This document shows positions 1-64,000 of a stretch of DNA of 64,000 nt, piece by piece; the stretch's first letter is position 1, and each line of letters starts with the position of its first letter. Under the pieces are notes generated by a model. It did not search any database, was not told the origin of the DNA, and saw nothing but the letters and a program-made list of their open reading frames with translations. The position numbers and the translations under genes were made by a program. The DNA comes from Opitutus sp. ER46 (GTDB lineage: Bacteria > Verrucomicrobiota > Verrucomicrobiia > Opitutales > Opitutaceae), in NCBI RefSeq assembly GCF_003054705.1, contig NZ_QAYX01000019.1, forward strand, positions 124,001 through 188,000, in the 5' to 3' direction.

Positions 1-192
1 CACCTCGGTCTTGAACTGCAGCTGCATGTCAGCCATCCGCGCCGCCGCCTCCTGGCTTCTCTCGCCGGCGGCGACAAGCTCTGCCGCCCGATGCGTCGCG
101 ACGCTCTGCGCAAAAATGCCTATCGCGCCGCCCACGAGCGGAATGGCGGCGACGATGCCGAAAGCGACGAGAAGTTGGGTTCGGAGGGTCAT
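1..192 (-). CDS. Methyl-accepting chemotaxis protein, N-terminal fragment cut by the window edge
   Basis: The frame opens with ATG at 192 and stays open to base 1, giving 64 residues. Residues 1-8 (MTLRTQLL) are followed by one hydrophobic segment at about 8-28 (VAFGIVAAIPLVGGAIGIFA). The rest is an alanine- and glutamate-rich helix (AAELVAAGERSQEAAARMAD). A short cytoplasmic start, one membrane helix and then a periplasmic helical bundle is the usual beginning of a transmembrane chemoreceptor. The signalling domain lies outside the window, so the assignment rests on the N-terminus alone. A membrane histidine kinase with the same start is the main alternative. Confidence 0.55.
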   Translation of the reverse strand, partial: MTLRTQLLVAFGIVAAIPLVGGAIGIFAQSVATHRAAELVAAGERSQEAAARMADMQLQFKTEV

Positions 193-543
193 GGTGCATG
201 GCCCCGGACGGACTCCAGGGGTAAGTCTAGGGAAAGTGGTTTGCTTCGTAATCGGCGCAGGGACGCTTGCGCTGGAGAAAAACCCTCAGCAGGGCGTAGT
301 GCCCGCCAGCCAGAGGTCCCCTGCTCGCAAACGCCTACCGCATAGGGACCTGCTGCAGATGCAGGTTCTCGACGTCATGACCGCCGTCGTTGAGTCAGAT
401 CAAGACGCGCCTCGCTTTTTGGGCCCCCGTGGCCGGCGAAGCCCGCAATTGCGTCCGGCGGGGCGACTCGCACCGGCGCGTCGGGCCGCGCAACGTCGCG
501 GCAGCTCATGCGTTATTCCCTCGGTACCTCGTCTGCGTTTCCC
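193..543. other. Gene-free divergent intergenic region
   Basis: These 351 bases separate the chemoreceptor start from the pectate lyase start, so promoters for both should lie here. I see no convincing -35/-10 pair, no RNA gene and no long inverted repeat. Open frames crossing it have no recognisable domain and are probably GC-driven shadows. Confidence 0.5.
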
Positions 544-1902
544 ATGTCCCGCCTCACTTCCTGGCTCGCCCCGCTCCCCTTCCTTGTCGCCGCGACTCTC
601 GCCACCGCCGCACCGGCGTCGGCGCCAGCCATGCCCGCCTTTCCCGGCGCGGAGGGATTTGGCGCCAAGACGCCGGGCGGTCGCGGTGGACGCGTCCTCT
701 TCGTCACCAATCTGAATGACTCCGGCCCGGGCAGCCTGCGCGCGGCGTGTGAAGCCGCGGGCCCGCGCATCGTCGTCTTCCGCGTTTCCGGCACGATCGC
801 GCTCCGCAAACCCATCACCGTGCGCGAACCGTTCCTGACCATCGCCGGCCAGACCGCGCCCGGGGACGGCATCTGCCTGCGCGACGATACCCTCATGATC
901 GCGACGCATGACGTCGTGGTGCGCTTCCTGCGCAGCCGGCTTGGGTCCGAAAGCGGCCGCGAGTCGGACTGCATCGATTTCGTCCACGGCGCACGCAACT
1001 CGATCATCGACCACTGTTCCGCCACCTGGTCCGTCGACGAATGCCTCTCGCTCTCCGGCGACGTGCAGGACTGCACCGTCCAATGGTGCCTGATCGGCGA
1101 GTCGCTCAACGCCAGCACCCACCACAAGGGGTCGCACGGCTTTGGCTCCCTCTCCCGAGCGAACGGCGCCATCTCGTGGCACCACAATCTCTGGATCCAT
1201 AACAACGCCCGCAACCCGCGCCTCGGCGACAACTATGGCAAGCCGCCGTTTCCCACCTTCGACGTCCGGAACAACGTGATCTACAACTACGGCGGCACTG
1301 GCACCGGACTCACACAGGGCAATCTCCGCGTGAACTATGTCGGCAACTACATTCGCCGCGGCCCGGACTCAAAGGCGAAGACGCCGATCAGTATCGGCGA
1401 CAAGTCCAACCTCCAGTTCTACATTCGCGACAACGTCTTCGAAGGTGACGCCGCCCGCACCGCCGACAACCGCGGCTTCTTCCAGGCCCTCGAGTTGGAC
1501 GGCGTGCGCCAGGTGTTCCTGAAGGACGACCCGTTCCCCGCCGCCGCGGTTACCACCTGGCCGGCTGTCGAAGCGCTCCAGCGGGTCCTCGCCGACGTCG
1601 GCGCCACGCGCCCGAAGCGCGATGCCGTTGACGCGCGTCTTGTCGCCCATGTCCGCGAGCGCACCGGCCGGATCATCGATTCGCAGGCCGACGTTGGCGG
1701 CTGGCCGGAACTCATTTCCCTTCCCGCCCCGAAAGACTCCGACCAGGACGGCATGCCCGACGATTGGGAAGTCGCTCATGGCCTCGATCCCGCCGCAGCC
1801 GCCGATGGCAACGGCGACCGGGATCAGGACGGCTACACCAATATTGAGGAGTACCTCAACAGCCTCGCCGCGTCTGCGGTACCTTCCGCCGGCGCCGCGT
1901 AA
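544..1902 (+). CDS. Secreted pectate lyase-like protein with C-terminal calcium-binding repeat
   Basis: The protein is 452 residues from the chosen ATG at 544. An in-frame ATG at 508 would add 12 residues, but the one at 544 places the signal peptide (MSRLTSWLAPLPFLVAATLA) at the N-terminus. The mature part starts FPGAEGFGAKTPGGRGG and continues with VTNLNDSGPGSLRAA, the typical opening of bacterial PL1-type parallel beta-helix pectate lyases. IIDHCSATWSVDE and a later ISWHHNLWIHNNARNPR match conserved rungs of the family. The last 50 residues carry DSDQDGMPDDWEVAHGLD and GDRDQDGYTNIEEYLN, a thrombospondin type 3-like calcium repeat also seen in planctomycete and verrucomicrobial exoenzymes. 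Cleavage of polygalacturonate outside the cell is the likely role. The exact substrate is inferred. Confidence 0.85.
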   Translation: MSRLTSWLAPLPFLVAATLATAAPASAPAMPAFPGAEGFGAKTPGGRGGRVLFVTNLNDSGPGSLRAACEAAGPRIVVFRVSGTIALRKPITVREPFLTIAGQTAPGDGICLRDDTLMIATHDVVVRFLRSRLGSESGRESDCIDFVHGARNSIIDHCSATWSVDECLSLSGDVQDCTVQWCLIGESLNASTHHKGSHGFGSLSRANGAISWHHNLWIHNNARNPRLGDNYGKPPFPTFDVRNNVIYNYGGTGTGLTQGNLRVNYVGNYIRRGPDSKAKTPISIGDKSNLQFYIRDNVFEGDAARTADNRGFFQALELDGVRQVFLKDDPFPAAAVTTWPAVEALQRVLADVGATRPKRDAVDARLVAHVRERTGRIIDSQADVGGWPELISLPAPKDSDQDGMPDDWEVAHGLDPAAAADGNGDRDQDGYTNIEEYLNSLAASAVPSAGAA

Positions 1903-1905
1903 GCT

Positions 1906-1926
1906 TGGCGGCAAACACCGCCATTT
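1906..1926 (+). terminator. Short stem-loop after the pectate lyase gene
   Basis: TGGCGG at 1906-1911 pairs with CCGCCA at 1918-1923 across a six-base loop and is followed by TTT. It sits four bases after the stop codon, between convergent genes. The stem is short, so terminator strength is uncertain. Confidence 0.45.
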
Positions 1927-1977
1927 CCTGCAATCGGATGCGCGCGGAGGCCCGCCCCTTTTTCTTGTCCCCGCCGT

Positions 1978-3084
1978 TCAGCGCAGCTTCAGCGTGTCGC
2001 CTTCGAACGTGAGATCGAGCGCCGGCACGACGACCGCCTTGCGGCTGCCTTCCTTGCGCACGCGGCCGGCCAGCCAGGCGTCGTAACCCGTGGCCTTGGC
2101 GGCGGCGAGCGTCGCCTCGACGTTCTCCGGCGCGACATAGGCGGCAAAGCCGATGCCCATGTTGAAGGTGGCGTACGCTTCGCGCTGCGCGATCGGGCCC
2201 GCCTCCATCATGAACTGGAACAACGCCGGCGCGGGCCGCGGCTGCGTGATCTCGTACACGAAAGCCTCGTCCAGACGCATAAGCTTGCGCCAGCCGTGAC
2301 CGGTCACGTGCGCGACGTAGTTCAGCTTGATACCCCGCCGCTGGCACTCGCGCACGAACGCGACGTAGATGACCGACGGCGCCAGCAGCGCTTCGCCAAA
2401 TGTGCGCGCGTCGCCATGCCCAATCGGGGTCTGAAAGCCGTCGCGGAGTTGCCCGGCCATCTTGCGGCAGAGGGACAGCCCGTTTGTCTGCACGCCGGAA
2501 CTCGCCAGGAAGATGATGCCGTCGCCGTCCTTCACGTCGCCGACGATGCGCAAGTGCTTCGGACTGATCCGGCCGATGGCCGAACCCGCCAGCACGATGG
2601 CCTTCGGCTCCACGACGCCGCCAAGGGTCGGCGTCTCACCGCCGCCCCACACCGCGCCGGCGGTGCGACAGCCTTCCGCAAAGCCGTCCACCAGCGCTCG
2701 GGTGCGGGTCGCGTCCGCAAACCAGCCGGAGTCGCCCACCGCCGCATGCATCGCGACCGAGATTGGAAGCGCCCCGCAGGTAATCAGGTCGTTGACGATC
2801 GTGGCCACGGTATCGATCGCGACTTCGCGATAGAAACACTTGCCCGTCGCGGCATACACCGCATCCGCCACGAGGTTCTTCGTGCCGAGGCCCTCCTCGA
2901 CATGGGCCAGGAAATGGTCGGCCGCCTCGATCAGGTACGCGCTCTCGCCGCGGGTCGTCGCCGGCTCCGCATAGCCGTGCGCCGCCAGCGCTCCCGCGGT
3001 GGTGCGCGCCGCCTGCTGGCAGGCACGCTTGAACGCATCAAGCTGGTCGTAACGAACACCGGAGGACTCGTAGCTGAGGGACAT
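1978..3084 (-). CDS. purM: Phosphoribosylformylglycinamidine cyclo-ligase (AIR synthetase)
   Basis: PurM closes FGAM to aminoimidazole ribotide with ATP, the fifth step of de novo purine synthesis. The 368-residue protein is close to the usual 340-350. It begins MSLSYESSGVRYDQLDAFKR and has WGGGETPTLGGVV in place of the common GGETAEMPG. It also carries DGIIFLASSGVQTNGLSLCR, the nucleotide-site motif, and FNMGIGFAAYV near the C-terminus. The usual TGGGL-x2-N segment reads VTGHGWRKLMR, a divergent form. It is the last gene of a minus-strand set purF, ORF6N gene, purM, starting 20 bases after the preceding stop. ATG at 3084 has no clear Shine-Dalgarno sequence, so translation may be coupled. 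Confidence 0.93.
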   Translation of the reverse strand: MSLSYESSGVRYDQLDAFKRACQQAARTTAGALAAHGYAEPATTRGESAYLIEAADHFLAHVEEGLGTKNLVADAVYAATGKCFYREVAIDTVATIVNDLITCGALPISVAMHAAVGDSGWFADATRTRALVDGFAEGCRTAGAVWGGGETPTLGGVVEPKAIVLAGSAIGRISPKHLRIVGDVKDGDGIIFLASSGVQTNGLSLCRKMAGQLRDGFQTPIGHGDARTFGEALLAPSVIYVAFVRECQRRGIKLNYVAHVTGHGWRKLMRLDEAFVYEITQPRPAPALFQFMMEAGPIAQREAYATFNMGIGFAAYVAPENVEATLAAAKATGYDAWLAGRVRKEGSRKAVVVPALDLTFEGDTLKLR

Positions 3085-3104
3085 GGAAGTGGACGCGGGA
3101 GGAA

Positions 3105-3632
3105 TTAGCGGTTTCCGGGATGAAAGCCGATCTTCGGCTTCACCGGCTCCTCGGCCTCGGGGGCGTCGAGCAGCGGCTGGAGCCGATCGATGATCTCGCG
3201 CAGAACGGAATCGTGCTCGATCAGCCGGCGGTCGATCTCGGCCAGGCGCTTCAGGATGCGGGAGGACGTGAGCATCTCGTCGCGCATCTGCACGAACGCC
3301 CGCACGAGGTAGATGCTCATCTGCACCGCCTTCCGGCTGTTCAGCACCGACGCGGCCATCAGCGCGCCGTGCTCCGTGAATACCTGCGGAATCGTCCGCC
3401 GTCCACCGCGTCCCTTTGCGGTCGCAAATTGCGACCTCAAACCCGCGAACTCCTCCGCCGTCAGGGCAAACGCGAAATCGTCGGGGAAACGCGCCCGGTT
3501 GCGTCGCACCGCCTCGTTCAGCCGCTTCGTCGGGACGCCGTACAACCGGGCGAGATCGGCGTCACTGACGACTTTCCGACCGCGCACGGTCAGAATCGTC
3601 GGCAACACCGGCTCGTTCGGGGTTCGCGCCAT
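3105..3632 (-). CDS. ORF6N domain-containing protein between purF and purM
   Basis: The frame extends further upstream inside purF. I start it at ATG 3632 because the ORF6N domain begins within ten residues (VLPTILTVRGRKVVSDADLA). The protein is 175 residues. The first 100 match the ORF6N family: LARLYGVPTKRLNEAVRRN, RFPDDFAFALTAEEF, a GGRRTIPQVFTEHGALMAA segment, then AFVQMRDEM. A coiled-coil-like helix follows (LKRLAEIDRRLIEHDSVLRE), and the protein ends in KPKIGFHP, typical of chromosomal members. ORF6N domains were first described in phage and other large DNA virus proteins as putative DNA-binding modules. The start codon lies two bases after the purF stop, so it is probably translationally coupled. 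A role in purine regulation is only a guess. Confidence 0.85.
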   Translation of the reverse strand: MARTPNEPVLPTILTVRGRKVVSDADLARLYGVPTKRLNEAVRRNRARFPDDFAFALTAEEFAGLRSQFATAKGRGGRRTIPQVFTEHGALMAASVLNSRKAVQMSIYLVRAFVQMRDEMLTSSRILKRLAEIDRRLIEHDSVLREIIDRLQPLLDAPEAEEPVKPKIGFHPGNR

Positions 3633-3634
3633 GA

Positions 3635-5578
3635 TCAGTACGCCCGGCCCTCGTGCTTCTCGTAATAGTTCACGTACGCCTGGTTCACCACGCGGTAGCC
3701 GCCGGGGGTCGGGTATTTGCCCGTGAAATACCAATCGCCAGTGTGATTCGGCAGCGCGGCATGCAGGTTCTCGATCGTCTGGAAGATGATCTCGATTTCG
3801 CCCTTCCATTCGATGCCGGTCGGGCGGACGCGATCCACGATCTTCCGCGAGATCTCCTCCGGCGTGAACGGCTCGTAGATCTTGCGGACCTGATTCACCG
3901 TCCCGCCCCGCGCGATCTCGTCGGCGCAGGCGCGGTACACTTCCTCGAGGAGGCTCGCCTGCCCGCGTTCGCGCAACAGCTCCACCGCGGCTTCGAAGGC
4001 GATGAATTTGCCGAGCTCCGACATGTCGATGCCGTAGCAGTCCGGGTAGCGGATCTGCGGCGCCGTCGAGACGATCACAATCTTGCGCGGGTTGAGCCGC
4101 GCCAGGATGCGCAGGATCGAGCGCCGCAGCGTGGTGCCGCGCACGATCGAGTCGTCCACGCACACGAGGTTGTCACCCGGCTGCACCGACCCGTAGGTGA
4201 TGTCGTAGACGTGGCTGGCAAGCTGATTGCGCAGGCTCTCCTGCCCGATGAACGTCCGCAGCTTGATATCCTTGCTGACCACCTTCTCGCCGCGCGGCCA
4301 GTTGCGCAGGATCAGGTCGTCAACCATCGCCTCGGTCAGCGTGCCTTGCCGGCTCGCGTCCATGATCGCCTTCTTCACCTCGTCGCGCCGGCGCTCGCGC
4401 AGCGTCGACATGAGGCCGTAGTAGGCCACCTCGGCGGTGTTGGGGATGAAGTTGAAGACGGTGTGCGCCCAATCGTGGTCGATGGCCTTGATCACCTGGT
4501 CGGCGAGGCCGCCGCCGAGCGCCTTCCGCTCCTGGTAGATGTCGATGTCGTTGCCGCGCGAGAAATAGATCCGCTCGAAGGAACACGAGGACCGCGGCAT
4601 CGGCGCCGTGAAGGGCGCCACGCTCAATGTGCCGCGCTTCTTGATCACGAGCACGTTGCCCGGCGGGATCTCCTTCACCTGCGGCACCTGCAGATCGAAC
4701 ACCGTCATCAGCGGCGCCCGCTCCGAGGCCACCGCGACCACTTCGTCGTTCTGGAAATAGAAGGCCGGCCGGATTCCCGAGGGATCCCGCGCCACAAAGG
4801 CGTCGCCGTTGCCGATCAGGCCCGCGATGGCGTAGCCACCATCCCACTTTTTCGAGGCGCGGGTGATGACGCGCGTCAGGTCGAGATCCTCGCTGATCCG
4901 CCGGGAAATCTCCTCGCCGGAGAGTCCGCGCGTGCGCAGGAACCGGTAGATGTCCTCATGCTCCTCATCGAGGAAGAAGCCGACTTTCTCCAACACCGCC
5001 TGCGTGTCCGACGCGAAGATCGGGTGCTGCCCGATCGCAATCAGGCTGTTGTTCAGCTCCCGCGTGTTCGTGAGGTTGAAATTGCCGCAGAGCGCCAGGT
5101 TGCGCGTCGGCCACGAGCTGCGCCGGAAATAGGGGTGGCACGCACTGACGCCATAGCCGCCGCTCGTACCGTAGCGGAGATGGCCGAGGTAGAGCTCCGC
5201 GCCGAAATCAAAGTGCTGCTTCACCGTGTCCGGAAACTCCGGATGCACTTCGCCCCGGGAGACCAGATCCTTGAAGCGGCCAAGCAGCTGGCCGAAAACG
5301 CGATCGAGCGGGTTGGGCTCGGTATTGCGCTCCCGGAACATGTACGGATCGCCGGGAGGCATGTCGAATTTCACACAGGCCACGCCCGCTCCGTCCTGGC
5401 CGCGGTTGTGCTGCTTCTCCATGAGCAGGAACAGCTGCGTAAACCCCCAAAGCGCCGAGCCATACTTCTCCTGGTAGTAGCTCAACGGCTTCAGCAGGCG
5501 CACCATCGCGATGCCGCATTCGTGCGTCAGGAGGGAATCCCGTCGCTCCACCACCTCGTCCATCATTTCGTCGCTCAT
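3635..5578 (-). CDS. purF: Amidophosphoribosyltransferase, long Bacteroidetes-type form
   Basis: PurF makes 5-phosphoribosylamine from PRPP and glutamine, the committing step of purine synthesis. I choose ATG 5578 (MSDEMMDEVVERRDSLLTHE), which leaves a short leader before the catalytic cysteine in ECGIAMVRLLKPL. An N-terminal nucleophile glutaminase domain follows (KQHNRGQDGAGVACV, LGHLRYGTSGGYG). The phosphoribosyltransferase domain has the PRPP loop VCVDDSIVRGTTLRRS. At 647 residues it is well above the roughly 500 of E. coli PurF and matches the long form I associate with Bacteroidetes and Verrucomicrobia. Extra C-terminal sequence includes GDWYFTGKYPTPGGYRVVN. It heads the operon with the ORF6N gene and purM. 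Confidence 0.92.
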   Translation of the reverse strand: MSDEMMDEVVERRDSLLTHECGIAMVRLLKPLSYYQEKYGSALWGFTQLFLLMEKQHNRGQDGAGVACVKFDMPPGDPYMFRERNTEPNPLDRVFGQLLGRFKDLVSRGEVHPEFPDTVKQHFDFGAELYLGHLRYGTSGGYGVSACHPYFRRSSWPTRNLALCGNFNLTNTRELNNSLIAIGQHPIFASDTQAVLEKVGFFLDEEHEDIYRFLRTRGLSGEEISRRISEDLDLTRVITRASKKWDGGYAIAGLIGNGDAFVARDPSGIRPAFYFQNDEVVAVASERAPLMTVFDLQVPQVKEIPPGNVLVIKKRGTLSVAPFTAPMPRSSCSFERIYFSRGNDIDIYQERKALGGGLADQVIKAIDHDWAHTVFNFIPNTAEVAYYGLMSTLRERRRDEVKKAIMDASRQGTLTEAMVDDLILRNWPRGEKVVSKDIKLRTFIGQESLRNQLASHVYDITYGSVQPGDNLVCVDDSIVRGTTLRRSILRILARLNPRKIVIVSTAPQIRYPDCYGIDMSELGKFIAFEAAVELLRERGQASLLEEVYRACADEIARGGTVNQVRKIYEPFTPEEISRKIVDRVRPTGIEWKGEIEIIFQTIENLHAALPNHTGDWYFTGKYPTPGGYRVVNQAYVNYYEKHEGRAY

Positions 5579-6048
5579 GTTGGTAGGCCAGTCCTCGAGG
5601 GAATGTCCGATTCCAGTCTCAGCAACACCCGCAGGCCGGCCGGACCGGCTCGGTTGAGGTCGGGAAGGCGCGGCAGGAAGTCGGAAATCGTCGGGCAACA
5701 CGCTGAAAAGGCGGTGATTTCGGGGCGCGGGCGGGAATGGTCAACGGCTTTTCTCGGCCGGCTTCTTCACGTCATGTAAATCGCCCTCCCAGCATCACGA
5801 AACGCGAGCCGCCGCGGCGCTTTCATCCTCGGGTCCGGCCCAAGCCGTCTTCGCCGCAACAGGTTGCGGGCACACGCAAGCCGGTGGCGCGCGTCGCCCC
5901 TAGGGCACGCCCCAAGGCTCGGTTTATGACGCAGTTCGCCCGGCGTTTTTCTCCTTCGCGCCCGACCGCCAGACCCGGCGCCCCCATCGCCCTCCGCCAG
6001 CCCCCTTGACCACCCCCGGCTTGTTGTTGAGCGTCATTCCTTCCTGCC
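5579..6048. promoter_or_regulatory. Divergent region between purF and purL
   Basis: This 470-base region lies between the divergent starts of purF and purL and must hold both promoters. I find no recognisable purine riboswitch, PurR-like palindrome or good sigma-70 promoter. The purF frame stays open to 5701, and the plus strand has a weak frame at 5737-6009 with no domain signature. I treat both as non-coding here. Confidence 0.4.
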
Positions 6049-9000
6049 ATGCTGATCCTCCGCGGCTCACCTGCCCTCTCCCCGTTTCGCCTCCAGAAAC
6101 TGCTCCAGGACCTGACGTCCGCCGGCGTCCCAGCCGCCGGCCTCAGCGCCGAGTTCGTGCACCTGGTCGAGACCACGGGAGAGCTGTCCGCCGCGGAGCG
6201 CGAGGTCCTCGAAAAGATCCTCACGTACGGCCCGAGCCGCGAAGCCAAGCCGGTGACCGGCTGGCTGCAGGTGGTCGCCCCGCGCCCCGGCACGATTTCC
6301 CCGTGGTCCTCGAAGGCGACCGATATCGCCCACATCTGCGGCGTCGCCCAGGTGAAGCGGATCGAGCGGGTCATCGCGTATGTCGTAGACCCCGGGTCCA
6401 GCCGCCTGACCACCGTGCAGCGCGCCGCCACCGCCGCCCGACTGCACGACCGCATGACCCAGGCGATCTTCAACGACCTCGAAAGCGCGGCGGTGCTCTT
6501 CCAGCACGAGGCGCCTCGCCCGCTGACCACCGTTCCCGTGCTCGCGCAAGGCCGCACCGCCCTGGTCGCCGCCAACCAGACGCTCGGGCTGGCGCTGGCC
6601 GACGACGAGATCGACTACCTCGTGAAAGCGTTCACCGGCCTCGGCCGCGACCCGAACGACGTCGAGCTGATGATGTTCGCGCAGGCCAACTCCGAGCACT
6701 GCCGGCACAAGATCTTCAACGCCACCTGGGAAATCGACGGCGAGGCGCGGGACCGCTCGCTGTTCCAGATGATCAAGAACACGTACCAGCTGCACCAGGA
6801 CGGCATCCTCTCCGCGTACAAGGACAATGCCGCCGTTCTCGTCGGCTCCCGCGGTGGCCGGTTCTTCGTCGACCCCAAGACGGGCGACTACGCCGCACAC
6901 GAGGAGGACATCCACATCCTGTGCAAGGTGGAGACGCACAACCACCCCACCGCCATCTCGCCGTTCCCCGGCGCCGCCACCGGCTCCGGCGGCGAAATCC
7001 GCGACGAGGGCGCCACCGGCTGCGGCGGCAAGCCCAAGGCCGGCCTCACCGGCTTCACCGTCTCCAATCTCCGGATTCCCGGCGCCGTGCAGCCTTGGGA
7101 AAAGGACCACGGCAAGCCGAACCGCATCGTCTCCGCCCTCGACATCATGATCGACGGCCCGCTCGGCGGCGCCGCGTTCAACAACGAGTTCGGCCGGCCC
7201 AACATCAACGGCTACTTCCGCACCTTCGAGGCCAAGGTTCCCGCCGCGCCGTCCGCTTCCGGCGGCACGTCCGAGCTGCGCGGCTATCACAAGCCCATCA
7301 TGCTCGCCGGCGGCCTCGGCAACATCCGCGCCGAGCATATTCGCAAGGGTGAGATCAGACCGGGCGACAAGCTCGTCGTCCTCGGCGGCCCGGCGATGCT
7401 CATCGGCCTCGGCGGCGGCGCCGCCAGCTCCATTGCCAGCGGCCACGGCAACGAGGACCTCGATTTCGCCAGCGTGCAGCGCGACAATCCCGAGATGGAA
7501 CGCCGCTGCCAGGAGGTCATCGACCGCTGCTGGGCCCTCGGCGCCGACAACCCCATCGCCTTCATCCATGACGTCGGCGCGGGCGGGCTCTCGAACGCCC
7601 TCCCCGAGCTCGTCAACGACGGCGGCCGCGGCGGTCGTTTCAACCTGCGCAAGGTGCCGAACGACGAGCCGGGCATGACCCCGCTCGAGATCTGGTGCAA
7701 CGAGTCGCAGGAACGCTACGTGCTCGCCGTTCCGGCCGACCGCATCGACGCCTTCGCCGCGCTCTGCGCCCGCGAGCGCTGCCCGTTCGCCATCGTCGGC
7801 GAGGCTACGGAGGAAAAGCGGCTCGTCCTCGAGGACCCGCATTTCAAAAACACGCCGATCGACATGCCGCTCGAGGTTCTCCTCGGGAAGCCGCCGCGCA
7901 TGCACCGCCGCGAGCAGTCACTGCGCCGCCCGCAGTTCCCGCTTACACTCCCGGAATCCGTCACCGTGCTCGAGGCCGCCCGCCGCGTCCTCGCCCACCC
8001 CGCCGTCGCCGACAAGACGTTCCTCATCTCCATCGGCGACCGCACCCTCGGCGGCCTGATCTGCCGCGACCAGATGGTCGGTCCCTGGCAGGTTCCCGTC
8101 GCCGACTGCGGCGTCACCGCCGCCGCGTACGACGTGTACACCGGCGAGGCCATGGCCATGGGCGAGCGTACCCCGGTCGCCGTCAACAACGCCGCCGCCT
8201 CCGCCCGCCTCGCCGTCGGCGAAGCGCTCACCAATCTCGCCGCCGCCCAGATCGGCGATCTCGGCAAGGTCAACCTCTCCGCCAACTGGATGGCCGCGCC
8301 CGCCGTCCCCGGCGACGCCGCCGATCTCTACGCTGCCGTCCACGCCGTCGGCATGGAGCTCTGCCCGCAGCTCGGAATCACCATTCCGGTGGGCAAGGAT
8401 TCCATGAGTATGAGCACGGTGTGGTCCGACACCGAGGGCCAGAAGCGCATCACCGCCCCCGTCTCCCTCATCGTCTCCGCCTTCGCCCCGTGCGCCGACG
8501 TCCGCCGCACGCTCACGCCCCAGTTGCAGACCGACGGCTCGGCCGCCGACTCCGTCCTCCTGCTCATCGACCTCGGCCGCGGCCGGAATCGCCTCGGCGG
8601 CTCCATCCTCGCGCAGGTGTATTCGCAGATCGGCGCGGAGACGCCCGACGTCGACCACGCCGCCGAACTAAAAGGCTTCTGGAACGCGATTCAGCAGCTC
8701 GGCCGCGACCAGAAGATTCTCGCCTACCACGACCGCTCCGATGGCGGTCTCCTCGTCACCGCGCTCGAGATGGCCTTCGCCGGCAACGTGGGGGTGGACC
8801 TCGAACTCGCCCCGGGCGTCGATGCTTTCCCCGTCCTCTTCGCCGAGGAACTCGGCGCCGTCATTCAGGTGCGCAACGACGACCTCGACGCCGTCCACGG
8901 CGTCCTCCGCCAGCACGGCCTGAAGGCCCGCGTCACGCGCATCGGTCAACTCAACGGCGACCAGACGTTCCGCGTCCGCCGCACGGGCAAGGTCTTCCTG

Positions 9001-10047
9001 AACGAACCGCTGGCCGCGCTGCGCGCGATCTGGTCCGATGTCACCCGGCAGATTTCCCTCCGCCGCGACAACCCCGCGTGCGCCGAGCAGGAATACCGCC
9101 TCAAGCTCGACCCGCAGCACCGCGGGATCACGCCCGTGCTCACGTTCGATGTGCAGGCGACCCGCTCGGACCTCGCGGCGAAGCTCGCCAGCGACGCCGC
9201 AGGCGAAAACGCGCCCGCGCCCGGCAGCGCCCTCGATGCCAGTCATGTGGCGCTGGCCCGCACCCGCCGTGCGCGTCCCGCCGTCGCCATCCTGCGCGAG
9301 CAGGGTGTCAACGGCGAGGTCGAGATGGCCGCGGCCTTTACCCGCGCCGGCTTCCGCGCGGTCGACGTGCACATGACCGACGTCCTGGCGGGCCGGATTT
9401 CCCTGCGCGATTTCCGCGGCCTCGCGGCCTGCGGTGGGTTCAGCTACGGCGACGTGCTCGGCGCCGGCGAGGGCTGGGCCAAGAGCATCCTGTTCCACGA
9501 GCGCGCCCGCGCGGAATTCAGCGCCTTCTTCGCCCGCGAGGACGCCTTCGCCCTCGGCGTGTGCAACGGCTGCCAGATGATGAGCAACCTGCACTCCATT
9601 ATCCCGGGCGCCGAGCAGTGGCCGCACTTCGTCCAGAACAAGTCCGAACGCTACGAGGCGCGGTTCGTCTCCCTGCAGATCGAGTCGAGCCCGAGCGTGT
9701 TCTTCACCGGCATGGAGGGCTCGGTCATCCCGATCGCCGTCGCCCATGGCGAGGGGTATGCGGAGTTCAAGGACGCTGCCGCGGCGCAGCGCTGCAACGC
9801 ATCGGGCCTGGTCGCGGCGCGGTACGTGGACAGCCACCACCAGCCCACCGAGGTGTATCCACTGAATCCCAACAGCTCGCCTTTCGGCATCACCGCCCTC
9901 ACGACCGCCACCGGGCGCGCCATGATCATGATGCCGCACCCGGAGCGCGTCTTCCGCAGCGTCACCATGAGCTGGCATCCGGCGGACTGGGGCGAGGATT
10001 CGCCCTGGATGCAGCTGTTCTACAACGCCCGCCGGTGGGTGGGCTAA
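6049..10047 (+). CDS. purL: Phosphoribosylformylglycinamidine synthase, large single-chain form
   Basis: The 1332-residue enzyme converts FGAR to FGAM with ATP and glutamine. Its length matches the large PurL of gamma-proteobacteria and eukaryotes, with the glutaminase fused at the C-terminus, so no separate purS or purQ is needed. Visible motifs are [59 protein letters not shown] and [18 protein letters not shown]. The glutaminase part has [19 protein letters not shown], the nucleophile cysteine in [12 protein letters not shown], and the histidine-glutamate pair in [11 protein letters not shown]. It is divergent from purF-purM, so the purine genes form one bidirectional locus. Confidence 0.96.
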
Positions 10048-10219
10048 GTCGCGCCGGCCGTGCGGGTAGTACCACGGGCGGACTCTCGCCCGCCCCGGGG
10101 CACCGCGTCGTTTGACGGCGGCGCGGAACGTCTCGCCCAGCCCACCGCGGCCGAGCGGCCGCGCGGCCTGCGGCGGGCGGCCGGTGGACAACTCAGACCA
10201 AACGCACGATCCTGCGCCC

Positions 10220-11527
10220 ATGCCTGACACACGGCCTCAACCCGAACGCCTTCCGGAGCCGCGCATCCTGCCGCCGGCCGAGGCGCTGCTCGCGGCCGAA
10301 AGCGGTGGCGGCACGCCTTGCGAACGCGCCGCGCCCGAGCGCATCCGCAAGGGCACGCCCGCGTTTCGGCGGATTGCGTTCGCCATGCTCGCGGCGGGTT
10401 TCGCTACGTTTGCGCTGCTCTACGCCGTGCAGCCGCTGATGCCGATCTTCGCGCGGGAGTTCTCGCTGCATGCCGCCTCGAGCAGCCTCGTGCTGTCCAT
10501 CTCCACCGGGCTCCTCGCCGGCGGGCTGATCCTCACCGGACCGCTCTCGGACGCCGTGGGGCGCCGGCCCGTCATGATGATCGCGTTGTTCGGCTCGGCC
10601 CTCGGCACCCTGGGCAGCGCGGTGATGCCAACGTGGCACGGCGTGCTGTTCATGCGCGCGATCATCGGGCTCTCCCTCAGCGGACTCGTGGCGGTGGCGA
10701 TGACGTACCTCAGCGAGGAGATCCATCCGGAGGTTCTCGGCTGGTCGATGGGCCTGTACATCAGCGGCAACGCGCTGGGCGGGATGCTCGGCCGCCTGAT
10801 CGTCGGCGTGATCGTCGACTTCGTTTCCTGGCGCGTCGCCCTTGGCGTGCTGGGCGGACTGGGGCTCATCGCCGCGCTGCTTTTCGCCCGGCTCGCGCCC
10901 GCCTCCCGCCATTTCCGGCCCACGCCGCTGCACTGGGCCCATCTGCGCGCCGGCTTTGCGCTCCACCTGCGCGACGGCGCGTTGCCGTGGCTGTTCGCCG
11001 AGGGCTTCCTGCTGATGGGCGGCTTCGTCACCCTCTTCAACTACATCAGTTACCGCCTGCTGGCGCCCCCGTACCTCCTGAGCCAGGCGATCGTCGGCTG
11101 CATCTCCGCCGTGTATCTGATCGGCATGTACAGCTCGGCGCGCGTGGGCGCGTTGGCGGACAAGCTCGGCCGGCGGCGCGTGCTGTGGGTCGTCACCGCG
11201 ACGATGCTCGCCGGCGTGCTGGTGACGCTCGCGCGGCCGTTGCCGGTCGTGCTCCTCGGGATGTTGATCTTCACCTTTGGCTTTTTCGGCGCCCACTCGG
11301 TCGCCAGCAGTTGGATCGGCCGCCGCGCCCGCCAGGCCCGAGGACAGGCATCCTCGCTCTACCTCCTCGCCTACTATCTCGGTGGCAGCATCGCCGGCAC
11401 GCTCGGCGGCTACTGGTGGCACCTCGCCGGCTGGCCCGGCGTCGCGCTGTTCATCGCCGCGTTGCTTCTGGCCGCGCTCCTTGTCGCCGTCCGCCTCATC
11501 CGCGTCCCGCCGCTCACCGCCGCGTGA
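10220..11527 (+). CDS. MFS transporter, YnfM-like exporter family
   Basis: The protein has 435 residues from ATG 10220. An upstream in-frame ATG at 10112 would add a Pro/Arg-rich stretch that looks untranslated. After a soluble N-terminal tail of about 50 residues come twelve hydrophobic segments. The first is FAMLAAGFATFALLYAVQPL. GPLSDAVGRRPVMM is the loop 2-3 signature of the major facilitator superfamily, and GALADKLGRRRVLW is its repeat in the second half. The PLMPIFAREF and LSLSGLVAVAMTYLSEEI segments resemble YnfM-type permeases. Substrate is unknown. It follows purL by 172 bases and converges on the rhamnose genes. Confidence 0.85.
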   Translation: MPDTRPQPERLPEPRILPPAEALLAAESGGGTPCERAAPERIRKGTPAFRRIAFAMLAAGFATFALLYAVQPLMPIFAREFSLHAASSSLVLSISTGLLAGGLILTGPLSDAVGRRPVMMIALFGSALGTLGSAVMPTWHGVLFMRAIIGLSLSGLVAVAMTYLSEEIHPEVLGWSMGLYISGNALGGMLGRLIVGVIVDFVSWRVALGVLGGLGLIAALLFARLAPASRHFRPTPLHWAHLRAGFALHLRDGALPWLFAEGFLLMGGFVTLFNYISYRLLAPPYLLSQAIVGCISAVYLIGMYSSARVGALADKLGRRRVLWVVTATMLAGVLVTLARPLPVVLLGMLIFTFGFFGAHSVASSWIGRRARQARGQASSLYLLAYYLGGSIAGTLGGYWWHLAGWPGVALFIAALLLAALLVAVRLIRVPPLTAA

Positions 11528-11546
11528 CCGGCGCCGCGCGTCGCTT

Positions 11547-11580
11547 ACGGCGAAACGTCACGCGCGTGACGCTGCGCCGT
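11547..11580. terminator. Hairpin between convergent MFS and rhaM genes
   Basis: ACGGCG at 11547-11552 pairs with CGCCGT at 11575-11580. Inside it is the perfect 16-base palindrome CGTCACGCGCGTGACG at 11556-11571, separated from the outer arms by AAA and CTG. The rhaM stop codon (11558-11560) lies inside the structure. No T-run follows on either strand, so it may block transcription from both sides or be a protein site. Confidence 0.4.
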
Positions 11581-11914
11581 CCCAGTGGAAGACCTCCTCC
11601 ATGCCGGCCCACCACTCGCCCGCGGCGCGAGTCTCGAGCGGATGCTGGCAGGGGATGCAGACGCTCCACCAGCGCTGGGTGGTCGGGTCGGCGGCCATCT
11701 TGGCCATGTCGGCGGCGTAGTCGGTGCCGACGTACTCGAAGTACGAGAACAGGACCGGCTGCCCGTCATCGAGCTTCCGGAGGTAGATCGAGTAGTTGCG
11801 GATGTTGCACGCGCTGATCATGCGCAGCACATCGGGCCACACGGCCGCATGCAGGCGTTTGTATTCCTCCACCTTCTCCGGGTGCAGCCGGATGACCGAG
11901 CCATAGCGTTTCAT
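11558..11914 (-). CDS. rhaM: L-rhamnose mutarotase
   Basis: RhaM interconverts the alpha and beta anomers of L-rhamnose in the cytoplasm. The 118-residue protein shows the family pattern: RYGSVIRLHPEKVEEYKRLH with the catalytic histidine, AVWPDVLRMI, NYSIYLRKLDDGQPVLFSYF, and WWSVCIPCQ with paired tryptophans. It is slightly longer than the E. coli enzyme (104). ATG 11914 is preceded by AGGAG seven bases away, and that ribosome site overlaps the TAG stop of rhaT, so the two genes are clearly co-transcribed. No rhamnose isomerase, kinase or aldolase gene is present in this window. Confidence 0.92.
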   Translation of the reverse strand: MKRYGSVIRLHPEKVEEYKRLHAAVWPDVLRMISACNIRNYSIYLRKLDDGQPVLFSYFEYVGTDYAADMAKMAADPTTQRWWSVCIPCQHPLETRAAGEWWAGMEEVFHWDGAASRA

Positions 11915-11924
11915 AAGGGATCTC

Positions 11925-13004
11925 CTAGTGGATGGCGGCCGCGAGGTCACCGACGTAATTGCCATAGGTCAGGAGCAGGACGGCGCCAACCAGGATGACG
12001 AGCGCGGCGGCGATCGTCTGGTCCGTGAGGCGGCGGCAGTTGCGCCATTCGCGCAGGACGATCCCGACCACGTTGCTGATCAGGACCAGCATGATCATGT
12101 GGATGGCCCAGCTGGTGAACTTGTAGTGGCCCATCCGCACGTGCCCGAGATTGTAGAAGAAGAACTGGCCGTACCAGAACGTGCCCGTGAGCACCGCGAG
12201 CCCCCAATTGACGGAGAGCCGCGCGCCCGCCGGCGCCGTCGCCGGCAGCGCCACGACTTCGCGCAGCGTGCCCTGGCGCACGTGCAGGAACAGGCAATAG
12301 AGGGCGGTCGTGAGAAACGCGCCCGTATTGGAAAAGACGTACACCACGTTGCCGCGCCACACGCCGGCGCCATGCGCCGTAGCCACGTCCGCAATCGGAT
12401 CGCCCGCCTCGAGCGCAAACCCGTACACCGCCGAGAGCACGCCCGCCAGGAGCGAGAGCGCGAGGCCCTTGCCGAGCGAGAAGGAGCCGCGGGCCGATGC
12501 CGCGGTGAGATCCTTCTCCTTCAGCCGGCCGGCGATGCCCGTGCCCGCGATACCGACGATGCCGACCAGGATGCCCGCCACGATCCACTCCGCCCCGGGT
12601 CGGCTCAGCGTGGTGAAGAGCGTACCCTTCACCAACGGCGGGATCAGCGTGCCCAGCACGCTCGAGAGCCCGACCGCGATCGCGTAGGTGAGCGAGAAGC
12701 CGATGTAGCGGATGGAAATGCCGAAGGCGGTGCCGCCGATGCCGTACGCGGCGCCCAGCAGGAAGGCGTTGCGCATCGCGCTCGTCGGCGCCTCGCGCAG
12801 CACGGCCCCGAGCTCGGGAATGGTCAGCCACGCCACCACCAGCGGCAGGATGAACCAGCAGAACGCCGCCTGCGTCAGCCAGTAGCTCTGCCAGGACCAG
12901 CCGCGGATGCGCTTCTCCGGGGTGTAGCAGGTTGCGGCAAACGTGGCGCCGACCGCATGCAGCGCCACGCCGAGCAGGGGATTGGAAACGACGGGATTGT
13001 TCAC
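11925..13004 (-). CDS. rhaT: L-rhamnose/proton symporter
   Basis: RhaT imports L-rhamnose with protons. The 359-residue protein has about ten hydrophobic segments and the family opening NPLLGVALHAVGATFAATCY. It also carries YWLTQAAFCWFILPLVVAWL, GAAYGIGGTAFGISIRYIGF and LGTLIPPLVKGTLF, which match RhaT closely. The start is GTG at 13004. The gene lies 29 bases after the URO-D-like gene and directly before rhaM, forming one minus-strand operon next to a divergent AraC regulator that probably senses the sugar. Confidence 0.92.
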   Translation of the reverse strand: MNNPVVSNPLLGVALHAVGATFAATCYTPEKRIRGWSWQSYWLTQAAFCWFILPLVVAWLTIPELGAVLREAPTSAMRNAFLLGAAYGIGGTAFGISIRYIGFSLTYAIAVGLSSVLGTLIPPLVKGTLFTTLSRPGAEWIVAGILVGIVGIAGTGIAGRLKEKDLTAASARGSFSLGKGLALSLLAGVLSAVYGFALEAGDPIADVATAHGAGVWRGNVVYVFSNTGAFLTTALYCLFLHVRQGTLREVVALPATAPAGARLSVNWGLAVLTGTFWYGQFFFYNLGHVRMGHYKFTSWAIHMIMLVLISNVVGIVLREWRNCRRLTDQTIAAALVILVGAVLLLTYGNYVGDLAAAIH

Positions 13005-13033
13005 GGGGTAGGTCGTTCAGTTGGGCGGCGGGC

Positions 13034-14236
13034 TCAAAGGACCTCGTCGTACTCGTCCAGCTTGAGTGGATACTGGCCGTGCTCGCGCACGAGCTTGACG
13101 ATGTAGTCGTAAGTCGCGCCGGAGACGCCGCTGCTGACCGAGTGGTCGCTCATGAAGATCATCCCGCCGCCTTTCGCCGCGTTGAGTTTCCGGAGCACCT
13201 CGCGCCGGATCGCCGCGCGGTCTCCCGTCTCCCAGACCTGCACGTCGCTGTTGCCGCAGAACGCGATCTGGTGGCCGTACTGCCGGCGGAGCTCGACCAC
13301 GTCCATGCCGGCCTTGGCCTCGAGCGGATTGTAGCCGTCGATGCCCATCTCGATGTAGTCCGCGAAGATCGCCTTCACGTTGCCGCAGCCGTGGTAGATC
13401 ACCGGCAGCCCGTGGGCGTGCGCGGCGGCGGCGATCTTGGCCACCCAGGGTTTGAAATAGGTGCGCCAGTAGGTCGGCGACATGAAGGTGCTCTTCCGGT
13501 ACGCGACGTCGCCCCAGATAACAAAGCCGTCGAGGTAGCCCTTGCCCGCCGCCAGTTCGGCCTCGGCCATCGCCAGGTAATACGCGCCCAGCCGGTTGAT
13601 TACCTCCCCCATTTCCTCGGGGTACTCGCCCATCCACATCAGCGCATTCTGCTGCCCGATGAGCCGGGTCAGGCACTCGCTGACCTCGATCATGCTGCCG
13701 TACACCGGCAGGTCGGGCCACAGCGACTTCACGGTGTCGATCCAGGCCGGCGAGTTGCGCTCAAAGCCGTCGCCCACGCCGGCGATCTGGTTGTCGCCGG
13801 CGGCGAAGAAGCGGCGCGGGTCATCGGGCCGGTCGAAAGTCGCCTGCTGCAGCTTCTCGAACGTGTCGAGATCCCACGCCCGCATCTCCGGCATCGGGAA
13901 GGAAAAGTGCTTGTGCATGATCGCCCCGAAACCGGTCCGCACGGTCACTTCCTCCGCCGACTCCTGGATCGTTTCGAAGGGCCGGATCCACGGGTCCATG
14001 TTCGGCACGGTCGTGATCAGATCGAGGTCGTAATGGTAGTACGGATTCGCGTCGGCCGGGAGGCCGAGCTCCGCGCGCCAGCGGCGGGTGAAGCCGCCCC
14101 AGAAGAAGTCGCTGATCGGCACGCGATCGGGCTGCTCGTGGCGCAGCGCCCGGTTCACGCGCTCGAGTTTGCGCAGGGTGTTGGGCTTGCGGCCGGACTG
14201 GGCCGCGCTCTTGCCGACCGTGTTGAACATGCTCAT
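13034..14236 (-). CDS. Uroporphyrinogen decarboxylase-fold protein in the rhamnose locus
   Basis: The 400-residue protein starts at ATG 14236 (MSMFNTVGKSAAQSG). It has features of the URO-D / cobalamin methyltransferase superfamily: ALRHEQPDRVPISDFFW at the N-terminus, then VIYHGCGNVKAIFADYIEMG and DGYNPLEAKAGMDVVELRR. The second half holds GHQIAFCGNSDVQVWETGD and a GGMIFMSDHSVSSGV segment near the end. It is not a heme enzyme gene in context, because it leads an operon with rhaT and rhaM. Members of this superfamily often sit in sugar-use loci of Bacteroidetes and Verrucomicrobia with unknown function. A zinc- or corrinoid-dependent transfer reaction is possible but not shown. Confidence 0.8.
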   Translation of the reverse strand: MSMFNTVGKSAAQSGRKPNTLRKLERVNRALRHEQPDRVPISDFFWGGFTRRWRAELGLPADANPYYHYDLDLITTVPNMDPWIRPFETIQESAEEVTVRTGFGAIMHKHFSFPMPEMRAWDLDTFEKLQQATFDRPDDPRRFFAAGDNQIAGVGDGFERNSPAWIDTVKSLWPDLPVYGSMIEVSECLTRLIGQQNALMWMGEYPEEMGEVINRLGAYYLAMAEAELAAGKGYLDGFVIWGDVAYRKSTFMSPTYWRTYFKPWVAKIAAAAHAHGLPVIYHGCGNVKAIFADYIEMGIDGYNPLEAKAGMDVVELRRQYGHQIAFCGNSDVQVWETGDRAAIRREVLRKLNAAKGGGMIFMSDHSVSSGVSGATYDYIVKLVREHGQYPLKLDEYDEVL

Positions 14237-14318
14237 GGGCGAAGGCCTCGGGAGAGGACGGGGCGGGAGGAGGGGGTAAAGGCCGGGCGAGCCGGCGGGG
14301 CGAAAGCCGCAGGATACG

Positions 14319-14359
14319 CGATTGACGCCCAAAATCGCTATGCCCGATTGTGCCAAAGT
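14319..14359. promoter_or_regulatory. Candidate direct-repeat operator upstream of the AraC gene
   Basis: CGATTGACGCCCAAA starts at 14319 and a related CGATTGTGCCAAAG starts at 14345, a spacing of 26 bases. AraC-family proteins commonly bind direct repeats roughly two helical turns apart. The pair lies between the divergent URO-D-like and AraC genes, where an operator is expected. This is a visual match only. It would overlap the coding region if translation starts at ATG 14340 or TTG 14322. Confidence 0.3.
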
Positions 14360-14360
14360 T

Positions 14361-15242
14361 ATGTCCTTTCCGCTACCAGGCCGGATCAACCGCGGGGCGT
14401 ACGACCAGCCCTTTTCGGGCGTGGGCATCGAGTTCGACCCACTCGACGTGAAGCCCGGCCGGAGCGGACTGACGTTGCACGAGGCAGGCTTCGTGGCCGA
14501 CAACGGCGACTGGAACTTTCCCGGGGTGTTCAGCCCGTTCTGGCGGCTCTACCGCAACCACCGTCGCGGACACTGCGTGCTCTTCGGCGACCAGATGATC
14601 GAGCTCACGCCGGATCGGATCGTGCTGGTGCCCCCGCATTGCCTCTTCCACTGCCTCGGTGGCAACCCCGTGCCAACGTTCTGGCTCGCGTTCAGCTTCG
14701 CCCGGAAGCTCCACCCGCAGCAATCACTCCCGGTCCTGCTCGCCCCGCGCGACACGGAGTTGTGTCTGATTCGGGACTTGGAGGCCCTGATCGCCGCAGA
14801 CGCCCACTGGGATCCAACCGAAGCGATCCGACGCCACAGCCTGGCGTTGCTGCACGTGGTGCTATCGCGGCCCGAACTGCCGTGGCAGCCGCCGCTGCCG
14901 GAGAAGCTGCGCCGGGTGCACGACTACATTGAAGCCAACCTCGCAACCCCGCTCGCCGCACCCGCCCTCGCGCGCCGCGCCGGGTTGAGCGTCGCCGGTT
15001 TCAATCGCGCGTTCAAACGCCACTTCGACACCTCGCCCGCGCGCTACGTGAGCGAAATCCGCGTCCGCGAGGCGGCCCGCCGGCTGCTCCACACCGACGC
15101 CACCATCGAGGCGATCGCCGCCGACACCGGCTTCCCCGACCGCGCCTACTTCAGTCGCGTGTTCAAAAAGGTGACGGGCGAATCGCCCGCCGCTTTCCGC
15201 CGCCAACATGGCCGCACAGCTTTGGCCGGCGACATACGGTGA
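14361..15242 (+). CDS. AraC-family transcriptional regulator of the rhamnose locus
   Basis: The 293-residue protein has an N-terminal sensory part resembling a cupin fold, with QMIELTPDRIVLVPPHCLFH as the beta-barrel signature. The C-terminal part is an AraC-type double helix-turn-helix: the first helix pair is LAAPALARRAGLSVAGFNRA, and the second reads TIEAIAADTGFPDRAYFSRV. FKKVTGESPAAFRR follows, the standard family ending. It is divergent from the URO-D / rhaT / rhaM operon and most likely controls it in response to rhamnose or a derivative. I chose ATG 14361; ATG 14340 and TTG 14322 are also possible and none has a good ribosome site. Confidence 0.85.
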   Translation: MSFPLPGRINRGAYDQPFSGVGIEFDPLDVKPGRSGLTLHEAGFVADNGDWNFPGVFSPFWRLYRNHRRGHCVLFGDQMIELTPDRIVLVPPHCLFHCLGGNPVPTFWLAFSFARKLHPQQSLPVLLAPRDTELCLIRDLEALIAADAHWDPTEAIRRHSLALLHVVLSRPELPWQPPLPEKLRRVHDYIEANLATPLAAPALARRAGLSVAGFNRAFKRHFDTSPARYVSEIRVREAARRLLHTDATIEAIAADTGFPDRAYFSRVFKKVTGESPAAFRRQHGRTALAGDIR

Positions 15243-15297
15243 CACCGCCGCGAACGCGCCGGGATTCGCCACGCCACGTCAGGCGGGACGACGCATC

Positions 15298-15326
15298 GCC
15301 GCCAACGCACAGTGGATGTTGGCGGC
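15298..15326. terminator. Hairpin between convergent AraC and lipoprotein genes
   Basis: GCCGCCAAC at 15298-15306 pairs perfectly with GTTGGCGGC at 15318-15326 across an 11-base loop. It lies between the ends of two convergent genes. There is no clear T-run, so it may work as a bidirectional barrier rather than a classical terminator. Confidence 0.45.
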
Positions 15327-15329
15327 GGC

Positions 15330-15962
15330 TTAGTCCTTGCCGTACTCGGGGTGCCGCGGTCCGCGCAGCAGCCCCTGCCCCGGAGGCCCCGGCGGGGTCA
15401 CCAGTTGGTAGCAGGCGACAGTCGCGACCATGTGGGCCTGGTCGGTGAGCTTGTTCAGCACCTGCGTCACGAGCGCTTCCAGCAGGCCGGACTGGCCGCC
15501 GGCTTGGGCGTACACCGAGCCCTCCCACAGGGTCGTGCCGGTACGCAGGTCGACCAGCACTGCCCGGGCGCGGACAAAGGTGTCGGCCACGACGAGCATG
15601 TACTTGCTGCCATATTCCTGAACCGTGACGTACAGCGCCGCATCGGCCCCGAACACCTCGCGCAGCTTGGCCGGCGGGGCTTGGTGCATGTCGGCCGGCA
15701 TGGTGAGGCCATTCTCCTTCATCATCTGGTCCACGACCACGAGCGGGAACACGTAATAGCCGAGTTCGCTGATCGGCCGCGTCATCGCGGTGTACACGCT
15801 ATAGGTCGCGCGCACGTCGCTCGACGCGTTGATCGGCGGGAGCACGAGGATCGAGGCCGGCCGGCTCTGACGAAAGGCCGTGTAGTCTTTCGGGGCGACC
15901 GTCTGGCAGCCGGCCAGGAACAGGCCGACCAGCGGCCCCAGGACAAGCGCGAGTCGCTTCAT
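15330..15962 (-). CDS. GNA1162-like lipoprotein (DUF799)
   Basis: The 210-residue protein begins MKRLALVLGPLVGLFLAGC, a lipoprotein signal with lipobox LAGC. The body has SRPASILVLPPINASSDVRA, YVFPLVVVDQMMKENG, LREVFGADAALYVTVQEYGS and a LRTGTTLWEGSVYA segment, the pattern of DUF799 / GNA1162 lipoproteins. It is the last of three lipoprotein genes joined by four-base ATGA overlaps (CsgG-like, DUF4810, DUF799). The same trio is known from Neisseria (GNA1162 and neighbours) and other Gram-negative bacteria, and a cell-envelope complex is assumed. The molecular role is not established. Confidence 0.85.
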   Translation of the reverse strand: MKRLALVLGPLVGLFLAGCQTVAPKDYTAFRQSRPASILVLPPINASSDVRATYSVYTAMTRPISELGYYVFPLVVVDQMMKENGLTMPADMHQAPPAKLREVFGADAALYVTVQEYGSKYMLVVADTFVRARAVLVDLRTGTTLWEGSVYAQAGGQSGLLEALVTQVLNKLTDQAHMVATVACYQLVTPPGPPGQGLLRGPRHPEYGKD

Positions 15963-16324
15963 GACTTTGCCGGGGTCGGAGGTTTCTGGTTCAGCAACCG
16001 ATCCATTAACTGCGCCGATTCCGGGAAGAGCCGCTTTTCCGCCTCAAACTCCTTCCGGGCGAGGTCCGACTTGCCGACCTGCTCGTAGAGATAACCGAGA
16101 TGCGCGTGGAAGCCCGGATGAACCGGCAGGTTGGCGGCGGCCGCCTTCTGTTCATCCTCGAGCATCAGCTCGATCTGGCGTTCCGGGGAGGCCTTCTGCG
16201 GCGCGCTGTAGCCCTGATAAATGGAGGTCTCGTAGCGGCCCCAGTAGTACAGCGGTCGCGCGGTCTGGCAGCCAACCAAGGCAAGCAGCAGCACGAAGGT
16301 GCCGCAGCGGATGAGCGGGTTCAT
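15959..16324 (-). CDS. DUF4810 lipoprotein
   Basis: This 121-residue lipoprotein starts MNPLIRCGTFVLLLALVGC with lipobox LVGC and continues PLYYWGRYETSIYQGY, the conserved opening of DUF4810 proteins. PVHPGFHAHLGYLYEQVGKS and ARKEFEAEKRLFPES form a short TPR-like helical pair. It overlaps the CsgG-like gene and the DUF799 gene by four bases each, so the three products are made in a fixed ratio and probably work together at the outer membrane. Confidence 0.85.
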   Translation of the reverse strand: MNPLIRCGTFVLLLALVGCQTARPLYYWGRYETSIYQGYSAPQKASPERQIELMLEDEQKAAAANLPVHPGFHAHLGYLYEQVGKSDLARKEFEAEKRLFPESAQLMDRLLNQKPPTPAKS

Positions 16325-16989
16325 TTCTTCCAGCCGCCGTTTTCAAACTTCACCACCAACGCGTCGATCGCCTGACGGATCGCCAGGTCGAGCACCTTGC
16401 CGTTGAGGGTGGAGTCATAGCCCGCGGTGCCGCCAAACCCGAGCACCTCGCGGTTGCTCAGCACGTACTCACCCGCGCCCTGCACGGAGGTGACGACCTG
16501 CGAGGTGGCGACATCGACGACGTAGATGCTCACCTTGGCGTAGGCGACCTGCTTCTTGCCCTGCCCCACGATGCCGAAGAGCTGCTCGTCACCGACCTCC
16601 TTGCGCCCGAACTCGGTGATGTCGCCCGTGATGGTAAACTCAGCGCCCTTCACGGTCGCGGCCTGGCCGGAGAGCTGAGCCTCCCGCTTGATCTCGTCGA
16701 GGTTCTCGCGATCAAGCACGGCAAACCGACCCGAGTCCTGCAGGTGAGTGACCAGAATCGTCTTCGCCTGGCTGCCCAGCCGGTCCACGCCGTCGGAGAA
16801 GATCCCGCGCATGAAGTTCGACCGGTTGTCGAACTTGCCCACCGCCACCATCCCCTTCGGCCCGGCATACGGGCGCGCCGCGGCCTGCACCTGGGCGGTT
16901 TCAAGCGGACGATTGGATTCCGTGGCACAACCCGCCAATGCGACGAGGGCACCGGCGAGGACAAGGGGCAGCAGGGGGCGAATGTTCAT
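16321..16989 (-). CDS. CsgG/HfaB-family lipoprotein
   Basis: The 222-residue protein carries a lipoprotein signal (PLVLAGALVALAGC). It then has KGMVAVGKFDNRSNFMRGIF, QAKTILVTHLQDSGRFAVLD, REAQLSGQAATVKGAEFTIT and DLAIRQAIDALVVKFENGG, the core of the CsgG family. Curli CsgG forms an outer-membrane export pore, but this short relative lacks curli genes nearby and heads the CsgG / DUF4810 / DUF799 cassette instead. Many cassette members are thought to be periplasmic structural partners. Pore formation should not be assumed here. Confidence 0.85.
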   Translation of the reverse strand: MNIRPLLPLVLAGALVALAGCATESNRPLETAQVQAAARPYAGPKGMVAVGKFDNRSNFMRGIFSDGVDRLGSQAKTILVTHLQDSGRFAVLDRENLDEIKREAQLSGQAATVKGAEFTITGDITEFGRKEVGDEQLFGIVGQGKKQVAYAKVSIYVVDVATSQVVTSVQGAGEYVLSNREVLGFGGTAGYDSTLNGKVLDLAIRQAIDALVVKFENGGWKK

Positions 16990-17181
16990 GGCGGTTGGTT
17001 TTGACGGTAAAGGGCAACCCCGCCCGGGCAGGACCCGGCGCTGGAGCAGGACCCACGGCTTGGAAGCTTGGGATCGGCGCAGAGTTCCGTCAAATCAGTT
17101 GGCGACGCCGGCGGTCGTCCCGAGGTCACTCGAAACTGACCCACAGTCGCCGCAAAAGGTCGCGCCCGCGGGTGCCCGCGC

Positions 17182-18885
17182 TCACGCGCCCCAGACGCGG
17201 AAGTCCTTCAGAATCGAGTCGCCGATGAACTCGCGGAGGATGGAATTGTCCGGCACCCACTCGGTGGCGATCGGCGAGAACCACTCCAGGAACGCGAGCA
17301 GCCGGCGAGCCTCGACGTACTCGGCCGTGCCCGGCTCAACCTGCCGCAGGAGCGGCTCGGCGATCGGGCGCAGGACGGAGAGCTCGTAGGCCAGCGCGGA
17401 GTTGAACATCACGTGCGCGTTCTCCTGGTAGGGGAAGATGTGCAGCTTCTCGCCGCGGCGCACCGATTCCCACCGGCCGATGGTGTCGGCGGCATTATAC
17501 CCGCGGTCGCGCGCGTCGCGCACGATGCGGCGGATGAGCCGGGTGTCGGTCGTGGAGATCCGGTTGTGCCGGTCGAGATTCAGCTGCGTGAGCGCGGAGG
17601 CGTAGATCTGGAACGACTGCGCGGCGAGCGTCGGCGGGATGAGCCGCGGGTTCAGGCCGTGGATGCCCTCGAGGATGATCAGCTGGCCGGCGCGCAGCTT
17701 GACGGTTTCGCCGGGGTACTGCCGCCCCTCCTGGAAGCTGTACTTGGGGAGCTGGACCTCGTCGCCCTTGAGCAGGCGCTCGAGGTGCTCGCCGAGCTGC
17801 GACAACCGCAGCGCGTCGATGGTCTCGTAGTCGAGCTGGCCGTTCGCGTCGCGCGGGGTCTCCTCGCGGTTTACGAAGTAGTTGTCCAGCTCCAGGGCAA
17901 ACGGGGCCAGGCCGTAGGTCAGCAGCTGCACCGCCAGCCGGCGCGAGAACGTAGTCTTGCCCGACGACGACGGGCCCGAAATGAGGACGAGGCGAGCCTG
18001 GTCGCGACGCTCGGAGATCTGCCGCGCGATATCGGCAATCGTCTGCTCGTGGAGCGCCTCGGAAACCAGGATGAGTTCGCGGCTGCGGCCGGCCTGGATG
18101 GCGTCGTCGAGGGCCCCCACGCTGCCGATGCCGAGCTTCTCGAGCCACGCGCCGTACTGCCGGAACGCGCCCAGCAGCTTGGGGTTGCTCGCCAGCGGGG
18201 TCAGGGTGTCCGGCGCGTGCTGGCGAGGGTAACGCAGCACGAAGCCACCGTTCATGACCGTGAGATCGAAGCAGCTCAGGTAGCCCGTCGAGGGCACCAT
18301 GAAGCCATGGCGGTCGTCGACGCAGTTGCCGAGCTTGTAGAGGGCCGTCGTCTGCTTCCGCCGGTGCTTCATCAGCCGGACCTTGTCCAATTGGTTCTGC
18401 TTCTCGAAGAGGCTGATGGCCTCGCCCACCGGGACCTCCACGCGGACCAGCGGCAGGTCGAGTTCGATCAGCCGGCGCATCTCCGCCTCAAGCTGTTCGA
18501 TCTCGGTCTCGATCAGACGCGGACGCTTCCGGACCTCGCAGAAGTAGCCGCCCGACGCCAGCGAGTGCTCGATGTAGAGCTCGGTGGCAGGGAACAGGTT
18601 CATGAACGCCGCCTCCAGCAGGAAGGTCAGCGAGCGGCGGTAGATGCGGGCGCCATCGACCTCAGCCATGGTCACGGGGCGAACCCGGCATTCGAGTTCG
18701 ATCGTCCGCGTCAGCTCACAGAGCTCGCCATTGATCACGACGGCCACGATCGGCGCGGGCGTGCTATCCTTCAGCGGAGCCAGCAGCGTGGCAGCGGTTG
18801 CTCCGCGCGGGCCACGCAGCGTTCGGCCGTCGGGAAGGTGGATATCAACGGTCTGGCTGGGGGTTACGAAACTCGTCTCGGTCAT
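17182..18885 (-). CDS. TGS-domain nucleoside (uridine) kinase
   Basis: The 567-residue protein has three parts. Residues about 10-75 resemble a TGS domain (VDIHLPDGRTLRGPRGATAA). Residues about 80-200 resemble the second additional domain of threonyl-tRNA synthetase (RSLTFLLEAAFMNLFPATEL, LASGGYFCEV). From about residue 285 a P-loop kinase follows, with Walker A in LISGPSSSGKTTFSRRLAVQ, the substrate segment ELDNYFVNREETPRDANG, and LIILEGIHGLNP. This order is known for a family of long uridine-kinase-like proteins in many phyla. Its role beyond nucleoside phosphorylation is unclear. It stands alone, with 190 bases before the divergent lipoprotein gene. Confidence 0.85.
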   Translation of the reverse strand: MTETSFVTPSQTVDIHLPDGRTLRGPRGATAATLLAPLKDSTPAPIVAVVINGELCELTRTIELECRVRPVTMAEVDGARIYRRSLTFLLEAAFMNLFPATELYIEHSLASGGYFCEVRKRPRLIETEIEQLEAEMRRLIELDLPLVRVEVPVGEAISLFEKQNQLDKVRLMKHRRKQTTALYKLGNCVDDRHGFMVPSTGYLSCFDLTVMNGGFVLRYPRQHAPDTLTPLASNPKLLGAFRQYGAWLEKLGIGSVGALDDAIQAGRSRELILVSEALHEQTIADIARQISERRDQARLVLISGPSSSGKTTFSRRLAVQLLTYGLAPFALELDNYFVNREETPRDANGQLDYETIDALRLSQLGEHLERLLKGDEVQLPKYSFQEGRQYPGETVKLRAGQLIILEGIHGLNPRLIPPTLAAQSFQIYASALTQLNLDRHNRISTTDTRLIRRIVRDARDRGYNAADTIGRWESVRRGEKLHIFPYQENAHVMFNSALAYELSVLRPIAEPLLRQVEPGTAEYVEARRLLAFLEWFSPIATEWVPDNSILREFIGDSILKDFRVWGA

Positions 18886-19075
18886 GGGGACAGATTAGGC
18901 TCCACATACATCGGCGCATCGCAATCCGAACCTCAGCGCGTTTTTTGCGGATGCTTTGGCTAATACCCTGTTGTCACGCACATCAGCCACCTGCCTCGCG
19001 CGCCTAACCGTTCGGCCAGCCTGACGTTGAGCGAAGGGCCGCCTCCAGCTGAATTGAAGCCACTTCCTTCCCGCC

Positions 19076-19420
19076 ATGCATCGACACGCAATTTTTCTCC
19101 TCGCTGGCATCGTGTTGCTCAGTGCCGGGTGCGCCAGCAATGGCCGACGCGGCACTCCCGCGGCTGACACCCGGATCAGTAATGCCACGGCCTACGACAG
19201 TTATGTGACGCGCCGCACCGACGAACTGACGTCCGCGGGCAAATACTCCAAGGAGGAGGCCCGCACGCTGGCCGAAAGCGAGGCGACGCGTCGTTACGGC
19301 ACCCGCACCACCGGCGAGGGCTCCAGCCAGTCGGCCAGTTGGACGTGGGGCAGCCAGCAACCCAAAGAAGTCTCCAAGTCGGACCTCGACAGCGCCTTGA
19401 AGCGGGCGGGCCAGAAGTAA
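19076..19420 (+). CDS. Small lipoprotein of unknown function
   Basis: The 114-residue protein starts MHRHAIFLLAGIVLLSAGC with lipobox SAGC. The mature part is hydrophilic and Thr/Ser-rich, with a predicted helix around RRTDELTSAGKYSKEEARTL and a C-terminal SKSDLDSALKRAGQK. I do not recognise a family. It is divergent from the nucleoside kinase and converges on xerD. The signal and lipobox make real expression likely. Confidence 0.65.
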   Translation: MHRHAIFLLAGIVLLSAGCASNGRRGTPAADTRISNATAYDSYVTRRTDELTSAGKYSKEEARTLAESEATRRYGTRTTGEGSSQSASWTWGSQQPKEVSKSDLDSALKRAGQK

Positions 19421-19453
19421 CCTCGCGCGCGCCGGGACGCCTGCGTCCGCGCC

Positions 19454-20410
19454 TTACGCCTCCTTGTTGCGCGGGTGAAACTTGGCGTGCTGGGACAGCA
19501 GCCGCTGGGGCTCGACAGCGGTGTAAATCTGCGTGGTCGAGATGCTGGCGTGGCCGAGCATCTCCTGAATGGCCCGCAGATCGGCACCACCCGTCAGCAG
19601 GTGCGTGGCGAACGAATGCCGCAAGGAGTGAGGTTTCACCTTCTTGGTGATGCCGGCACGCTTCACGTACTGCTGCACGATCAGCCAAAGGCCCATGCGC
19701 GAAAGCTTTGTGCCGCGGTTGTTGAGGAAGAGCTGGCTGCCGGTGCGCGGCTTCACGAGATGCGGCCGGCCGGAAGTGAGATACGTCAGGACTGCCTCCC
19801 GGGCCTTGGCTCCGACCGGCACCACCCGCTCCTTCGAGCCCTTGCCGAAGACACGGATGAAACCGTTCTCGAGATCGATCTGCTGGATCGTAAGCCCCGC
19901 CAACTCCGAGACCCGGAGCCCGCTTGAGTAGAACAGCTCCAGCAGCGCGCGATCACGCAGCGAACGCGGATCGCCGCCATGCGCGGCTGCGAGCAACCGC
20001 GCCATCTCGTCCTCAGACAAGGTCGACGGCAGCTTGCGGTTGAGTTTCGGGCCGCTGAGCAGAGCGGTGAAATCATCCGCCCGGAACCGTTCGCGCACCA
20101 GGAACCGGGCGAACATCCGCAGCGCGCTGAGCTTGCGGGAAAGGCTCGCGACCGAATAGCGCCCGGCACTCAGCGAGTGAATCCACGCTTCGGCCTGGGC
20201 CGCCGTGACACTTCGCCAATCCGCCACGCCCTGGCGCGCGAGAAACGCCGCCGCCTGCTTCAAGTCGTCGGCATAGCTGACGATCGTGTTCTTCGCCAAG
20301 CCGCGCTCGAGGCTGATGAAGGCCAGGAAAGCATCGATGTCGTCCGCGAATGCATTTGCCGGCGGCTTAGCCGGCGCCGCGGGATCGATTGATTTCTTCG
20401 GACGCCCCAT
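19454..20410 (-). CDS. xerD: Tyrosine recombinase XerD-like
   Basis: The 318-residue protein has the N-terminal SAM-like core-binding domain (FISLERGLAKNTIVSYADDL). Its C-terminal catalytic domain contains the conserved residues: Arg in SSGLRVSELAGL, Lys in GKGSKERVVPVG, His-Arg in HSLRHSFATHLL, His in MLGHASISTTQ and the tyrosine nucleophile in QIYTAVE. SGPKLNRKLPSTLSEDE and the ending LLSQHAKFHPR are closer to XerD than XerC. Chromosome dimer resolution is the likely role. It has a Lys/Pro-rich N-terminal extension (MGRPKKSIDPAAPAKPP). No att-like direct repeats flank it, so a mobile-element integrase is less likely. Confidence 0.85.
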   Translation of the reverse strand: MGRPKKSIDPAAPAKPPANAFADDIDAFLAFISLERGLAKNTIVSYADDLKQAAAFLARQGVADWRSVTAAQAEAWIHSLSAGRYSVASLSRKLSALRMFARFLVRERFRADDFTALLSGPKLNRKLPSTLSEDEMARLLAAAHGGDPRSLRDRALLELFYSSGLRVSELAGLTIQQIDLENGFIRVFGKGSKERVVPVGAKAREAVLTYLTSGRPHLVKPRTGSQLFLNNRGTKLSRMGLWLIVQQYVKRAGITKKVKPHSLRHSFATHLLTGGADLRAIQEMLGHASISTTQIYTAVEPQRLLSQHAKFHPRNKEA

Positions 20411-20493
20411 CGTGAGCGCAGGTCAATGACGCTGCGGCGGACAAATGCCAACCGCCAAACCCACGCGATCCAGCGCCAACGAGCGGAAATCGA

Positions 20494-20754
20494 TCAGTAC
20501 CGGCGCCGCATCATCGGCGGCGGGGGCGGCGTGCTTTCCTTCATGCGGAAAGTGATGCGCGCCTTCTCCAGATCGTAAGGGCTCATCTCCATCTTCACCG
20601 TGTCGCCAGCGGCGATCTTGATGAAGTTCTTCCTCAACTTTCCCGAAATGTGCGCCAGCACCACGTGTCCGTTCGCCAGCTGCACCTTGAACATCGTGCC
20701 CGGCAGAACCGCCACGACCTTCCCTTCCACTTCAATCGCGTTGCCGTCAGCCAT
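20494..20754 (-). CDS. infA: Translation initiation factor IF-1 with C-terminal proline/arginine tail
   Basis: The first 72 residues align fully with IF-1: [40 protein letters not shown] and [13 protein letters not shown], an OB-fold that binds the 30S A site. The protein is 86 residues instead of about 72 because of a tail [13 protein letters not shown]. The tail is coded in frame with no sign of a frameshift. The gene lies 83 bases upstream of xerD on the same strand and is divergent from tadA. Confidence 0.93.
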
Positions 20755-20864
20755 AATTAACGCGGATTTCGCGTACGGTCGGGTGCATGGTCATAAGGTC
20801 GGGGGTCAAAAGCCACTTGTAAGTCAGATTTTCGGTCGCTTAGTCAAGGTTTCACTCTGCCCGG

Positions 20865-21422
20865 ATGAACCCGCCCTCCTCGCCCGCCACGCCGCCTCCC
20901 TGCCCGTTTGAGAAGCGGTTTCCGTCCCAACTGGTGCGTGACGACCTGTTCTTCATGACCCTCGCGTACAACCAGGCCATCGACGCCTGGCGCAAGGACG
21001 AGGTCCCGATCGGCGCGGTCATCGAGCTGGGCGGCGAGGTGATCGCGGCGGCGCACAATACGGTCGAATCCGCCCACGATCCGACCGCTCACGCCGAGAT
21101 GCTGGCCATCACCCAGGCCGCCAGCCGGCTCGGTGATTGGCGGCTGGAAGGCGCCACCCTGTACGTCACCAAGGAGCCTTGCCCGATGTGCTCCGGCGCC
21201 ACGCTGATGTCGCGGGTCCGCCGCGTCTGTTACGCCGTCCCCGATCCCAAGATGGGCTGCCTCGGCGGCGCCACCAACGTGAACGACCTCCCCCGCGTGA
21301 ATCACCACGTCGAGCTCACCGTCGGCGGGGTGCTCGAACGCGAGTGCCGTGACCTTCTGCAGGCTTTTTTCCGACTCAAACGCCAGAACGAGGATGAGGG
21401 GGTAAACGGCGGCGGCGTTTGA
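20865..21422 (+). CDS. tadA: tRNA-specific adenosine deaminase
   Basis: TadA converts A34 to inosine in tRNA-Arg(ACG). The 185-residue protein has the zinc and catalytic motifs of the cytidine deaminase fold: HAEMLAITQAAS with the proton-shuttle glutamate, and TKEPCPMCSGATLMSRVRRV with PCxxC. VPIGAVIELGGEVIAAAHNT is the usual preceding strand-helix. The C-terminal part (GGVLERECRDLLQAFFRLKR) is typical. A Pro/Ser-rich leader of about 20 residues precedes the domain. ATG 20865 is the only plausible start close to it. Confidence 0.9.
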   Translation: MNPPSSPATPPPCPFEKRFPSQLVRDDLFFMTLAYNQAIDAWRKDEVPIGAVIELGGEVIAAAHNTVESAHDPTAHAEMLAITQAASRLGDWRLEGATLYVTKEPCPMCSGATLMSRVRRVCYAVPDPKMGCLGGATNVNDLPRVNHHVELTVGGVLERECRDLLQAFFRLKRQNEDEGVNGGGV

Positions 21423-21490
21423 CGTAAACGCCCACCAGTGCATTAGTTGCCCCCTCCCACTAGGGGCTAAAATCGAAATCAACTCACACC

Positions 21491-22123
<633 letters not shown>

Positions 22124-22166
22124 GCCTCGCCTCTCCTCCGGCGCTTGGGTCGCCGGGAAACAATTT

Positions 22167-22198
22167 GGCCGCACCTTTCGGGTGCGGCCTTCTTGTTG
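22167..22198 (+). terminator. Rho-independent terminator after sodA
   Basis: GGCCGCACC at 22167-22175 pairs perfectly with GGTGCGGCC at 22181-22189 across TTTCG. TTCTTGTT follows. It lies between sodA and the convergent TolB-like gene. Confidence 0.85.
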
Positions 22199-22228
22199 CC
22201 GAGGCGGACGCAGCGTGGGCCGCGACGC

Positions 22229-23431
22229 TCAGTTGGCGTTCAGCACGCTGGCCTGCATCGCACTGCCGATCGGGCCGCTGTTGGTGGTGATCGGCGTGCT
22301 CCGGCCCGTCTCCGTATCCAGGATACAGAGGACGCTCGTGGTGCGGTCGCGCGCGGTGTAGAGCAGATGCCGGCCGTCGGCGAGCCAGCTCGGCTCGATG
22401 CCGTCAAACGCCGCCTGCGAGACGATCTGCGCCGAGCCCTTGCTGCTGTCATACACCGCCACCTGGAAGCGGCTGCCCTCGCGGACCGTGCAGGCGATCA
22501 GGTTGGGCTTGGCGCGGCTCCAGTCGGGTTCCGCGGTGTAGCGATACCCGGTCGCCAGCCGGCGCGGCGTGCCGCCGGCGGCGGGCATCACATAAAGCTG
22601 CGGGCCGGGCTCCATGGCAAAGACAAGTTGCGCGCCGTCCGGCGACCAGCACGGCGACGATTTAACGGCGTCGGACCGCGTCCGCCGCACCGGCAGACCG
22701 CCCTGTGCGCCGCCGACCCAGATTTCCGGCGTGCCGGAGCTCGAAAGCACCATCGCGATCTGCTGGCCGTTCGGGCTGAAGCGGGCGCCGCTGTTCGTAC
22801 CCTTGAAGCGCGCGTAGATCGAGCGGTCGAACGAGCGCATGTTGATCATGTAGATGTCCGGGAAGCCCGACTGGAAGTAGCTCGTGTACACGAGGCGGGA
22901 ACCGTCGGGCGACCAGCGCGGCGAAAGGACCAGCGCGCGGTCGTTGGTGACGCGCTTGGCCTCCCCCATAAATAGGTCGGAAACATAGATCTCCTTCTTG
23001 CCGCTGCCCTCACCCACAAAGGCGAGCCGCGCCGTAAAGAAACCCCGCAGCCCAAGGCCATTGGTCTTGCCCACCGCGATATCCGCCGCGCGGAGCAGCG
23101 CATTGCGCGGCGAGGTGCCGCTCACCGTCTCGGAGAAGGCAATCGCGTTCTCGCGGCCGCGCAGGATGTCGAGCTTCACCTGGTTGCCACCGAGGTGCGT
23201 GAAACGCAGGTCGTACGAGTAGTCGGTCGCTCGCACGATGTACCGGCCGTGCGACCGAAACGCGATGATCGCGAGCGAGTTCAGCTCCGGGTTGTTCGAC
23301 GAAACGCGGACGGCAATCGCGTCCTTGTCGACGGCGACATCGACGACGCCGAGCTTGCGGACCGGCGCCGCCGCGAACACGGCAGCAGCCAAAAACGGGA
23401 GGAATAAGCAGTACCGGAGGAGAGTGCGCAT
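22229..23431 (-). CDS. TolB-like periplasmic beta-propeller protein
   Basis: The 400-residue protein has a signal peptide (YCLFLPFLAAAVFAAAP), an N-terminal domain (KLGVVDVAVDKDAIAVRVSS) and a C-terminal six-bladed propeller. PD40 repeats are visible: LSPRWSPDGSRLVYTSY, GARFSPNGQQIAMVLSSSG, SSPCWSPDGAQLVFAMEPG and EPSWLADGRHLLYTARD. This is the layout of TolB, which links Pal to the TolA/Q/R motor. No pal or tolQRA genes are adjacent, so the Tol role is inferred from the fold. Confidence 0.8.
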   Translation of the reverse strand: MRTLLRYCLFLPFLAAAVFAAAPVRKLGVVDVAVDKDAIAVRVSSNNPELNSLAIIAFRSHGRYIVRATDYSYDLRFTHLGGNQVKLDILRGRENAIAFSETVSGTSPRNALLRAADIAVGKTNGLGLRGFFTARLAFVGEGSGKKEIYVSDLFMGEAKRVTNDRALVLSPRWSPDGSRLVYTSYFQSGFPDIYMINMRSFDRSIYARFKGTNSGARFSPNGQQIAMVLSSSGTPEIWVGGAQGGLPVRRTRSDAVKSSPCWSPDGAQLVFAMEPGPQLYVMPAAGGTPRRLATGYRYTAEPDWSRAKPNLIACTVREGSRFQVAVYDSSKGSAQIVSQAAFDGIEPSWLADGRHLLYTARDRTTSVLCILDTETGRSTPITTNSGPIGSAMQASVLNAN

Positions 23432-23530
23432 GGCAGAAAGTGATTGGAATGACGCGGCGCGCGTCCGGCATTTCTATTTGCGCGCGCGCGACGCATAACA
23501 ACCCTTAATTGCTCACAATCTCCGCCTCTC

Positions 23531-24634
23531 GTGACCACCGAACAGATCAAGGAACAGTTGAAACACGTGAAATATCCCGGCTTCAGCCGTGATATCGTCT
23601 CCTTCGGACTGGTCCGCTCCGCCGGATTCTTCGACGGTACGGTCAAAGTCTCGCTCGCATTGACGACCACCGATCAAAAGGTGCCGCTGCAGCTCAAGCA
23701 GGAGGTGGAGAAAGCGCTGCGCGCGTTGCCCGCCGTCAAAGATGTACTGGTGGAGATTTCCGTCGCCGCGCCGAAGGCCCCCGTGGCTCCCGGTGGGGGC
23801 GCCACCGGCAATGTCGCCGGCAACGCGTCGGCGGCGCCGAAGAGCATTCGTCACGCGGTGGCGATCGCCTCCGGCAAGGGCGGCGTCGGCAAGAGCACCT
23901 TCGCGGTCAACCTCGCGTGCGCGCTGGCGCAATCCCTCACCGCGCAGGGCCGCCCGGGGCGCGTCGGCTTGATGGACTGCGATATCTACGGGCCCAGCGT
24001 GCCGTTGATGATGGGCCTGCAGGGCCGCCCGATGGTCGAGGGCGAAGGGCAGGACGCCATGCTCATCCCGATGGAGCGGCATGGCGTGAAGGTCATGAGC
24101 ATGGGCTTCCTGGTGGACGACAACACCCCCGTCGTGTGGCGCGGCCCGATGATCATGAAGACCGTGCAGCAGTTCGTGCAGAACGTGAAATGGGGCGAAC
24201 TGGACGTGCTCCTCGTTGACCTGCCGCCCGGCACCGGCGACGCGCAACTCTCCCTCGTGCAGACGCTGCCACTCGACGGCGCGGTGTTGGTGACGACGCC
24301 CCAACCCGCGGCCACCAACGTGGCGCGGAAAGGTGGCCTGATGTTCCAGAAGGTGAACGTCCCGCTCCTCGGCGTCGCGGAGAACATGAGTTACTTCGTC
24401 GATCCCGCCGGCAACAGACATCACGTGTTTGGCTCCGGCGGCGGCGTGGCCGTCGCGGAAAAACTGGGCACGTCACTGCTTGGCCAAGTCCCGCTGATTC
24501 CGGAGATCCGCGCCGGTGGAGACAGTGGTGAACCGATCGTCGTCAGCGCCCCCCAATCGCCCGCCGGAGCCGTGTTTCAAAGCTTGGCGACGTCATTACT
24601 GTCGCAACTAGAACGATCAAACCGGCGCATGTGA
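23531..24634 (+). CDS. Mrp/NBP35-family ATPase lacking the CxxC motif
   Basis: The 367-residue protein starts with GTG at 23531. Residues 1-80 are a MIP18/DUF59-like domain (YPGFSRDIVSFGLVRSAGFF). A linker rich in Gly and Ala follows, then a P-loop ATPase with a deviant Walker A IASGKGGVGKSTFAVNLACA, then MDCDIYGPSVPLMMGLQGR and DLPPGTGDAQLSLVQ. Mrp/ApbC proteins carry iron-sulfur clusters to apoproteins through a C-terminal CxxC. Here the site reads ENMSYFVDPAGNRHHVFG with no cysteine. Cluster transfer may therefore differ or be absent. The gene is divergent from the TolB-like gene. Confidence 0.88.
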   Translation: MTTEQIKEQLKHVKYPGFSRDIVSFGLVRSAGFFDGTVKVSLALTTTDQKVPLQLKQEVEKALRALPAVKDVLVEISVAAPKAPVAPGGGATGNVAGNASAAPKSIRHAVAIASGKGGVGKSTFAVNLACALAQSLTAQGRPGRVGLMDCDIYGPSVPLMMGLQGRPMVEGEGQDAMLIPMERHGVKVMSMGFLVDDNTPVVWRGPMIMKTVQQFVQNVKWGELDVLLVDLPPGTGDAQLSLVQTLPLDGAVLVTTPQPAATNVARKGGLMFQKVNVPLLGVAENMSYFVDPAGNRHHVFGSGGGVAVAEKLGTSLLGQVPLIPEIRAGGDSGEPIVVSAPQSPAGAVFQSLATSLLSQLERSNRRM

Positions 24635-24704
24635 CAGTTGAGCAACATTGGGGGGATTGACAGGTCCGACGGCGTCGGTCTCATTCTCTGTCAGCGCTGC
24701 ACGC

Positions 24705-24989
24705 ATGAGTTCTCCAGTTCAAGAGCCTTCGACCTCACGGGAGTTCGTGAAACAATCCAGCCTGTACCAGGAATTCCTGGCGGAGCGGGAGGAGATCTTG
24801 AAACACAAATGGCTGGAGTCAGAGCGCTTGGGTTACGACATCGGCTTCGAACGCGCCCTCTTGGACTGGATTCGCAAGCACCGCGAAAGCTGGCGCGCCG
24901 CGCGCCGCCAGCAGCAGCACCAGCAGCAAGGCGGCAGCGGCACGACGATGCCCTTCCCGCCCGCCGGTAACGAAAAGAAGGCGAGCTAA
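24705..24989 (+). CDS. Small conserved protein of unknown function
   Basis: The 94-residue protein from ATG 24705 begins MSSPVQEPSTSREFVKQSSL. Its conserved-looking core is FLAEREEILKHKWLESERLG and GFERALLDWIRKHRESWRAA, a charged helical region followed by a Gln-rich low-complexity tail (RQQQHQQQGG). It looks like a small cytoplasmic protein found in verrucomicrobial genomes, but I cannot name a family or a function. It follows the Mrp gene by 70 bases and ends at a strong terminator. Confidence 0.65.
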   Translation: MSSPVQEPSTSREFVKQSSLYQEFLAEREEILKHKWLESERLGYDIGFERALLDWIRKHRESWRAARRQQQHQQQGGSGTTMPFPPAGNEKKAS

Positions 24990-24993
24990 ATGC

Positions 24994-25024
24994 AAAAAGC
25001 CGGGCACACGCCCGGCTTTTGTTT
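24994..25024. terminator. Bidirectional terminator between convergent genes
   Basis: AGCCGGGC at 24998-25005 pairs with GCCCGGCT at 25010-25017 across ACAC. A-runs lie on the left and TTTGTTTT on the right, so it can terminate both the plus-strand small gene and minus-strand rpmG. Confidence 0.85.
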
Positions 25025-25059
25025 TGGCCGCAACGTACTGCGGCGGCGCGTGATGGCGC

Positions 25060-25224
25060 TTACTTGATCTCGCGATGAAGCGTGTGGCGCTTCAGGTGCG
25101 GGTTGTACTTCTTCTTCTCAATCCGCTCCGTGACGGTCTTTTTGTTGCGCTTGGTGAGGTAACGCGAAACCGGTTTGCCCTCTTTGCGCGCTTCCGTGCA
25201 CTCCAGGATGACTTGTTCTTGCAT
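25060..25224 (-). CDS. rpmG: 50S ribosomal protein L33
   Basis: The 54-residue protein from ATG 25224 reads through the L33 family pattern: [38 protein letters not shown] and [12 protein letters not shown]. Only the first cysteine of the possible zinc ribbon is present, so it is a zinc-free form. The longer open frame upstream (to 25419) is not needed. The gene lies 104 bases after the EIIA/DAC fusion gene on the same strand. Confidence 0.92.
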
Positions 25225-25328
25225 GATCGAAATGGGTTGAGGGGTCAGAGGAAACGGTGGCCTTCGCCGGGTGCAAGCCAGAAGAATGGCGGTTTCCGAG
25301 GCCCCACCACTGCCCCACCCTGCCTCAA

Positions 25329-26672
25329 TCAGCGACGTTTCTCGGTCAGGGGAACCATCACGCCCCGGCGGAACAAGGTCACCTGCCCGGTGCTGGACGA
25401 AACCACGATCGAGATGCAATTCGCGGCTACGCTGATCGCGGCGGCCGCCGCGTGGCGGCTGCCCAGCCCGCTCGGCAGCACGTGGCTGCTGTCGGTCGCC
25501 TGAATCAGGCTGCCCGCCGCCTCCACCACCCCGTCGCCCCGAATCACGAAGCTGCCGTCGATCGACGAGAACTCCTTCACGGTCTCATCCATGAACGGAT
25601 TCAGAATGTTCCGGTCCTCCTCCTTGTAGCCGAAGAACGGATTCAACACGAGGGGCTTGGTCAGCTTCTCCACCTTCTCCGTATCACCGACCACAAACAG
25701 GCAGCCGACCGGGCGGCCTTCGCGGCCTTCGACCGCCAGCTCCGTCGCTACGGCGATCACGCGCTCCAGCACTTCCGGTTTCACATCCTCGGGCAGCAGG
25801 TCGGCCGTCGAGCCGGTGAGCAGCGTCTGAAATTCGCGCTCAATATCCACGACCACAAGCGTGTCGAACTGGTTGCTCCCGGTGATCCCGCCAATGCAGC
25901 AGATTCGGTCGGTAAACGTCACCACGCCGCGCGTCAGCGCCACCAGGATAGAACTGCGCAGTTGCGCCAGCCGCTGGTTCGAGAACGAGCGCACCTGGAT
26001 CGTCTCGGTGAACTGCTTCTCCTCCTCCGTGGGCTCGATCGCCGTCCGCGTCACGAGGATCGTCTTGAACTTGGAGCGCAGCGTCCCGGGCTGGATGCCG
26101 CCGATGAAGGTGTCGCCGAAGACGATGATGCCGCTGCAGTCCGTTCCCTCCGCGACGCGCTCGGCTTCGCGAAACATGAGCCGGTTCACCCGGTTCTGTT
26201 GCGCCTGCACGGCGCGCAGGCCGCCAAAGCCACCGACCAGCCGCTCGTGCAGCGCCTCGGCATCGGGCGCGTTGACGAGACTCTCGACGAGCGAGGGATC
26301 CTTCACCTGCTGCGCGATCGCCGCGAGCACCTGCAGGTAATCGCGCGCGTTCTCGCCCGCGATCAGCATGAAGATCAGATGCACGCGCTCGTCCGCGAGC
26401 GCGCCGTCGTGCCGGATGCCCACGCGGCTCCGCCCGATGGCGAGCACGTACCGGCGCGCCATCTTCACCCGCACGTGCGGCAGCGCGACGCCCAGGCCCA
26501 GGTAGGTGGTCATCGTGCTCTCGCGCGCGAGCAGCCCTTTCAGCAGCGACTCGGGCTTCAGGTCCGGAAACTTCTCGACGGAGACGTCCAGCAACTCCTT
26601 CAGCGCCCCCTCAAGATCAAGGGCGCGCAGGTCGATAATCCGGTTCCGGGCGATGATTTTTTCGAGCCGCAT
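25329..26672 (-). CDS. PTS EIIA-like domain fused to a diadenylate cyclase (DAC) domain
   Basis: The 447-residue protein has three parts. Residues 1-150 match a PTS EIIA domain of the fructose/PtsN type: [15 protein letters not shown] keeps the phosphorylatable histidine (His66), and a [20 protein letters not shown] segment follows. The middle, about 170-310, is an alpha/beta region with [20 protein letters not shown] and [20 protein letters not shown], reminiscent of the pyruvate-kinase-like part of CdaZ-type cyclases. The last 76 residues carry the DAC motifs: [16 protein letters not shown] (residue 372 on) in place of DGA, and [13 protein letters not shown] (Arg406-His407) in place of RHR. 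Making c-di-AMP from ATP is therefore likely. Phosphorylation of the EIIA part could tune it. No membrane helix is present. Confidence 0.8.
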
Positions 26673-26794
26673 GGGAAGAGATCGTCGGCCAGGGGCCCAT
26701 CCACATCAACCACGCCGCCGACCGGCGGCGCCTGGAATCGCGCAGCGGGAACGCATCATCATTCGCATGCCGCTCGCACCCTTCAACTCCGGCA

Positions 26795-27169
26795 TCAGCG
26801 CTCCCACTGGAGCGCGCCTTTCTTCACTTCGTACCACAGTCCCAGCACGAGCACCCCGAGGAAAAAGAGGATGGGGCCAAGGATCGCGATATTGTGGGCG
26901 AGGAACTCCCGGTAGATGAACGTCCACGGAATCAGGATCACGATCTCCAGATCGAAGAGCATGAACAGGAGGGCCGTGAGATAGAACTTCACCGAGAACC
27001 GCGTGTGGACCAGCCCCTCCCCCGGCAGACCGCATTCGTACGCCGTGTCCTTGATCCGGTTCTTGCGTGCGCGCTGCCCAAAAAAATGGCTCGCGCCCAC
27101 GACCACGCCGGTGATGCCCGCGGCGAGGACGACCTGGATCAGGAAGGGAAGATACGCTGAGGCGGTCAT
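26795..27169 (-). CDS. nuoA: NADH-quinone oxidoreductase subunit A, isolated
   Basis: NuoA is a three-helix membrane subunit of respiratory complex I. The 124-residue protein has helices at PFLIQVVLAAGITGVVVG, YLTALLFMLFDLEIVILIP and IAILGPILFFLGVLVLGLWY. The hallmark loop AYECGLPGEGLVHTRFSVKF between helices 1 and 2 contains the conserved ECG. Normally nuoB and the rest of the operon follow. Here the next gene is the EIIA/DAC fusion and none of the other nuo genes is in the window. Confidence 0.92.
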   Translation of the reverse strand: MTASAYLPFLIQVVLAAGITGVVVGASHFFGQRARKNRIKDTAYECGLPGEGLVHTRFSVKFYLTALLFMLFDLEIVILIPWTFIYREFLAHNIAILGPILFFLGVLVLGLWYEVKKGALQWER

Positions 27170-27280
27170 GCGGTTAACAGACCGACAATAGAGTACAGGG
27201 TGGCAATAAAGAAAAGCCGGAAGGCCTGATTGCCACTGCGATGAGACGCCGCCGCCGCCCCGTCCGGGCCGTTTCCCGCG

Positions 27281-28336
27281 TCAGTCCCCGACGCGAATGA
27301 TCCGCGCGGAACTGGTCCGCGTGGAACCCACGCCGAGCGTCTCCGCAAACTCCAGCGTGCGGACTTCCTCGTCGATCGGCTCGAAACCCGACTGGCGGCG
27401 ATGGGCATTGATGCGATCGCGCATGAGCGCGTCCATCATCACGGGGTCGCGGCTCAGCCAGACCACCGGCTCCGACACCGTGTACAGCGAGTTGAAAAAG
27501 GGCCCGCCGATGAACTGGTAGTGCTGCAGGCTCGCGATGGTGAAGACCCATGTTTCCCGCAGTTCGGGAATGGCGCTCATCTCGGCCACGGCCGCGGGCG
27601 CATTGGCCGGCGAGCGGAAGAAACGCGCCGTGTTCGAGGCGTTCCACAGCGTGGCGTTCACGAGCGCGCCGTTCACGCCGAGCGTCGGGTGATCGGTGTA
27701 CACCGGCATGTTGATCCAGAAGTCCGCATCCAGGAAGAGCGGCGTCGCGAGGAAGCTCTTGCGGTCCTCATCCTTGGTCGTGCTGTTCGCCACGTCGGCG
27801 GTCTGCTTCGCCGCGAACACCGGATCGAACCGCTGCGGGAGCGGCGAGTCATAGAACCAGACCGGGTCATAAAAGCGCCCCGACTCAAGCACGTACACGG
27901 GGTTGCCAGCGAAAGGCGTCTGGCCCGAAACGAGCGACGGCAGATATCCGGTCATCCGCAAACGGAGCGCATTCAGGCCAACGAGGAAGATGTTCTGGTG
28001 CTCAAAGCCGCGCCGCTTCAGCGCCGCAATCACCGCCTTCACCAGCGGAACCGGCGTGGCCATCCCCGGCCCCGAATCCGCATAGACCTTCAGGCCGACC
28101 CGCTTCTTCTGGCCCGGCACCAGCTTGCGCCCTGACGCCTTCTCATAGGCCTCGAACAGCGCTTCCACCTCGGTGTGGTAATCCTCCTCTGAAAAGCTCG
28201 GCAGGCGGGCCTGCCACACCGGCTCGATCGGCGCCTTGGAGGATGTCGCGCCCGTGGGAGCCAGCTGCGGAGCGGCCGCACGGAGGGTGGCAGCCACTAG
28301 GGCCAGACCGAGGAAGGAGAGAAAAGACAGGCGCAT
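27281..28336 (-). CDS. Exported DUF362-like protein
   Basis: The 351-residue protein has a signal peptide (SFLGLALVAATLRAAAP). It then shows SGRKLVPGQKKRVGLKVYAD, SGPGMATPVPLVKAVIAALK, RGFEHQNIFLVGLNALRL and a WINMPVYTDHPTLGVNGALV segment, a pattern similar to DUF362 proteins. Many DUF362 members carry ferredoxin domains, but this one has no cysteine clusters, so a redox role is unlikely. The biochemical function is unknown. It lies upstream of nuoA on the same strand and may share a transcript. Confidence 0.65.
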   Translation of the reverse strand: MRLSFLSFLGLALVAATLRAAAPQLAPTGATSSKAPIEPVWQARLPSFSEEDYHTEVEALFEAYEKASGRKLVPGQKKRVGLKVYADSGPGMATPVPLVKAVIAALKRRGFEHQNIFLVGLNALRLRMTGYLPSLVSGQTPFAGNPVYVLESGRFYDPVWFYDSPLPQRFDPVFAAKQTADVANSTTKDEDRKSFLATPLFLDADFWINMPVYTDHPTLGVNGALVNATLWNASNTARFFRSPANAPAAVAEMSAIPELRETWVFTIASLQHYQFIGGPFFNSLYTVSEPVVWLSRDPVMMDALMRDRINAHRRQSGFEPIDEEVRTLEFAETLGVGSTRTSSARIIRVGD

Positions 28337-28391
28337 GGGAAGGGATTGAGTCGCCCAACCGGGCGGAAAGTTTCGTCGGAAGCCGCTGAAC

Positions 28392-28419
28392 TTGACAGTC
28401 CGGGGTGGCGCTTGAAAGT
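28392..28419 (+). promoter_or_regulatory. Weak candidate sigma-70 promoter for dnaG-rpoD
   Basis: TTGACA at 28392-28397 is a perfect -35 box. The best -10 match at 16-base spacing is GAAAGT (28414-28419), which agrees at three positions. It lies 66 bases before the dnaG start. Confidence 0.3.
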
Positions 28420-28484
28420 GGATTCTTCAGTTTCGGGCTGCGCCTATTAATAGAGGGGCTCGTCCAGCCACCCGCAAACCGTCC

Positions 28485-30365
28485 ATGCCCGTTATCAAGC
28501 CGAGCTGCGTGCGCGACCTGAAGGTTCGCGTCAATCTCGCCGACGTCGTGTCGCGCGTGGTTTCACTGCGCAAGGCCGGCGGCAATCGCCTCAAGGGGCT
28601 CTGCCCCTTCCACCAGGAGAAGACGCCCTCCTTTCACGTCGATCCGGACAAGGGGTTCTACAAATGCTTCGGCTGCGGGAAGGCCGGCGACATCATCACT
28701 TTCGTGCGCGACACGGAGCAGCTCACTTTCACCGAGGCCGTCGAGGCGCTCGGCAAGCGGTTCGGCGTCGCCATCGAATACGAGCAAGGCACTGGCGGCC
28801 AAACCAATGAGGAGCGCTCGCTGCGCCAGGAGATCTTCGATATCCACGAACAGGCTGCGGAACACTTCCATCAGGTATTTCACGCCCGCGACTCCAGCGG
28901 AGAGTTCTTTCGCCAGTATTGGACGGAGAAGCGGCGCTTTGCGCCGGAGCTCGCCAACGAGTTCAAGATCGGCGGTGTCGATCCGCAAGGCAGTGGCCTT
29001 GGTGCTGTCCTCATGCGGCGCAAGTACTCCGAGGAAGCACTCCGCCGCTGCGGCCTGTTCTTCCTGCGCGAAGACACGGTCATCACGCTGGGCACCCTCC
29101 GTCCACGCTTCCGCGGCCGGCTGATGATTCCGATCCGCGATCACCAATCGCGCGTCGTGGCCTTCACCGCCCGCCAGACCGACCTGACGCCGGAGGACGA
29201 TCCCGCGCACGAGGCCAAATACGTCAACTCGCCGGAAACCCCGGTGTTCACGAAGGGCAACCTGCTCTTCAACCTCGACCGCGCCCGCACCGCCGTCGGC
29301 GAAGGACGCCCCTTCGTCATGGTCGAAGGCCAGCTCGACGCGCTGCGCTGCTGGAGCGTCGGACTGAAATCCGCCGTCGCCCCCCAGGGCACCTCGATCA
29401 CCGAGAGCCAGTTGATCCTGCTCAAACGCTACCACGCGCAGGTGGAGTGCTTCTTCGACAGTGACAGCGCGGGCCAGAAGGCCGCCCTGCGGTTCCTTCC
29501 GCTCGCGTTCAAAACCGGGCTCGAGGTCCGCTTCCTCACGCTCGCCGGAAGCGAAAAAATCGATCCCGACCTACTCTTCCTGGAACACGGCATCGAGGCG
29601 TACGCCGCGCTGCAAGCGCAGGCCCAGACAGCAATGACGTTCGCCTGCCGGGCCGCCCTCCCCGACGCCGCGACTGCCTCCCCCGAGCACAAGGCACGCT
29701 CCGCCCAGGCTGTCTTCGAAATCATCCAAGCCTCAGAAAGCGAAGTCGTTCGCAATGCGTCGCTAACCGAAGCCGCCTCCCATTTGCGCGTACCGCTTCC
29801 CGCACTGTACAAGGACTTCCAAGCGTATCTCGGTCGGCTGGCCCGCCAAGCCGCAGCCCGCCCATCTGCCGAGCCCGTCCATGATGCAAAGAACTTAACA
29901 CCAGTGATTAACGGAGCAAACGCGCATACTCCCGAGCGGGATCTCCTGATGCTGGTCCTGCACTTCGAAACGCTCGGCCTGCCCCTCAGTCACGCCGTCC
30001 AGCCCGATTGGGTCGACATCGGCCACGTCGAGGGCAGCCTCCTCAATCGCTTTCTCAGTGAGTTTGAGCAGCATTCGTGGCCCGGCCGTGACCATCTGGA
30101 ACTGCTGCTTGAAACAGAGGAGGAACGGGGTTTGGTGGCCGGCCTTTTGTTCGAGACGCCTGCCATCGAAGACCCGGTAAAGATCGCTCAGGAGGGACTG
30201 CGGCGACTGCGGGCGCGCTCCCTCGAGCCCCGCCTGCGCCAAATAGAACTTGCTCTGGCTAACAGCGGGGCGGACAGTAAGTTCGACCCAATTTCACTAC
30301 TGAAAGAACGTTCCGATATACAACGCCTGCTTCGCCAGCCACTTGTGCTGGCCACCTCGGGCTGA
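28485..30365 (+). CDS. dnaG: DNA primase
   Basis: DnaG lays RNA primers at the replication fork. The 626-residue protein has the CHC2 zinc ribbon (Cys40, His43, Cys61, Cys64 in CPFHQEKTPSFHVDPDKGF and KCFGCG). The TOPRIM domain has VMVEGQLDALRCWSVGLKSA and the acidic FFDSDSAGQKAALRF. The C-terminal part is poorly conserved, as usual for the helicase-binding region. It is followed 43 bases later by rpoD, the order of the classic macromolecular synthesis operon. I see no rpsU upstream. Confidence 0.93.
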   Translation: MPVIKPSCVRDLKVRVNLADVVSRVVSLRKAGGNRLKGLCPFHQEKTPSFHVDPDKGFYKCFGCGKAGDIITFVRDTEQLTFTEAVEALGKRFGVAIEYEQGTGGQTNEERSLRQEIFDIHEQAAEHFHQVFHARDSSGEFFRQYWTEKRRFAPELANEFKIGGVDPQGSGLGAVLMRRKYSEEALRRCGLFFLREDTVITLGTLRPRFRGRLMIPIRDHQSRVVAFTARQTDLTPEDDPAHEAKYVNSPETPVFTKGNLLFNLDRARTAVGEGRPFVMVEGQLDALRCWSVGLKSAVAPQGTSITESQLILLKRYHAQVECFFDSDSAGQKAALRFLPLAFKTGLEVRFLTLAGSEKIDPDLLFLEHGIEAYAALQAQAQTAMTFACRAALPDAATASPEHKARSAQAVFEIIQASESEVVRNASLTEAASHLRVPLPALYKDFQAYLGRLARQAAARPSAEPVHDAKNLTPVINGANAHTPERDLLMLVLHFETLGLPLSHAVQPDWVDIGHVEGSLLNRFLSEFEQHSWPGRDHLELLLETEEERGLVAGLLFETPAIEDPVKIAQEGLRRLRARSLEPRLRQIELALANSGADSKFDPISLLKERSDIQRLLRQPLVLATSG

Positions 30366-30407
30366 GGCTTGCCCGCACCTCGGTCGTGGATTCCTTTACA
30401 CAACAAC

Positions 30408-32297
<1,890 letters not shown>

Positions 32298-32309
32298 GCT
32301 CACCGCTTC

Positions 32310-32337
32310 AGCCCGATCTCACCGATCGGGCTTTTTT
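32310..32337 (+). terminator. Rho-independent terminator after rpoD
   Basis: AGCCCGATC at 32310-32318 pairs with GATCGGGCT at 32324-32332 across TCACC and is followed by TTTTTC. Confidence 0.9.
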
Positions 32338-32480
32338 CTGCCCTGAAGCTTCGCCCCGCCACCCTGCCGCAACCCACGACCACTTCGTATTCAAAACGGC
32401 CCCGCCACCATCGTCACCTGCCCCGCCAATCTGCCTTTCCCGCTTTACAGGCCTCCGCCTGAGCCTACGTTCCCCCAACC

Positions 32481-32720
32481 ATGACCCTCTCCACGCTGAT
32501 TCTAGGTGCGTTCGCCTTCGGCTCGATGGAGCTGTTGCTCATACTCGCGATCGTCCTCCTTCTGTTCGGAGGCGCGAAGCTCCCGGGCCTCGCCAAGGGT
32601 CTCGGCCAGTCCATCAAGGAATTCAAGAAGGCCTCCCGCGACGACGACGAGGTGAAGCCCGCGGCCCCGCAGGCCGAAGCCAAGAAGACCGAGAGCACGA
32701 CCACTTCGAACCAGAAGTAA
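32481..32720 (+). CDS. tatA: Sec-independent translocase subunit TatA
   Basis: TatA forms the twin-arginine protein-export channel. The 79-residue protein has one N-terminal helix ([20 protein letters not shown]), the hinge [19 protein letters not shown] with an amphipathic helix, and a hydrophilic Lys/Thr/Glu tail. An internal ATG at 32526 ([10 protein letters not shown]) gives a more usual TatA length of 64 residues. No tatB or tatC is adjacent, so the other subunits are elsewhere. It has its own terminator. Confidence 0.9.
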
Positions 32721-32744
32721 GGTCCGCCCAGTCCCTTTTTCCCC

Positions 32745-32773
32745 GCGCGCTCCCATCCCGGAGCGCGCTTTTT
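32745..32773 (+). terminator. Rho-independent terminator after tatA
   Basis: GCGCGCTCC at 32745-32753 pairs with GGAGCGCGC at 32760-32768 across CATCCC and is followed by TTTTTG. Confidence 0.9.
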
Positions 32774-32813
32774 GTTGCCCGCGCTCCAAGCGCCTCCCGC
32801 CGGTCACGATCGC

Positions 32814-35156
32814 CTACGGCGCCGCCTGCGGCCCGCCCGCCCCATCCCCCTCCGCCCGCCCGTCGCCGTCGTCCTGCACCTGCAGCCACGTCCGGAAATC
32901 CGCGTTCTGCAGCGCCGTCCCCAACACGAGGATCTCGTCGCCCGCCCGCAACACCTCCTGCGCCGCGGGGTTCAGGATTCGCAACCCGCCGCGCCGCAGG
33001 CCCGCGATCTGCACCCCGAAGGTCTGGGCCGGCAGGAGCGCGCCGAGCGCCTGGTCCACCGCCGGACTCCATGCCGGCACCGACATCACCTCGAGGCTGA
33101 CTTCCTCGAAAACCGAATCGGCTCCACGCGCGCCCGACACGGTCACCAGACACGCCTGCCCCGCCTTCACCTGCTCCGCCGTGCCCAGCAGCAGGACCTT
33201 GTCACGCGGATACAGCACCGTGTCCGGCGGTGGCAGCGGGATCATGAACCCCTGCCGCTCCACCCCCACCACGGAGCAGCCGTACTGCGCGCGCAGGTCG
33301 AGCTCCGCGATACTCCGCCCCTGGCAGTCCGCGAGGTCCGGCAGGGTGCACTCGAGCATCTGCAGGTTCCAGTCCCCATGCGGCTGCAGCCAGGGCGTCG
33401 CCACGGTCGACATGCGCCGCGGGTCCGTGTCGATCGCGTTCAGGATCTCCACCTCCATCTCGCTGTGCCAGTAGATGAGCTTGCGCCGCAGCACGAGAAC
33501 CGCGACCAGCGCCAGCACGCCGCTGAACAGCAGCAGCCAGCGCGTCGTCACGCCCACCGGCACGATCGAAAAGAGCCACAACCCCATGCCGATCGCCGCG
33601 GCGGCCTTCCACGCGGTCTCCACCACCGGCCGCCACTTCCGCCCGTGCGGATGCCCCCGCGTCGACAGCTCCGCGTACAACATCGCCATTGCCGAGAGGT
33701 TTCGCCAGATGGCCACCAGCGGCGCGATCGAGAGCGCCACGAGTCCCGTCCAGAAGCCAATCTCCACGTCGTGCGGGAACAGCCAGTCCGGCCCCACCCA
33801 GCGCTCGACCAGCTTCAACAGCTCGCCGGAAAACACCACGACGCCCGTGACGAACAGCGCGCCGATGCCCACCTGCGCCACGCGCTTCCGCGAGAGCTGC
33901 CACACCAGGTTGCGGCGCCGGCGCTCGCGCAGGCGCTCGAGCCACCCGCGATAGGCCGCCAGCCAGTCGCGCAGCCAGCGCGGCTCCCGCTTGAGCCCGA
34001 AATCCACGATCGCCTCCGAGTGCCGCGACAGCACCGGCGCCACCAGCGTCGTGACCAGCGAGATGCCGACCGCCAGCGGGTAGAAGCTCCGCGGCACCAG
34101 CGCCGCCGCCACGCCCAGTTGCGCGATGATGAAGGAGAACTCGCCGATCGGCGTCGCCCGCAGCCCCGTCCGCGCCGCGTCCTTCGCCGGCGTGCCGATC
34201 AGCGTCAGGCCAAAGCTCACCGCCAGCGCGCGCACCACCACCGCGAACAACCCGAGCCCCACCACCGTCCCGATCTGCGCCCACACTTCGCGGGCATCGA
34301 TCTGCAGGCCGATCGCCACGAAGAACACCGCGCTGAACACGTCGCGCATCCCCTCGAAAATCCGCTCCACCTGCTGCCGGTGCATCGTCTCCGCGACGAT
34401 CGTCCCGAGCAGGAACGCCCCCAGCGCGAGCGAGTACCCCGCCCCCTGCGCGATCACCGCCAGCCCAAACAGCAGCGCGGCGATGCCGATCGTCTGCAGC
34501 TCCTCGTCCGCCGCGATGCTCATCCGCCGCAACAGCCACGGGACCAGCAGCAGCCCGCCGATGCCGGCCAGCACGACAAACGCCCCCAGCAGCAGTACCG
34601 TACTGGCAATCTGGGTACCCGGGCTCCGGTCCAGCCCCACCAGCGAGTTGAGCAGCGTCAGCATCACCACCGCCACCACGTCCTCGATCACCGCCACCCC
34701 CATCGCGAGCTGCCCCGACCGCTCGTGCGTCGCCCCTGTCTCCTGCAGGATGCGGCTGATGATCGCCGAGGACGACACCATCAGCATGGCCGCCAGGAAC
34801 AGCCCCTGCGCCCCGCTCCAGTCCAGCACCCCGCCCAGCACCCGCGAAAAATAGAAGACCACCAGCGCCCCCGCCAACGTCGCCAGCATCAGCGATAATC
34901 CCAGCCGGCGCAGCTTTCGGACGCTCAGGCGCAAGCCAATGGAGAACATCAGGAACACCAGGCCGATCTGCGCCAGCGTCTCGATCCGCCCCGGGTCCGA
35001 CACCAGGGAGATCGGCGGCGTGTACGGCCCCACCACCATGCCCGCCACCAGGTATCCAAGCACCACCGACAACCCCAGTCGCTGGCACACCCAGCCCACC
35101 ACGCCGCCAACGGCGAGGATGACGGCAAGGTCCTGGATGAAGTGAAAACCGTGCAT
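32814..35156 (-). CDS. KefB-like monovalent cation:proton antiporter with two RCK_C domains
   Basis: I choose ATG 35156 ([20 protein letters not shown]), giving 780 residues; a longer frame to 35438 adds only Arg/Ala-rich sequence. Residues 1-390 are a CPA2 antiporter core with about twelve helices: [38 protein letters not shown], and [20 protein letters not shown] with the ion-site acidic residues. An added membrane part follows (about 430-560), then two RCK_C (TrkA_C) domains around residues 590-690 and 695-765. No NAD-binding RCK_N domain is visible. Export of potassium or sodium under pH or osmotic control is likely. It is divergent from mreB. Confidence 0.85.
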
Positions 35157-35363
35157 GCTTGCGGGAGAGGCGCCCGCAGCCTTGGCCCTCCTCCGCCGCG
35201 CGCCCAGCGAAAACCTCCGGCCCTCGCCGCCCTCCCGGGATTTTTCCGTGGCCGGCGATGCAACCAATCCCCCTTTCCGCGTTCCAACGGGCCGCGTCCG
35301 GCGCCCGCGCGACCCGCGCGCCGCAAACCTCGCCCCCGGGGCATTTTCCCGGCTTTTCCCTCG

Positions 35364-35392
35364 TTGACACCCTGTGGCGGCGCCGATTCGTT
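35364..35392 (+). promoter_or_regulatory. Weak candidate promoter upstream of mreB
   Basis: TTGACA at 35364-35369 is a perfect -35 box. At 17-base spacing the -10 position reads TTCGTT, a poor match. It sits 49 bases before the mreB start and is the best candidate in the divergent region. Confidence 0.25.
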
Positions 35393-35440
35393 TCCGTCGG
35401 CGGCAACGCCGCCACCGCGCTCTCCGCTCAGACCTCAATC

Positions 35441-36454
35441 ATGGCCAATATCCTCGGCTACTTTTCGAACGACATCGGCATCGACCTCGGCACCGCCAAC
35501 ACGCTCGTTTACGTCAAGGACAAGGGCATCGTCCTGCGCGAGCCGTCGGTCGTCGCGCTGGACACCACCACGCGCAAGGTCCGGGCCGTCGGCGATGAGG
35601 CGAAACGCATGCTTGGCCGCACCCCCGGCAACATCACCGCCATCCGCCCGATGAAGGACGGCGTGATCGCCGACTTCGATGTCACCGAGGCGATGCTGCG
35701 CTACTTCATTCGCAAGGTCTCGAGCAGCTCTTTCCGCGCCCCGCCCCGCGTTGTCATCGCCATCCCCTCGGGCATCACCGAGGTCGAAAAGCGGGCCGTG
35801 AAGGAATCCGCCATGCACGCCGGCGCGCGCGACGTCATCACGATTCCCGAGCCCATGGCCGCCGCGATCGGCGTCGGCCTCCCGATCGACGAGCCCGCGG
35901 CCAACATGATCGTCGACATCGGTGGTGGCACCACCGAGATCGCGATCATTTCCCTCAACGGCATCGTCTTCTCGAAATCGATCCGCGTCGCCGGCGACGA
36001 ACTCGACAGCGCGATCATCAACTACATGAAGCGCGCCTATAATCTCCTCATCGGTGAGCGCACCGCGGAAGAGATCAAGATGCGCATCGGCTCCGCCTAC
36101 CCGCTCGAGGAGGAGCTCACGATGGAGGTCAAGGGCCGCGACTCCGTGGCCGGCCTGCCGAAGACAATCCACATCACGTCCCAGGAGATCCGCGAGGCCC
36201 TCGCCGACACCGTGGCCGCGATCGTCGACGCCGTGCGCGTCACGCTCGAACGCTGCCCACCCGAACTCTCCGCCGACCTCGTCGACCGCGGCTTCGTGAT
36301 GGCTGGCGGCGGCGCGCTGATCCGCGGCATCGACCGCCTCCTCAGCGAGAAGACCGGTCTGCCGGTCACCGTCTCCGATGATCCCCTCTCCGCCGTCGCA
36401 AACGGCACGGGCGCGGTGCTCAACGACCTTTCCTGGCTGATGCAGAACGCCTGA
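35441..36454 (+). CDS. mreB: Rod shape-determining protein MreB
   Basis: MreB is the actin-like filament that positions wall synthesis. The 337-residue protein from ATG 35441 starts [20 protein letters not shown], with the phosphate-1 loop [15 protein letters not shown]. It continues with [20 protein letters not shown], the phosphate-2 motif [18 protein letters not shown] and [20 protein letters not shown]. It heads mreB-mreC-mreD-mrdA, so the organism should form rods or otherwise need the elongasome. Confidence 0.95.
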
Positions 36455-36561
36455 GTGCCACGCGGCGCGCCCCCGCGCGAAGCACGAGGTGACCGGCTGC
36501 GGGTGCGAGGCGTGCGGAGCGCCCTTGCCTCCCGCCCGCCCGCCGCCGTTGCTTTCCCCCT

Positions 36562-37392
36562 GTGCCTTTCTTCCGCTTCGTCCAAACCAAGCCCTTCGCC
36601 ACCTTCGGGGTGATGGTCCTCGTGTGGCTGCTGCTGCCGGTCGGCATCAAGTCGTTCACCCGGGCGAGCTTCTTCGAGCTCACCGCGCCCATCATGGTCG
36701 CCGTCTCCTACGCCCGCGATCTCCAGGGCTACTGGTCCCTCCGCCTGCACACGAAGTCCCAGCTCATCGAGGCCGGTCGCGACCTCGCCCGCACCAACGC
36801 GACCTACGAGCTCGCGGTCCAGCAGAACTCCGAACTCCAGGCCGAGATTGCCCGCCTCGAGGGCCTCTTCCGCCTCCCCGCCCTCAACCAATACCGCTAC
36901 GAGCACGCCCGCGTCGCCCGCCGCGAATTCTCCGCCTGGTGGCAGCAGATCGAGATCCGCAAGGGCCGCAACTTCGGCATCCCGGTCGACGCCCCGGTCA
37001 TCTTCAGCGGTGGCGTCGTCGGCCGCGTCCGCGCCGTCCACGCCACCACCGCCACCGTCGAGCTCATCAGCAGCCCCACGCTGCGCCTCGCCGGCGTCAT
37101 CGAGGGCGACTCCCGCCCCATCAGCTTCCAGGGCGGCAACAACGCCTCCTTCGCTCCGCCGCGCGGCATCCTCGAGTTCGTGCCGCTCGACATCAACATC
37201 ACCCCCAAGGCCCCCAAGCGCCTCGTCACCTCCGGCTTGGGCGGCGTCTTCCCGCCCGGCCTCATCATCGGCAAGGTCACCGGCCTCACTCTCGGCAACG
37301 ACGGCATGTTCCAGTCCGGCATCGTCCAGCTCGACGAACGCCTCGGCGCCCTCACCGAGGTTACCGTCCTCGTCCCGCTCGCCAACCCGTAG
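36562..37392 (+). CDS. mreC: Rod shape-determining protein MreC
   Basis: MreC is a bitopic scaffold linking MreB to PBP2. The 276-residue protein starts with GTG at 36562. It has one N-terminal helix (FGVMVLVWLLLPVGI), a coiled coil near LAVQQNSELQAEIARLEGLF, and the beta-barrel part (RKGRNFGIPVDAPVIFSGGV, TSGLGGVFPPGLIIGKVT). It ends two bases before mreD. Confidence 0.92.
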   Translation: MPFFRFVQTKPFATFGVMVLVWLLLPVGIKSFTRASFFELTAPIMVAVSYARDLQGYWSLRLHTKSQLIEAGRDLARTNATYELAVQQNSELQAEIARLEGLFRLPALNQYRYEHARVARREFSAWWQQIEIRKGRNFGIPVDAPVIFSGGVVGRVRAVHATTATVELISSPTLRLAGVIEGDSRPISFQGGNNASFAPPRGILEFVPLDINITPKAPKRLVTSGLGGVFPPGLIIGKVTGLTLGNDGMFQSGIVQLDERLGALTEVTVLVPLANP

Positions 37393-37394
37393 CC

Positions 37395-37904
37395 ATGCGC
37401 CGGATCCTCGTCCTCTTCGCCTGCGGGCTCGTGCTCTGGACCGTCGTCACCCAGCTCAACCACTCGCTGGCCCCCCTCCACGTCTACCTTTTCGCCGGCG
37501 CCCTCTTCGTCACCTTCGCCGCGCTCACCCAGCCGCTCACCTCCGGCCTCCTCGCGTCCCTCGCCAACGGCCTCGTGTTCGACGCCACCACCCCGGTTGC
37601 CTTCGGCACCCACTTCATACTGTTCGGGCTGACGCATGTCTTCGTGTACCGCGTCCGCGAACGCGTGCCGCAGCAGGACACGCTCTCGCGCATCGCCATC
37701 ACCGTCATCGCCAATCTCGCCCTCTTCCTCGTGTTCACGTTCGTCGCCTTCATCCGCACCCCCGGCGCCGCCGCCGCCTGGCCGCGGCTCTTCGTCGACC
37801 TCATCGCGTCCCAACTCTTCCTCGTCGCCGCGACGCCCTGGTTCTTCGCCCTGCAGGCCCGCGCCCTCGTCCTCGCCCGCCGCGAACGCCCCACGTTCGC
37901 CTGA
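37395..37904 (+). CDS. mreD: Rod shape-determining protein MreD
   Basis: The 169-residue protein starts at ATG 37395 immediately after mreC. It is nearly all hydrophobic, with about five segments, including ILVLFACGLVLWTVVTQL, VYLFAGALFVTFAALTQPL and IAITVIANLALFLVFTFVAF. MreD is poorly conserved in sequence, so the call rests on size, topology and position between mreC and mrdA. Confidence 0.85.
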   Translation: MRRILVLFACGLVLWTVVTQLNHSLAPLHVYLFAGALFVTFAALTQPLTSGLLASLANGLVFDATTPVAFGTHFILFGLTHVFVYRVRERVPQQDTLSRIAITVIANLALFLVFTFVAFIRTPGAAAAWPRLFVDLIASQLFLVAATPWFFALQARALVLARRERPTFA

Positions 37905-37919
37905 GCGCATCCGGTCGCC

Positions 37920-39932
37920 ATGGCCTCGTCGGACGTCAACCTCGCCGAGCACTCGGGCAGCCTGCTCGAGTCCCACAAGGGCTATAACCCGCGCATCGTC
38001 TTCTTCTACTTCGTCGTCGCCGCGCTCCTGCTCACGCTCGCCGGCGGCCTCGCTTACAAGCAGCTCCTCAAGGCCGACGAATACAGCAACAAGGAGCGCC
38101 AGCAGACCCTCCGGCGCGTCGTCATCCCCGGCCCGCGCGGTAACATCTACGATCGCAACGGCAACCTCCTCGTCGGCAACCGACCCGTCTTCTCCGCCGT
38201 CCTCCACGTCGACGAACTCCGCCCCCGCCTCCTCGAGCAGCAGCGCAAGATCCGCGCGAATTACCGCAAGCTGAACGACAAGGACATCCCCTCCGCCCGC
38301 CAGATCGAGTTCCTCGCCCGCATCTCGCTCACCCAGGAGTACCTCGACAAAGTCATCGCCATCCTCAAACGCGATCCCGAGGGGCCCGACGCGAAGATCG
38401 ACCCGCAGAAGGTCCAGCGCCACTTCCGCAGCAGCCTCCTCCTCCCCTACACGCTCCTCGATAACCTCTCCAACGAAGACTACGCCAAGCTCCTCGAGGC
38501 CCTCCCCGTCAACGGCCCCGTCCAGGTCTACTCCTCGAGTGCCCGCTACTATCCGTTCAACTCCCTCGCCGCCCACACCCTCGGCTATGTCCGTGCCAAC
38601 GAGGACGCCGACGACTCCGATCTCCCCGGCGAGGACCTGAGCACCTTTGCCATGAAGGGCGCCATCGGGAAGGATGGCCTCGAGAAGCAGTTTGAGGATG
38701 TCCTCCAGGGCACCTCCGGCGGTTCCATCTTCCGCGTCGACCAGGCCGGTTTCCGCATCAACCCGCCCCTCGCCCAGCTCGCGCCGAAACGCGGCAAGGA
38801 CCTCATCACCTCCCTCGATCTCGACCTCCAGCTCACCGCCGAGGAGGCCATCGGCGACGACCGCACCGGCGCCGCCGTCGCCATCGATGTCGCCACTGGC
38901 GAGGTCCTCGCCCTCGCCAGCAAGCCCGACTACGACCTCGCGCAGTTCTCGCCGCGCGCCACCAAGGCCTACGTCGACGAGAAGATCACCGCGCGCAACG
39001 CTTGGAACAACTACGCCGTCATCGCCGCGCTCCCGCCGGGCTCCACCTTCAAGATTCTCACGTCCATCGCCGCCATGCGCCGCGGCGGCGTCTCACCCGA
39101 CGAGCCCATCGTCGACTGCCAGGCCTACCTCAAGGTCGGCAACCGACTCTTCCCCTGCTACAACGGCCGCGAGCGCCACGGGCACATCCTCCTGCCCGAC
39201 GCCGTTGCTCAGAGCTGCGATATCTTCTTCTACAAGGCCGCCGAACTCGCCACCGCCGACGGCGTCGCCGCCGAGGCCCGCCGCTTCGGGCTCGATGATC
39301 CCACCGGAATCGAGCTGCCCAACGAGACGAAGCGCATGCTCATCCCCGACGCGGCCTGGAAGAAGAAGCGCTTCGACGAACGCTGGTACCCGGGCGACAC
39401 CGCCAACATGGCCATCGGCCAGGGCTTCGTGCTCGAGACGCCGCTCGGCATGGCCTGCTTCACCGCCTCGGTCGCCCGCGGCGAGGTCCTCACCCACCCG
39501 ACACTCCTTCACGACCCGAATCGTCCCCGCCAGCGCACCGAGTCGATCGGGCTCACCCGCCAGCAACTGGTCGCACTCCACCACGGCATGGAGGGCTGCA
39601 CCATCACCGGCACCGGCAAGGTCATCACCGAGATGAACCTCGTCCCGGGCATCCGCGTCGCCGGCAAGACCGGCACCGCGCAGAAGGACGTGGTCGAGAA
39701 CGGCGAGTACAAGGGCAAGATGAACGTCGCCTGGTTCATCTGCTTCGCCCCGGTCGAGAACCCGCAGATCGCCGTCGCCGTCGCAATCGAGGGCGAGAAC
39801 CTCGGCGAGGAATACGGCGGCGGCCGCAACTCCGCCCCCGTCGCCGGCATGATTCTCCGCAAATATTTCGAGAAGAAAGCCGCCAAGCCCGGCCCATCAC
39901 TCTCCCCCTTCCACCCCCAGGTCGTCCCATAA
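37920..39932 (+). CDS. mrdA: Penicillin-binding protein 2
   Basis: PBP2 is the elongation-specific transpeptidase. The 670-residue protein has a short cytoplasmic leader, one helix (IVFFYFVVAALLLTLAGGLA), the pedestal domain starting VVIPGPRGNIYDRNGNLLVG, and the transpeptidase domain. Active-site motifs are STFK with Ser375 (PPGSTFKILTS), SCD (VAQSCDIFFYKA) and KTGT at Lys583. It ends the mreBCD-mrdA operon. rodA, usually next, is not in this window. Confidence 0.95.
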   Translation: MASSDVNLAEHSGSLLESHKGYNPRIVFFYFVVAALLLTLAGGLAYKQLLKADEYSNKERQQTLRRVVIPGPRGNIYDRNGNLLVGNRPVFSAVLHVDELRPRLLEQQRKIRANYRKLNDKDIPSARQIEFLARISLTQEYLDKVIAILKRDPEGPDAKIDPQKVQRHFRSSLLLPYTLLDNLSNEDYAKLLEALPVNGPVQVYSSSARYYPFNSLAAHTLGYVRANEDADDSDLPGEDLSTFAMKGAIGKDGLEKQFEDVLQGTSGGSIFRVDQAGFRINPPLAQLAPKRGKDLITSLDLDLQLTAEEAIGDDRTGAAVAIDVATGEVLALASKPDYDLAQFSPRATKAYVDEKITARNAWNNYAVIAALPPGSTFKILTSIAAMRRGGVSPDEPIVDCQAYLKVGNRLFPCYNGRERHGHILLPDAVAQSCDIFFYKAAELATADGVAAEARRFGLDDPTGIELPNETKRMLIPDAAWKKKRFDERWYPGDTANMAIGQGFVLETPLGMACFTASVARGEVLTHPTLLHDPNRPRQRTESIGLTRQQLVALHHGMEGCTITGTGKVITEMNLVPGIRVAGKTGTAQKDVVENGEYKGKMNVAWFICFAPVENPQIAVAVAIEGENLGEEYGGGRNSAPVAGMILRKYFEKKAAKPGPSLSPFHPQVVP

Positions 39933-39933
39933 T

Positions 39934-40016
39934 CCTCTTTCTCATTCTCTTGCTCTTCCTCTTTCTCCCCATCGGTCCGTCTCACGCAGAGTAAGAGGAA
40001 GAGTACGAGTAAGAGG
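39934..40016. repeat. Purine/pyrimidine-asymmetric inverted repeat
   Basis: A pyrimidine-rich stretch at 39934-39968 (CCTCTTTCTCATTCTCTTGC and on) is roughly the reverse complement of a purine-rich stretch at 39987-40014 (AGAGTAAGAGGAAGAGTACG and on). The structure could form an imperfect hairpin right after the mrdA stop and may act as its terminator. Confidence 0.55.
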
Positions 40017-40180
40017 CCATCGCTCCTCGTCGCGCACCTTTTGGGCGCGCGATTTCGCGCCATTCCCGTCGGCCCCTGCCGCACGTCTTCGCCCCGTTCC
40101 GTGTTCGCGCCGCGAGAACGAACGATCCGAAGGCGACGATGGCTGCAATTATAAACGCCCTGGAAACAGATGCTTCCGAA

Positions 40181-40238
40181 ATAATGTCCAGATACTCGCG
40201 CATAATGTCCGGATACTGCCGCGATAATGTCCGGATAC
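40181..40238. repeat. Three copies of a 15-base motif, possible IS end remnant
   Basis: ATAATGTCCAGATAC at 40181, ATAATGTCCGGATAC at 40202 and ATAATGTCCGGATAC at 40224 are in direct orientation, spaced 21 and 22 bases. Multiple short terminal repeats spaced like this are typical of IS21-family ends, where the transposase IstA binds. No transposase fragment is nearby, so a solo end or relic is the best reading. Confidence 0.5.
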
Positions 40239-40300
40239 TTCTTTCACTTTTCCGTCGGGAGAAATGAACGCGTGAAGAGGCTTGTTGAGCGGAGCTTTGG

Positions 40301-40652
40301 TTTTCGCGCGTCAGAGAAGAACCGCGAACGGCCGCGAACCGAGGCACCAAAACCCGCGGTGCCCGGCCGCCGCGCACGCACGCGCCACAAGCGTCCGTCG
40401 ACCGCGGATTTTCGCGCTTCTTCGCCTTTCGCGGTTCATCGCACGGACCGTGCAGTTCGTGGCCGAGGGCTGGGCGTTCTCACCGCTTGGTTCGCGAGTA
40501 CATGGCTCTGGACGCACCGATCGCGGGGAGATGAAACCGCGAACAACGCGAACTCACGCGAAAATCCAAGGCGCCCGACGGCCGCGATTCGACTGCGAGT
40601 CTGACGCACCCCTCCGCCGATTTTCGCGGCCCTTTCGCGTCCTTCGCGGTTC
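40301..40652. repeat. Cluster of TTCGCG/CGCGAA-rich interspersed units
   Basis: Related units occur at 40315-40340 and 40533-40566 (CCGCGAA orientation) and at 40403-40437 and 40615-40652 (TTCGCGG orientation). The unit at 40615-40652 is nearly the reverse complement of 40533-40566, so the pair could form a large hairpin. The last unit ends 17 bases before the transglutaminase stop codon. Confidence 0.55.
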
Positions 40653-40669
40653 TGCTCCGGTCTTTTCGC

Positions 40670-42859
40670 TCAAACTGTCGTTGTCCGTCGCGCCGCCCGC
40701 GCGCGCCTGAACACCTGCTCCGGCACCGGCCACGTTCCCCGCGGCCCAAAACGCAGACGCCGCAAATCCGCGACCACGCTCAAGACATCCGTGGTCGCGC
40801 CTGCGCCACGCCGCTCCGCCAGCCGCCGCAACCAGCGTCCCGCCTCGCGCCGGATCGGATCGTCCCGATGCTGCGGCCGCCACCACGCCCATTGCAACCA
40901 GCGCCAACGCAGCCGCCGCCAGCCCAGGACCACCGCTCCGCCGAGCGCGAGCACCAGCGCCGCCGCGCCCACGCGGCGCCAGTCCCAGGGCGAACGCAGC
41001 CAGGCTTTGAAGGCCAGCGCGCTCCGGTTCAGCCGCTGCCGCAGCCGCTCCGCCGAATCCTGCACCACTTCCTTCACCACCTTGAGCGTCTGCACCTGCG
41101 CCCGTTCATCAAAGCTCACCACCCGGCGATACCAGAACACCCGCAGGCTCTCCATCCGCGCCCCCCAACTGCGGTCCGTGCGCCGCGCCAGCAGCCCCGC
41201 CGCCTCCGCCGCCTCGCCGCGCACGTTCGTCGGCAGCTCCAACGGATCCGCGCGCAGCCACGCCCGCGTCGCCGGATCGAAGATCTCCGCCCAGGCATGC
41301 GCATCCGAGTTCCGCACCGTGAAGCTTTCCGAAAACGCGTTCCACGTGCCGCCTCGAAACCCCGTCACCACGCGCGCCGGATACCCCGCCGTCCGCGCCA
41401 GCAGCACGCACGCGCCTGCGAACAGTTCACAGTGCCCCGCCTCGCGCGAGTCGAGCCAGCGCACCAGCGGATCGCCCCGCCCTCCGGGCACGCGCGGCGA
41501 AAGCGTGTAGCTGTGCCGCGCCCGCAGCTCCGCGGTGATCCGCTCCGCCACCTGCGGCGCTGCCATCCCCGCCGTCACGCCCGCGGTCGCCAGGAAACGC
41601 TCCAGCTTTCCGCGATCCTCCGCCCCCGCCCCGCCCTCCGCCCAAGGCCGTCCCAGATAAGAGCCCGCAGGGTCGTCATTGAGCCGCCGCGCCGCATCGA
41701 AGCCTTCCACCTGAAACGCCGTCATCGTCACCGGGTCCTTCGCCAGCGCCACCACCGCCGGCCCCGCCGCCCATTGGTACGTCTGCGCCTCCGCAAATCG
41801 CAGCTCACGAAACCGCCCGAGCAGCGGCAGGTACCGGCTCACGCCCGGCTCCAGGTACACGCGCCACCGCCGCGCCTCCGTCGCCGCCCCGCGGCCAAAC
41901 GCCACCGTCGTCCCCGTGCGCACCGCCCCAAAGCTCCGCGCCCGCAGCGCCGGCGAGAGCCGGAAGGTCCCGTCCCGGTAGTCGTCCAGCACCAGCATCC
42001 GCCAGTAGGGCGCGAGCGGGATCTGCTCCGGCCCCGCCACGTCGATGTGCAGCGCCACGCTCGTGTCCTGCTGGATCTCCGTCACCTCGCCGAACCGGAT
42101 CGTATCGCTGAAGCCCGTACGCGCCTTCTTCGTGATGAACCGGTCGAGGAACATCCCGTTCTCCAGTTGGAACCGCGGGATGAGCAGGAAGAGCAGCGCC
42201 GCCCCCACGATCACGCCGCCGAACAACGCCAGCCCGAGCGCCACCACCCGCCACTCCATCACCGCCGCCACCCGGCCCAGCAGCCGCCGCCATTGCGGCC
42301 GCACCGCCCACGGGGGCACCGGCGGGGCCGGCGCCGGCTCGCCGCCCGCCGGTTTCGCCGCCGCGCCCGTGCTCTCGATCAGCGTCAGGAGCAGCAGGCA
42401 GCCCAGCGCGCCCGCCGTGTAGAGCAGCAGTTGCAGCGCGAAGCCGATCGACACCGTCAGCACCCCCGCCACCACGACAAGGAAGAGACCCAGCATGATC
42501 ACCTGCAGGTCGTCGCGCTTCTGCCGGTAACCGAGCGAGCGATACAGCAGCAACAGGATGTCCAGCCGCACCAGCGCCGGGAGCAGCTCGGAGGTCAGCC
42601 AGAAATCGAGCGCGAAGAACGCCGCGATCGAGGGGAACGCCATCACGTGCAGCAGCCGCGGCACCCGCGCCGGCACGCTCGGCCGTAGCGTCGTCACGAC
42701 CGCCACCGCCACCGTCAGCCCCATCAGCAGCCACGCATCCACCGCCATGTACACCACCGTCCCCACGCTCACCACCGTCAGCAGCCCGCCAAGCAGCCAG
42801 CGCAATTGGTGCAGTTCATCCAGCGTGAGCTGGGGGCGATTGGGACGCGCCGGAGTCAT
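40670..42859 (-). CDS. Transglutaminase-like membrane protein (TgpA / DUF3488 type)
   Basis: The 729-residue protein has about six N-terminal helices (LLTVVSVGTVVYMAVDAWLL, RLDILLLLYRSLGYRQKRDD, LLLYTAGALGCLLLLTLIES). A periplasmic transglutaminase core follows, with the catalytic cysteine in SREAGHCELFAGACVLLARTAGYPAR shortened here to GHCELFAG, histidine in NSDAHAWAEIFDP, and aspartate in LRADPLELP. One more helix (AAALVLALGGAVVLGWRRL) and a cytoplasmic C-terminus complete it. It ends a MoxR / DUF58 / transglutaminase set and starts two bases after the DUF58 stop. The family acts in the periplasm on unknown substrates; P. aeruginosa TgpA is essential. Confidence 0.88.
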   Translation of the reverse strand: MTPARPNRPQLTLDELHQLRWLLGGLLTVVSVGTVVYMAVDAWLLMGLTVAVAVVTTLRPSVPARVPRLLHVMAFPSIAAFFALDFWLTSELLPALVRLDILLLLYRSLGYRQKRDDLQVIMLGLFLVVVAGVLTVSIGFALQLLLYTAGALGCLLLLTLIESTGAAAKPAGGEPAPAPPVPPWAVRPQWRRLLGRVAAVMEWRVVALGLALFGGVIVGAALLFLLIPRFQLENGMFLDRFITKKARTGFSDTIRFGEVTEIQQDTSVALHIDVAGPEQIPLAPYWRMLVLDDYRDGTFRLSPALRARSFGAVRTGTTVAFGRGAATEARRWRVYLEPGVSRYLPLLGRFRELRFAEAQTYQWAAGPAVVALAKDPVTMTAFQVEGFDAARRLNDDPAGSYLGRPWAEGGAGAEDRGKLERFLATAGVTAGMAAPQVAERITAELRARHSYTLSPRVPGGRGDPLVRWLDSREAGHCELFAGACVLLARTAGYPARVVTGFRGGTWNAFSESFTVRNSDAHAWAEIFDPATRAWLRADPLELPTNVRGEAAEAAGLLARRTDRSWGARMESLRVFWYRRVVSFDERAQVQTLKVVKEVVQDSAERLRQRLNRSALAFKAWLRSPWDWRRVGAAALVLALGGAVVLGWRRLRWRWLQWAWWRPQHRDDPIRREAGRWLRRLAERRGAGATTDVLSVVADLRRLRFGPRGTWPVPEQVFRRARAARRTTTV

Positions 42860-42861
42860 GG

Positions 42862-44064
42862 TCAGGCCGACGCCACCCGTTGCCCGTCAACCAGCGCCCC
42901 CACGCCGCGACTTCCCTCCGGCGCGAAGGTCAGCAGGTTCCGCGGGGCCATCGGACGCACCGTTCCCGCCCGCGCCGCCGGGGTTGGCTGCAGTACCGCC
43001 AGCCGGTCCAGGATCTGCTCGAGGTCGCGCACCCGCTGGCCCGCCAGCGGCGGCTCCGCGTTGATCGCCACCGCGAGCAGCCGGTTCTCCCGAAAGAGGT
43101 CCTCGATCAACGTCGCCGCAAAACCCACCAGCAGTTCGAACTGCTCCGGCCGCGGCCACGTTTCCGCGTCCGTCCGCAGCCACACCGTGTGGCCCTGCGT
43201 CGTCTCCGCCGCGAACTGCCGCACCAGCAACTGCCGCGTCCGCGCGCTCGCCTTCCAGTGGATCAGCCGGTGCGAGTCGCCCGCCTGGTACCGTCGCACC
43301 GCGATCAGGTCGTTGCCGGTGCCGGGTCGCCGCACCCGCTCCTCGCCGGGCCGCCGCGAAACCGCCGCCGGCGCATGCCGCCGGTACTCCACCAGCGCCG
43401 GCCAGACCACCGCATCCAGCGTCAGCGCGGTCCCGATGTCCTTCCGCAGGAAACCGAACGGGAAGAACGAGCCGACCGACACCAGCTCGATGCGCAGCCG
43501 TCCGCGTTGCGCCGGCCGCAGCCCCCACTCCAGCCGCATCCCGGCTTGCGCATCCAGCCGCCCCGCCAGCGCCACCCGCCCGCGCTGCTCCGCCGCCTGC
43601 GCCTGCTCAAACACCGCCCGCACCTCTCCGCTGCGCGCCATCAGCGTCGTCTCCGGCCGCTGCTCCTCCGGTGGACGCTGGGGCCGCGCCAGAAAGTTGA
43701 ACCACAGGCCGTACGTCGGGAGGAACGCCTTCCGGTTGTACAGCTCCAGCGCGACCAGCGCATCGTGCCCCGCCCGCATCGCCGGCGCCGGCGGCAGCTC
43801 CCAGCTCACCCCGCGGAAATTCAGCCACGACAGCACCCCGCTCAACACCAGGCAGGTCAGCAGCAGCGCCAGGGTCAGGAACAGGATGTTGCTCGAGGAG
43901 TTGTACGCCGCCATGCCGATGCCGAGCGACAACGCAATCAGCACCACGCCCGTCACCGAAGGCACGATCCGGTGCGCGCGGTTCGGGAAGATCAGCGCCC
44001 AGAGCAGCGCGTTCCAGGTGAACCGCCTCCTCTGCCGGACTTCATCTCGACGTGCCGGTTTCAA
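42862..44064 (-). CDS. DUF58 domain protein
   Basis: The 400-residue protein has two N-terminal helices (IVPSVTGVVLIALSLGIGMA, ILFLTLALLLTCLVLSGVLS). A beta-rich middle follows, then the DUF58 core with GNDLIAVRRYQAGDSHRLIH and WKASARTRQLLVRQF, the family hallmark. DUF58 proteins nearly always accompany MoxR ATPases, as here. They resemble von Willebrand A folds and probably receive the chaperone action of MoxR. Confidence 0.88.
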   Translation of the reverse strand: MKPARRDEVRQRRRFTWNALLWALIFPNRAHRIVPSVTGVVLIALSLGIGMAAYNSSSNILFLTLALLLTCLVLSGVLSWLNFRGVSWELPPAPAMRAGHDALVALELYNRKAFLPTYGLWFNFLARPQRPPEEQRPETTLMARSGEVRAVFEQAQAAEQRGRVALAGRLDAQAGMRLEWGLRPAQRGRLRIELVSVGSFFPFGFLRKDIGTALTLDAVVWPALVEYRRHAPAAVSRRPGEERVRRPGTGNDLIAVRRYQAGDSHRLIHWKASARTRQLLVRQFAAETTQGHTVWLRTDAETWPRPEQFELLVGFAATLIEDLFRENRLLAVAINAEPPLAGQRVRDLEQILDRLAVLQPTPAARAGTVRPMAPRNLLTFAPEGSRGVGALVDGQRVASA

Positions 44065-44086
44065 CGTTCCACGGGTTCGCCCACCG

Positions 44087-45058
44087 TCAGCTCGGCACCG
44101 GCACCGCCGCCACGATGCGCTTCAACCCCGCCGCCACCGCCCCGCGCTCCTCGAGCGCGTCGCTGGTCTGCCGCGCCAGCGCCAGCCGGTGCGCGAACAC
44201 CGGCACCACCAGCGCGGAAACGTCCTCTGGCAGCACGAAGTCCCGCCGCTGCAGCAGCGCCCTCGCCTGCGCCGCCGTCCGCAACGCCACTCCGCCCCGC
44301 ACGCTCACGCCGGCGCGAAACTCCGTCTCCGTGCGCGTCGCCGCCACGAGCTTCAGCACGTACTCCAACACGCTGTCCTCCACAAACACGCCCGGCACCA
44401 GCGCCTGGAGCTGCAGCATCTCCGTCCGCGTCACCACCGGGTTGATCGCGATCGCGTCGTAGCCGCCGCGCGCTGTCCGCAGGATTTCCAGTTCGTCCCC
44501 GGCCGCCGGATACCCCATCGCCAGCCGCATCAGAAACCGGTCCAGCTGGCTCTCGGGCAGCGGAAATGTCCCTTCGTAGTCCACCGGGTTCTGGGTCGCG
44601 AACACCATGAACGGCGCTCCCACCGCGTGCGGCTCGCCGTCAATCGTCACCCGCGCCCGATCCATCACCTCCAGCAGCGCCGACTGCGTCTTCGGCGTCG
44701 CCCGGTTGATTTCGTCCGCCAGCACGATGTTCGCGAACACCGGTCCCTGCTTGAACACGAACTCCTTCACCGCCTCGTCGTAGATCGCCACGCCAGTCAC
44801 GTCGCTCGGCAGCAGGTCGCTCGTGAACTGGATGCGCGAGAACGCCGCGTCCATCGAGCGCGCCAGCGAGTACGCCAGCGTGGTCTTGCCCACGCCGGGC
44901 AGGTCCTCGATCAACACGTGGCCGCCCGCCACCAGGCAAACGAGCACCTGCTCGATCACGTCGTCCTTGCCGCGGATCGTCTGGCGCATCGACGCCCGCA
45001 GGCGTTCCAGCGCCGCATGCCCCGCCACCACTTTGTCCGCTTCCAGGAAGTCGCTCAT
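44087..45058 (-). CDS. MoxR-family AAA+ ATPase
   Basis: The 323-residue protein from ATG 45058 has Walker A in LIEDLPGVGKTTLAYSLARS, Walker B in NIVLADEINRATPKTQSALL, sensor 1 in FMVFATQNPVDYEGTFPLPE and the arginine-finger region near SQLDRFLMRLAMGYP. MoxR proteins act as chaperones in maturation of VWA-fold partners. It leads the three-gene cassette, 22 bases before the DUF58 gene. Confidence 0.92.
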   Translation of the reverse strand: MSDFLEADKVVAGHAALERLRASMRQTIRGKDDVIEQVLVCLVAGGHVLIEDLPGVGKTTLAYSLARSMDAAFSRIQFTSDLLPSDVTGVAIYDEAVKEFVFKQGPVFANIVLADEINRATPKTQSALLEVMDRARVTIDGEPHAVGAPFMVFATQNPVDYEGTFPLPESQLDRFLMRLAMGYPAAGDELEILRTARGGYDAIAINPVVTRTEMLQLQALVPGVFVEDSVLEYVLKLVAATRTETEFRAGVSVRGGVALRTAAQARALLQRRDFVLPEDVSALVVPVFAHRLALARQTSDALEERGAVAAGLKRIVAAVPVPS

Positions 45059-45279
45059 CACGGCGGACCTTACCCGGACCGATTCCTCCGGTCAAACGAG
45101 CCGCCGCCCCCGGCGCCGGGTGGCCCCAAAGCCGATCCCTCGGGCTGATCCGACGGATCGGCGCCGCCGTCCCGGTCCACCCGCCTGAACATTCAGCTTT
45201 CATTCTGCATTCCTCAATCCCCATTCTGTCTTGGCCGCGGTGCGCGCGGCCTCGCGCGTCGCGGCGCGACGCGTTCCCT

Positions 45280-46101
45280 ATGCTTCAACTCGCACGTCGT
45301 CTTTCCCTGCTGCTCGCGCTGCTGGCCGCATCCCGCCTGCTCGCGGAGCCGTCGGCGGCATCGCCCCTCAACGCGACGGCGCTCTTTGCCGCCCACCTCA
45401 AGGTCGTGGGCGGCGAGGCGGCGCTGGCCGGCATCGACTCCGTGGTCGTCACCGGCACGTTTTCCCTCCGCGGCCAGGAGGCCTCCTTCGAGTTCCGCGC
45501 GCGCACCTCCGGCGCCTTCCTGCTCGCCACCCGCGGCCCGGGCGACGCGAGCCGCCGCTATGGTCGCGACGTCCGCGGCGCCGGCTGGGTTGACCAGGAC
45601 GGCGCCGTTGCGGCGATGTCACCCGGCGAAACGCGGCGCTGGGGGCTGCTGGCTTTCGCCTTCCTGCCGCACACCCAATATCCCTGGCGCAGCGCCCTCG
45701 CCGATGCGGTGTGCTCGGAGTTCACCCAGGGGCCCGACCAGCTCGTGTGGGTGAAGCATCGGACGCGGCGGGATTTTCCGCCCCTGCTGTTCTATCGCGC
45801 CACCCAACGGGTGCGCCGCATCGGCCCGTTTGAATTGCGCGACTACCGCTTCACCGAAGGCGTGGTCGTCCCGTTCCTCATCAAGCACGGCCCGGAGGCG
45901 CGCTTCGTCGTGAAATCCGTCGCCTTCGTCGCGCCGCTCGACGACGCCCAGTTCGAAGCCCCCACGACCGGCGCGGCCGACACGTCCGCCAACCGCGGTT
46001 TCAGCGTATCCCCGTCCCCGGACGAGGATCATGCGCGGCCAGCCGCATCGGCGGACGGGGCAGACGGAAGATCTCAAAACGCTGGTTCGCAAAAACCCTG
46101 A
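45280..46101 (+). CDS. Exported LolA-like protein of unknown function
   Basis: The 273-residue protein has a signal peptide (ARRLSLLLALLAASRLLAEP). It continues with AAHLKVVGGEAALAGIDSVV, SFEFRARTSGAFLLATRGPG and GPFELRDYRFTEGVVVPFLI, a pattern like the LolA/LolB-type half-barrel proteins found outside the Lol system. The last 40 residues are low complexity and overlap the end of the convergent membrane-protein gene by 101 bases. Function is unknown. Confidence 0.6.
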   Translation: MLQLARRLSLLLALLAASRLLAEPSAASPLNATALFAAHLKVVGGEAALAGIDSVVVTGTFSLRGQEASFEFRARTSGAFLLATRGPGDASRRYGRDVRGAGWVDQDGAVAAMSPGETRRWGLLAFAFLPHTQYPWRSALADAVCSEFTQGPDQLVWVKHRTRRDFPPLLFYRATQRVRRIGPFELRDYRFTEGVVVPFLIKHGPEARFVVKSVAFVAPLDDAQFEAPTTGAADTSANRGFSVSPSPDEDHARPAASADGADGRSQNAGSQKP

Positions 46102-48178
46102 CGCTCCGCGGGTGCGGCCGCGCGCCGTCCGCGAGGCTGCGATCGATCAATTGATAGCACGGCGCCCGGCAGAACGCGGGATCCGAGGGGAAGACGCCGC
46201 GGTAAAAGACATCGCCCGCCAGCCGCATCCGGCGCCAGGCCTCGAACGGGTCCACCAGGTACGTCGGCCCCTCGACCCAGAAGCGGCGTTCGGACAGCGC
46301 CGAGTAGTAATAGTAGGTGCCGAGGGCGGTCTGGTCCGCCGCCCGGGCGCCGGTTTCGCGGAAATTTTCCGGGGTGAACGCATTCGCCAGGATGAGCGCA
46401 TCGGCTTCGGTGTGTCCGCGAATCCAGCGCATCGCCTCCCGTAGCGGCACGAGGTTGGCGTCAATCGTTCGAGGCTCCTGCAGCCAACGCGCGAAACCCG
46501 GCCGGTTGCGCATGACCCACGTGTCGAGTTGTCCGACGAGCAGGGTTCCGCCCCCGCCGCAGACGACGACCACGCCGCACGCCACCACCACGCGCCGGGC
46601 GTGCGCCCATCCGGCAACCGCCCGCCAACCGCGCTCCGCCACGACCTTTCCCCGCCAGGAGCGCAGGAACGCGGCCAGGTGCTCGAACAGCGCCACCAGG
46701 CAGGCGGCGCTCAACACCGCCAGCGGCAGCCGCATGGGCAGCAGGATGTAGAGTTCGCTGTAGCTGTTCAGGTGCAGCAGCAGCCCGCTGCCGCAGCACA
46801 CCATCGCTAGCAGTCCAAGCCAGCACGCGAGCGGCGCATCGCGATGCCAGCTGCGCCGCAGCAGGAACGGCAGCGCGAGCAGCCGCACGCCCTCCGTACC
46901 CGCAAGCACCACCGTCGCGCACGCCAGCGCCGCGCACCAGTACCCCGGCGAACCGGAGACCCACGCCGCCAGTTCCCGCTGCCAGAGCGGAAAATGCGCC
47001 GTCCAGAACGTCGACAGATTCATCGTGCTCAGCGGCTCAAACGCCGCCTCCCCCGAACCCCACGCCGCCATCGTGCTGCCGTACACGAGGGCGAAGCTCC
47101 CGGCGACCGCCGCCCACACCACGAGCTTCCTGCGCGGCAGCGCGCGATCACGCCACCACCGCAACGCGATCAGGCACGCCAGCGCCGTCAGGATCAGCGG
47201 CACCACCGTGCCTTTCGCACCCGTGGCCGCCGCCGCCAGCAACGCGATCCAGGCGAGTCGCCGCCGCCCGTGCGGCGCCGGCGTCCCAAACTCGTTGGCC
47301 ACCGCCAGCGTAAGCGCGCCGAAGAAGACCATCCCAAAGAGGAAGGTCGGACTCTGGAACAGCCAGCGGTCAAACAGCCCCAGGAACACCGGGTTGAGCA
47401 CGTCGCCCGAGAAGGAAAACTCCGTCACGCCGACCGCCAGGAGCCCCGCCACCACCCCGCCGGATATCCGGTGCGAAAGCCGGCACCCGAGCACGTACGC
47501 CTGCGTGATCAGGACAAAGCCCAGCGGCAGCACCGCCAGCCGCAGGAGCAGCAGCGAGAGCTCGATGCCCGTCGCCTTCGCCGCCGCCGCGACGTGCACG
47601 AGCATGAAGTAGTGATACTGCAACGGCGTCCCCGCCATGCTCGGATCCTCGAGCGGCCACCCGCCCTTAATCGCCCCGGCCCGGCTGATGAGGTACATCC
47701 AGTCGTGAAACACCGTCCGCGCCGGCACGCCGTCCACCAGCGCCGCCTCCGCGTACATCTGGCTCGCGGTGGACACGATGAACGCCAAGCCAAGCAGCCC
47801 CAGCGCCAGCACGCGTCCCGGTCGCTCGCCCAGATTGGCCACCGCCAGCGGCCCCGCCCGCCGCCAGAGCCACAGGTTCGCCCCCAGCATGAGCCAGAAA
47901 CAGGGCACCAGCGGCTCCAGGTTGCGCACGCCCAGCGCCGACAGGCCCAGGAAGGTCGCGATCTCGAGCGCAAAGCCGGTGGGGACGCCCAATGCGATCG
48001 CCGTATCCAGTCCCACCGGACGCCGCAGCACCAGGTTGAGCAGCACGACCCCCGGGACAAAAACCCGCAACAAGAGGTAGCCCGCATAGCCCAACACGGC
48101 CGCGTGGTTTCCACCGCACGCCCGCAAGACGATGGCGTAACCCACCGCCACCACTGCGCCGACGGCGAGCCAGAGCAT
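46001..48178 (-). CDS. Large polytopic membrane protein, probable glycosyltransferase-like
   Basis: I choose ATG 48178 (MLWLAVGAVVAVGYAIVLRA), giving 725 residues; the longer frame to 48316 adds an unlikely Ser/Arg stretch. At least twelve hydrophobic segments are seen, with a periplasmic loop containing VFHDWMYLISRAGAIKGGWP, and LQYHYFMLVHVAAAAK. The soluble C-terminal part (DANLVPLREAMRWIRGHTEA, EGPTYLVDPFEAWRRMRLAG) resembles that of GT39/GT83 or DUF2298-like membrane glycosyltransferases. No catalytic residue can be assigned by eye. It is convergent with the LolA-like gene. Confidence 0.6.
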   Translation of the reverse strand: MLWLAVGAVVAVGYAIVLRACGGNHAAVLGYAGYLLLRVFVPGVVLLNLVLRRPVGLDTAIALGVPTGFALEIATFLGLSALGVRNLEPLVPCFWLMLGANLWLWRRAGPLAVANLGERPGRVLALGLLGLAFIVSTASQMYAEAALVDGVPARTVFHDWMYLISRAGAIKGGWPLEDPSMAGTPLQYHYFMLVHVAAAAKATGIELSLLLLRLAVLPLGFVLITQAYVLGCRLSHRISGGVVAGLLAVGVTEFSFSGDVLNPVFLGLFDRWLFQSPTFLFGMVFFGALTLAVANEFGTPAPHGRRRLAWIALLAAAATGAKGTVVPLILTALACLIALRWWRDRALPRRKLVVWAAVAGSFALVYGSTMAAWGSGEAAFEPLSTMNLSTFWTAHFPLWQRELAAWVSGSPGYWCAALACATVVLAGTEGVRLLALPFLLRRSWHRDAPLACWLGLLAMVCCGSGLLLHLNSYSELYILLPMRLPLAVLSAACLVALFEHLAAFLRSWRGKVVAERGWRAVAGWAHARRVVVACGVVVVCGGGGTLLVGQLDTWVMRNRPGFARWLQEPRTIDANLVPLREAMRWIRGHTEADALILANAFTPENFRETGARAADQTALGTYYYYSALSERRFWVEGPTYLVDPFEAWRRMRLAGDVFYRGVFPSDPAFCRAPCYQLIDRSLADGARPHPRSVRVFANQRFEIFRLPRPPMRLAAHDPRPGTGIR

Positions 48179-48395
48179 CCGTTGGTAAAAACGGAGTCCA
48201 CGAGTCGAACACGCGCAGTGCTGAAACCCACTGGCGGGGGACAAAGGAACGGACGTCACGGTTGGGGAGACCGGAGAGCTGAAGCGTGTCCACCGAAGGG
48301 ACACACCCAGCCACAAGCAAGCGCGGTAACTACCCGGATCCCTATTCTCATCCCTGGTCGTCAGTTACGCCGGGACTGACCGCCCGGCCCGCCGC

Positions 48396-51317
48396 CTACC
48401 GCGGCAGCCAGAGAAGCCAGGAACCGGCCGTAGGCATGGCGATCGTCGTCGCGCCAGCCTCCACCCGCGCCGGCCGCACTGTGCCGTCCTCCGGGTTGAA
48501 CCAAAGCCCCTCGCGCGTCCCCGCCGGCAGCGCACGTTTCAGCCTGATGGTCGGCGCGGCCTCCGACGCATACAGCAGCACGCCTCGTTTCTCCCCTGCC
48601 AGCACCCACGCGTTCTCCGCCAGATCGTCCATCGGCTTCAGCTCCGGCAACGCCGTCGCGAGGTGCTCGGCGACAAATGCCAGCAGCGCCGCCTCGTCGC
48701 GCTTGGCGCCGTCGCGCGGCAGCGTGGACTCGGCGACCACCGCCGCCGCTCCGCCCGCCATCAGCACGGGAATCGATCCAAAGCCCGCGTGCCCGCAGAT
48801 GATCGCCTTGCCGGGATACCGGTCGCGGTACTCGCGGACCTGGCGGTACACCAACTCGGGCCGGCTGCGGAGCAGGGCGTCGCGCCCAAACGCTGCCGTC
48901 CGCAATTCCCGAAATGCCAGCTTCCCCTGCCCGTCCGGGGCGAAGAGCTGCCCATCCGGCAGGTACTGCCAGTAGCGCAGGTCGATCACGTCCACGAGCG
49001 CCGCCCGCGCCGGGTCGGCCAGGATCGCATCGGTCACCGCCTTGCTCGTCTGCAACGCCACGTACACGCGGCAACCGTGCTCCCGCTGCCAGGCGGCGAC
49101 GGTATCGAGGAAGAACCGCTGGAACTCCAGCGGCCCCGCGAACTGGTACCCGAGCGTGACCAGCACGTTCGGCGCGGCGCCGAGCACGTCGAGCGTGTGA
49201 CGGATGTACCGCTCGTGCAGGTCACGCCGAACGGGATGCGTTGAATCGTAGAATGCGTCGGCGATGTGATGCCGGTTCTGGCCGGCGTTCTCGTACGCCG
49301 GCGGCTCCGGGAACCCGACCTCCTGCACGCAGTTCAACGGCCGCCAAGGGAAGTCCGTCCAGTGCGCCGCCGCCTCCTGCACGTTGTGGTTGTCGTAAAC
49401 CTGATACGCCAGCAGCAGGCCGCGCGCGGCGCATTCGTCGGCCAGTTCGCGCAGGCGGCGGAAGTACCAGGGATTGAAGCGCGTGAGGTCGTACTTGCTC
49501 AGCTGCATCGCGTTTCGACCCCGGCCGCTCCGCGCCCATGGCATCTCCGCAAACGGCGCCCAGACATCCGCGTCCTCGCGCAGCGCGATCGAGTGATCGT
49601 CGCGCCGCCGGTCGTACCAGAGTCCGGGAAACGCCCAGTAGATCGCCGCCCGCTGCGCACGCATCCGCTCGGTCAACGCCGCAAGGTCCTCCGTCAACCC
49701 CGGCCCGGTCCGCCCCGGCGCCCAGCGCGTCGGACTCGTGCCGGTCTCGCGGCCCAGCGGCAATTGGCCCTTCCACAGCGCACTGCCCAGCGAACCGCCG
49801 AAGAGCGCGCGGCCATCCACGACAAAATACCCGCCGCGGACTTCGATTGGATGCTGCTCGCGCCGCGGTGCCGGCCCGGGCGCCGGCGCGGCCGCGATTT
49901 CCGCCAGCTCCTGCGGCGCCTCGCTGCGCGCCAGCGCGGTCAGGGCGTCACGCCCGGCGCGCGATTCAAGCTGCGCGCGATACAGCGAGGGCGTGGCCGC
50001 GTCGACAAAGGCCTGGTTCTCCGCACCCGGTGGATTCTCGATCCAAATCTTGCCCGCCGCGGCGCTGTTCCAGACGACGCAGTTCGCCGCGTTCCAGCCC
50101 GCTCCCTGCGTCTTCACGCCGAGGTTCATCAGGCCCAGCCCTGCCCCGGCGATCGACACGCGATCGTACAGCACACCGCTCGCCCAGCTCTCGAACGGTC
50201 CCGCGTCCGCCCGCGCCTCCACCGCCGTGCAGTCGAGGAAAACGATCGGCCCTGCCGCGCAGTGTCCCGCCGCGAAATCCCGCCGGCCGCCGGCCGCCGT
50301 GCATCGCTGCACCAGCGCCTGCTGGCCGCCCACGTAAAAGCTCACGCGCCGCCAAGCCGCCTCCTCCGCCACCGGTTCGGCATAGGCACAATCCTGCACG
50401 GTGACCGCCCGGGCCCGCTGGCCAATCCACACGGCGGACAGCACGAATCGCCGCGCGGTCACATCGCGCACCCACGCGTCCTCCGCGTCGTCCAGCGCCA
50501 CCGCCATCCACGCATGCTCTTCATCCTGCGGGTTGGTCGCGTCCGTTTCGCTGATACAGTCGAGAAACTCGACGCCCACCTGCCGCACTCGCCCGGGCCA
50601 GGTCAGCACGTGCACCGCGCCGCCGCCAAATTTCTCCTCGAGGGCCGTCGTGAGCGGCGCGTCGAGCGTCAGCGTCCGGTTCGCCGCGTCGACCGCCACG
50701 ATCGTCCGTTCCCACTCGATGTCCCGCGAACCGGGCACCCAATCGAGCCGCGCATCCTTGTACTGCCCCGGTCCCGGGAAGTTCGTCATGCCCAGCGCCG
50801 CGATCCACTCCGCCGTGCTGGGTCGCCGCACCAGGACGCGCTGACCGACCGCAAAGCCCGCCGCGGTTTCCACCGGGATCTCGGTCGTGCCGACGGCGAC
50901 ATTGCCCCGCACCGGCACCAGCCGTCCCAGCCCGCGATCATTGCGCCCGCCGACCTGGATCAGGGTGCGGCGGTCATCGCCGGTGGCCACCAGCGTCGCG
51001 CGTTCCCCGCGCAACACCACCCCCGACGCCGCGAGCCGCAGTTGCCCGCCCACGCGATACGTTCCCGGTCGCAGCACGACGGCTCCGCGCCACCCGGCCG
51101 CGTCCAGCGGCAGCCGTCCCGCCGCGTCGAGTGCCGCCTGGATCGCGCGGGTGTCATCCCCGCCCGAGGGCCCCACCGCGAAGCGTGCCGGCACGTGCGG
51201 CAGCGGCACGCCGCCGCCGCGGTAACCGGCTGACGAGAAATCCATCAACCCCGGCGGCACCGCCGCCTCCGCGATCGCGACGAACGCAAGGGTAACCAGC
51301 AACAGGATCGTTCTCAA
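48396..51317 (-). CDS. Secreted beta-helix protein fused to a glycosidase-like domain
   Basis: The 973-residue protein has a signal peptide (LLLVTLAFVAIAEAAVP). Residues about 30-480 are a pectate-lyase-3-like right-handed beta-helix: SGGDDTRAIQAALDAAGRLP, VVLRPGTYRVGGQLRLAASG and later VRDVTARRFVLSAVWIGQRA. Residues about 500-900 look like a TIM-barrel glycosidase-type domain (YDLTRFNPWYFRRLRELADE, LLLAYQVYDNHNVQEAAAHW, LVTLGYQFAGPLEFQRFFLD). The C-terminal 70 residues are a beta-sandwich-like ending. It resembles proteins annotated DUF6298, but I cannot confirm that. It is followed downstream by no sugar gene and preceded by a GH105-like gene. Confidence 0.7.
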   Translation of the reverse strand: MRTILLLVTLAFVAIAEAAVPPGLMDFSSAGYRGGGVPLPHVPARFAVGPSGGDDTRAIQAALDAAGRLPLDAAGWRGAVVLRPGTYRVGGQLRLAASGVVLRGERATLVATGDDRRTLIQVGGRNDRGLGRLVPVRGNVAVGTTEIPVETAAGFAVGQRVLVRRPSTAEWIAALGMTNFPGPGQYKDARLDWVPGSRDIEWERTIVAVDAANRTLTLDAPLTTALEEKFGGGAVHVLTWPGRVRQVGVEFLDCISETDATNPQDEEHAWMAVALDDAEDAWVRDVTARRFVLSAVWIGQRARAVTVQDCAYAEPVAEEAAWRRVSFYVGGQQALVQRCTAAGGRRDFAAGHCAAGPIVFLDCTAVEARADAGPFESWASGVLYDRVSIAGAGLGLMNLGVKTQGAGWNAANCVVWNSAAAGKIWIENPPGAENQAFVDAATPSLYRAQLESRAGRDALTALARSEAPQELAEIAAAPAPGPAPRREQHPIEVRGGYFVVDGRALFGGSLGSALWKGQLPLGRETGTSPTRWAPGRTGPGLTEDLAALTERMRAQRAAIYWAFPGLWYDRRRDDHSIALREDADVWAPFAEMPWARSGRGRNAMQLSKYDLTRFNPWYFRRLRELADECAARGLLLAYQVYDNHNVQEAAAHWTDFPWRPLNCVQEVGFPEPPAYENAGQNRHHIADAFYDSTHPVRRDLHERYIRHTLDVLGAAPNVLVTLGYQFAGPLEFQRFFLDTVAAWQREHGCRVYVALQTSKAVTDAILADPARAALVDVIDLRYWQYLPDGQLFAPDGQGKLAFRELRTAAFGRDALLRSRPELVYRQVREYRDRYPGKAIICGHAGFGSIPVLMAGGAAAVVAESTLPRDGAKRDEAALLAFVAEHLATALPELKPMDDLAENAWVLAGEKRGVLLYASEAAPTIRLKRALPAGTREGLWFNPEDGTVRPARVEAGATTIAMPTAGSWLLWLPR

Positions 51318-51467
51318 AGTGTCGCCCTTTCGGGTCCAGTTCTCGCCATCGGCCGGCGCCGCCGGTCGAGAAGGCTCGAGGGAGAGAGCAGGGGCAGCAC
51401 TTCGGACACCGGGACGCCCAAGAGATTCACGAGTTCACCTTCACTCTCACTTTCCGCCCCTCATGTC

Positions 51468-51494
51468 CTCACTCCTTCATTCCCTCACTCCCTT
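51468..51494. repeat. AGGGAGTGA-type interspersed repeat, copy 1
   Basis: This 27-base pyrimidine-rich unit matches the reverse complement of 58846-58872 at 25 positions. It abuts the stop codon of the GH105-like gene. TCACTCTCACT just upstream (near 51440) is also shared with the second copy. Confidence 0.6.
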
Positions 51495-52894
51495 CATTGG
51501 TGCTCGTGATAGTTCGTTTTCCCGTCCTTCGGCACGTAGTGGTACGTGCGGAGCTTCACTTCGATCGTGAAGGCCGGGTTCTTCAGCATCCGGATGATCT
51601 CGATGCCGGCGAGGAGCGTCGGACCGTAGCCGTGGAGCGCGCGCACGCTGGCCGGGCGGTTGTAGTAATAGATGTGATCGCTCGCGAAGGTGGTGCCGAC
51701 GCACGTGCCTTCGACCTGGCCCTTGTCGTTCACGCGCGTGGTCAGGCCGACCCAGCCGGCCTGAGCAATCGAGCCGTAGGTCGTCGGGCTGATCCAGCCT
51801 TCATTCACCGCGTGCGCGATGCCATACACAAACATCGCCGAGGCGGAGGTCTCCAGATACGAGTCGTTCCGGTCGAGCATCTGGTGCCACAGGCCCATGC
51901 CACCCTGGTACTGCGCCACGCCGTGCAGCACCGCTTTGAGCTGCGCCATCACGCGCGGATAGCCGGGATGATCCTTCGGCAGCACGTCGAGCAGGTCGCA
52001 CATCGCCAGCACCGCCCAGCCGTTCGCCCGGCCCCAGTAGAACTGCGGCGCGTCCGGATTGTTCGCGTTCCAGCCGTGGGTGTAGAGGCCGAGCGTCGGG
52101 TTGAACTCCCGCGCCGACATCTGGATCACCTGCTTCACGGCATCATCGAACCACTTCCGCTCGCCGGTCAGGCGGCCCATCTCCGCCAGCGCGGGGATGC
52201 TCATGTAGAAATCATCCGACCAGAGTGACGCCGCCTGCGGCCGTTGCCGCGCCAGCGTGCCGTCCTCGAGCCGGAACTGCTTGGTCGCGATGTAATCGCT
52301 CCAGAGGTCGATCAGGGGCTTTAAGTCGGGACCGACTTTCGCCATCCGCGCGCGAATCAACGCCGCGCACATCGAGCCACTGTCATCGAGCGACCGCGGC
52401 TGCAGCACCGGGCGCATCCCGTTTCGATCCACGCCGTACTTCTCCGCGACCTTCGCAAAGTAGGGCCGCGCCCGCCCGATGAACTCCATCTGCTTGCGCG
52501 TGAATTCCGCGAACTTCGGGTCACCGGTCACCTCCGTCGCCCGCAGCATGCCGGCGTGCACCACGCCCATCTCATACGCCAGCGGGCTGAAATTGTCCGG
52601 TCCGCGCTCCATCGAGGCCGTCTCCACCGGGTTCGTCAGGTCCGTGATCTCCTGGCCGGTCTTGCTGTCCACGATCCGCGTCCCCACCGACGCATTCATG
52701 AAATCCCGGATGCGCGCGAGGGTGTCCGTCACTTCCTGGACCGTCGGCAACTGGTACGGCACCGGGTAGCCGGGTTCACCGCTGTCGTTCGTGCTCTTGT
52801 TGTCGCGATTGCGGAAAGGGCCTTCGGCCTGCAGCGAGGGGAGAAACAGCGCGGCGGCGGCAAGCAGCGCACAGACGTGGGGTGTTTTCATCAT
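51494..52894 (-). CDS. Secreted GH105-like unsaturated glucuronyl/rhamnogalacturonyl hydrolase
   Basis: The 466-residue protein from ATG 52894 has a signal peptide (CALLAAAALFLPSLQAEGP). Its body is an (alpha/alpha)6-barrel with SLWSDDFYMSIPALAEMGRL, FYWGRANGWAVLAMCDLLDV, GGMGLWHQMLDRNDSYLETS and ASAMFVYGIAHAVNEGWIS. These are the YteR/GH105 landmarks, including the catalytic aspartate region of SDDFYMS. GH105 enzymes remove the unsaturated uronic acid that lyases leave on rhamnogalacturonan oligosaccharides. This fits the pectate lyase and rhamnose transport genes elsewhere in the window. The start codon lacks a ribosome site. The gene lies 168 bases after the six-hairpin gene on the same strand. 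Confidence 0.88.
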   Translation of the reverse strand: MMKTPHVCALLAAAALFLPSLQAEGPFRNRDNKSTNDSGEPGYPVPYQLPTVQEVTDTLARIRDFMNASVGTRIVDSKTGQEITDLTNPVETASMERGPDNFSPLAYEMGVVHAGMLRATEVTGDPKFAEFTRKQMEFIGRARPYFAKVAEKYGVDRNGMRPVLQPRSLDDSGSMCAALIRARMAKVGPDLKPLIDLWSDYIATKQFRLEDGTLARQRPQAASLWSDDFYMSIPALAEMGRLTGERKWFDDAVKQVIQMSAREFNPTLGLYTHGWNANNPDAPQFYWGRANGWAVLAMCDLLDVLPKDHPGYPRVMAQLKAVLHGVAQYQGGMGLWHQMLDRNDSYLETSASAMFVYGIAHAVNEGWISPTTYGSIAQAGWVGLTTRVNDKGQVEGTCVGTTFASDHIYYYNRPASVRALHGYGPTLLAGIEIIRMLKNPAFTIEVKLRTYHYVPKDGKTNYHEHQ

Positions 52895-53062
52895 AAGGAG
52901 GGTTGGAGGTTTGCCGGGTTGGTCCAGCCCGGCGAGCGAGCGTTCGCAAGACGGTCCGATTCCGGGATCGTTCCGCGCGAAACTCGCTCCGGGCGACGCC
53001 GCTGGCGCCGCCCCGCAACGTGGTAAAAACAGGCTCCCGGGCAAGCCCGCCGGCACCGCCGG

Positions 53063-55228
53063 TCAGGGCAGTGGACGTAGGCCTTCGTGCCGGACGACCC
53101 AGGTGCCGTCGCGCGGGAAGCCGGGCGCGTCCTGGGTCGGCGCACCGTCCCACCCCGCGGCCATCATGGCGGCCGCCGCGAGGAGAGCGCCGTTGCCGGG
53201 CAGATATACCGGAAGGTCGCCGCGTTGTCGGCAATGGCCGTTCGGCGTGTAGAGGTTGTTCGGGCTGTCGCTCTTCAGGAGCACGTCGACCGCCTTCTGC
53301 GGCTCGCCCAGCCGCGCCGCCGTCATCGCGATCATCGGATAGTCCCAGCCCCAGATCTTCGTCTCCCAGTCCCAGTGCGCGAGCACCGCGTCCAGCGTCC
53401 GCGCCATCGTCGCACGGTCCACGCCGTCACCCGGCAGCTGCCCCAGCGCCATCAGGAATGAGGGGTGATCATGCCGGCTGTCCTTGTTGTCCCAGGTGTC
53501 TGGCGTCGACTCGATCGCCACGTACTTGCCGTCCTTCTGGGGCAACGGCGCGAGGTGCTTGATCATGCGATCCCATTCGGCGTTGCGCGGCTGGCCCAGG
53601 CGCTCCCGCCATTTCTGCGCGGTCTGCAGGCCCCACGACCAGTAGCTCAACTCGTAGGTCGGATTCATGCTGGTGGCCTGGTCGTAGATCTCCTGCGCAA
53701 TCCACAGCGGCGGCCCGAGCTGGTAGCAGCGGCGGGAGGCATCCCAGTGCAGCATCGACGCCATCGCGTCGGCCGACTCCTGCACAAGTTCGCGGTAGCG
53801 CGCCAGCAGCGCGGGCGAGGGGTTGTTCCGGTAAAGGAGCTCCGCGAGGTGAATCGGGTGCGGCTGGTTCCAAACGATGAGCGGGTTGCCGCCCGGGCTC
53901 TCCCGTCCGTCGGGTCCGATCATCTTCGGCCAACGCGCGCCGCGCAGGCCACGTTCCTTGGCGACCGCCCGCGCCACCGGCAGGGAGCGGACGTACCAGT
54001 CGAGGTTCCGAACGAGGAACGAATCGCGCCCCCACAGCGCAAAGTGCGCCGCGTGCCACCAGATCATCTCGGTGTGATGCTTGCCGTACCACGTGTTGAT
54101 CGTGAGGCCGGTCTCCTGGGGCGGGAAATCACCGGCAAATTGGATGGCCGTGAGGTACTGCGACAGCACCAGCCGGCGTTCGAGCTCCGCCGCCCGCGGG
54201 TCGGTGCTGCCGGTAAAGTCGATCGCGCCGCCGCTCCGCCAGAAGGACGGCCAGTGGGCTGCGCTCGCCGTGAATACCTCCGCGGGCGCCGGCAGCGCCA
54301 GGGGTTCGCCCGGCGCGTAGCCGATCGTGAATTCAAGCCGCGTCTCGGCGCCCGTCGCGCCGATCCGGAAGGAGTGCGCGCCGGCCGGCTCGAAGGTGGC
54401 GTCTGCCGTCGTTGCCAGTGCGATCGTGTAGCGGGTGGTATCGCGGACGTGTTCCAGCGCCAGGCGGCGGCTGGTGTGCACCAGGACGCGCGTGACGTGC
54501 GACTCCGGCGCCGACCAGTCCAGCGGCGGGTTGTTCTTGGTGCGCAGATCGTACCCCCGCGGGATTGCGAGCTTCACGCCGAGCCGCCCGGAGGCCACGA
54601 GCGGGGATTCGATGCACACGGCCAGCGCGTCGCGTTGCGGATCGCAGGCCACCTTCACCACGACCGGCGCGCCGGCGAGCGTGTAGCGGCTGGTCACAGT
54701 CCCGGTCCACAGGTCGAGCGTCTGGTCGATGTTGGATAGCTCCGTCGGCGCGAGCGGTGCCCCCCCCTCGCGCGCCAGGTCGAGCGCGAGTTGCGGCAAC
54801 GGGAGGATGTGCGGGTTCTGGCGCAGCCACTCCGACGCCGGCCCGCTCGATTTCGTCGGATAGCCGAGCGTGCGGCCATAGGCGGTGAACAGCCGGTTGG
54901 CGTCGGAGAGCTTGTAGCCCTGGGGATTCGGATTCTCGTGCCAGAGCCAACGCGCCTCGCTCTCGGTCGTGATGCCGTGCTCGAGGTAGTAGGCGGTGAA
55001 CGTCTGGAGCCCGGTGACGTCAGCCGTGAATGCGAACTGCCCGTTGCCGACGGAAAGCGAGGCCCACGGGTCGACGGTGGTGACGTGCGGGTTGTGCCGC
55101 GTCACGAGCGCCTGCCGATCAATGCGGGCCGGCGCCGGAGCGGCCGGTGGAGTGTCCGGGGCCGCGATAAGGGCCAGTGGGGCAAGGAGGATGGCGAGAA
55201 CCGCGACGCAGGAAGGCACCAGGCGCAT
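53063..55228 (-). CDS. Secreted six-hairpin glycosidase-like protein
   Basis: From ATG 55228 the protein has 721 residues with a signal peptide (LVPSCVAVLAILLAPLALIA). The N-terminal half is beta-sandwich-like (DPWASLSVGNGQFAFTADVT, GTVTSRYTLAGAPVVVKVAC). The C-terminal half is an (alpha/alpha)6-barrel with INTWYGKHHTEMIWWHAAHF, ALWGRDSFLVRNLDWYVRSL and YELSYWSWGLQTAQKWRERL. This architecture resembles GH65/GH78/GH95 glycosidases, but I cannot assign a family. An in-frame ATG at 55255 is an alternative start. It sits upstream of the GH105-like gene, so a plant-polysaccharide role is likely. Confidence 0.75.
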   Translation of the reverse strand: MRLVPSCVAVLAILLAPLALIAAPDTPPAAPAPARIDRQALVTRHNPHVTTVDPWASLSVGNGQFAFTADVTGLQTFTAYYLEHGITTESEARWLWHENPNPQGYKLSDANRLFTAYGRTLGYPTKSSGPASEWLRQNPHILPLPQLALDLAREGGAPLAPTELSNIDQTLDLWTGTVTSRYTLAGAPVVVKVACDPQRDALAVCIESPLVASGRLGVKLAIPRGYDLRTKNNPPLDWSAPESHVTRVLVHTSRRLALEHVRDTTRYTIALATTADATFEPAGAHSFRIGATGAETRLEFTIGYAPGEPLALPAPAEVFTASAAHWPSFWRSGGAIDFTGSTDPRAAELERRLVLSQYLTAIQFAGDFPPQETGLTINTWYGKHHTEMIWWHAAHFALWGRDSFLVRNLDWYVRSLPVARAVAKERGLRGARWPKMIGPDGRESPGGNPLIVWNQPHPIHLAELLYRNNPSPALLARYRELVQESADAMASMLHWDASRRCYQLGPPLWIAQEIYDQATSMNPTYELSYWSWGLQTAQKWRERLGQPRNAEWDRMIKHLAPLPQKDGKYVAIESTPDTWDNKDSRHDHPSFLMALGQLPGDGVDRATMARTLDAVLAHWDWETKIWGWDYPMIAMTAARLGEPQKAVDVLLKSDSPNNLYTPNGHCRQRGDLPVYLPGNGALLAAAAMMAAGWDGAPTQDAPGFPRDGTWVVRHEGLRPLP

Positions 55229-55398
55229 GGGGAAGGAAGAGTTCAGAGACAGCATTCAACGCCTAAGACGCGCAAGCCGCGACAAAGAGGTGAACGGGAA
55301 TGCAGGAGTCATCAACCGGCCCCAATCCCTCCCATCGAACGCCCTCCCCGCTCGGCCCCCAAGCCCGCGCCCCCCGTTGTGCGATGCCCCATCTCAGG

Positions 55399-55498
55399 AA
55401 TGTGACGCTGTGACGCCCTGACCCCATCGCCCCCGAAACGGGGTCAGGGCGTCACCGCGTCACATTTTGAGGCGGGGTTAGGGCGTCACAGCGTCACA
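55399..55498. repeat. 27-base inverted repeat with a third direct copy
   Basis: The arms at 55399-55425 and 55440-55466 are reverse complements at 26 of 27 positions, with a 14-base loop. The right arm begins GGGGTCAGGGCGTCAC. A third copy (GGGGTTAGGGCGTCAC and on, 55474-55498) follows in direct orientation eight bases later. It lies between the six-hairpin glycosidase gene start and the TPR gene end. Confidence 0.75.
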
Positions 55499-55527
55499 GA
55501 ACGGCTGCGGGCGTCCCGCCGGTGGCC

Positions 55528-56292
55528 CTACTTGGCGGGGCGCAGCGCTGCCTGGGCGCGCTTCACGCCTTCGTTGTTGGGGTCGAGTTTGAGCGCGGCT
55601 TCGAAGCGCGCCCGCGCCTCCTCGGTCCGGCCCAGCCGGCCAAGCACGCGCCCACAACGGGCCAGCGCGCCAACGTGGTCCGGCTTCAGTTCCGCCGCGG
55701 CCTGATAGTGGTTCAACGCCACCTCGGGTTGCTCCTGCTTCTCCGCGATCGAGCCGAGTTCCATGTTCCCCACGAACGCATCGAGCGCCACGAGCTTCTC
55801 GGCGCACGCCTTCGCCTTTTCCAGGCTGCCGCCGGCGATCTCCGGCGCGTTCACGTAATACCGCGTGAGTCCGATCAACGCGGTCAGGTTCTTGGGGTCC
55901 AACTCAACCGCCCGCTCAAAGGCCTTGCGGAGCTTCCCCGACATCGCCGCCTTCTGCATGAAGCCGACCTCGTTGATCCGTCGGCTCAGCGCCAGGCCCA
56001 GTTGCGTGAAGTACTCGGCGTTGCCCCCATCCAGCGTCACCGCCTTCTGCGCCAGCGTCACCGCCCGGGCGCTGTCCTTCTGCTCGAGCCAGACCTGGCT
56101 CGCGAGGTGGCAAGCGGCCGCATCGGTCGTGCCTTCGGCGGTCAGCGGCTCCAGCAGCGCCGCGGCCCGGGGCAGATCCCGCTTCTGGAACGCTTCGCGG
56201 GCGGCATCGATTGAGGCGGACGCGTCGGGCGCGCCCGCGAACAGCGCCGCGATAAACGCGGCGGCGACAGAGAACAGTGGTATGCGATTCAT
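55528..56292 (-). CDS. Exported TPR-repeat protein
   Basis: The 254-residue protein from ATG 56292 has a signal peptide (LFSVAAAFIAALFAGAPDAS) and about five tetratricopeptide repeats: IDAAREAFQKRDLPRAAALL, ARAVTLAQKAVTLDGGNAEY, ERAVELDPKNLTALIGLTRY, EVALNHYQAAAELKPDHVGA and EARARFEAALKLDPNNEGVK. It is preceded 20 bases upstream by the ADOP permease gene and may be co-transcribed. TPR proteins of this kind act as periplasmic adaptors; the partner is unknown. Confidence 0.8.
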   Translation of the reverse strand: MNRIPLFSVAAAFIAALFAGAPDASASIDAAREAFQKRDLPRAAALLEPLTAEGTTDAAACHLASQVWLEQKDSARAVTLAQKAVTLDGGNAEYFTQLGLALSRRINEVGFMQKAAMSGKLRKAFERAVELDPKNLTALIGLTRYYVNAPEIAGGSLEKAKACAEKLVALDAFVGNMELGSIAEKQEQPEVALNHYQAAAELKPDHVGALARCGRVLGRLGRTEEARARFEAALKLDPNNEGVKRAQAALRPAK

Positions 56293-56312
56293 GGTGGAAA
56301 GGAGCGAAGTCT

Positions 56313-58736
56313 CTATTCGGCCTGCAGCGCGCGGGTTGGTTCCAACCGCGCCGCCCGCCACGCCGGCCCAAACGCCGCCGCCAGCACGACCAGCGGCAAC
56401 CCGAAAACCAGCAGGATCAGGACCGTGGGATCCGTGGGCGTGACGCCGTAGAGCGCCGCCCGCAGGAGCCGCGTGGTCGCGAGCGCCGCGACGAGCCCGC
56501 AACTCACGCCGACCAGCGCCAGCCGCCCCGCCCGCCCCAGCACCCAGGCCAGGATTCCACCCGGCGAGGCGCCCAGCGCCAGGCGCACGCCAATCTCACG
56601 CGTCCGCTGCCCGACCGTGAACGCCATGCTCGCGTAGATGCCAAAGGCCGAGAGCCCGAGCGCGATCACGGCGAAACACCCGAACAACCACGCCCGCAGC
56701 CGCGGCTGCGTGGCCGACGCCGCGATCGCGTCCTCCATGCTGCTCACGCTCATCGTCAGCGTCGGGTCCGCCCGCCGCACCGCCGCCTGCAACGCCGCCG
56801 CGGTCGCGGTCCGCGTGCGCACGAGCAGCGTCGCAAAGAACCAGGGCGACTGCCGGAACGGCACGTACACCTGGGCGCCCGGCGGCTCCGCCGCGCCGGT
56901 CTGCTTCACGTCGGCCACGACGCCGACGATTTCGCGATAGCCATTGGTCAGCCACGGCACCGTGCGAATCCGCTGGCCGATCGGGTCGGCGTCGCCGAAG
57001 AGCCGCCGCGCCAGGCTCACATTGACGAGGCAAACCGGCGGCACCGAGGTGCCCGCCGCGCCGGTGGCATTATCCCGCGGCTCAAACCCGCGCCCGCGCA
57101 CCAGCGGGATCCGCAGCACGCGAAGATAGTCCACGCCGACCGAGTTGAACACGGCTTCGTCCGCGTTGCCGTCCTCCACCGGCCGCCCCTGCACCCAGAA
57201 GGGGTAGCTCAGCGTGATCCCGCTGAAGGGCGCGCTGCAGTTGAGGTCCACGCCCTCCACGCCCGGCTCGCGCCGCAACTCCGCCAACACGCGTTCGTAG
57301 TAGTCGGCGAGTTCGCGGAAGTCCTGCCACCGCGCCGGCGGCGGCGAGATACGAAGCGTGACGACGTTCTCCGCCGCAAAGCCCGGCGCCGTGCGCTGCA
57401 GCGAGAGCAGGCTCCGCAACAACAACCCCGCGCCGGCCAGGACCACCACGGTCAGCGCGACCTGCCCCACGATCAACGCGCCCTGCACCCGGTGCGCGAA
57501 TCGGTTCGAACCGCCCCGCCCGCCACCCGCCTTGATCAGGTGGTTCACGTCGGCCCGCCAAACTTGCCACGCCGGCAGCACGCCAAACACCAGCCCGGTC
57601 ACGACCGACACCGCCACCGCGAAACCCAGCGCCGCGCCGTCCACCGCGATCGCATGCGAACGCGGCACGAGTCCCGCCGGCAACCGCGCCGCGAGCGCCG
57701 GCAGCGCCGTCATCGCCAGCGCCACGCCGGCCGTGCCGCCGGCCAGCGCCAGCAGCACGCTCTCGAGCAGCACCGCCCGGGCAAGCCGCGCCGGGGTCGC
57801 CCCGATCGCCAGCCGCACCGCCAACTCCTGCACCCGGCTTACGCCGCGCGCCAGCATCAGGTTGGCGAGGTTCACGCACGCGATCAGCAGCACGAGACCG
57901 ACCGCGCCCAGCAGCAGCAGCAGCGACGCCCGCAGCCCGCCTACGCGCAGCTCCAGCAGCGGCTGCACCGCCATGCCCCAGCCCCGATTCGTCGCCGGAT
58001 ACTCCCGCGCCAGCGCCGCCGCGATCGCCGTGGCTTCCGCCTGCGCCGCCGCGACGCTCACGCCGGGCTTGAGGCGCCCGACCGTCGTCCAGAAACGCGA
58101 ATCCCGCGCCAGGTTCTCCGGCGCCTCCGCCGGAAACGGCAGCCATACGTCGGCAAACTCGGGTTCCCGAAAATCCTCCGGCATCACGCCAATGATCGTG
58201 ACCGCCTCGCCATCGAACACCGCGGTGCGGCCGACCGCCGCCGGGTCGCCGGCAAAGTGCCTTTGCCAGGCCGCGTGACTCAGGATGGCCACGCGCGCGC
58301 CATCGTAGCTGAACTCGCCCGCCTGGAAAGGGCGGCCGATTCGCGGCGTGACGCCGAACGCGGCGAGGAACTCCTCCGTGACGCGGCCGCAGACGAGTTG
58401 AACTGGGTCCGCGCCAGCCGGCGCATAGCCGACGAAATCGGGCCGAAAGGCAGCCAGCGCGCTATACGACTGCACCCGGCCGCGCAGATCGCGGAAATCC
58501 GAAAGCGACAGAGCAGGCTGCGTGAGCGCCTTGGCGGCATTGAGCGATTTGAAGCCCACGAGCCGCTCCGGCTGCGGATAAGGCAGGGGCCGGAGGACGA
58601 TCGACTGGAAGATCGAGAAGATCGCGACATTCGCGCCGATCCCCAGCGCGAGCATCGCGATCGCGAGGAGCGAGAACGCCGGCGCCCTGCGCAGGTGACG
58701 GAGGGCAGCGGTGAGATCGTCGAAAAGGCCGTTCAT
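56313..58736 (-). CDS. ADOP-type ABC permease (duplicated MacB/FtsX fold)
   Basis: The 807-residue protein from ATG 58736 begins MNGLFDDLTAALRHLRRAPA, then the first helix LLAIAMLALGIGANVAIFSI. It has two MacB periplasmic core domains and two FtsX-type helix sets: LLLLGAVGLVLLIACVNLAN with LMLARGVSRVQELAVRLAIG, and WLFGCFAVIALGLSAFGIYA with TREIGVRLALGASPGGILAW. This duplicated layout is the Acidobacterial duplicated orphan permease family. No ATPase or membrane-fusion gene is adjacent. It may export peptides or macrolides or move lipids. It is followed by the TPR gene. Confidence 0.88.
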   Translation of the reverse strand: MNGLFDDLTAALRHLRRAPAFSLLAIAMLALGIGANVAIFSIFQSIVLRPLPYPQPERLVGFKSLNAAKALTQPALSLSDFRDLRGRVQSYSALAAFRPDFVGYAPAGADPVQLVCGRVTEEFLAAFGVTPRIGRPFQAGEFSYDGARVAILSHAAWQRHFAGDPAAVGRTAVFDGEAVTIIGVMPEDFREPEFADVWLPFPAEAPENLARDSRFWTTVGRLKPGVSVAAAQAEATAIAAALAREYPATNRGWGMAVQPLLELRVGGLRASLLLLLGAVGLVLLIACVNLANLMLARGVSRVQELAVRLAIGATPARLARAVLLESVLLALAGGTAGVALAMTALPALAARLPAGLVPRSHAIAVDGAALGFAVAVSVVTGLVFGVLPAWQVWRADVNHLIKAGGGRGGSNRFAHRVQGALIVGQVALTVVVLAGAGLLLRSLLSLQRTAPGFAAENVVTLRISPPPARWQDFRELADYYERVLAELRREPGVEGVDLNCSAPFSGITLSYPFWVQGRPVEDGNADEAVFNSVGVDYLRVLRIPLVRGRGFEPRDNATGAAGTSVPPVCLVNVSLARRLFGDADPIGQRIRTVPWLTNGYREIVGVVADVKQTGAAEPPGAQVYVPFRQSPWFFATLLVRTRTATAAALQAAVRRADPTLTMSVSSMEDAIAASATQPRLRAWLFGCFAVIALGLSAFGIYASMAFTVGQRTREIGVRLALGASPGGILAWVLGRAGRLALVGVSCGLVAALATTRLLRAALYGVTPTDPTVLILLVFGLPLVVLAAAFGPAWRAARLEPTRALQAE

Positions 58737-58802
58737 GAGTGGTGCAGGAGAACGCACCCACCCTAGCAGGTCGCCCCAACCCGCCACATCCGACGAAAGT
58801 CA

Positions 58803-58838
58803 CGCCTGAGGTCACGCCCGCGGGCGTGACCTCAGGCG
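58803..58838. repeat. Perfect 36-base palindrome
   Basis: CGCCTGAGGTCACGCCCG at 58803-58820 is followed immediately by its exact reverse complement at 58821-58838, with no loop. It sits 66 bases upstream of the permease start in the region before the VF530-like gene. It could be a cruciform, a dimeric protein site or a degenerate mobile repeat. Confidence 0.8.
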
Positions 58839-58845
58839 AGGGGAT

Positions 58846-58872
58846 AAGGGAGTGAAGGAATGAGGGAGTGAG
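58846..58872. repeat. AGGGAGTGA-type interspersed repeat, copy 2
   Basis: AAGGGAGTGAAGGAATGAGG starts at 58846; the 27-base unit matches the reverse complement of 51468-51494 at 25 positions. GAGTGAGAGTGA lies 26 bases further on. It adjoins the 36-base palindrome. Confidence 0.6.
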
Positions 58873-59031
58873 GGGGCGGACGGGAAGGTAACCTCAGGAG
58901 TGAGAGTGAAAGCGGAAGCGTTTGCGGTGATTCAAAGCCGCCACGCCTGCGGGTAAGCCCGAATCCCGCTGGTTCTCGAAAGCCCCCTCTCTCTCGCTCA
59001 CGTTCGAGCCCTCCCATCCTCCCGGTTCTCG

Positions 59032-59298
59032 CTACGCCTCCCCGTCCACCTTCCCGCCTTCCCCATTTTCAGTTTTCGCGGCAGCGAAAACTGAAACGTA
59101 GAGCTGCTCGACCTTGGCGCGGGCCCAGGGCGTCTTTCGGAGGAAAATCAGGCTGGACTTGATGCTCGGGTCGAACCGAAAGCAGCGGATGTCGATCCGG
59201 TAGGCCAGTCCCTCCCAGCCCAACTTGGCCACCAGCTCGGTGAGCAGTTTCTCGAGGGTGATCCCGTGAAGCGGATCCTTGGATTTGTGCAGCGGCAT
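59032..59298 (-). CDS. VF530-family DNA-binding protein
   Basis: The 88-residue protein from ATG 59298 ([20 protein letters not shown]) shows the whole VF530 pattern: [40 protein letters not shown] and VEQLYVSVF. Family proteins are small, bind double-stranded DNA and are widespread in proteobacteria and Bacteroidetes with unclear function. The C-terminal tail ([14 protein letters not shown]) is low complexity. It follows the ECF sigma / DUF6768-like pair on the same strand by 75 bases. Confidence 0.85.
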
Positions 59299-59373
59299 CA
59301 ACAATGCAGTTACGAGGCCGGAGCTCCTCGTGGCGAGCCTGGTTACGAAAGGGCTTCCCAGGCGATTATTGAA

Positions 59374-59730
59374 TCACTTCTTCAATGCCGCGCTCAACTC
59401 CGCAATCCTCAGCTCCAGCCGCTTGATGTCCCGCTTGAGGTTCTGCCGATGGGCAAGCTGCCAGGCGAAAATCTTCACCACATCAAGCCCGTGTGCACTC
59501 ACGACAAACAGCGCCGCGTACATGATCTGCCACTTGGTTTCGTCCATCCTGAGAAACTGCACGCCGCTGAACACGGCTACGGCGATGCAGAAGGCGGCCA
59601 CCGTCCATGCCGCGACCACGCTCGCCAGGAGCTTTCGGGAGTAAAAGTCCCGCACGATGGACCGCAGGCCCTCCTCCTTCGATTCATCGTAGCTGTCCTC
59701 GATGATCTTTTCGACCGTCTTGTCGTTCAT
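59374..59730 (-). CDS. Small membrane protein paired with an ECF sigma factor (DUF6768-like)
   Basis: The 118-residue protein has a charged N-terminus (MNDKTVEKIIEDSYDESKEE), two helices (LLASVVAAWTVAAFCIAVAV, MYAALFVVSAHGLDVVKIFA) and a C-terminal coiled helix (KRDIKRLELRIAELSAALKK). It overlaps the sigma gene by four bases (ATGA). Such small two-helix partners of ECF sigma factors, placed in DUF6768, are thought to be membrane-linked regulators. An anti-sigma role is inferred from context only. Confidence 0.7.
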   Translation of the reverse strand: MNDKTVEKIIEDSYDESKEEGLRSIVRDFYSRKLLASVVAAWTVAAFCIAVAVFSGVQFLRMDETKWQIMYAALFVVSAHGLDVVKIFAWQLAHRQNLKRDIKRLELRIAELSAALKK

Positions 59731-60401
59731 GTTGTCGGTTCCTTTCTGGTTTCGGGCCGAGTTGCCGCGTGCACACTGCTAAACGACTCCCAGGTTCTCC
59801 GAAATTCAGCGCGCGCGGTGTGCAGTCGCGATTTCACGGTACCCTCAGGTTTGCCGAGCGCCTCGGCAATTTCCGCCAACCCGCAGCCCTTGAGATAGTA
59901 CAGACTCAAAACATCCTGGGAAGGGGTGGACAGGCAGCGCAGAATGCAGTGCACATCGACCGCGACCTCAAATTGCGCCGGTTCGACGGTCGATCCGCGC
60001 GCCTCCAATTCAGCTTGGCCCTCGGCTGCGACCCGCGACGCGTGGTGCCGAACCCAATCGCTCGCGTTGTTGCGCACGATCCGGTGAGCCCACGCGCCGA
60101 ACCTGTCGGCTTCCTTCAGGCGTGCGAGTCCGCGCACGATATCCAGCCAGCTATCCTGGGAAATATCCCACGCCGCGTCAGACCGACCGGTCAGACGAAA
60201 GGCATGACCCCAGAGAGGCTTTTGCCACCGAGCGATCAGCTGTTCCAACGCGGCGTAGCACCCAGCCTGGGCATCCATCACCAGCAGCTGATCGGCGATT
60301 TGTTCAGGCAAGGGGTACACAACACAGATAAGTCCGTTCAGCACCCGAAACGGTTCAGAATTGTTGGATGAAGCCGCCTGGCCTCCTTCGTCACCAGCCA
60401 A
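59727..60401 (-). CDS. ECF-type sigma factor
   Basis: The 224-residue protein has sigma region 2 (ALEQLIARWQKPLWGHAFRL, AAWDISQDSWLDIVRGLARL, RFGAWAHRIVRNNASDWVRH) and region 4 (DVLSLYYLKGCGLAEIAEAL, GKPEGTVKSRLHTARAEFRR). It lacks region 3, as ECF factors do. The first 30 residues (MAGDEGGQAASSNNSEPFRV) may not be translated; a GTG near 60340 is an alternative start. It is coupled to the downstream membrane partner. Confidence 0.85.
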   Translation of the reverse strand: MAGDEGGQAASSNNSEPFRVLNGLICVVYPLPEQIADQLLVMDAQAGCYAALEQLIARWQKPLWGHAFRLTGRSDAAWDISQDSWLDIVRGLARLKEADRFGAWAHRIVRNNASDWVRHHASRVAAEGQAELEARGSTVEPAQFEVAVDVHCILRCLSTPSQDVLSLYYLKGCGLAEIAEALGKPEGTVKSRLHTARAEFRRTWESFSSVHAATRPETRKEPTT

Positions 60402-60446
60402 AGGCGCCAGTGACTTCGTCGCAAAGACAGACCGCGAATACCCTGC

Positions 60447-61103
60447 TCAGACCAGCCCCAATTCGCGGGCCTTGAGCGCGGCCTGCGTGCGGTCGAGTGC
60501 GCCGAGTTTGCCGAGCACGTTCGTCATGTGGTTCTTCACCGTGCCTTCCGCGATGTTCAGCCGCGCGCCGATTTCCTTGTTGCTGCAGCCGGCCGCCAAT
60601 AGCCGCAGCACGTCATGCTCGCGCTCCGACAACGGGTCGGGCAGCGCCACCGGTGCGGGCGCTGGCCGCGTCGCCGCCGCCGGCGCGAGTCCCGCCATCA
60701 GCCGCGCCGCGACCGACGGCTCCAGAACCGAGGTGCCCTGCGCCGCCGCGCGCACCGCCCCGCACAGGCGCTCCGCCGAACACGCCTTCAGCAGGTAGCC
60801 CAGCGCCCCCGCCCGCATCGCCGCAAAAATCTCCTCATCCTCCTCGAACGTCGTCAGCACGACCACCCGCGCGGTGGGCATCGTCGCGAGCAAGCGACGC
60901 GTCGCCTCCACTCCGCCCAGCACCGGCATGCGCAGGTCCATCAGGACCACGTCCGGACGATGCGCCTGCGCCAGGGCGAGCGCCCGCTCACCGTTCTCCG
61001 CCTCCGCCACGACCTCGAAGTCAGGCTGGAGGCAGAGCAGCGTCCGCAGTGCCTCCCGGAACAGCGACTGGTCGTCGACGAGCAGGATGCGCAGCTTCTT
61101 CAT
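60447..61103 (-). CDS. NarL-type response regulator
   Basis: The 218-residue protein has a receiver domain (ILLVDDQSLFREALRTLLCL, phosphoacceptor Asp in PDVVLMDLRMPVLGG, VVLTTFEEDEEIFAAMRAGA) and a LuxR-type HTH (LSEREHDVLRLLAAGCSNKE, LNIAEGTVKNHMTNVLGKLG). It overlaps the histidine kinase gene by four bases (ATGA). The pair probably controls the divergent ABC-2 exporter, as such neighbours often do. Confidence 0.93.
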   Translation of the reverse strand: MKKLRILLVDDQSLFREALRTLLCLQPDFEVVAEAENGERALALAQAHRPDVVLMDLRMPVLGGVEATRRLLATMPTARVVVLTTFEEDEEIFAAMRAGALGYLLKACSAERLCGAVRAAAQGTSVLEPSVAARLMAGLAPAAATRPAPAPVALPDPLSEREHDVLRLLAAGCSNKEIGARLNIAEGTVKNHMTNVLGKLGALDRTQAALKARELGLV

Positions 61104-62338
61104 ACGGGCACCTCGATGCTCAGCGTACAGCCGCCGGTCGAGCCGTTTTCCACGCGGGCCATCCCGCCGAGAAGCTCCACGCGCTCGCGGATTCCGCGCA
61201 GCCCAAAGCCCGCCGCGGGCGCGGCGCCGGGCGGCAGGCCGGGACCGTCGTCACGAACCGAGAGCGTCACCCGGCCCGCCGGCCGGAAATCGAGCACCAC
61301 CTCGACGCGCGACGCGCCCCGTGCGTGCTTCCGCACGTTGGTCAATCCTTCCTGCGCCGTGCGAAATAGCGCGTGTTCCGCCGCCGGCGGCAGCGTCCGC
61401 ACCTCGCCCTCCACGCGCAGGGTTACCGGCAAGCCGGCATCCTGCGCCAGCCCCTGCAGCGAGGCCACCAGCGCCGGACGCGTCGCATCGGTGCGCAGCG
61501 CGCCGACCGACCGGCGAACATCGTCGAGCGACTCCGCGGCGAGGCGCGCGGCCTTGACGACGGTCTCGCGCGCCCGATCGGGCTGCGCGGGCAGGAGCGC
61601 CGCCGCGGCGTCGAGCTGGGTTTTGATCACGGTCAGGTAATGACCGACGCCGTCGTGGATCTCCCGGGCGAGGCGGTTGCGCTCGCGGGTGGTCGCCAGT
61701 TCCTCCGCCTGCGAGGCGTAAGCGCGCAGCTGCCGGTTGGCCGCCTCCACCTCCTCGCGCAATTGCGTTTCGCGCTTCCGGGCCAGCAGCGCCTGGCGCG
61801 AGATGAGCGAGAACACGATCGTGAAGACGAAAGCGGTGGCGTAGTTGATGATCGCCGTCCCTGCCGCCGTCCAGCCGTACGGCACGACCCACACGGCGGC
61901 ACACGCGGCGAAAAGATAGCCGGCGAGCAGCAGCGCGTAGCCGAGGCGCAGCTCGAACATCGCCTGGCTCACCGTGGGCAGCACCACGATCGCCATGAAG
62001 CCCCGGCTCGGGCTCAGGAACAGGATAGCGGTGAGCAGCGCGCATTGGAACGTGTAGTAGGCCACGTAGTACGCCTTCGACGCATCCGGCCGTTCCCACC
62101 CGATCAGGATGGCGACCGCCACGTGGATCGCGCCGAGCGCGAAGACCACCGGCACCATCCACTCCGAGGTGTAGTAGCGCTGCTGCGCGAAGAAGCCGCC
62201 ATAGCACGTCAGAACGACGGTCGCGGTGGCGAACGCCCCGTAGAGGGTGCCCGTGTGGCGGTGTTTGAAGCCGGCGGTCTCAAGCATCGGCGCCAGCCTA
62301 GCAGGCCGGCTCAAATCCGGCGATAGGAAGAAAGTCAT
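61100..62338 (-). CDS. NarL-partner sensor histidine kinase with membrane input domain
   Basis: From ATG 62338 the protein has 412 residues (62287 and 62350 are other starts). The N-terminal half has about six helices (YGAFATATVVLTCYGGFFAQ, WMVPVVFALGAIHVAVAILI, FQCALLTAILFLSPSRGFMA). A coiled coil (LREEVEAANRQLRAYASQAE) leads to HisKA_3 with the phospho-histidine in NRLAREIHDGVGHYLTVIKT. HATPase motifs follow: LFRTAQEGLTNVRKHARGAS and LSVRDDGPGLPPG. The extra open frame extending to 63751 is antisense to the exporter genes and is not real. It is divergent from the exporter, with 93 bases between starts. Confidence 0.9.
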   Translation of the reverse strand: MTFFLSPDLSRPARLAPMLETAGFKHRHTGTLYGAFATATVVLTCYGGFFAQQRYYTSEWMVPVVFALGAIHVAVAILIGWERPDASKAYYVAYYTFQCALLTAILFLSPSRGFMAIVVLPTVSQAMFELRLGYALLLAGYLFAACAAVWVVPYGWTAAGTAIINYATAFVFTIVFSLISRQALLARKRETQLREEVEAANRQLRAYASQAEELATTRERNRLAREIHDGVGHYLTVIKTQLDAAAALLPAQPDRARETVVKAARLAAESLDDVRRSVGALRTDATRPALVASLQGLAQDAGLPVTLRVEGEVRTLPPAAEHALFRTAQEGLTNVRKHARGASRVEVVLDFRPAGRVTLSVRDDGPGLPPGAAPAAGFGLRGIRERVELLGGMARVENGSTGGCTLSIEVPV

Positions 62339-62431
62339 GGTGCCGACCATGGCCGCGCGGTGACTTCCCGCCGATAGACCGCCCCCCGCCGGATGGCGTA
62401 CGATGGCGGCGTTCCATCCACCTTCCTTCCC

Positions 62432-63364
62432 ATGTCCTCCACCCCGCTGCTCCAGCTCCAGGCCGTCACCCGCCGGTATGGCCCGCTCGTCGCGCTTGAT
62501 GACGTCTCGCTCGAGATTCATCCTGGCGAATTCTTCGGCCTCCTCGGCCCCAACGGCGCCGGCAAGTCCACGCTGATGTCCCTCGCCTCCGGCCTGCGCC
62601 GGCCCGACCAGGGCACGGTTATCATCGACGGGCAGCCGCTGACGCCCCGCCCGGAGTTGCGGGGCCAGCTCGGGCTCGTGCCGCAGAACCTCGCCCTGTA
62701 CCCGGATCTCACCGCAGAGGAAAACCTCCGGATCTTCGGCGAACTGCAGGGGCTCCGCGGCGCGGATCTGCGCGCGCGACTCGACGAGGCCTTCGCGGCG
62801 GTCCAGCTCAGCGATCGGCGCAAGTCGATCGTGAAGGAGTTCTCGGGCGGCATGCAGCGCCGGCTGAACCTCGTCGCCGCCCTCCTCCACCGGCCGAAGC
62901 TCCTGCTGTGCGACGAACCCACCGTCGGCGTCGACCCGCAGTCGCGGAACGCGATCTTCGAATACCTGCAGCAGCTCAACCGCGCCGGCGTCACCATCGT
63001 GTACTCGACGCACTACATGGAGGAGGCCGAGCGGCTTTGCTCGCGCGTCGGCGTGATCGACCATGGCCGCATCCTCGCGCTCGGCACCGTCGGCGAGCTG
63101 CTCAACCAGCTCCCCTATGAGGACGAGATTTCGTTCCCCGCCGGCGACGCCACCGCCGCGCTGGTGGGCCAGTTGGGCACCCACGGCACGCTGGGCCGCG
63201 AAAACGGCAGCTATCATTTCCGGCCCCGCGCCGATTACCGGCTCTCGGCCTTCTTCGCGTTGACCGAGTCGCTCGGGCTTTCGCCGCGACTGTTCGTCAC
63301 CCGCCGTCCCTCGCTCGAGGCGGTGTTCCTCCACCTCACCGGCCGCAACCTCCGCGACAACTGA
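62432..63364 (+). CDS. ABC transporter ATPase of an ABC-2 exporter
   Basis: The 310-residue protein from ATG 62432 has Walker A (LLGPNGAGKSTLMSLASGL), Q-loop (LVPQNLALYPDLTAEEN), signature (EFSGGMQRRLNLVAALLHRP), Walker B (LLLCDEPTVGVDPQSR) and the switch histidine in STHYMEEAERL. The C-terminal 80 residues form the extra domain typical of drug/sodium exporters of this class. The permease gene starts six bases after it. Confidence 0.93.
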   Translation: MSSTPLLQLQAVTRRYGPLVALDDVSLEIHPGEFFGLLGPNGAGKSTLMSLASGLRRPDQGTVIIDGQPLTPRPELRGQLGLVPQNLALYPDLTAEENLRIFGELQGLRGADLRARLDEAFAAVQLSDRRKSIVKEFSGGMQRRLNLVAALLHRPKLLLCDEPTVGVDPQSRNAIFEYLQQLNRAGVTIVYSTHYMEEAERLCSRVGVIDHGRILALGTVGELLNQLPYEDEISFPAGDATAALVGQLGTHGTLGRENGSYHFRPRADYRLSAFFALTESLGLSPRLFVTRRPSLEAVFLHLTGRNLRDN

Positions 63365-63370
63365 CCCGCC

Positions 63371-64000
63371 ATGTCCCCGACCTTCGTCCTCTTCCGCCAG
63401 GCCCTCCTGAGCTTCCGCCGCGCCCGCGCCGCGATCGTCATCACGTTCGTCGTTCCCGTCGTGCTGATCTACCTCTTCGGCCACGTCTTCGGCCTGTACG
63501 GCAAGGAGTCCGGCCCCACCGGCATCACCCTGGCCGTCCTCAACCTGAGCCCCGAGCCCGCCGCGGTGAAACTTGTCGCCGCGCTGCAGGCGGAGAAGAC
63601 GTTCCGCGTCATCACCACGCAGCGCGACGCCCAAGGCGTCGAGCAGCTGTTGACCGAGGCGGCGATCCGCACCGCGCTCCGGGACAACGCCTACCGCCAC
63701 GCCCTGATCATCCCGGCCGATCTCCTGCGCGACGACGCACTCGGCGTGCACCTGCGGTTCCTCACCAATCCGCGCAACGAAATCGAATCCCAGATGGTGA
63801 ACGGCGTCCTGCAGAAGACGGTGTTCTCGAATGTGCCCCAGCTCCTGGGCAGCTCGCTGCAGCGGCGCGCCCGGAGCTTCCTCGGCGCGGAGCGCCAGGA
63901 GGCGTTCAACGGCGCGATCGCCTCGGCCGTCTCCTCCGCCTTCGGCACCGAACGTGCCGCGGTCCTCAAGCGGATCGAGGCGGGCGACGTCTTCGGCACC
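63371..64000 (+). CDS. ABC-2 type permease, N-terminal part cut by the window edge
   Basis: The frame starts at ATG 63371 (MSPTFVLFRQALLSFRRARA) and is open to the window end (210 residues seen). A first helix (IVITFVVPVVLIYLFGHVFG) is followed by a large extracytoplasmic segment with ITLAVLNLSPEPAAVKLVAA and LTNPRNEIESQMVNGVLQK, the layout of ABC-2 permeases of the YhgE/DrrB-like kind. It forms a transporter with the upstream ATPase. Confidence 0.88.
   Translation, partial: MSPTFVLFRQALLSFRRARAAIVITFVVPVVLIYLFGHVFGLYGKESGPTGITLAVLNLSPEPAAVKLVAALQAEKTFRVITTQRDAQGVEQLLTEAAIRTALRDNAYRHALIIPADLLRDDALGVHLRFLTNPRNEIESQMVNGVLQKTVFSNVPQLLGSSLQRRARSFLGAERQEAFNGAIASAVSSAFGTERAAVLKRIEAGDVFGT

Follow-up and report, generated by a model that had tools for sequence, protein, structure and literature searches.

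The gene considered here lies on the minus strand at positions 25329..26672 of the window, i.e., the whole 64,000-nucleotide stretch of the Opitutus sp. ER46 genome that was analysed, and is a real and complete open reading frame encoding, from an ATG start, a protein of 447 aa. A preliminary description made from the sequence alone had proposed for this protein an N-terminal PTS EIIA domain with His66 as the active-site histidine, a CdaZ/DacZ-type middle part and a C-terminal DAC domain with DGS and SRH motifs. All three parts were recovered by Pfam with scores far above the respective cut-offs: PTS_EIIA_2 at residues 13-144 (26241..26636, minus strand; E = 7.8e-20, 71.8 bits versus a cut-off of 27), DacZ_P at residues 160-283 (25824..26195, minus strand; E = 1.2e-31, 109.4 bits versus 27.4) and DAC at residues 313-438 (25359..25736, minus strand; E = 1.7e-20, 73.2 bits versus 27). 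The predicted phospho-acceptor His66, whose codon was calculated from residue 66 of the frame to be at 26475..26477 (minus strand), aligns with the PH of the PtsN motif VAIPHGR, and the C-terminal motifs read D372-G373-S374 and G404-S405-R406-H407-A408. The middle part belongs to a named Pfam family, DacZ_P, which is annotated as a 'probable sensor domain'; the family profile at 163-266 weakly matches the C-terminal region of pyruvate kinase (3eoe, E = 0.0095). A search of the whole genome (5.7 Mb) with PF02457 matched no protein other than this one, which we refer to as EIIA-DacZ_P-DAC, the product of a dacD-like gene.

The AlphaFold model, built on an alignment (A1) of 52 of the 68 rows described below, in all 52 of which DacZ_P is present, has a mean pLDDT of 85.8 and a pTM of 0.59, so that the domains are confidently predicted and their mutual arrangement is uncertain. 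The best PDB match in Foldseek was EIIA-Ntr/PtsN (3urr, E = 3.8e-10, TM 0.86 by target), followed by DAC structures of CdaA (6hvm, E = 8.7e-8, TM 0.68 by target). DAC is thus found by both Pfam and Foldseek, the combination that defines the DAC superfamily, and the DacZ_P (PK_C-like) domain preceding it is the hallmark of the DacZ superfamily. Neither of the outcomes named in the preliminary description as refuting it, a missing significant DAC match or a C-terminal part with another fold, was observed. The best NCBIfam match is the archaeal DacZ model NF041371 (112.4 bits, residues 230-440), and the DacZ_P-like middle domain is shared with archaeal DacZ/CdaZ, but here EIIA is added and the score is far below the equivalog cut-off of 430 bits. 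With CdaA/DacA the protein shares the DAC fold and the DG(A/G/S) and RH motifs, but it differs by its EIIA-DacZ_P N-terminus and by the missing third Arg of RHR, and it scores 30.5 bits with the CdaA model against a cut-off of 188.8. A tree of DAC domains from 31 rows of the EIIA-linked type and 10 CdaA rows, which contains several long branches, splits the two at 100/100. The EIIA part resembles PtsN/EIIA-Ntr in fold, in its His motif and in the regulatory PTS setting, but is fused to a cyclase; its PtsN and fructose IIA scores are equal (45.9 and 45.3 bits), both being below the cut-off.

The gene is flanked by a conserved upstream neighbour, nuoA (Oxidored_q4, 26795..27169, minus strand; PF00507, E = 3.3e-27), and by a conserved downstream neighbour, an rpmG-like gene of 54 aa named by eye and surveyed by tblastn (25060..25224, minus strand). 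Among the best 80 of 522 named loci, searched by tblastn with 3 kb flanks that in many cases were cut by contig ends, nuoA was found in 73, gene g27281 in 57, rpmG in 50, Mrp in 47, a TolB-like gene in 41 and dnaG in 37, and in all 10 loci inspected for gene order nuoA directly adjoins the cyclase gene. The cyclase gene is located in the conserved core of the genome and not in an island; its adjacency to nuoA implies no functional link. No other nuo gene is present among the inspected neighbours of the window nuoA. The setting differs from that in Haloferax volcanii, where dacZ is described as adjoining mscS (PMC6741144). An exchanger-type antiporter with two TrkA_C domains (32814..35438, minus strand; PF00999, E = 4.5e-57; PF02080, E = 2.7e-23) is encoded 6 kb from the cyclase gene and is one of 3 TrkA_C proteins in the genome. 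Because a TrkA_C domain, that of a K+ transporter, figures in a list of c-di-AMP receptors (PMC7288161), this antiporter is a possible c-di-AMP target. At its 5' end, the antiporter gene overlaps a divergently oriented reading frame that resembles mreB by eye (35159, plus strand). No promoter-like site was detected near the cyclase gene in our scan, the 3 terminator-like sites versus 2.0 expected are uninformative, and the window contains no match to an Rfam family at or above the gathering score.

We consider it fairly probable that the protein functions as a soluble c-di-AMP synthase, belonging to the DacZ superfamily and probably to class DacD, and that the PTS sets its output. In such a scheme, EI and HPr would relay the phosphate of PEP to the EIIA domain at the N terminus, where His66 would accept it, the phosphorylation state of His66 would alter either the packing of EIIA on DacZ_P/DAC or the meeting of two DAC domains, and this change would in turn alter the rate at which 2 ATP are converted to c-di-AMP. 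DacZ_P, with its pyruvate-kinase-C-like fold, could provide a second, ligand-binding input. The c-di-AMP produced would act on K+ and osmolyte transporters, namely TrkA_C antiporters and, in relatives, riboswitch-controlled Kup and APC permeases, and would in most genomes be removed by a PgpH-type phosphodiesterase. Cyclase activity, phosphorylation of His66 by HPr and the effect of phosphorylation are all steps that we infer. In Escherichia coli, the phosphorylation state of the PTS sets adenylate cyclase through EIIA-Glc; our guess that phospho-EIIA would be the permissive state for the diadenylate cyclase follows from this analogy with EIIA-Glc~P. The proposed likeness lies in the PTS state setting a nucleotide cyclase, whereas the E. 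coli proteins interact in trans and produce cAMP and the protein described here is a fusion linked to c-di-AMP.

A profile search for DacZ_P (PF21755) in 387 sampled genomes of the phylum identified the domain in 67 genomes, namely in all 36 of the family of ER46, in 23 of 27 from the rest of the order and in 8 elsewhere; in 65 of the 67 the score is above the cut-off. The complete EIIA-DacZ_P-DAC protein is encoded by 59 of the 63 sampled genomes of the order. The 68 places with DacZ_P yielded 68 aligned rows, the window sequence replacing its own fetched copy, of which 64 are full-length (59 from the order and 5 from outside) and 4 are short and devoid of EIIA (L038, L053, L065 and L067), although the absence of EIIA is unsure in L067, which begins at a contig end, and in L053, which lies in a long GC-rich frame. 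The mean frequency of the most common residue is 0.61 for EIIA, 0.61 for DacZ_P and 0.79 for DAC. The existence of the EIIA-less rows, including the two unsure ones, together with that of archaeal DacZ-type enzymes described without EIIA (PMC6741144), would fit a scenario in which a ligand of DacZ_P is the main input and EIIA is a minor or lineage-specific modifier. We regard this scenario as rather unlikely, because every one of the order's 59 carriers can be aligned over the EIIA part, including G301, in which it falls below detection by Pfam.

The histidine itself is retained in 60 of the 64 full-length rows and, among the best 80 of 522 named loci, in 78, the other 2 having Tyr; Pro65, His66 and Arg68, at 94-98%, rank with the most conserved columns of the EIIA part. 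One of the 4 exceptional rows (G363) has Tyr in place of His66, and the remaining 3, from g27 genomes (G146, G172 and G301; rows L063, L066 and L068), have Ser or Cys and have also lost Arg68 or its setting. All 4 genomes retain EI and HPr, and hence no correlation between the loss of His66 and that of EI or HPr was found in this set. On the basis of the alignment, these rows would speak against a universal need for phosphorylation. The g27 substitutions may reflect a decaying pathway, a possibility raised by three other genomes of family f3 that lack both DAC and a PgpH-type domain, or may equally reflect another role of EIIA.

Connection of the protein to phosphotransfer, as envisaged in the preliminary description, which proposed to survey the genome for the EI and HPr genes, would depend on these two proteins. 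The survey detected 3 HPr and 3 EI matches in the ER46 genome, one of the EI sequences containing GSKTSHAVI. We extended the search to a set of 80 genomes, comprising the 63 of the order, 8 from elsewhere that have DacZ_P and 9 class controls. EI was found in all 80 (63/63 of the order) and HPr in 79 (62/63 of the order), the single miss being the DAC-less genome G143; accordingly, all 59 carriers of the order encode both, as do, with equal frequency, the 9 class controls, in which the protein is absent, so that EI and HPr are not specific to EIIA-DAC carriers. The phosphorylatable His of HPr is intact in all 17 genomes read, namely that of ER46, 12 with a single EIIA_2 match and the 4 in which His66 is lost. 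EIIC (PF02378) is present in only 7 of the 63 genomes of the order, including ER46, EIIA-Man is absent from all 80 genomes and the EIIA-Glc type occurs in 1 of 80 (G169). The genome of ER46, with 7 EIIA_2 and 2 EIIC matches, also encodes a sugar-type PTS, and the EIIA-DAC protein is one of several EIIA proteins there. Of the 59 carriers, 12 have exactly one EIIA_2 match, which in the 10 examined (all except G339 and G360) lies within EIIA-DacZ_P-DAC. Thus, the cyclase may be the sole acceptor, among the EIIA types searched, in genomes that keep EI and HPr, and from these distributions it is plausible that the c-di-AMP level is set by phosphotransfer.

The same data bear on the reading that the enzyme is an active c-di-AMP synthase and EIIA is a docking or structural module, binding for instance transporters or HPr, with phosphorylation having no effect on the cyclase. 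Such a role would be in line with the loss of His66 in 4 of 64 rows in which the remaining protein is kept, with the greater variability of EIIA and DacZ_P compared with DAC, and with the action of E. coli EIIA-Ntr on K+ systems through partner binding, as presented in PMC13104625. It appears unlikely, however, given that nearly all rows retain Pro65, His66 and Arg68 and that no carrier of the order lacks EI or HPr, including those with one EIIA_2 match.

Returning to the proposed PTS-set synthase, the question of whether the cyclase is active had been raised in the preliminary description, which pointed to DGS and SRHAA as variants of DGA and RHR. Residues D372, G373, R406 and H407 are invariant in all 64 full-length rows. 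Residue 374 is A in 59 rows, G in 2, C in 2 and S in 1, the last being the ER46 protein, and residue 408 is A in 58, T in 4 and S in 2, the third Arg of RHR being missing throughout. The best 80 of 522 named loci, which may overlap with the 64 rows, gave a similar distribution: A 72, G 3, S 2 and C 2 at position 374 (79 readable), and A 72, S 5 and one gap at position 408, with the rest uncovered. By comparison, 30 CdaA-type loci of the phylum, 29 of them readable, have DGA in 16 and DGG in 13, and RHR in 29/29. DGS, a small-residue variant, is therefore rare, whereas the lack of Arg after RH is the norm of the class. Judged from these alignments, different small residues appear to be tolerated after DG, and the absent third Arg would be a class feature rather than decay of the ER46 copy.

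The genomic context of the DAC domain points in the same direction. DAC was found in 371 of the 387 genomes of the phylum. Within the order, the 59 of 63 genomes with DAC are the same 59 that carry EIIA-DacZ_P-DAC, and 56 of them have no second DAC match. The exceptions are G220 and G307, both from the family of ER46, with a second DAC (best E about 1e-31) scoring well above the EIIA-linked form, and G169, with a second DacZ_P-DAC copy of about 296 aa without EIIA (L191:7750-10024). Downstream of the latter, at a distance of no more than about 50 bp, lies a gene for a DUF2254 membrane protein, an arrangement that recalls the archaeal dacZ-mscS pairing. In the DAC-bearing genomes outside the order, the DAC is mostly far higher-scoring, and those read are of the CdaA type. 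The PgpH-type domain PF07698 is encoded in 50 of the 59 carriers of the order and absent from 9, two of which have c-di-AMP riboswitches; of the four DAC-less genomes of the order, PF07698 is absent from 3, all from family f3, and present in G143. Riboswitches for c-di-AMP (RF00379) were detected in 8 of the 80 genomes, namely in 2 class controls and in 6 carriers from the family of ER46, none of which has a second DAC. Among the at most 35 candidates scored per genome, none was found in ER46, nor in 53 of the 59 carriers overall, and such misses are weak owing to this number of candidates. Four riboswitch loci from the family were read (L193-L196), and in 3 of them the riboswitch precedes a gene for Kup (L193; PF02705, E = 1.5e-166, truncated by the locus end) or an APC permease (L194 and L196), and in L195 a gene for a Band_7 protein. 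By eye, we take the two APC permeases to be KimA-like; neither had an NCBIfam match at 1e-5 that would identify it as KimA.

With a single DAC in 56 of 59 carriers and the co-occurrence of riboswitches and PgpH-type domains, an active c-di-AMP synthase would be by far the simplest reading, and the earlier doubt about cyclase activity appears to be mostly removed by these observations and by the invariant D, G, R and H. A degenerate DAC that binds nucleotide or c-di-AMP without making c-di-AMP would account for the missing third Arg, for DGS replacing DGA in ER46 and for the ER46 genome lacking a riboswitch match, but it is highly improbable considering that the Arg is absent class-wide (64/64), that CdaA-type loci tolerate Gly at the position of residue 374, that the carriers with no second DAC include six with riboswitches and that the three DAC-less f3 genomes are also devoid of the PgpH-type domain; for the same reasons, namely the class-wide RHA, the single DAC and the riboswitches, an inactive cyclase was largely rejected. 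An anti-phage (CBASS-like) DAC was set aside, the match to the diadenylate cyclase model of PADLOC being weak (E = 9.1e-7, 27 bits) and the neighbourhood conserved, and a chance match to the motifs is excluded by the Pfam E-values and the fold.

The class of the putative synthase has probably been listed before. DacZ and DacY/CdaZ are treated as one family with bacterial members in PMC6741144, the appendix of which names representatives of class DacD from Lacunisphaera limnophila, Coraliomargarita sp., Puniceicoccaceae, Verrucomicrobia and Opitutae. Lacunisphaera belongs to Opitutaceae and Coraliomargarita to Opitutia, so that DacD shares its taxonomic home with the EIIA-linked protein, and the best 80 of 522 named relatives carry Opitutia-type or broad Verrucomicrobia names, with one labelled Akkermansia muciniphila. 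EIIA-DacZ_P-DAC is thus probably class DacD, the two being equated through member names and taxa and not through a domain description; since the EIIA-linked protein is the only DAC in 56 of the 59 carriers of the order, the listed DacD members are very probably EIIA-DacZ_P-DAC proteins. No experimental test of an EIIA-DAC protein was found in the open-licence literature, which is no proof of absence. The survey 'All DACs in a row' (Galperin 2023) reportedly classifies DAC architectures and may well describe EIIA-DacZ_P-DAC. The present analysis adds the apparent replacement of CdaA, a PTS that in most genomes sampled from the order has no PF02378 EIIC, the co-occurrence with riboswitches and PgpH-type domains, and the observation that some relatives have lost His66; it also largely dispels the doubt attached to DGS/SRHAA.

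To our knowledge, the signals that set c-di-AMP levels are largely open. The putative input proposed here is a phospho-histidine receiver, whose donor, HPr, can be purified together with EI of the same chain, making metabolic control of c-di-AMP testable in one tube, and the His-less relatives offer a natural contrast to the His66-bearing proteins. We tentatively suggest, as a possibility short of an expectation, that in much of Opitutales the PTS has been turned from sugar transport to a chain leading from PEP through EI and HPr to EIIA-DAC, of which the cyclase would be a main end point, and perhaps the sole one in some genomes. In that case c-di-AMP, and with it K+ and osmotic control, would respond directly to the state of PEP/pyruvate or nitrogen, and the protein would have replaced CdaA there as the housekeeping c-di-AMP synthase. 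EIIA-Ntr governs K+ transport in proteobacteria, acting in E. coli on TrkA, YcgO and KdpD according to PMC13104625; if the proposal is true, EIIA-Ntr and c-di-AMP, each known separately for K+ control, would be joined in one polypeptide.

Outside the order, EIIA-DacZ_P-DAC can also be found in a distinct gene setting, among further EIIA genes, which favours a link to the PTS. In G159, a cluster (L183:7277-14716) delineated by Pfam matches encodes a Zn-ribbon-EIIA protein, a radical SAM protein, EIIA-DacZ_P-DAC, EI and an APC permease-EIIA protein. A cluster of this kind was not seen at the DacZ_P-DAC loci of G383 and G035. Judging from EIIA matches and like N-termini, the G159 layout recurs without EI in G247 (L184:4713-10100), and the APC permeases of both clusters, of about 612-618 aa, have EIIA fused at the C terminus.
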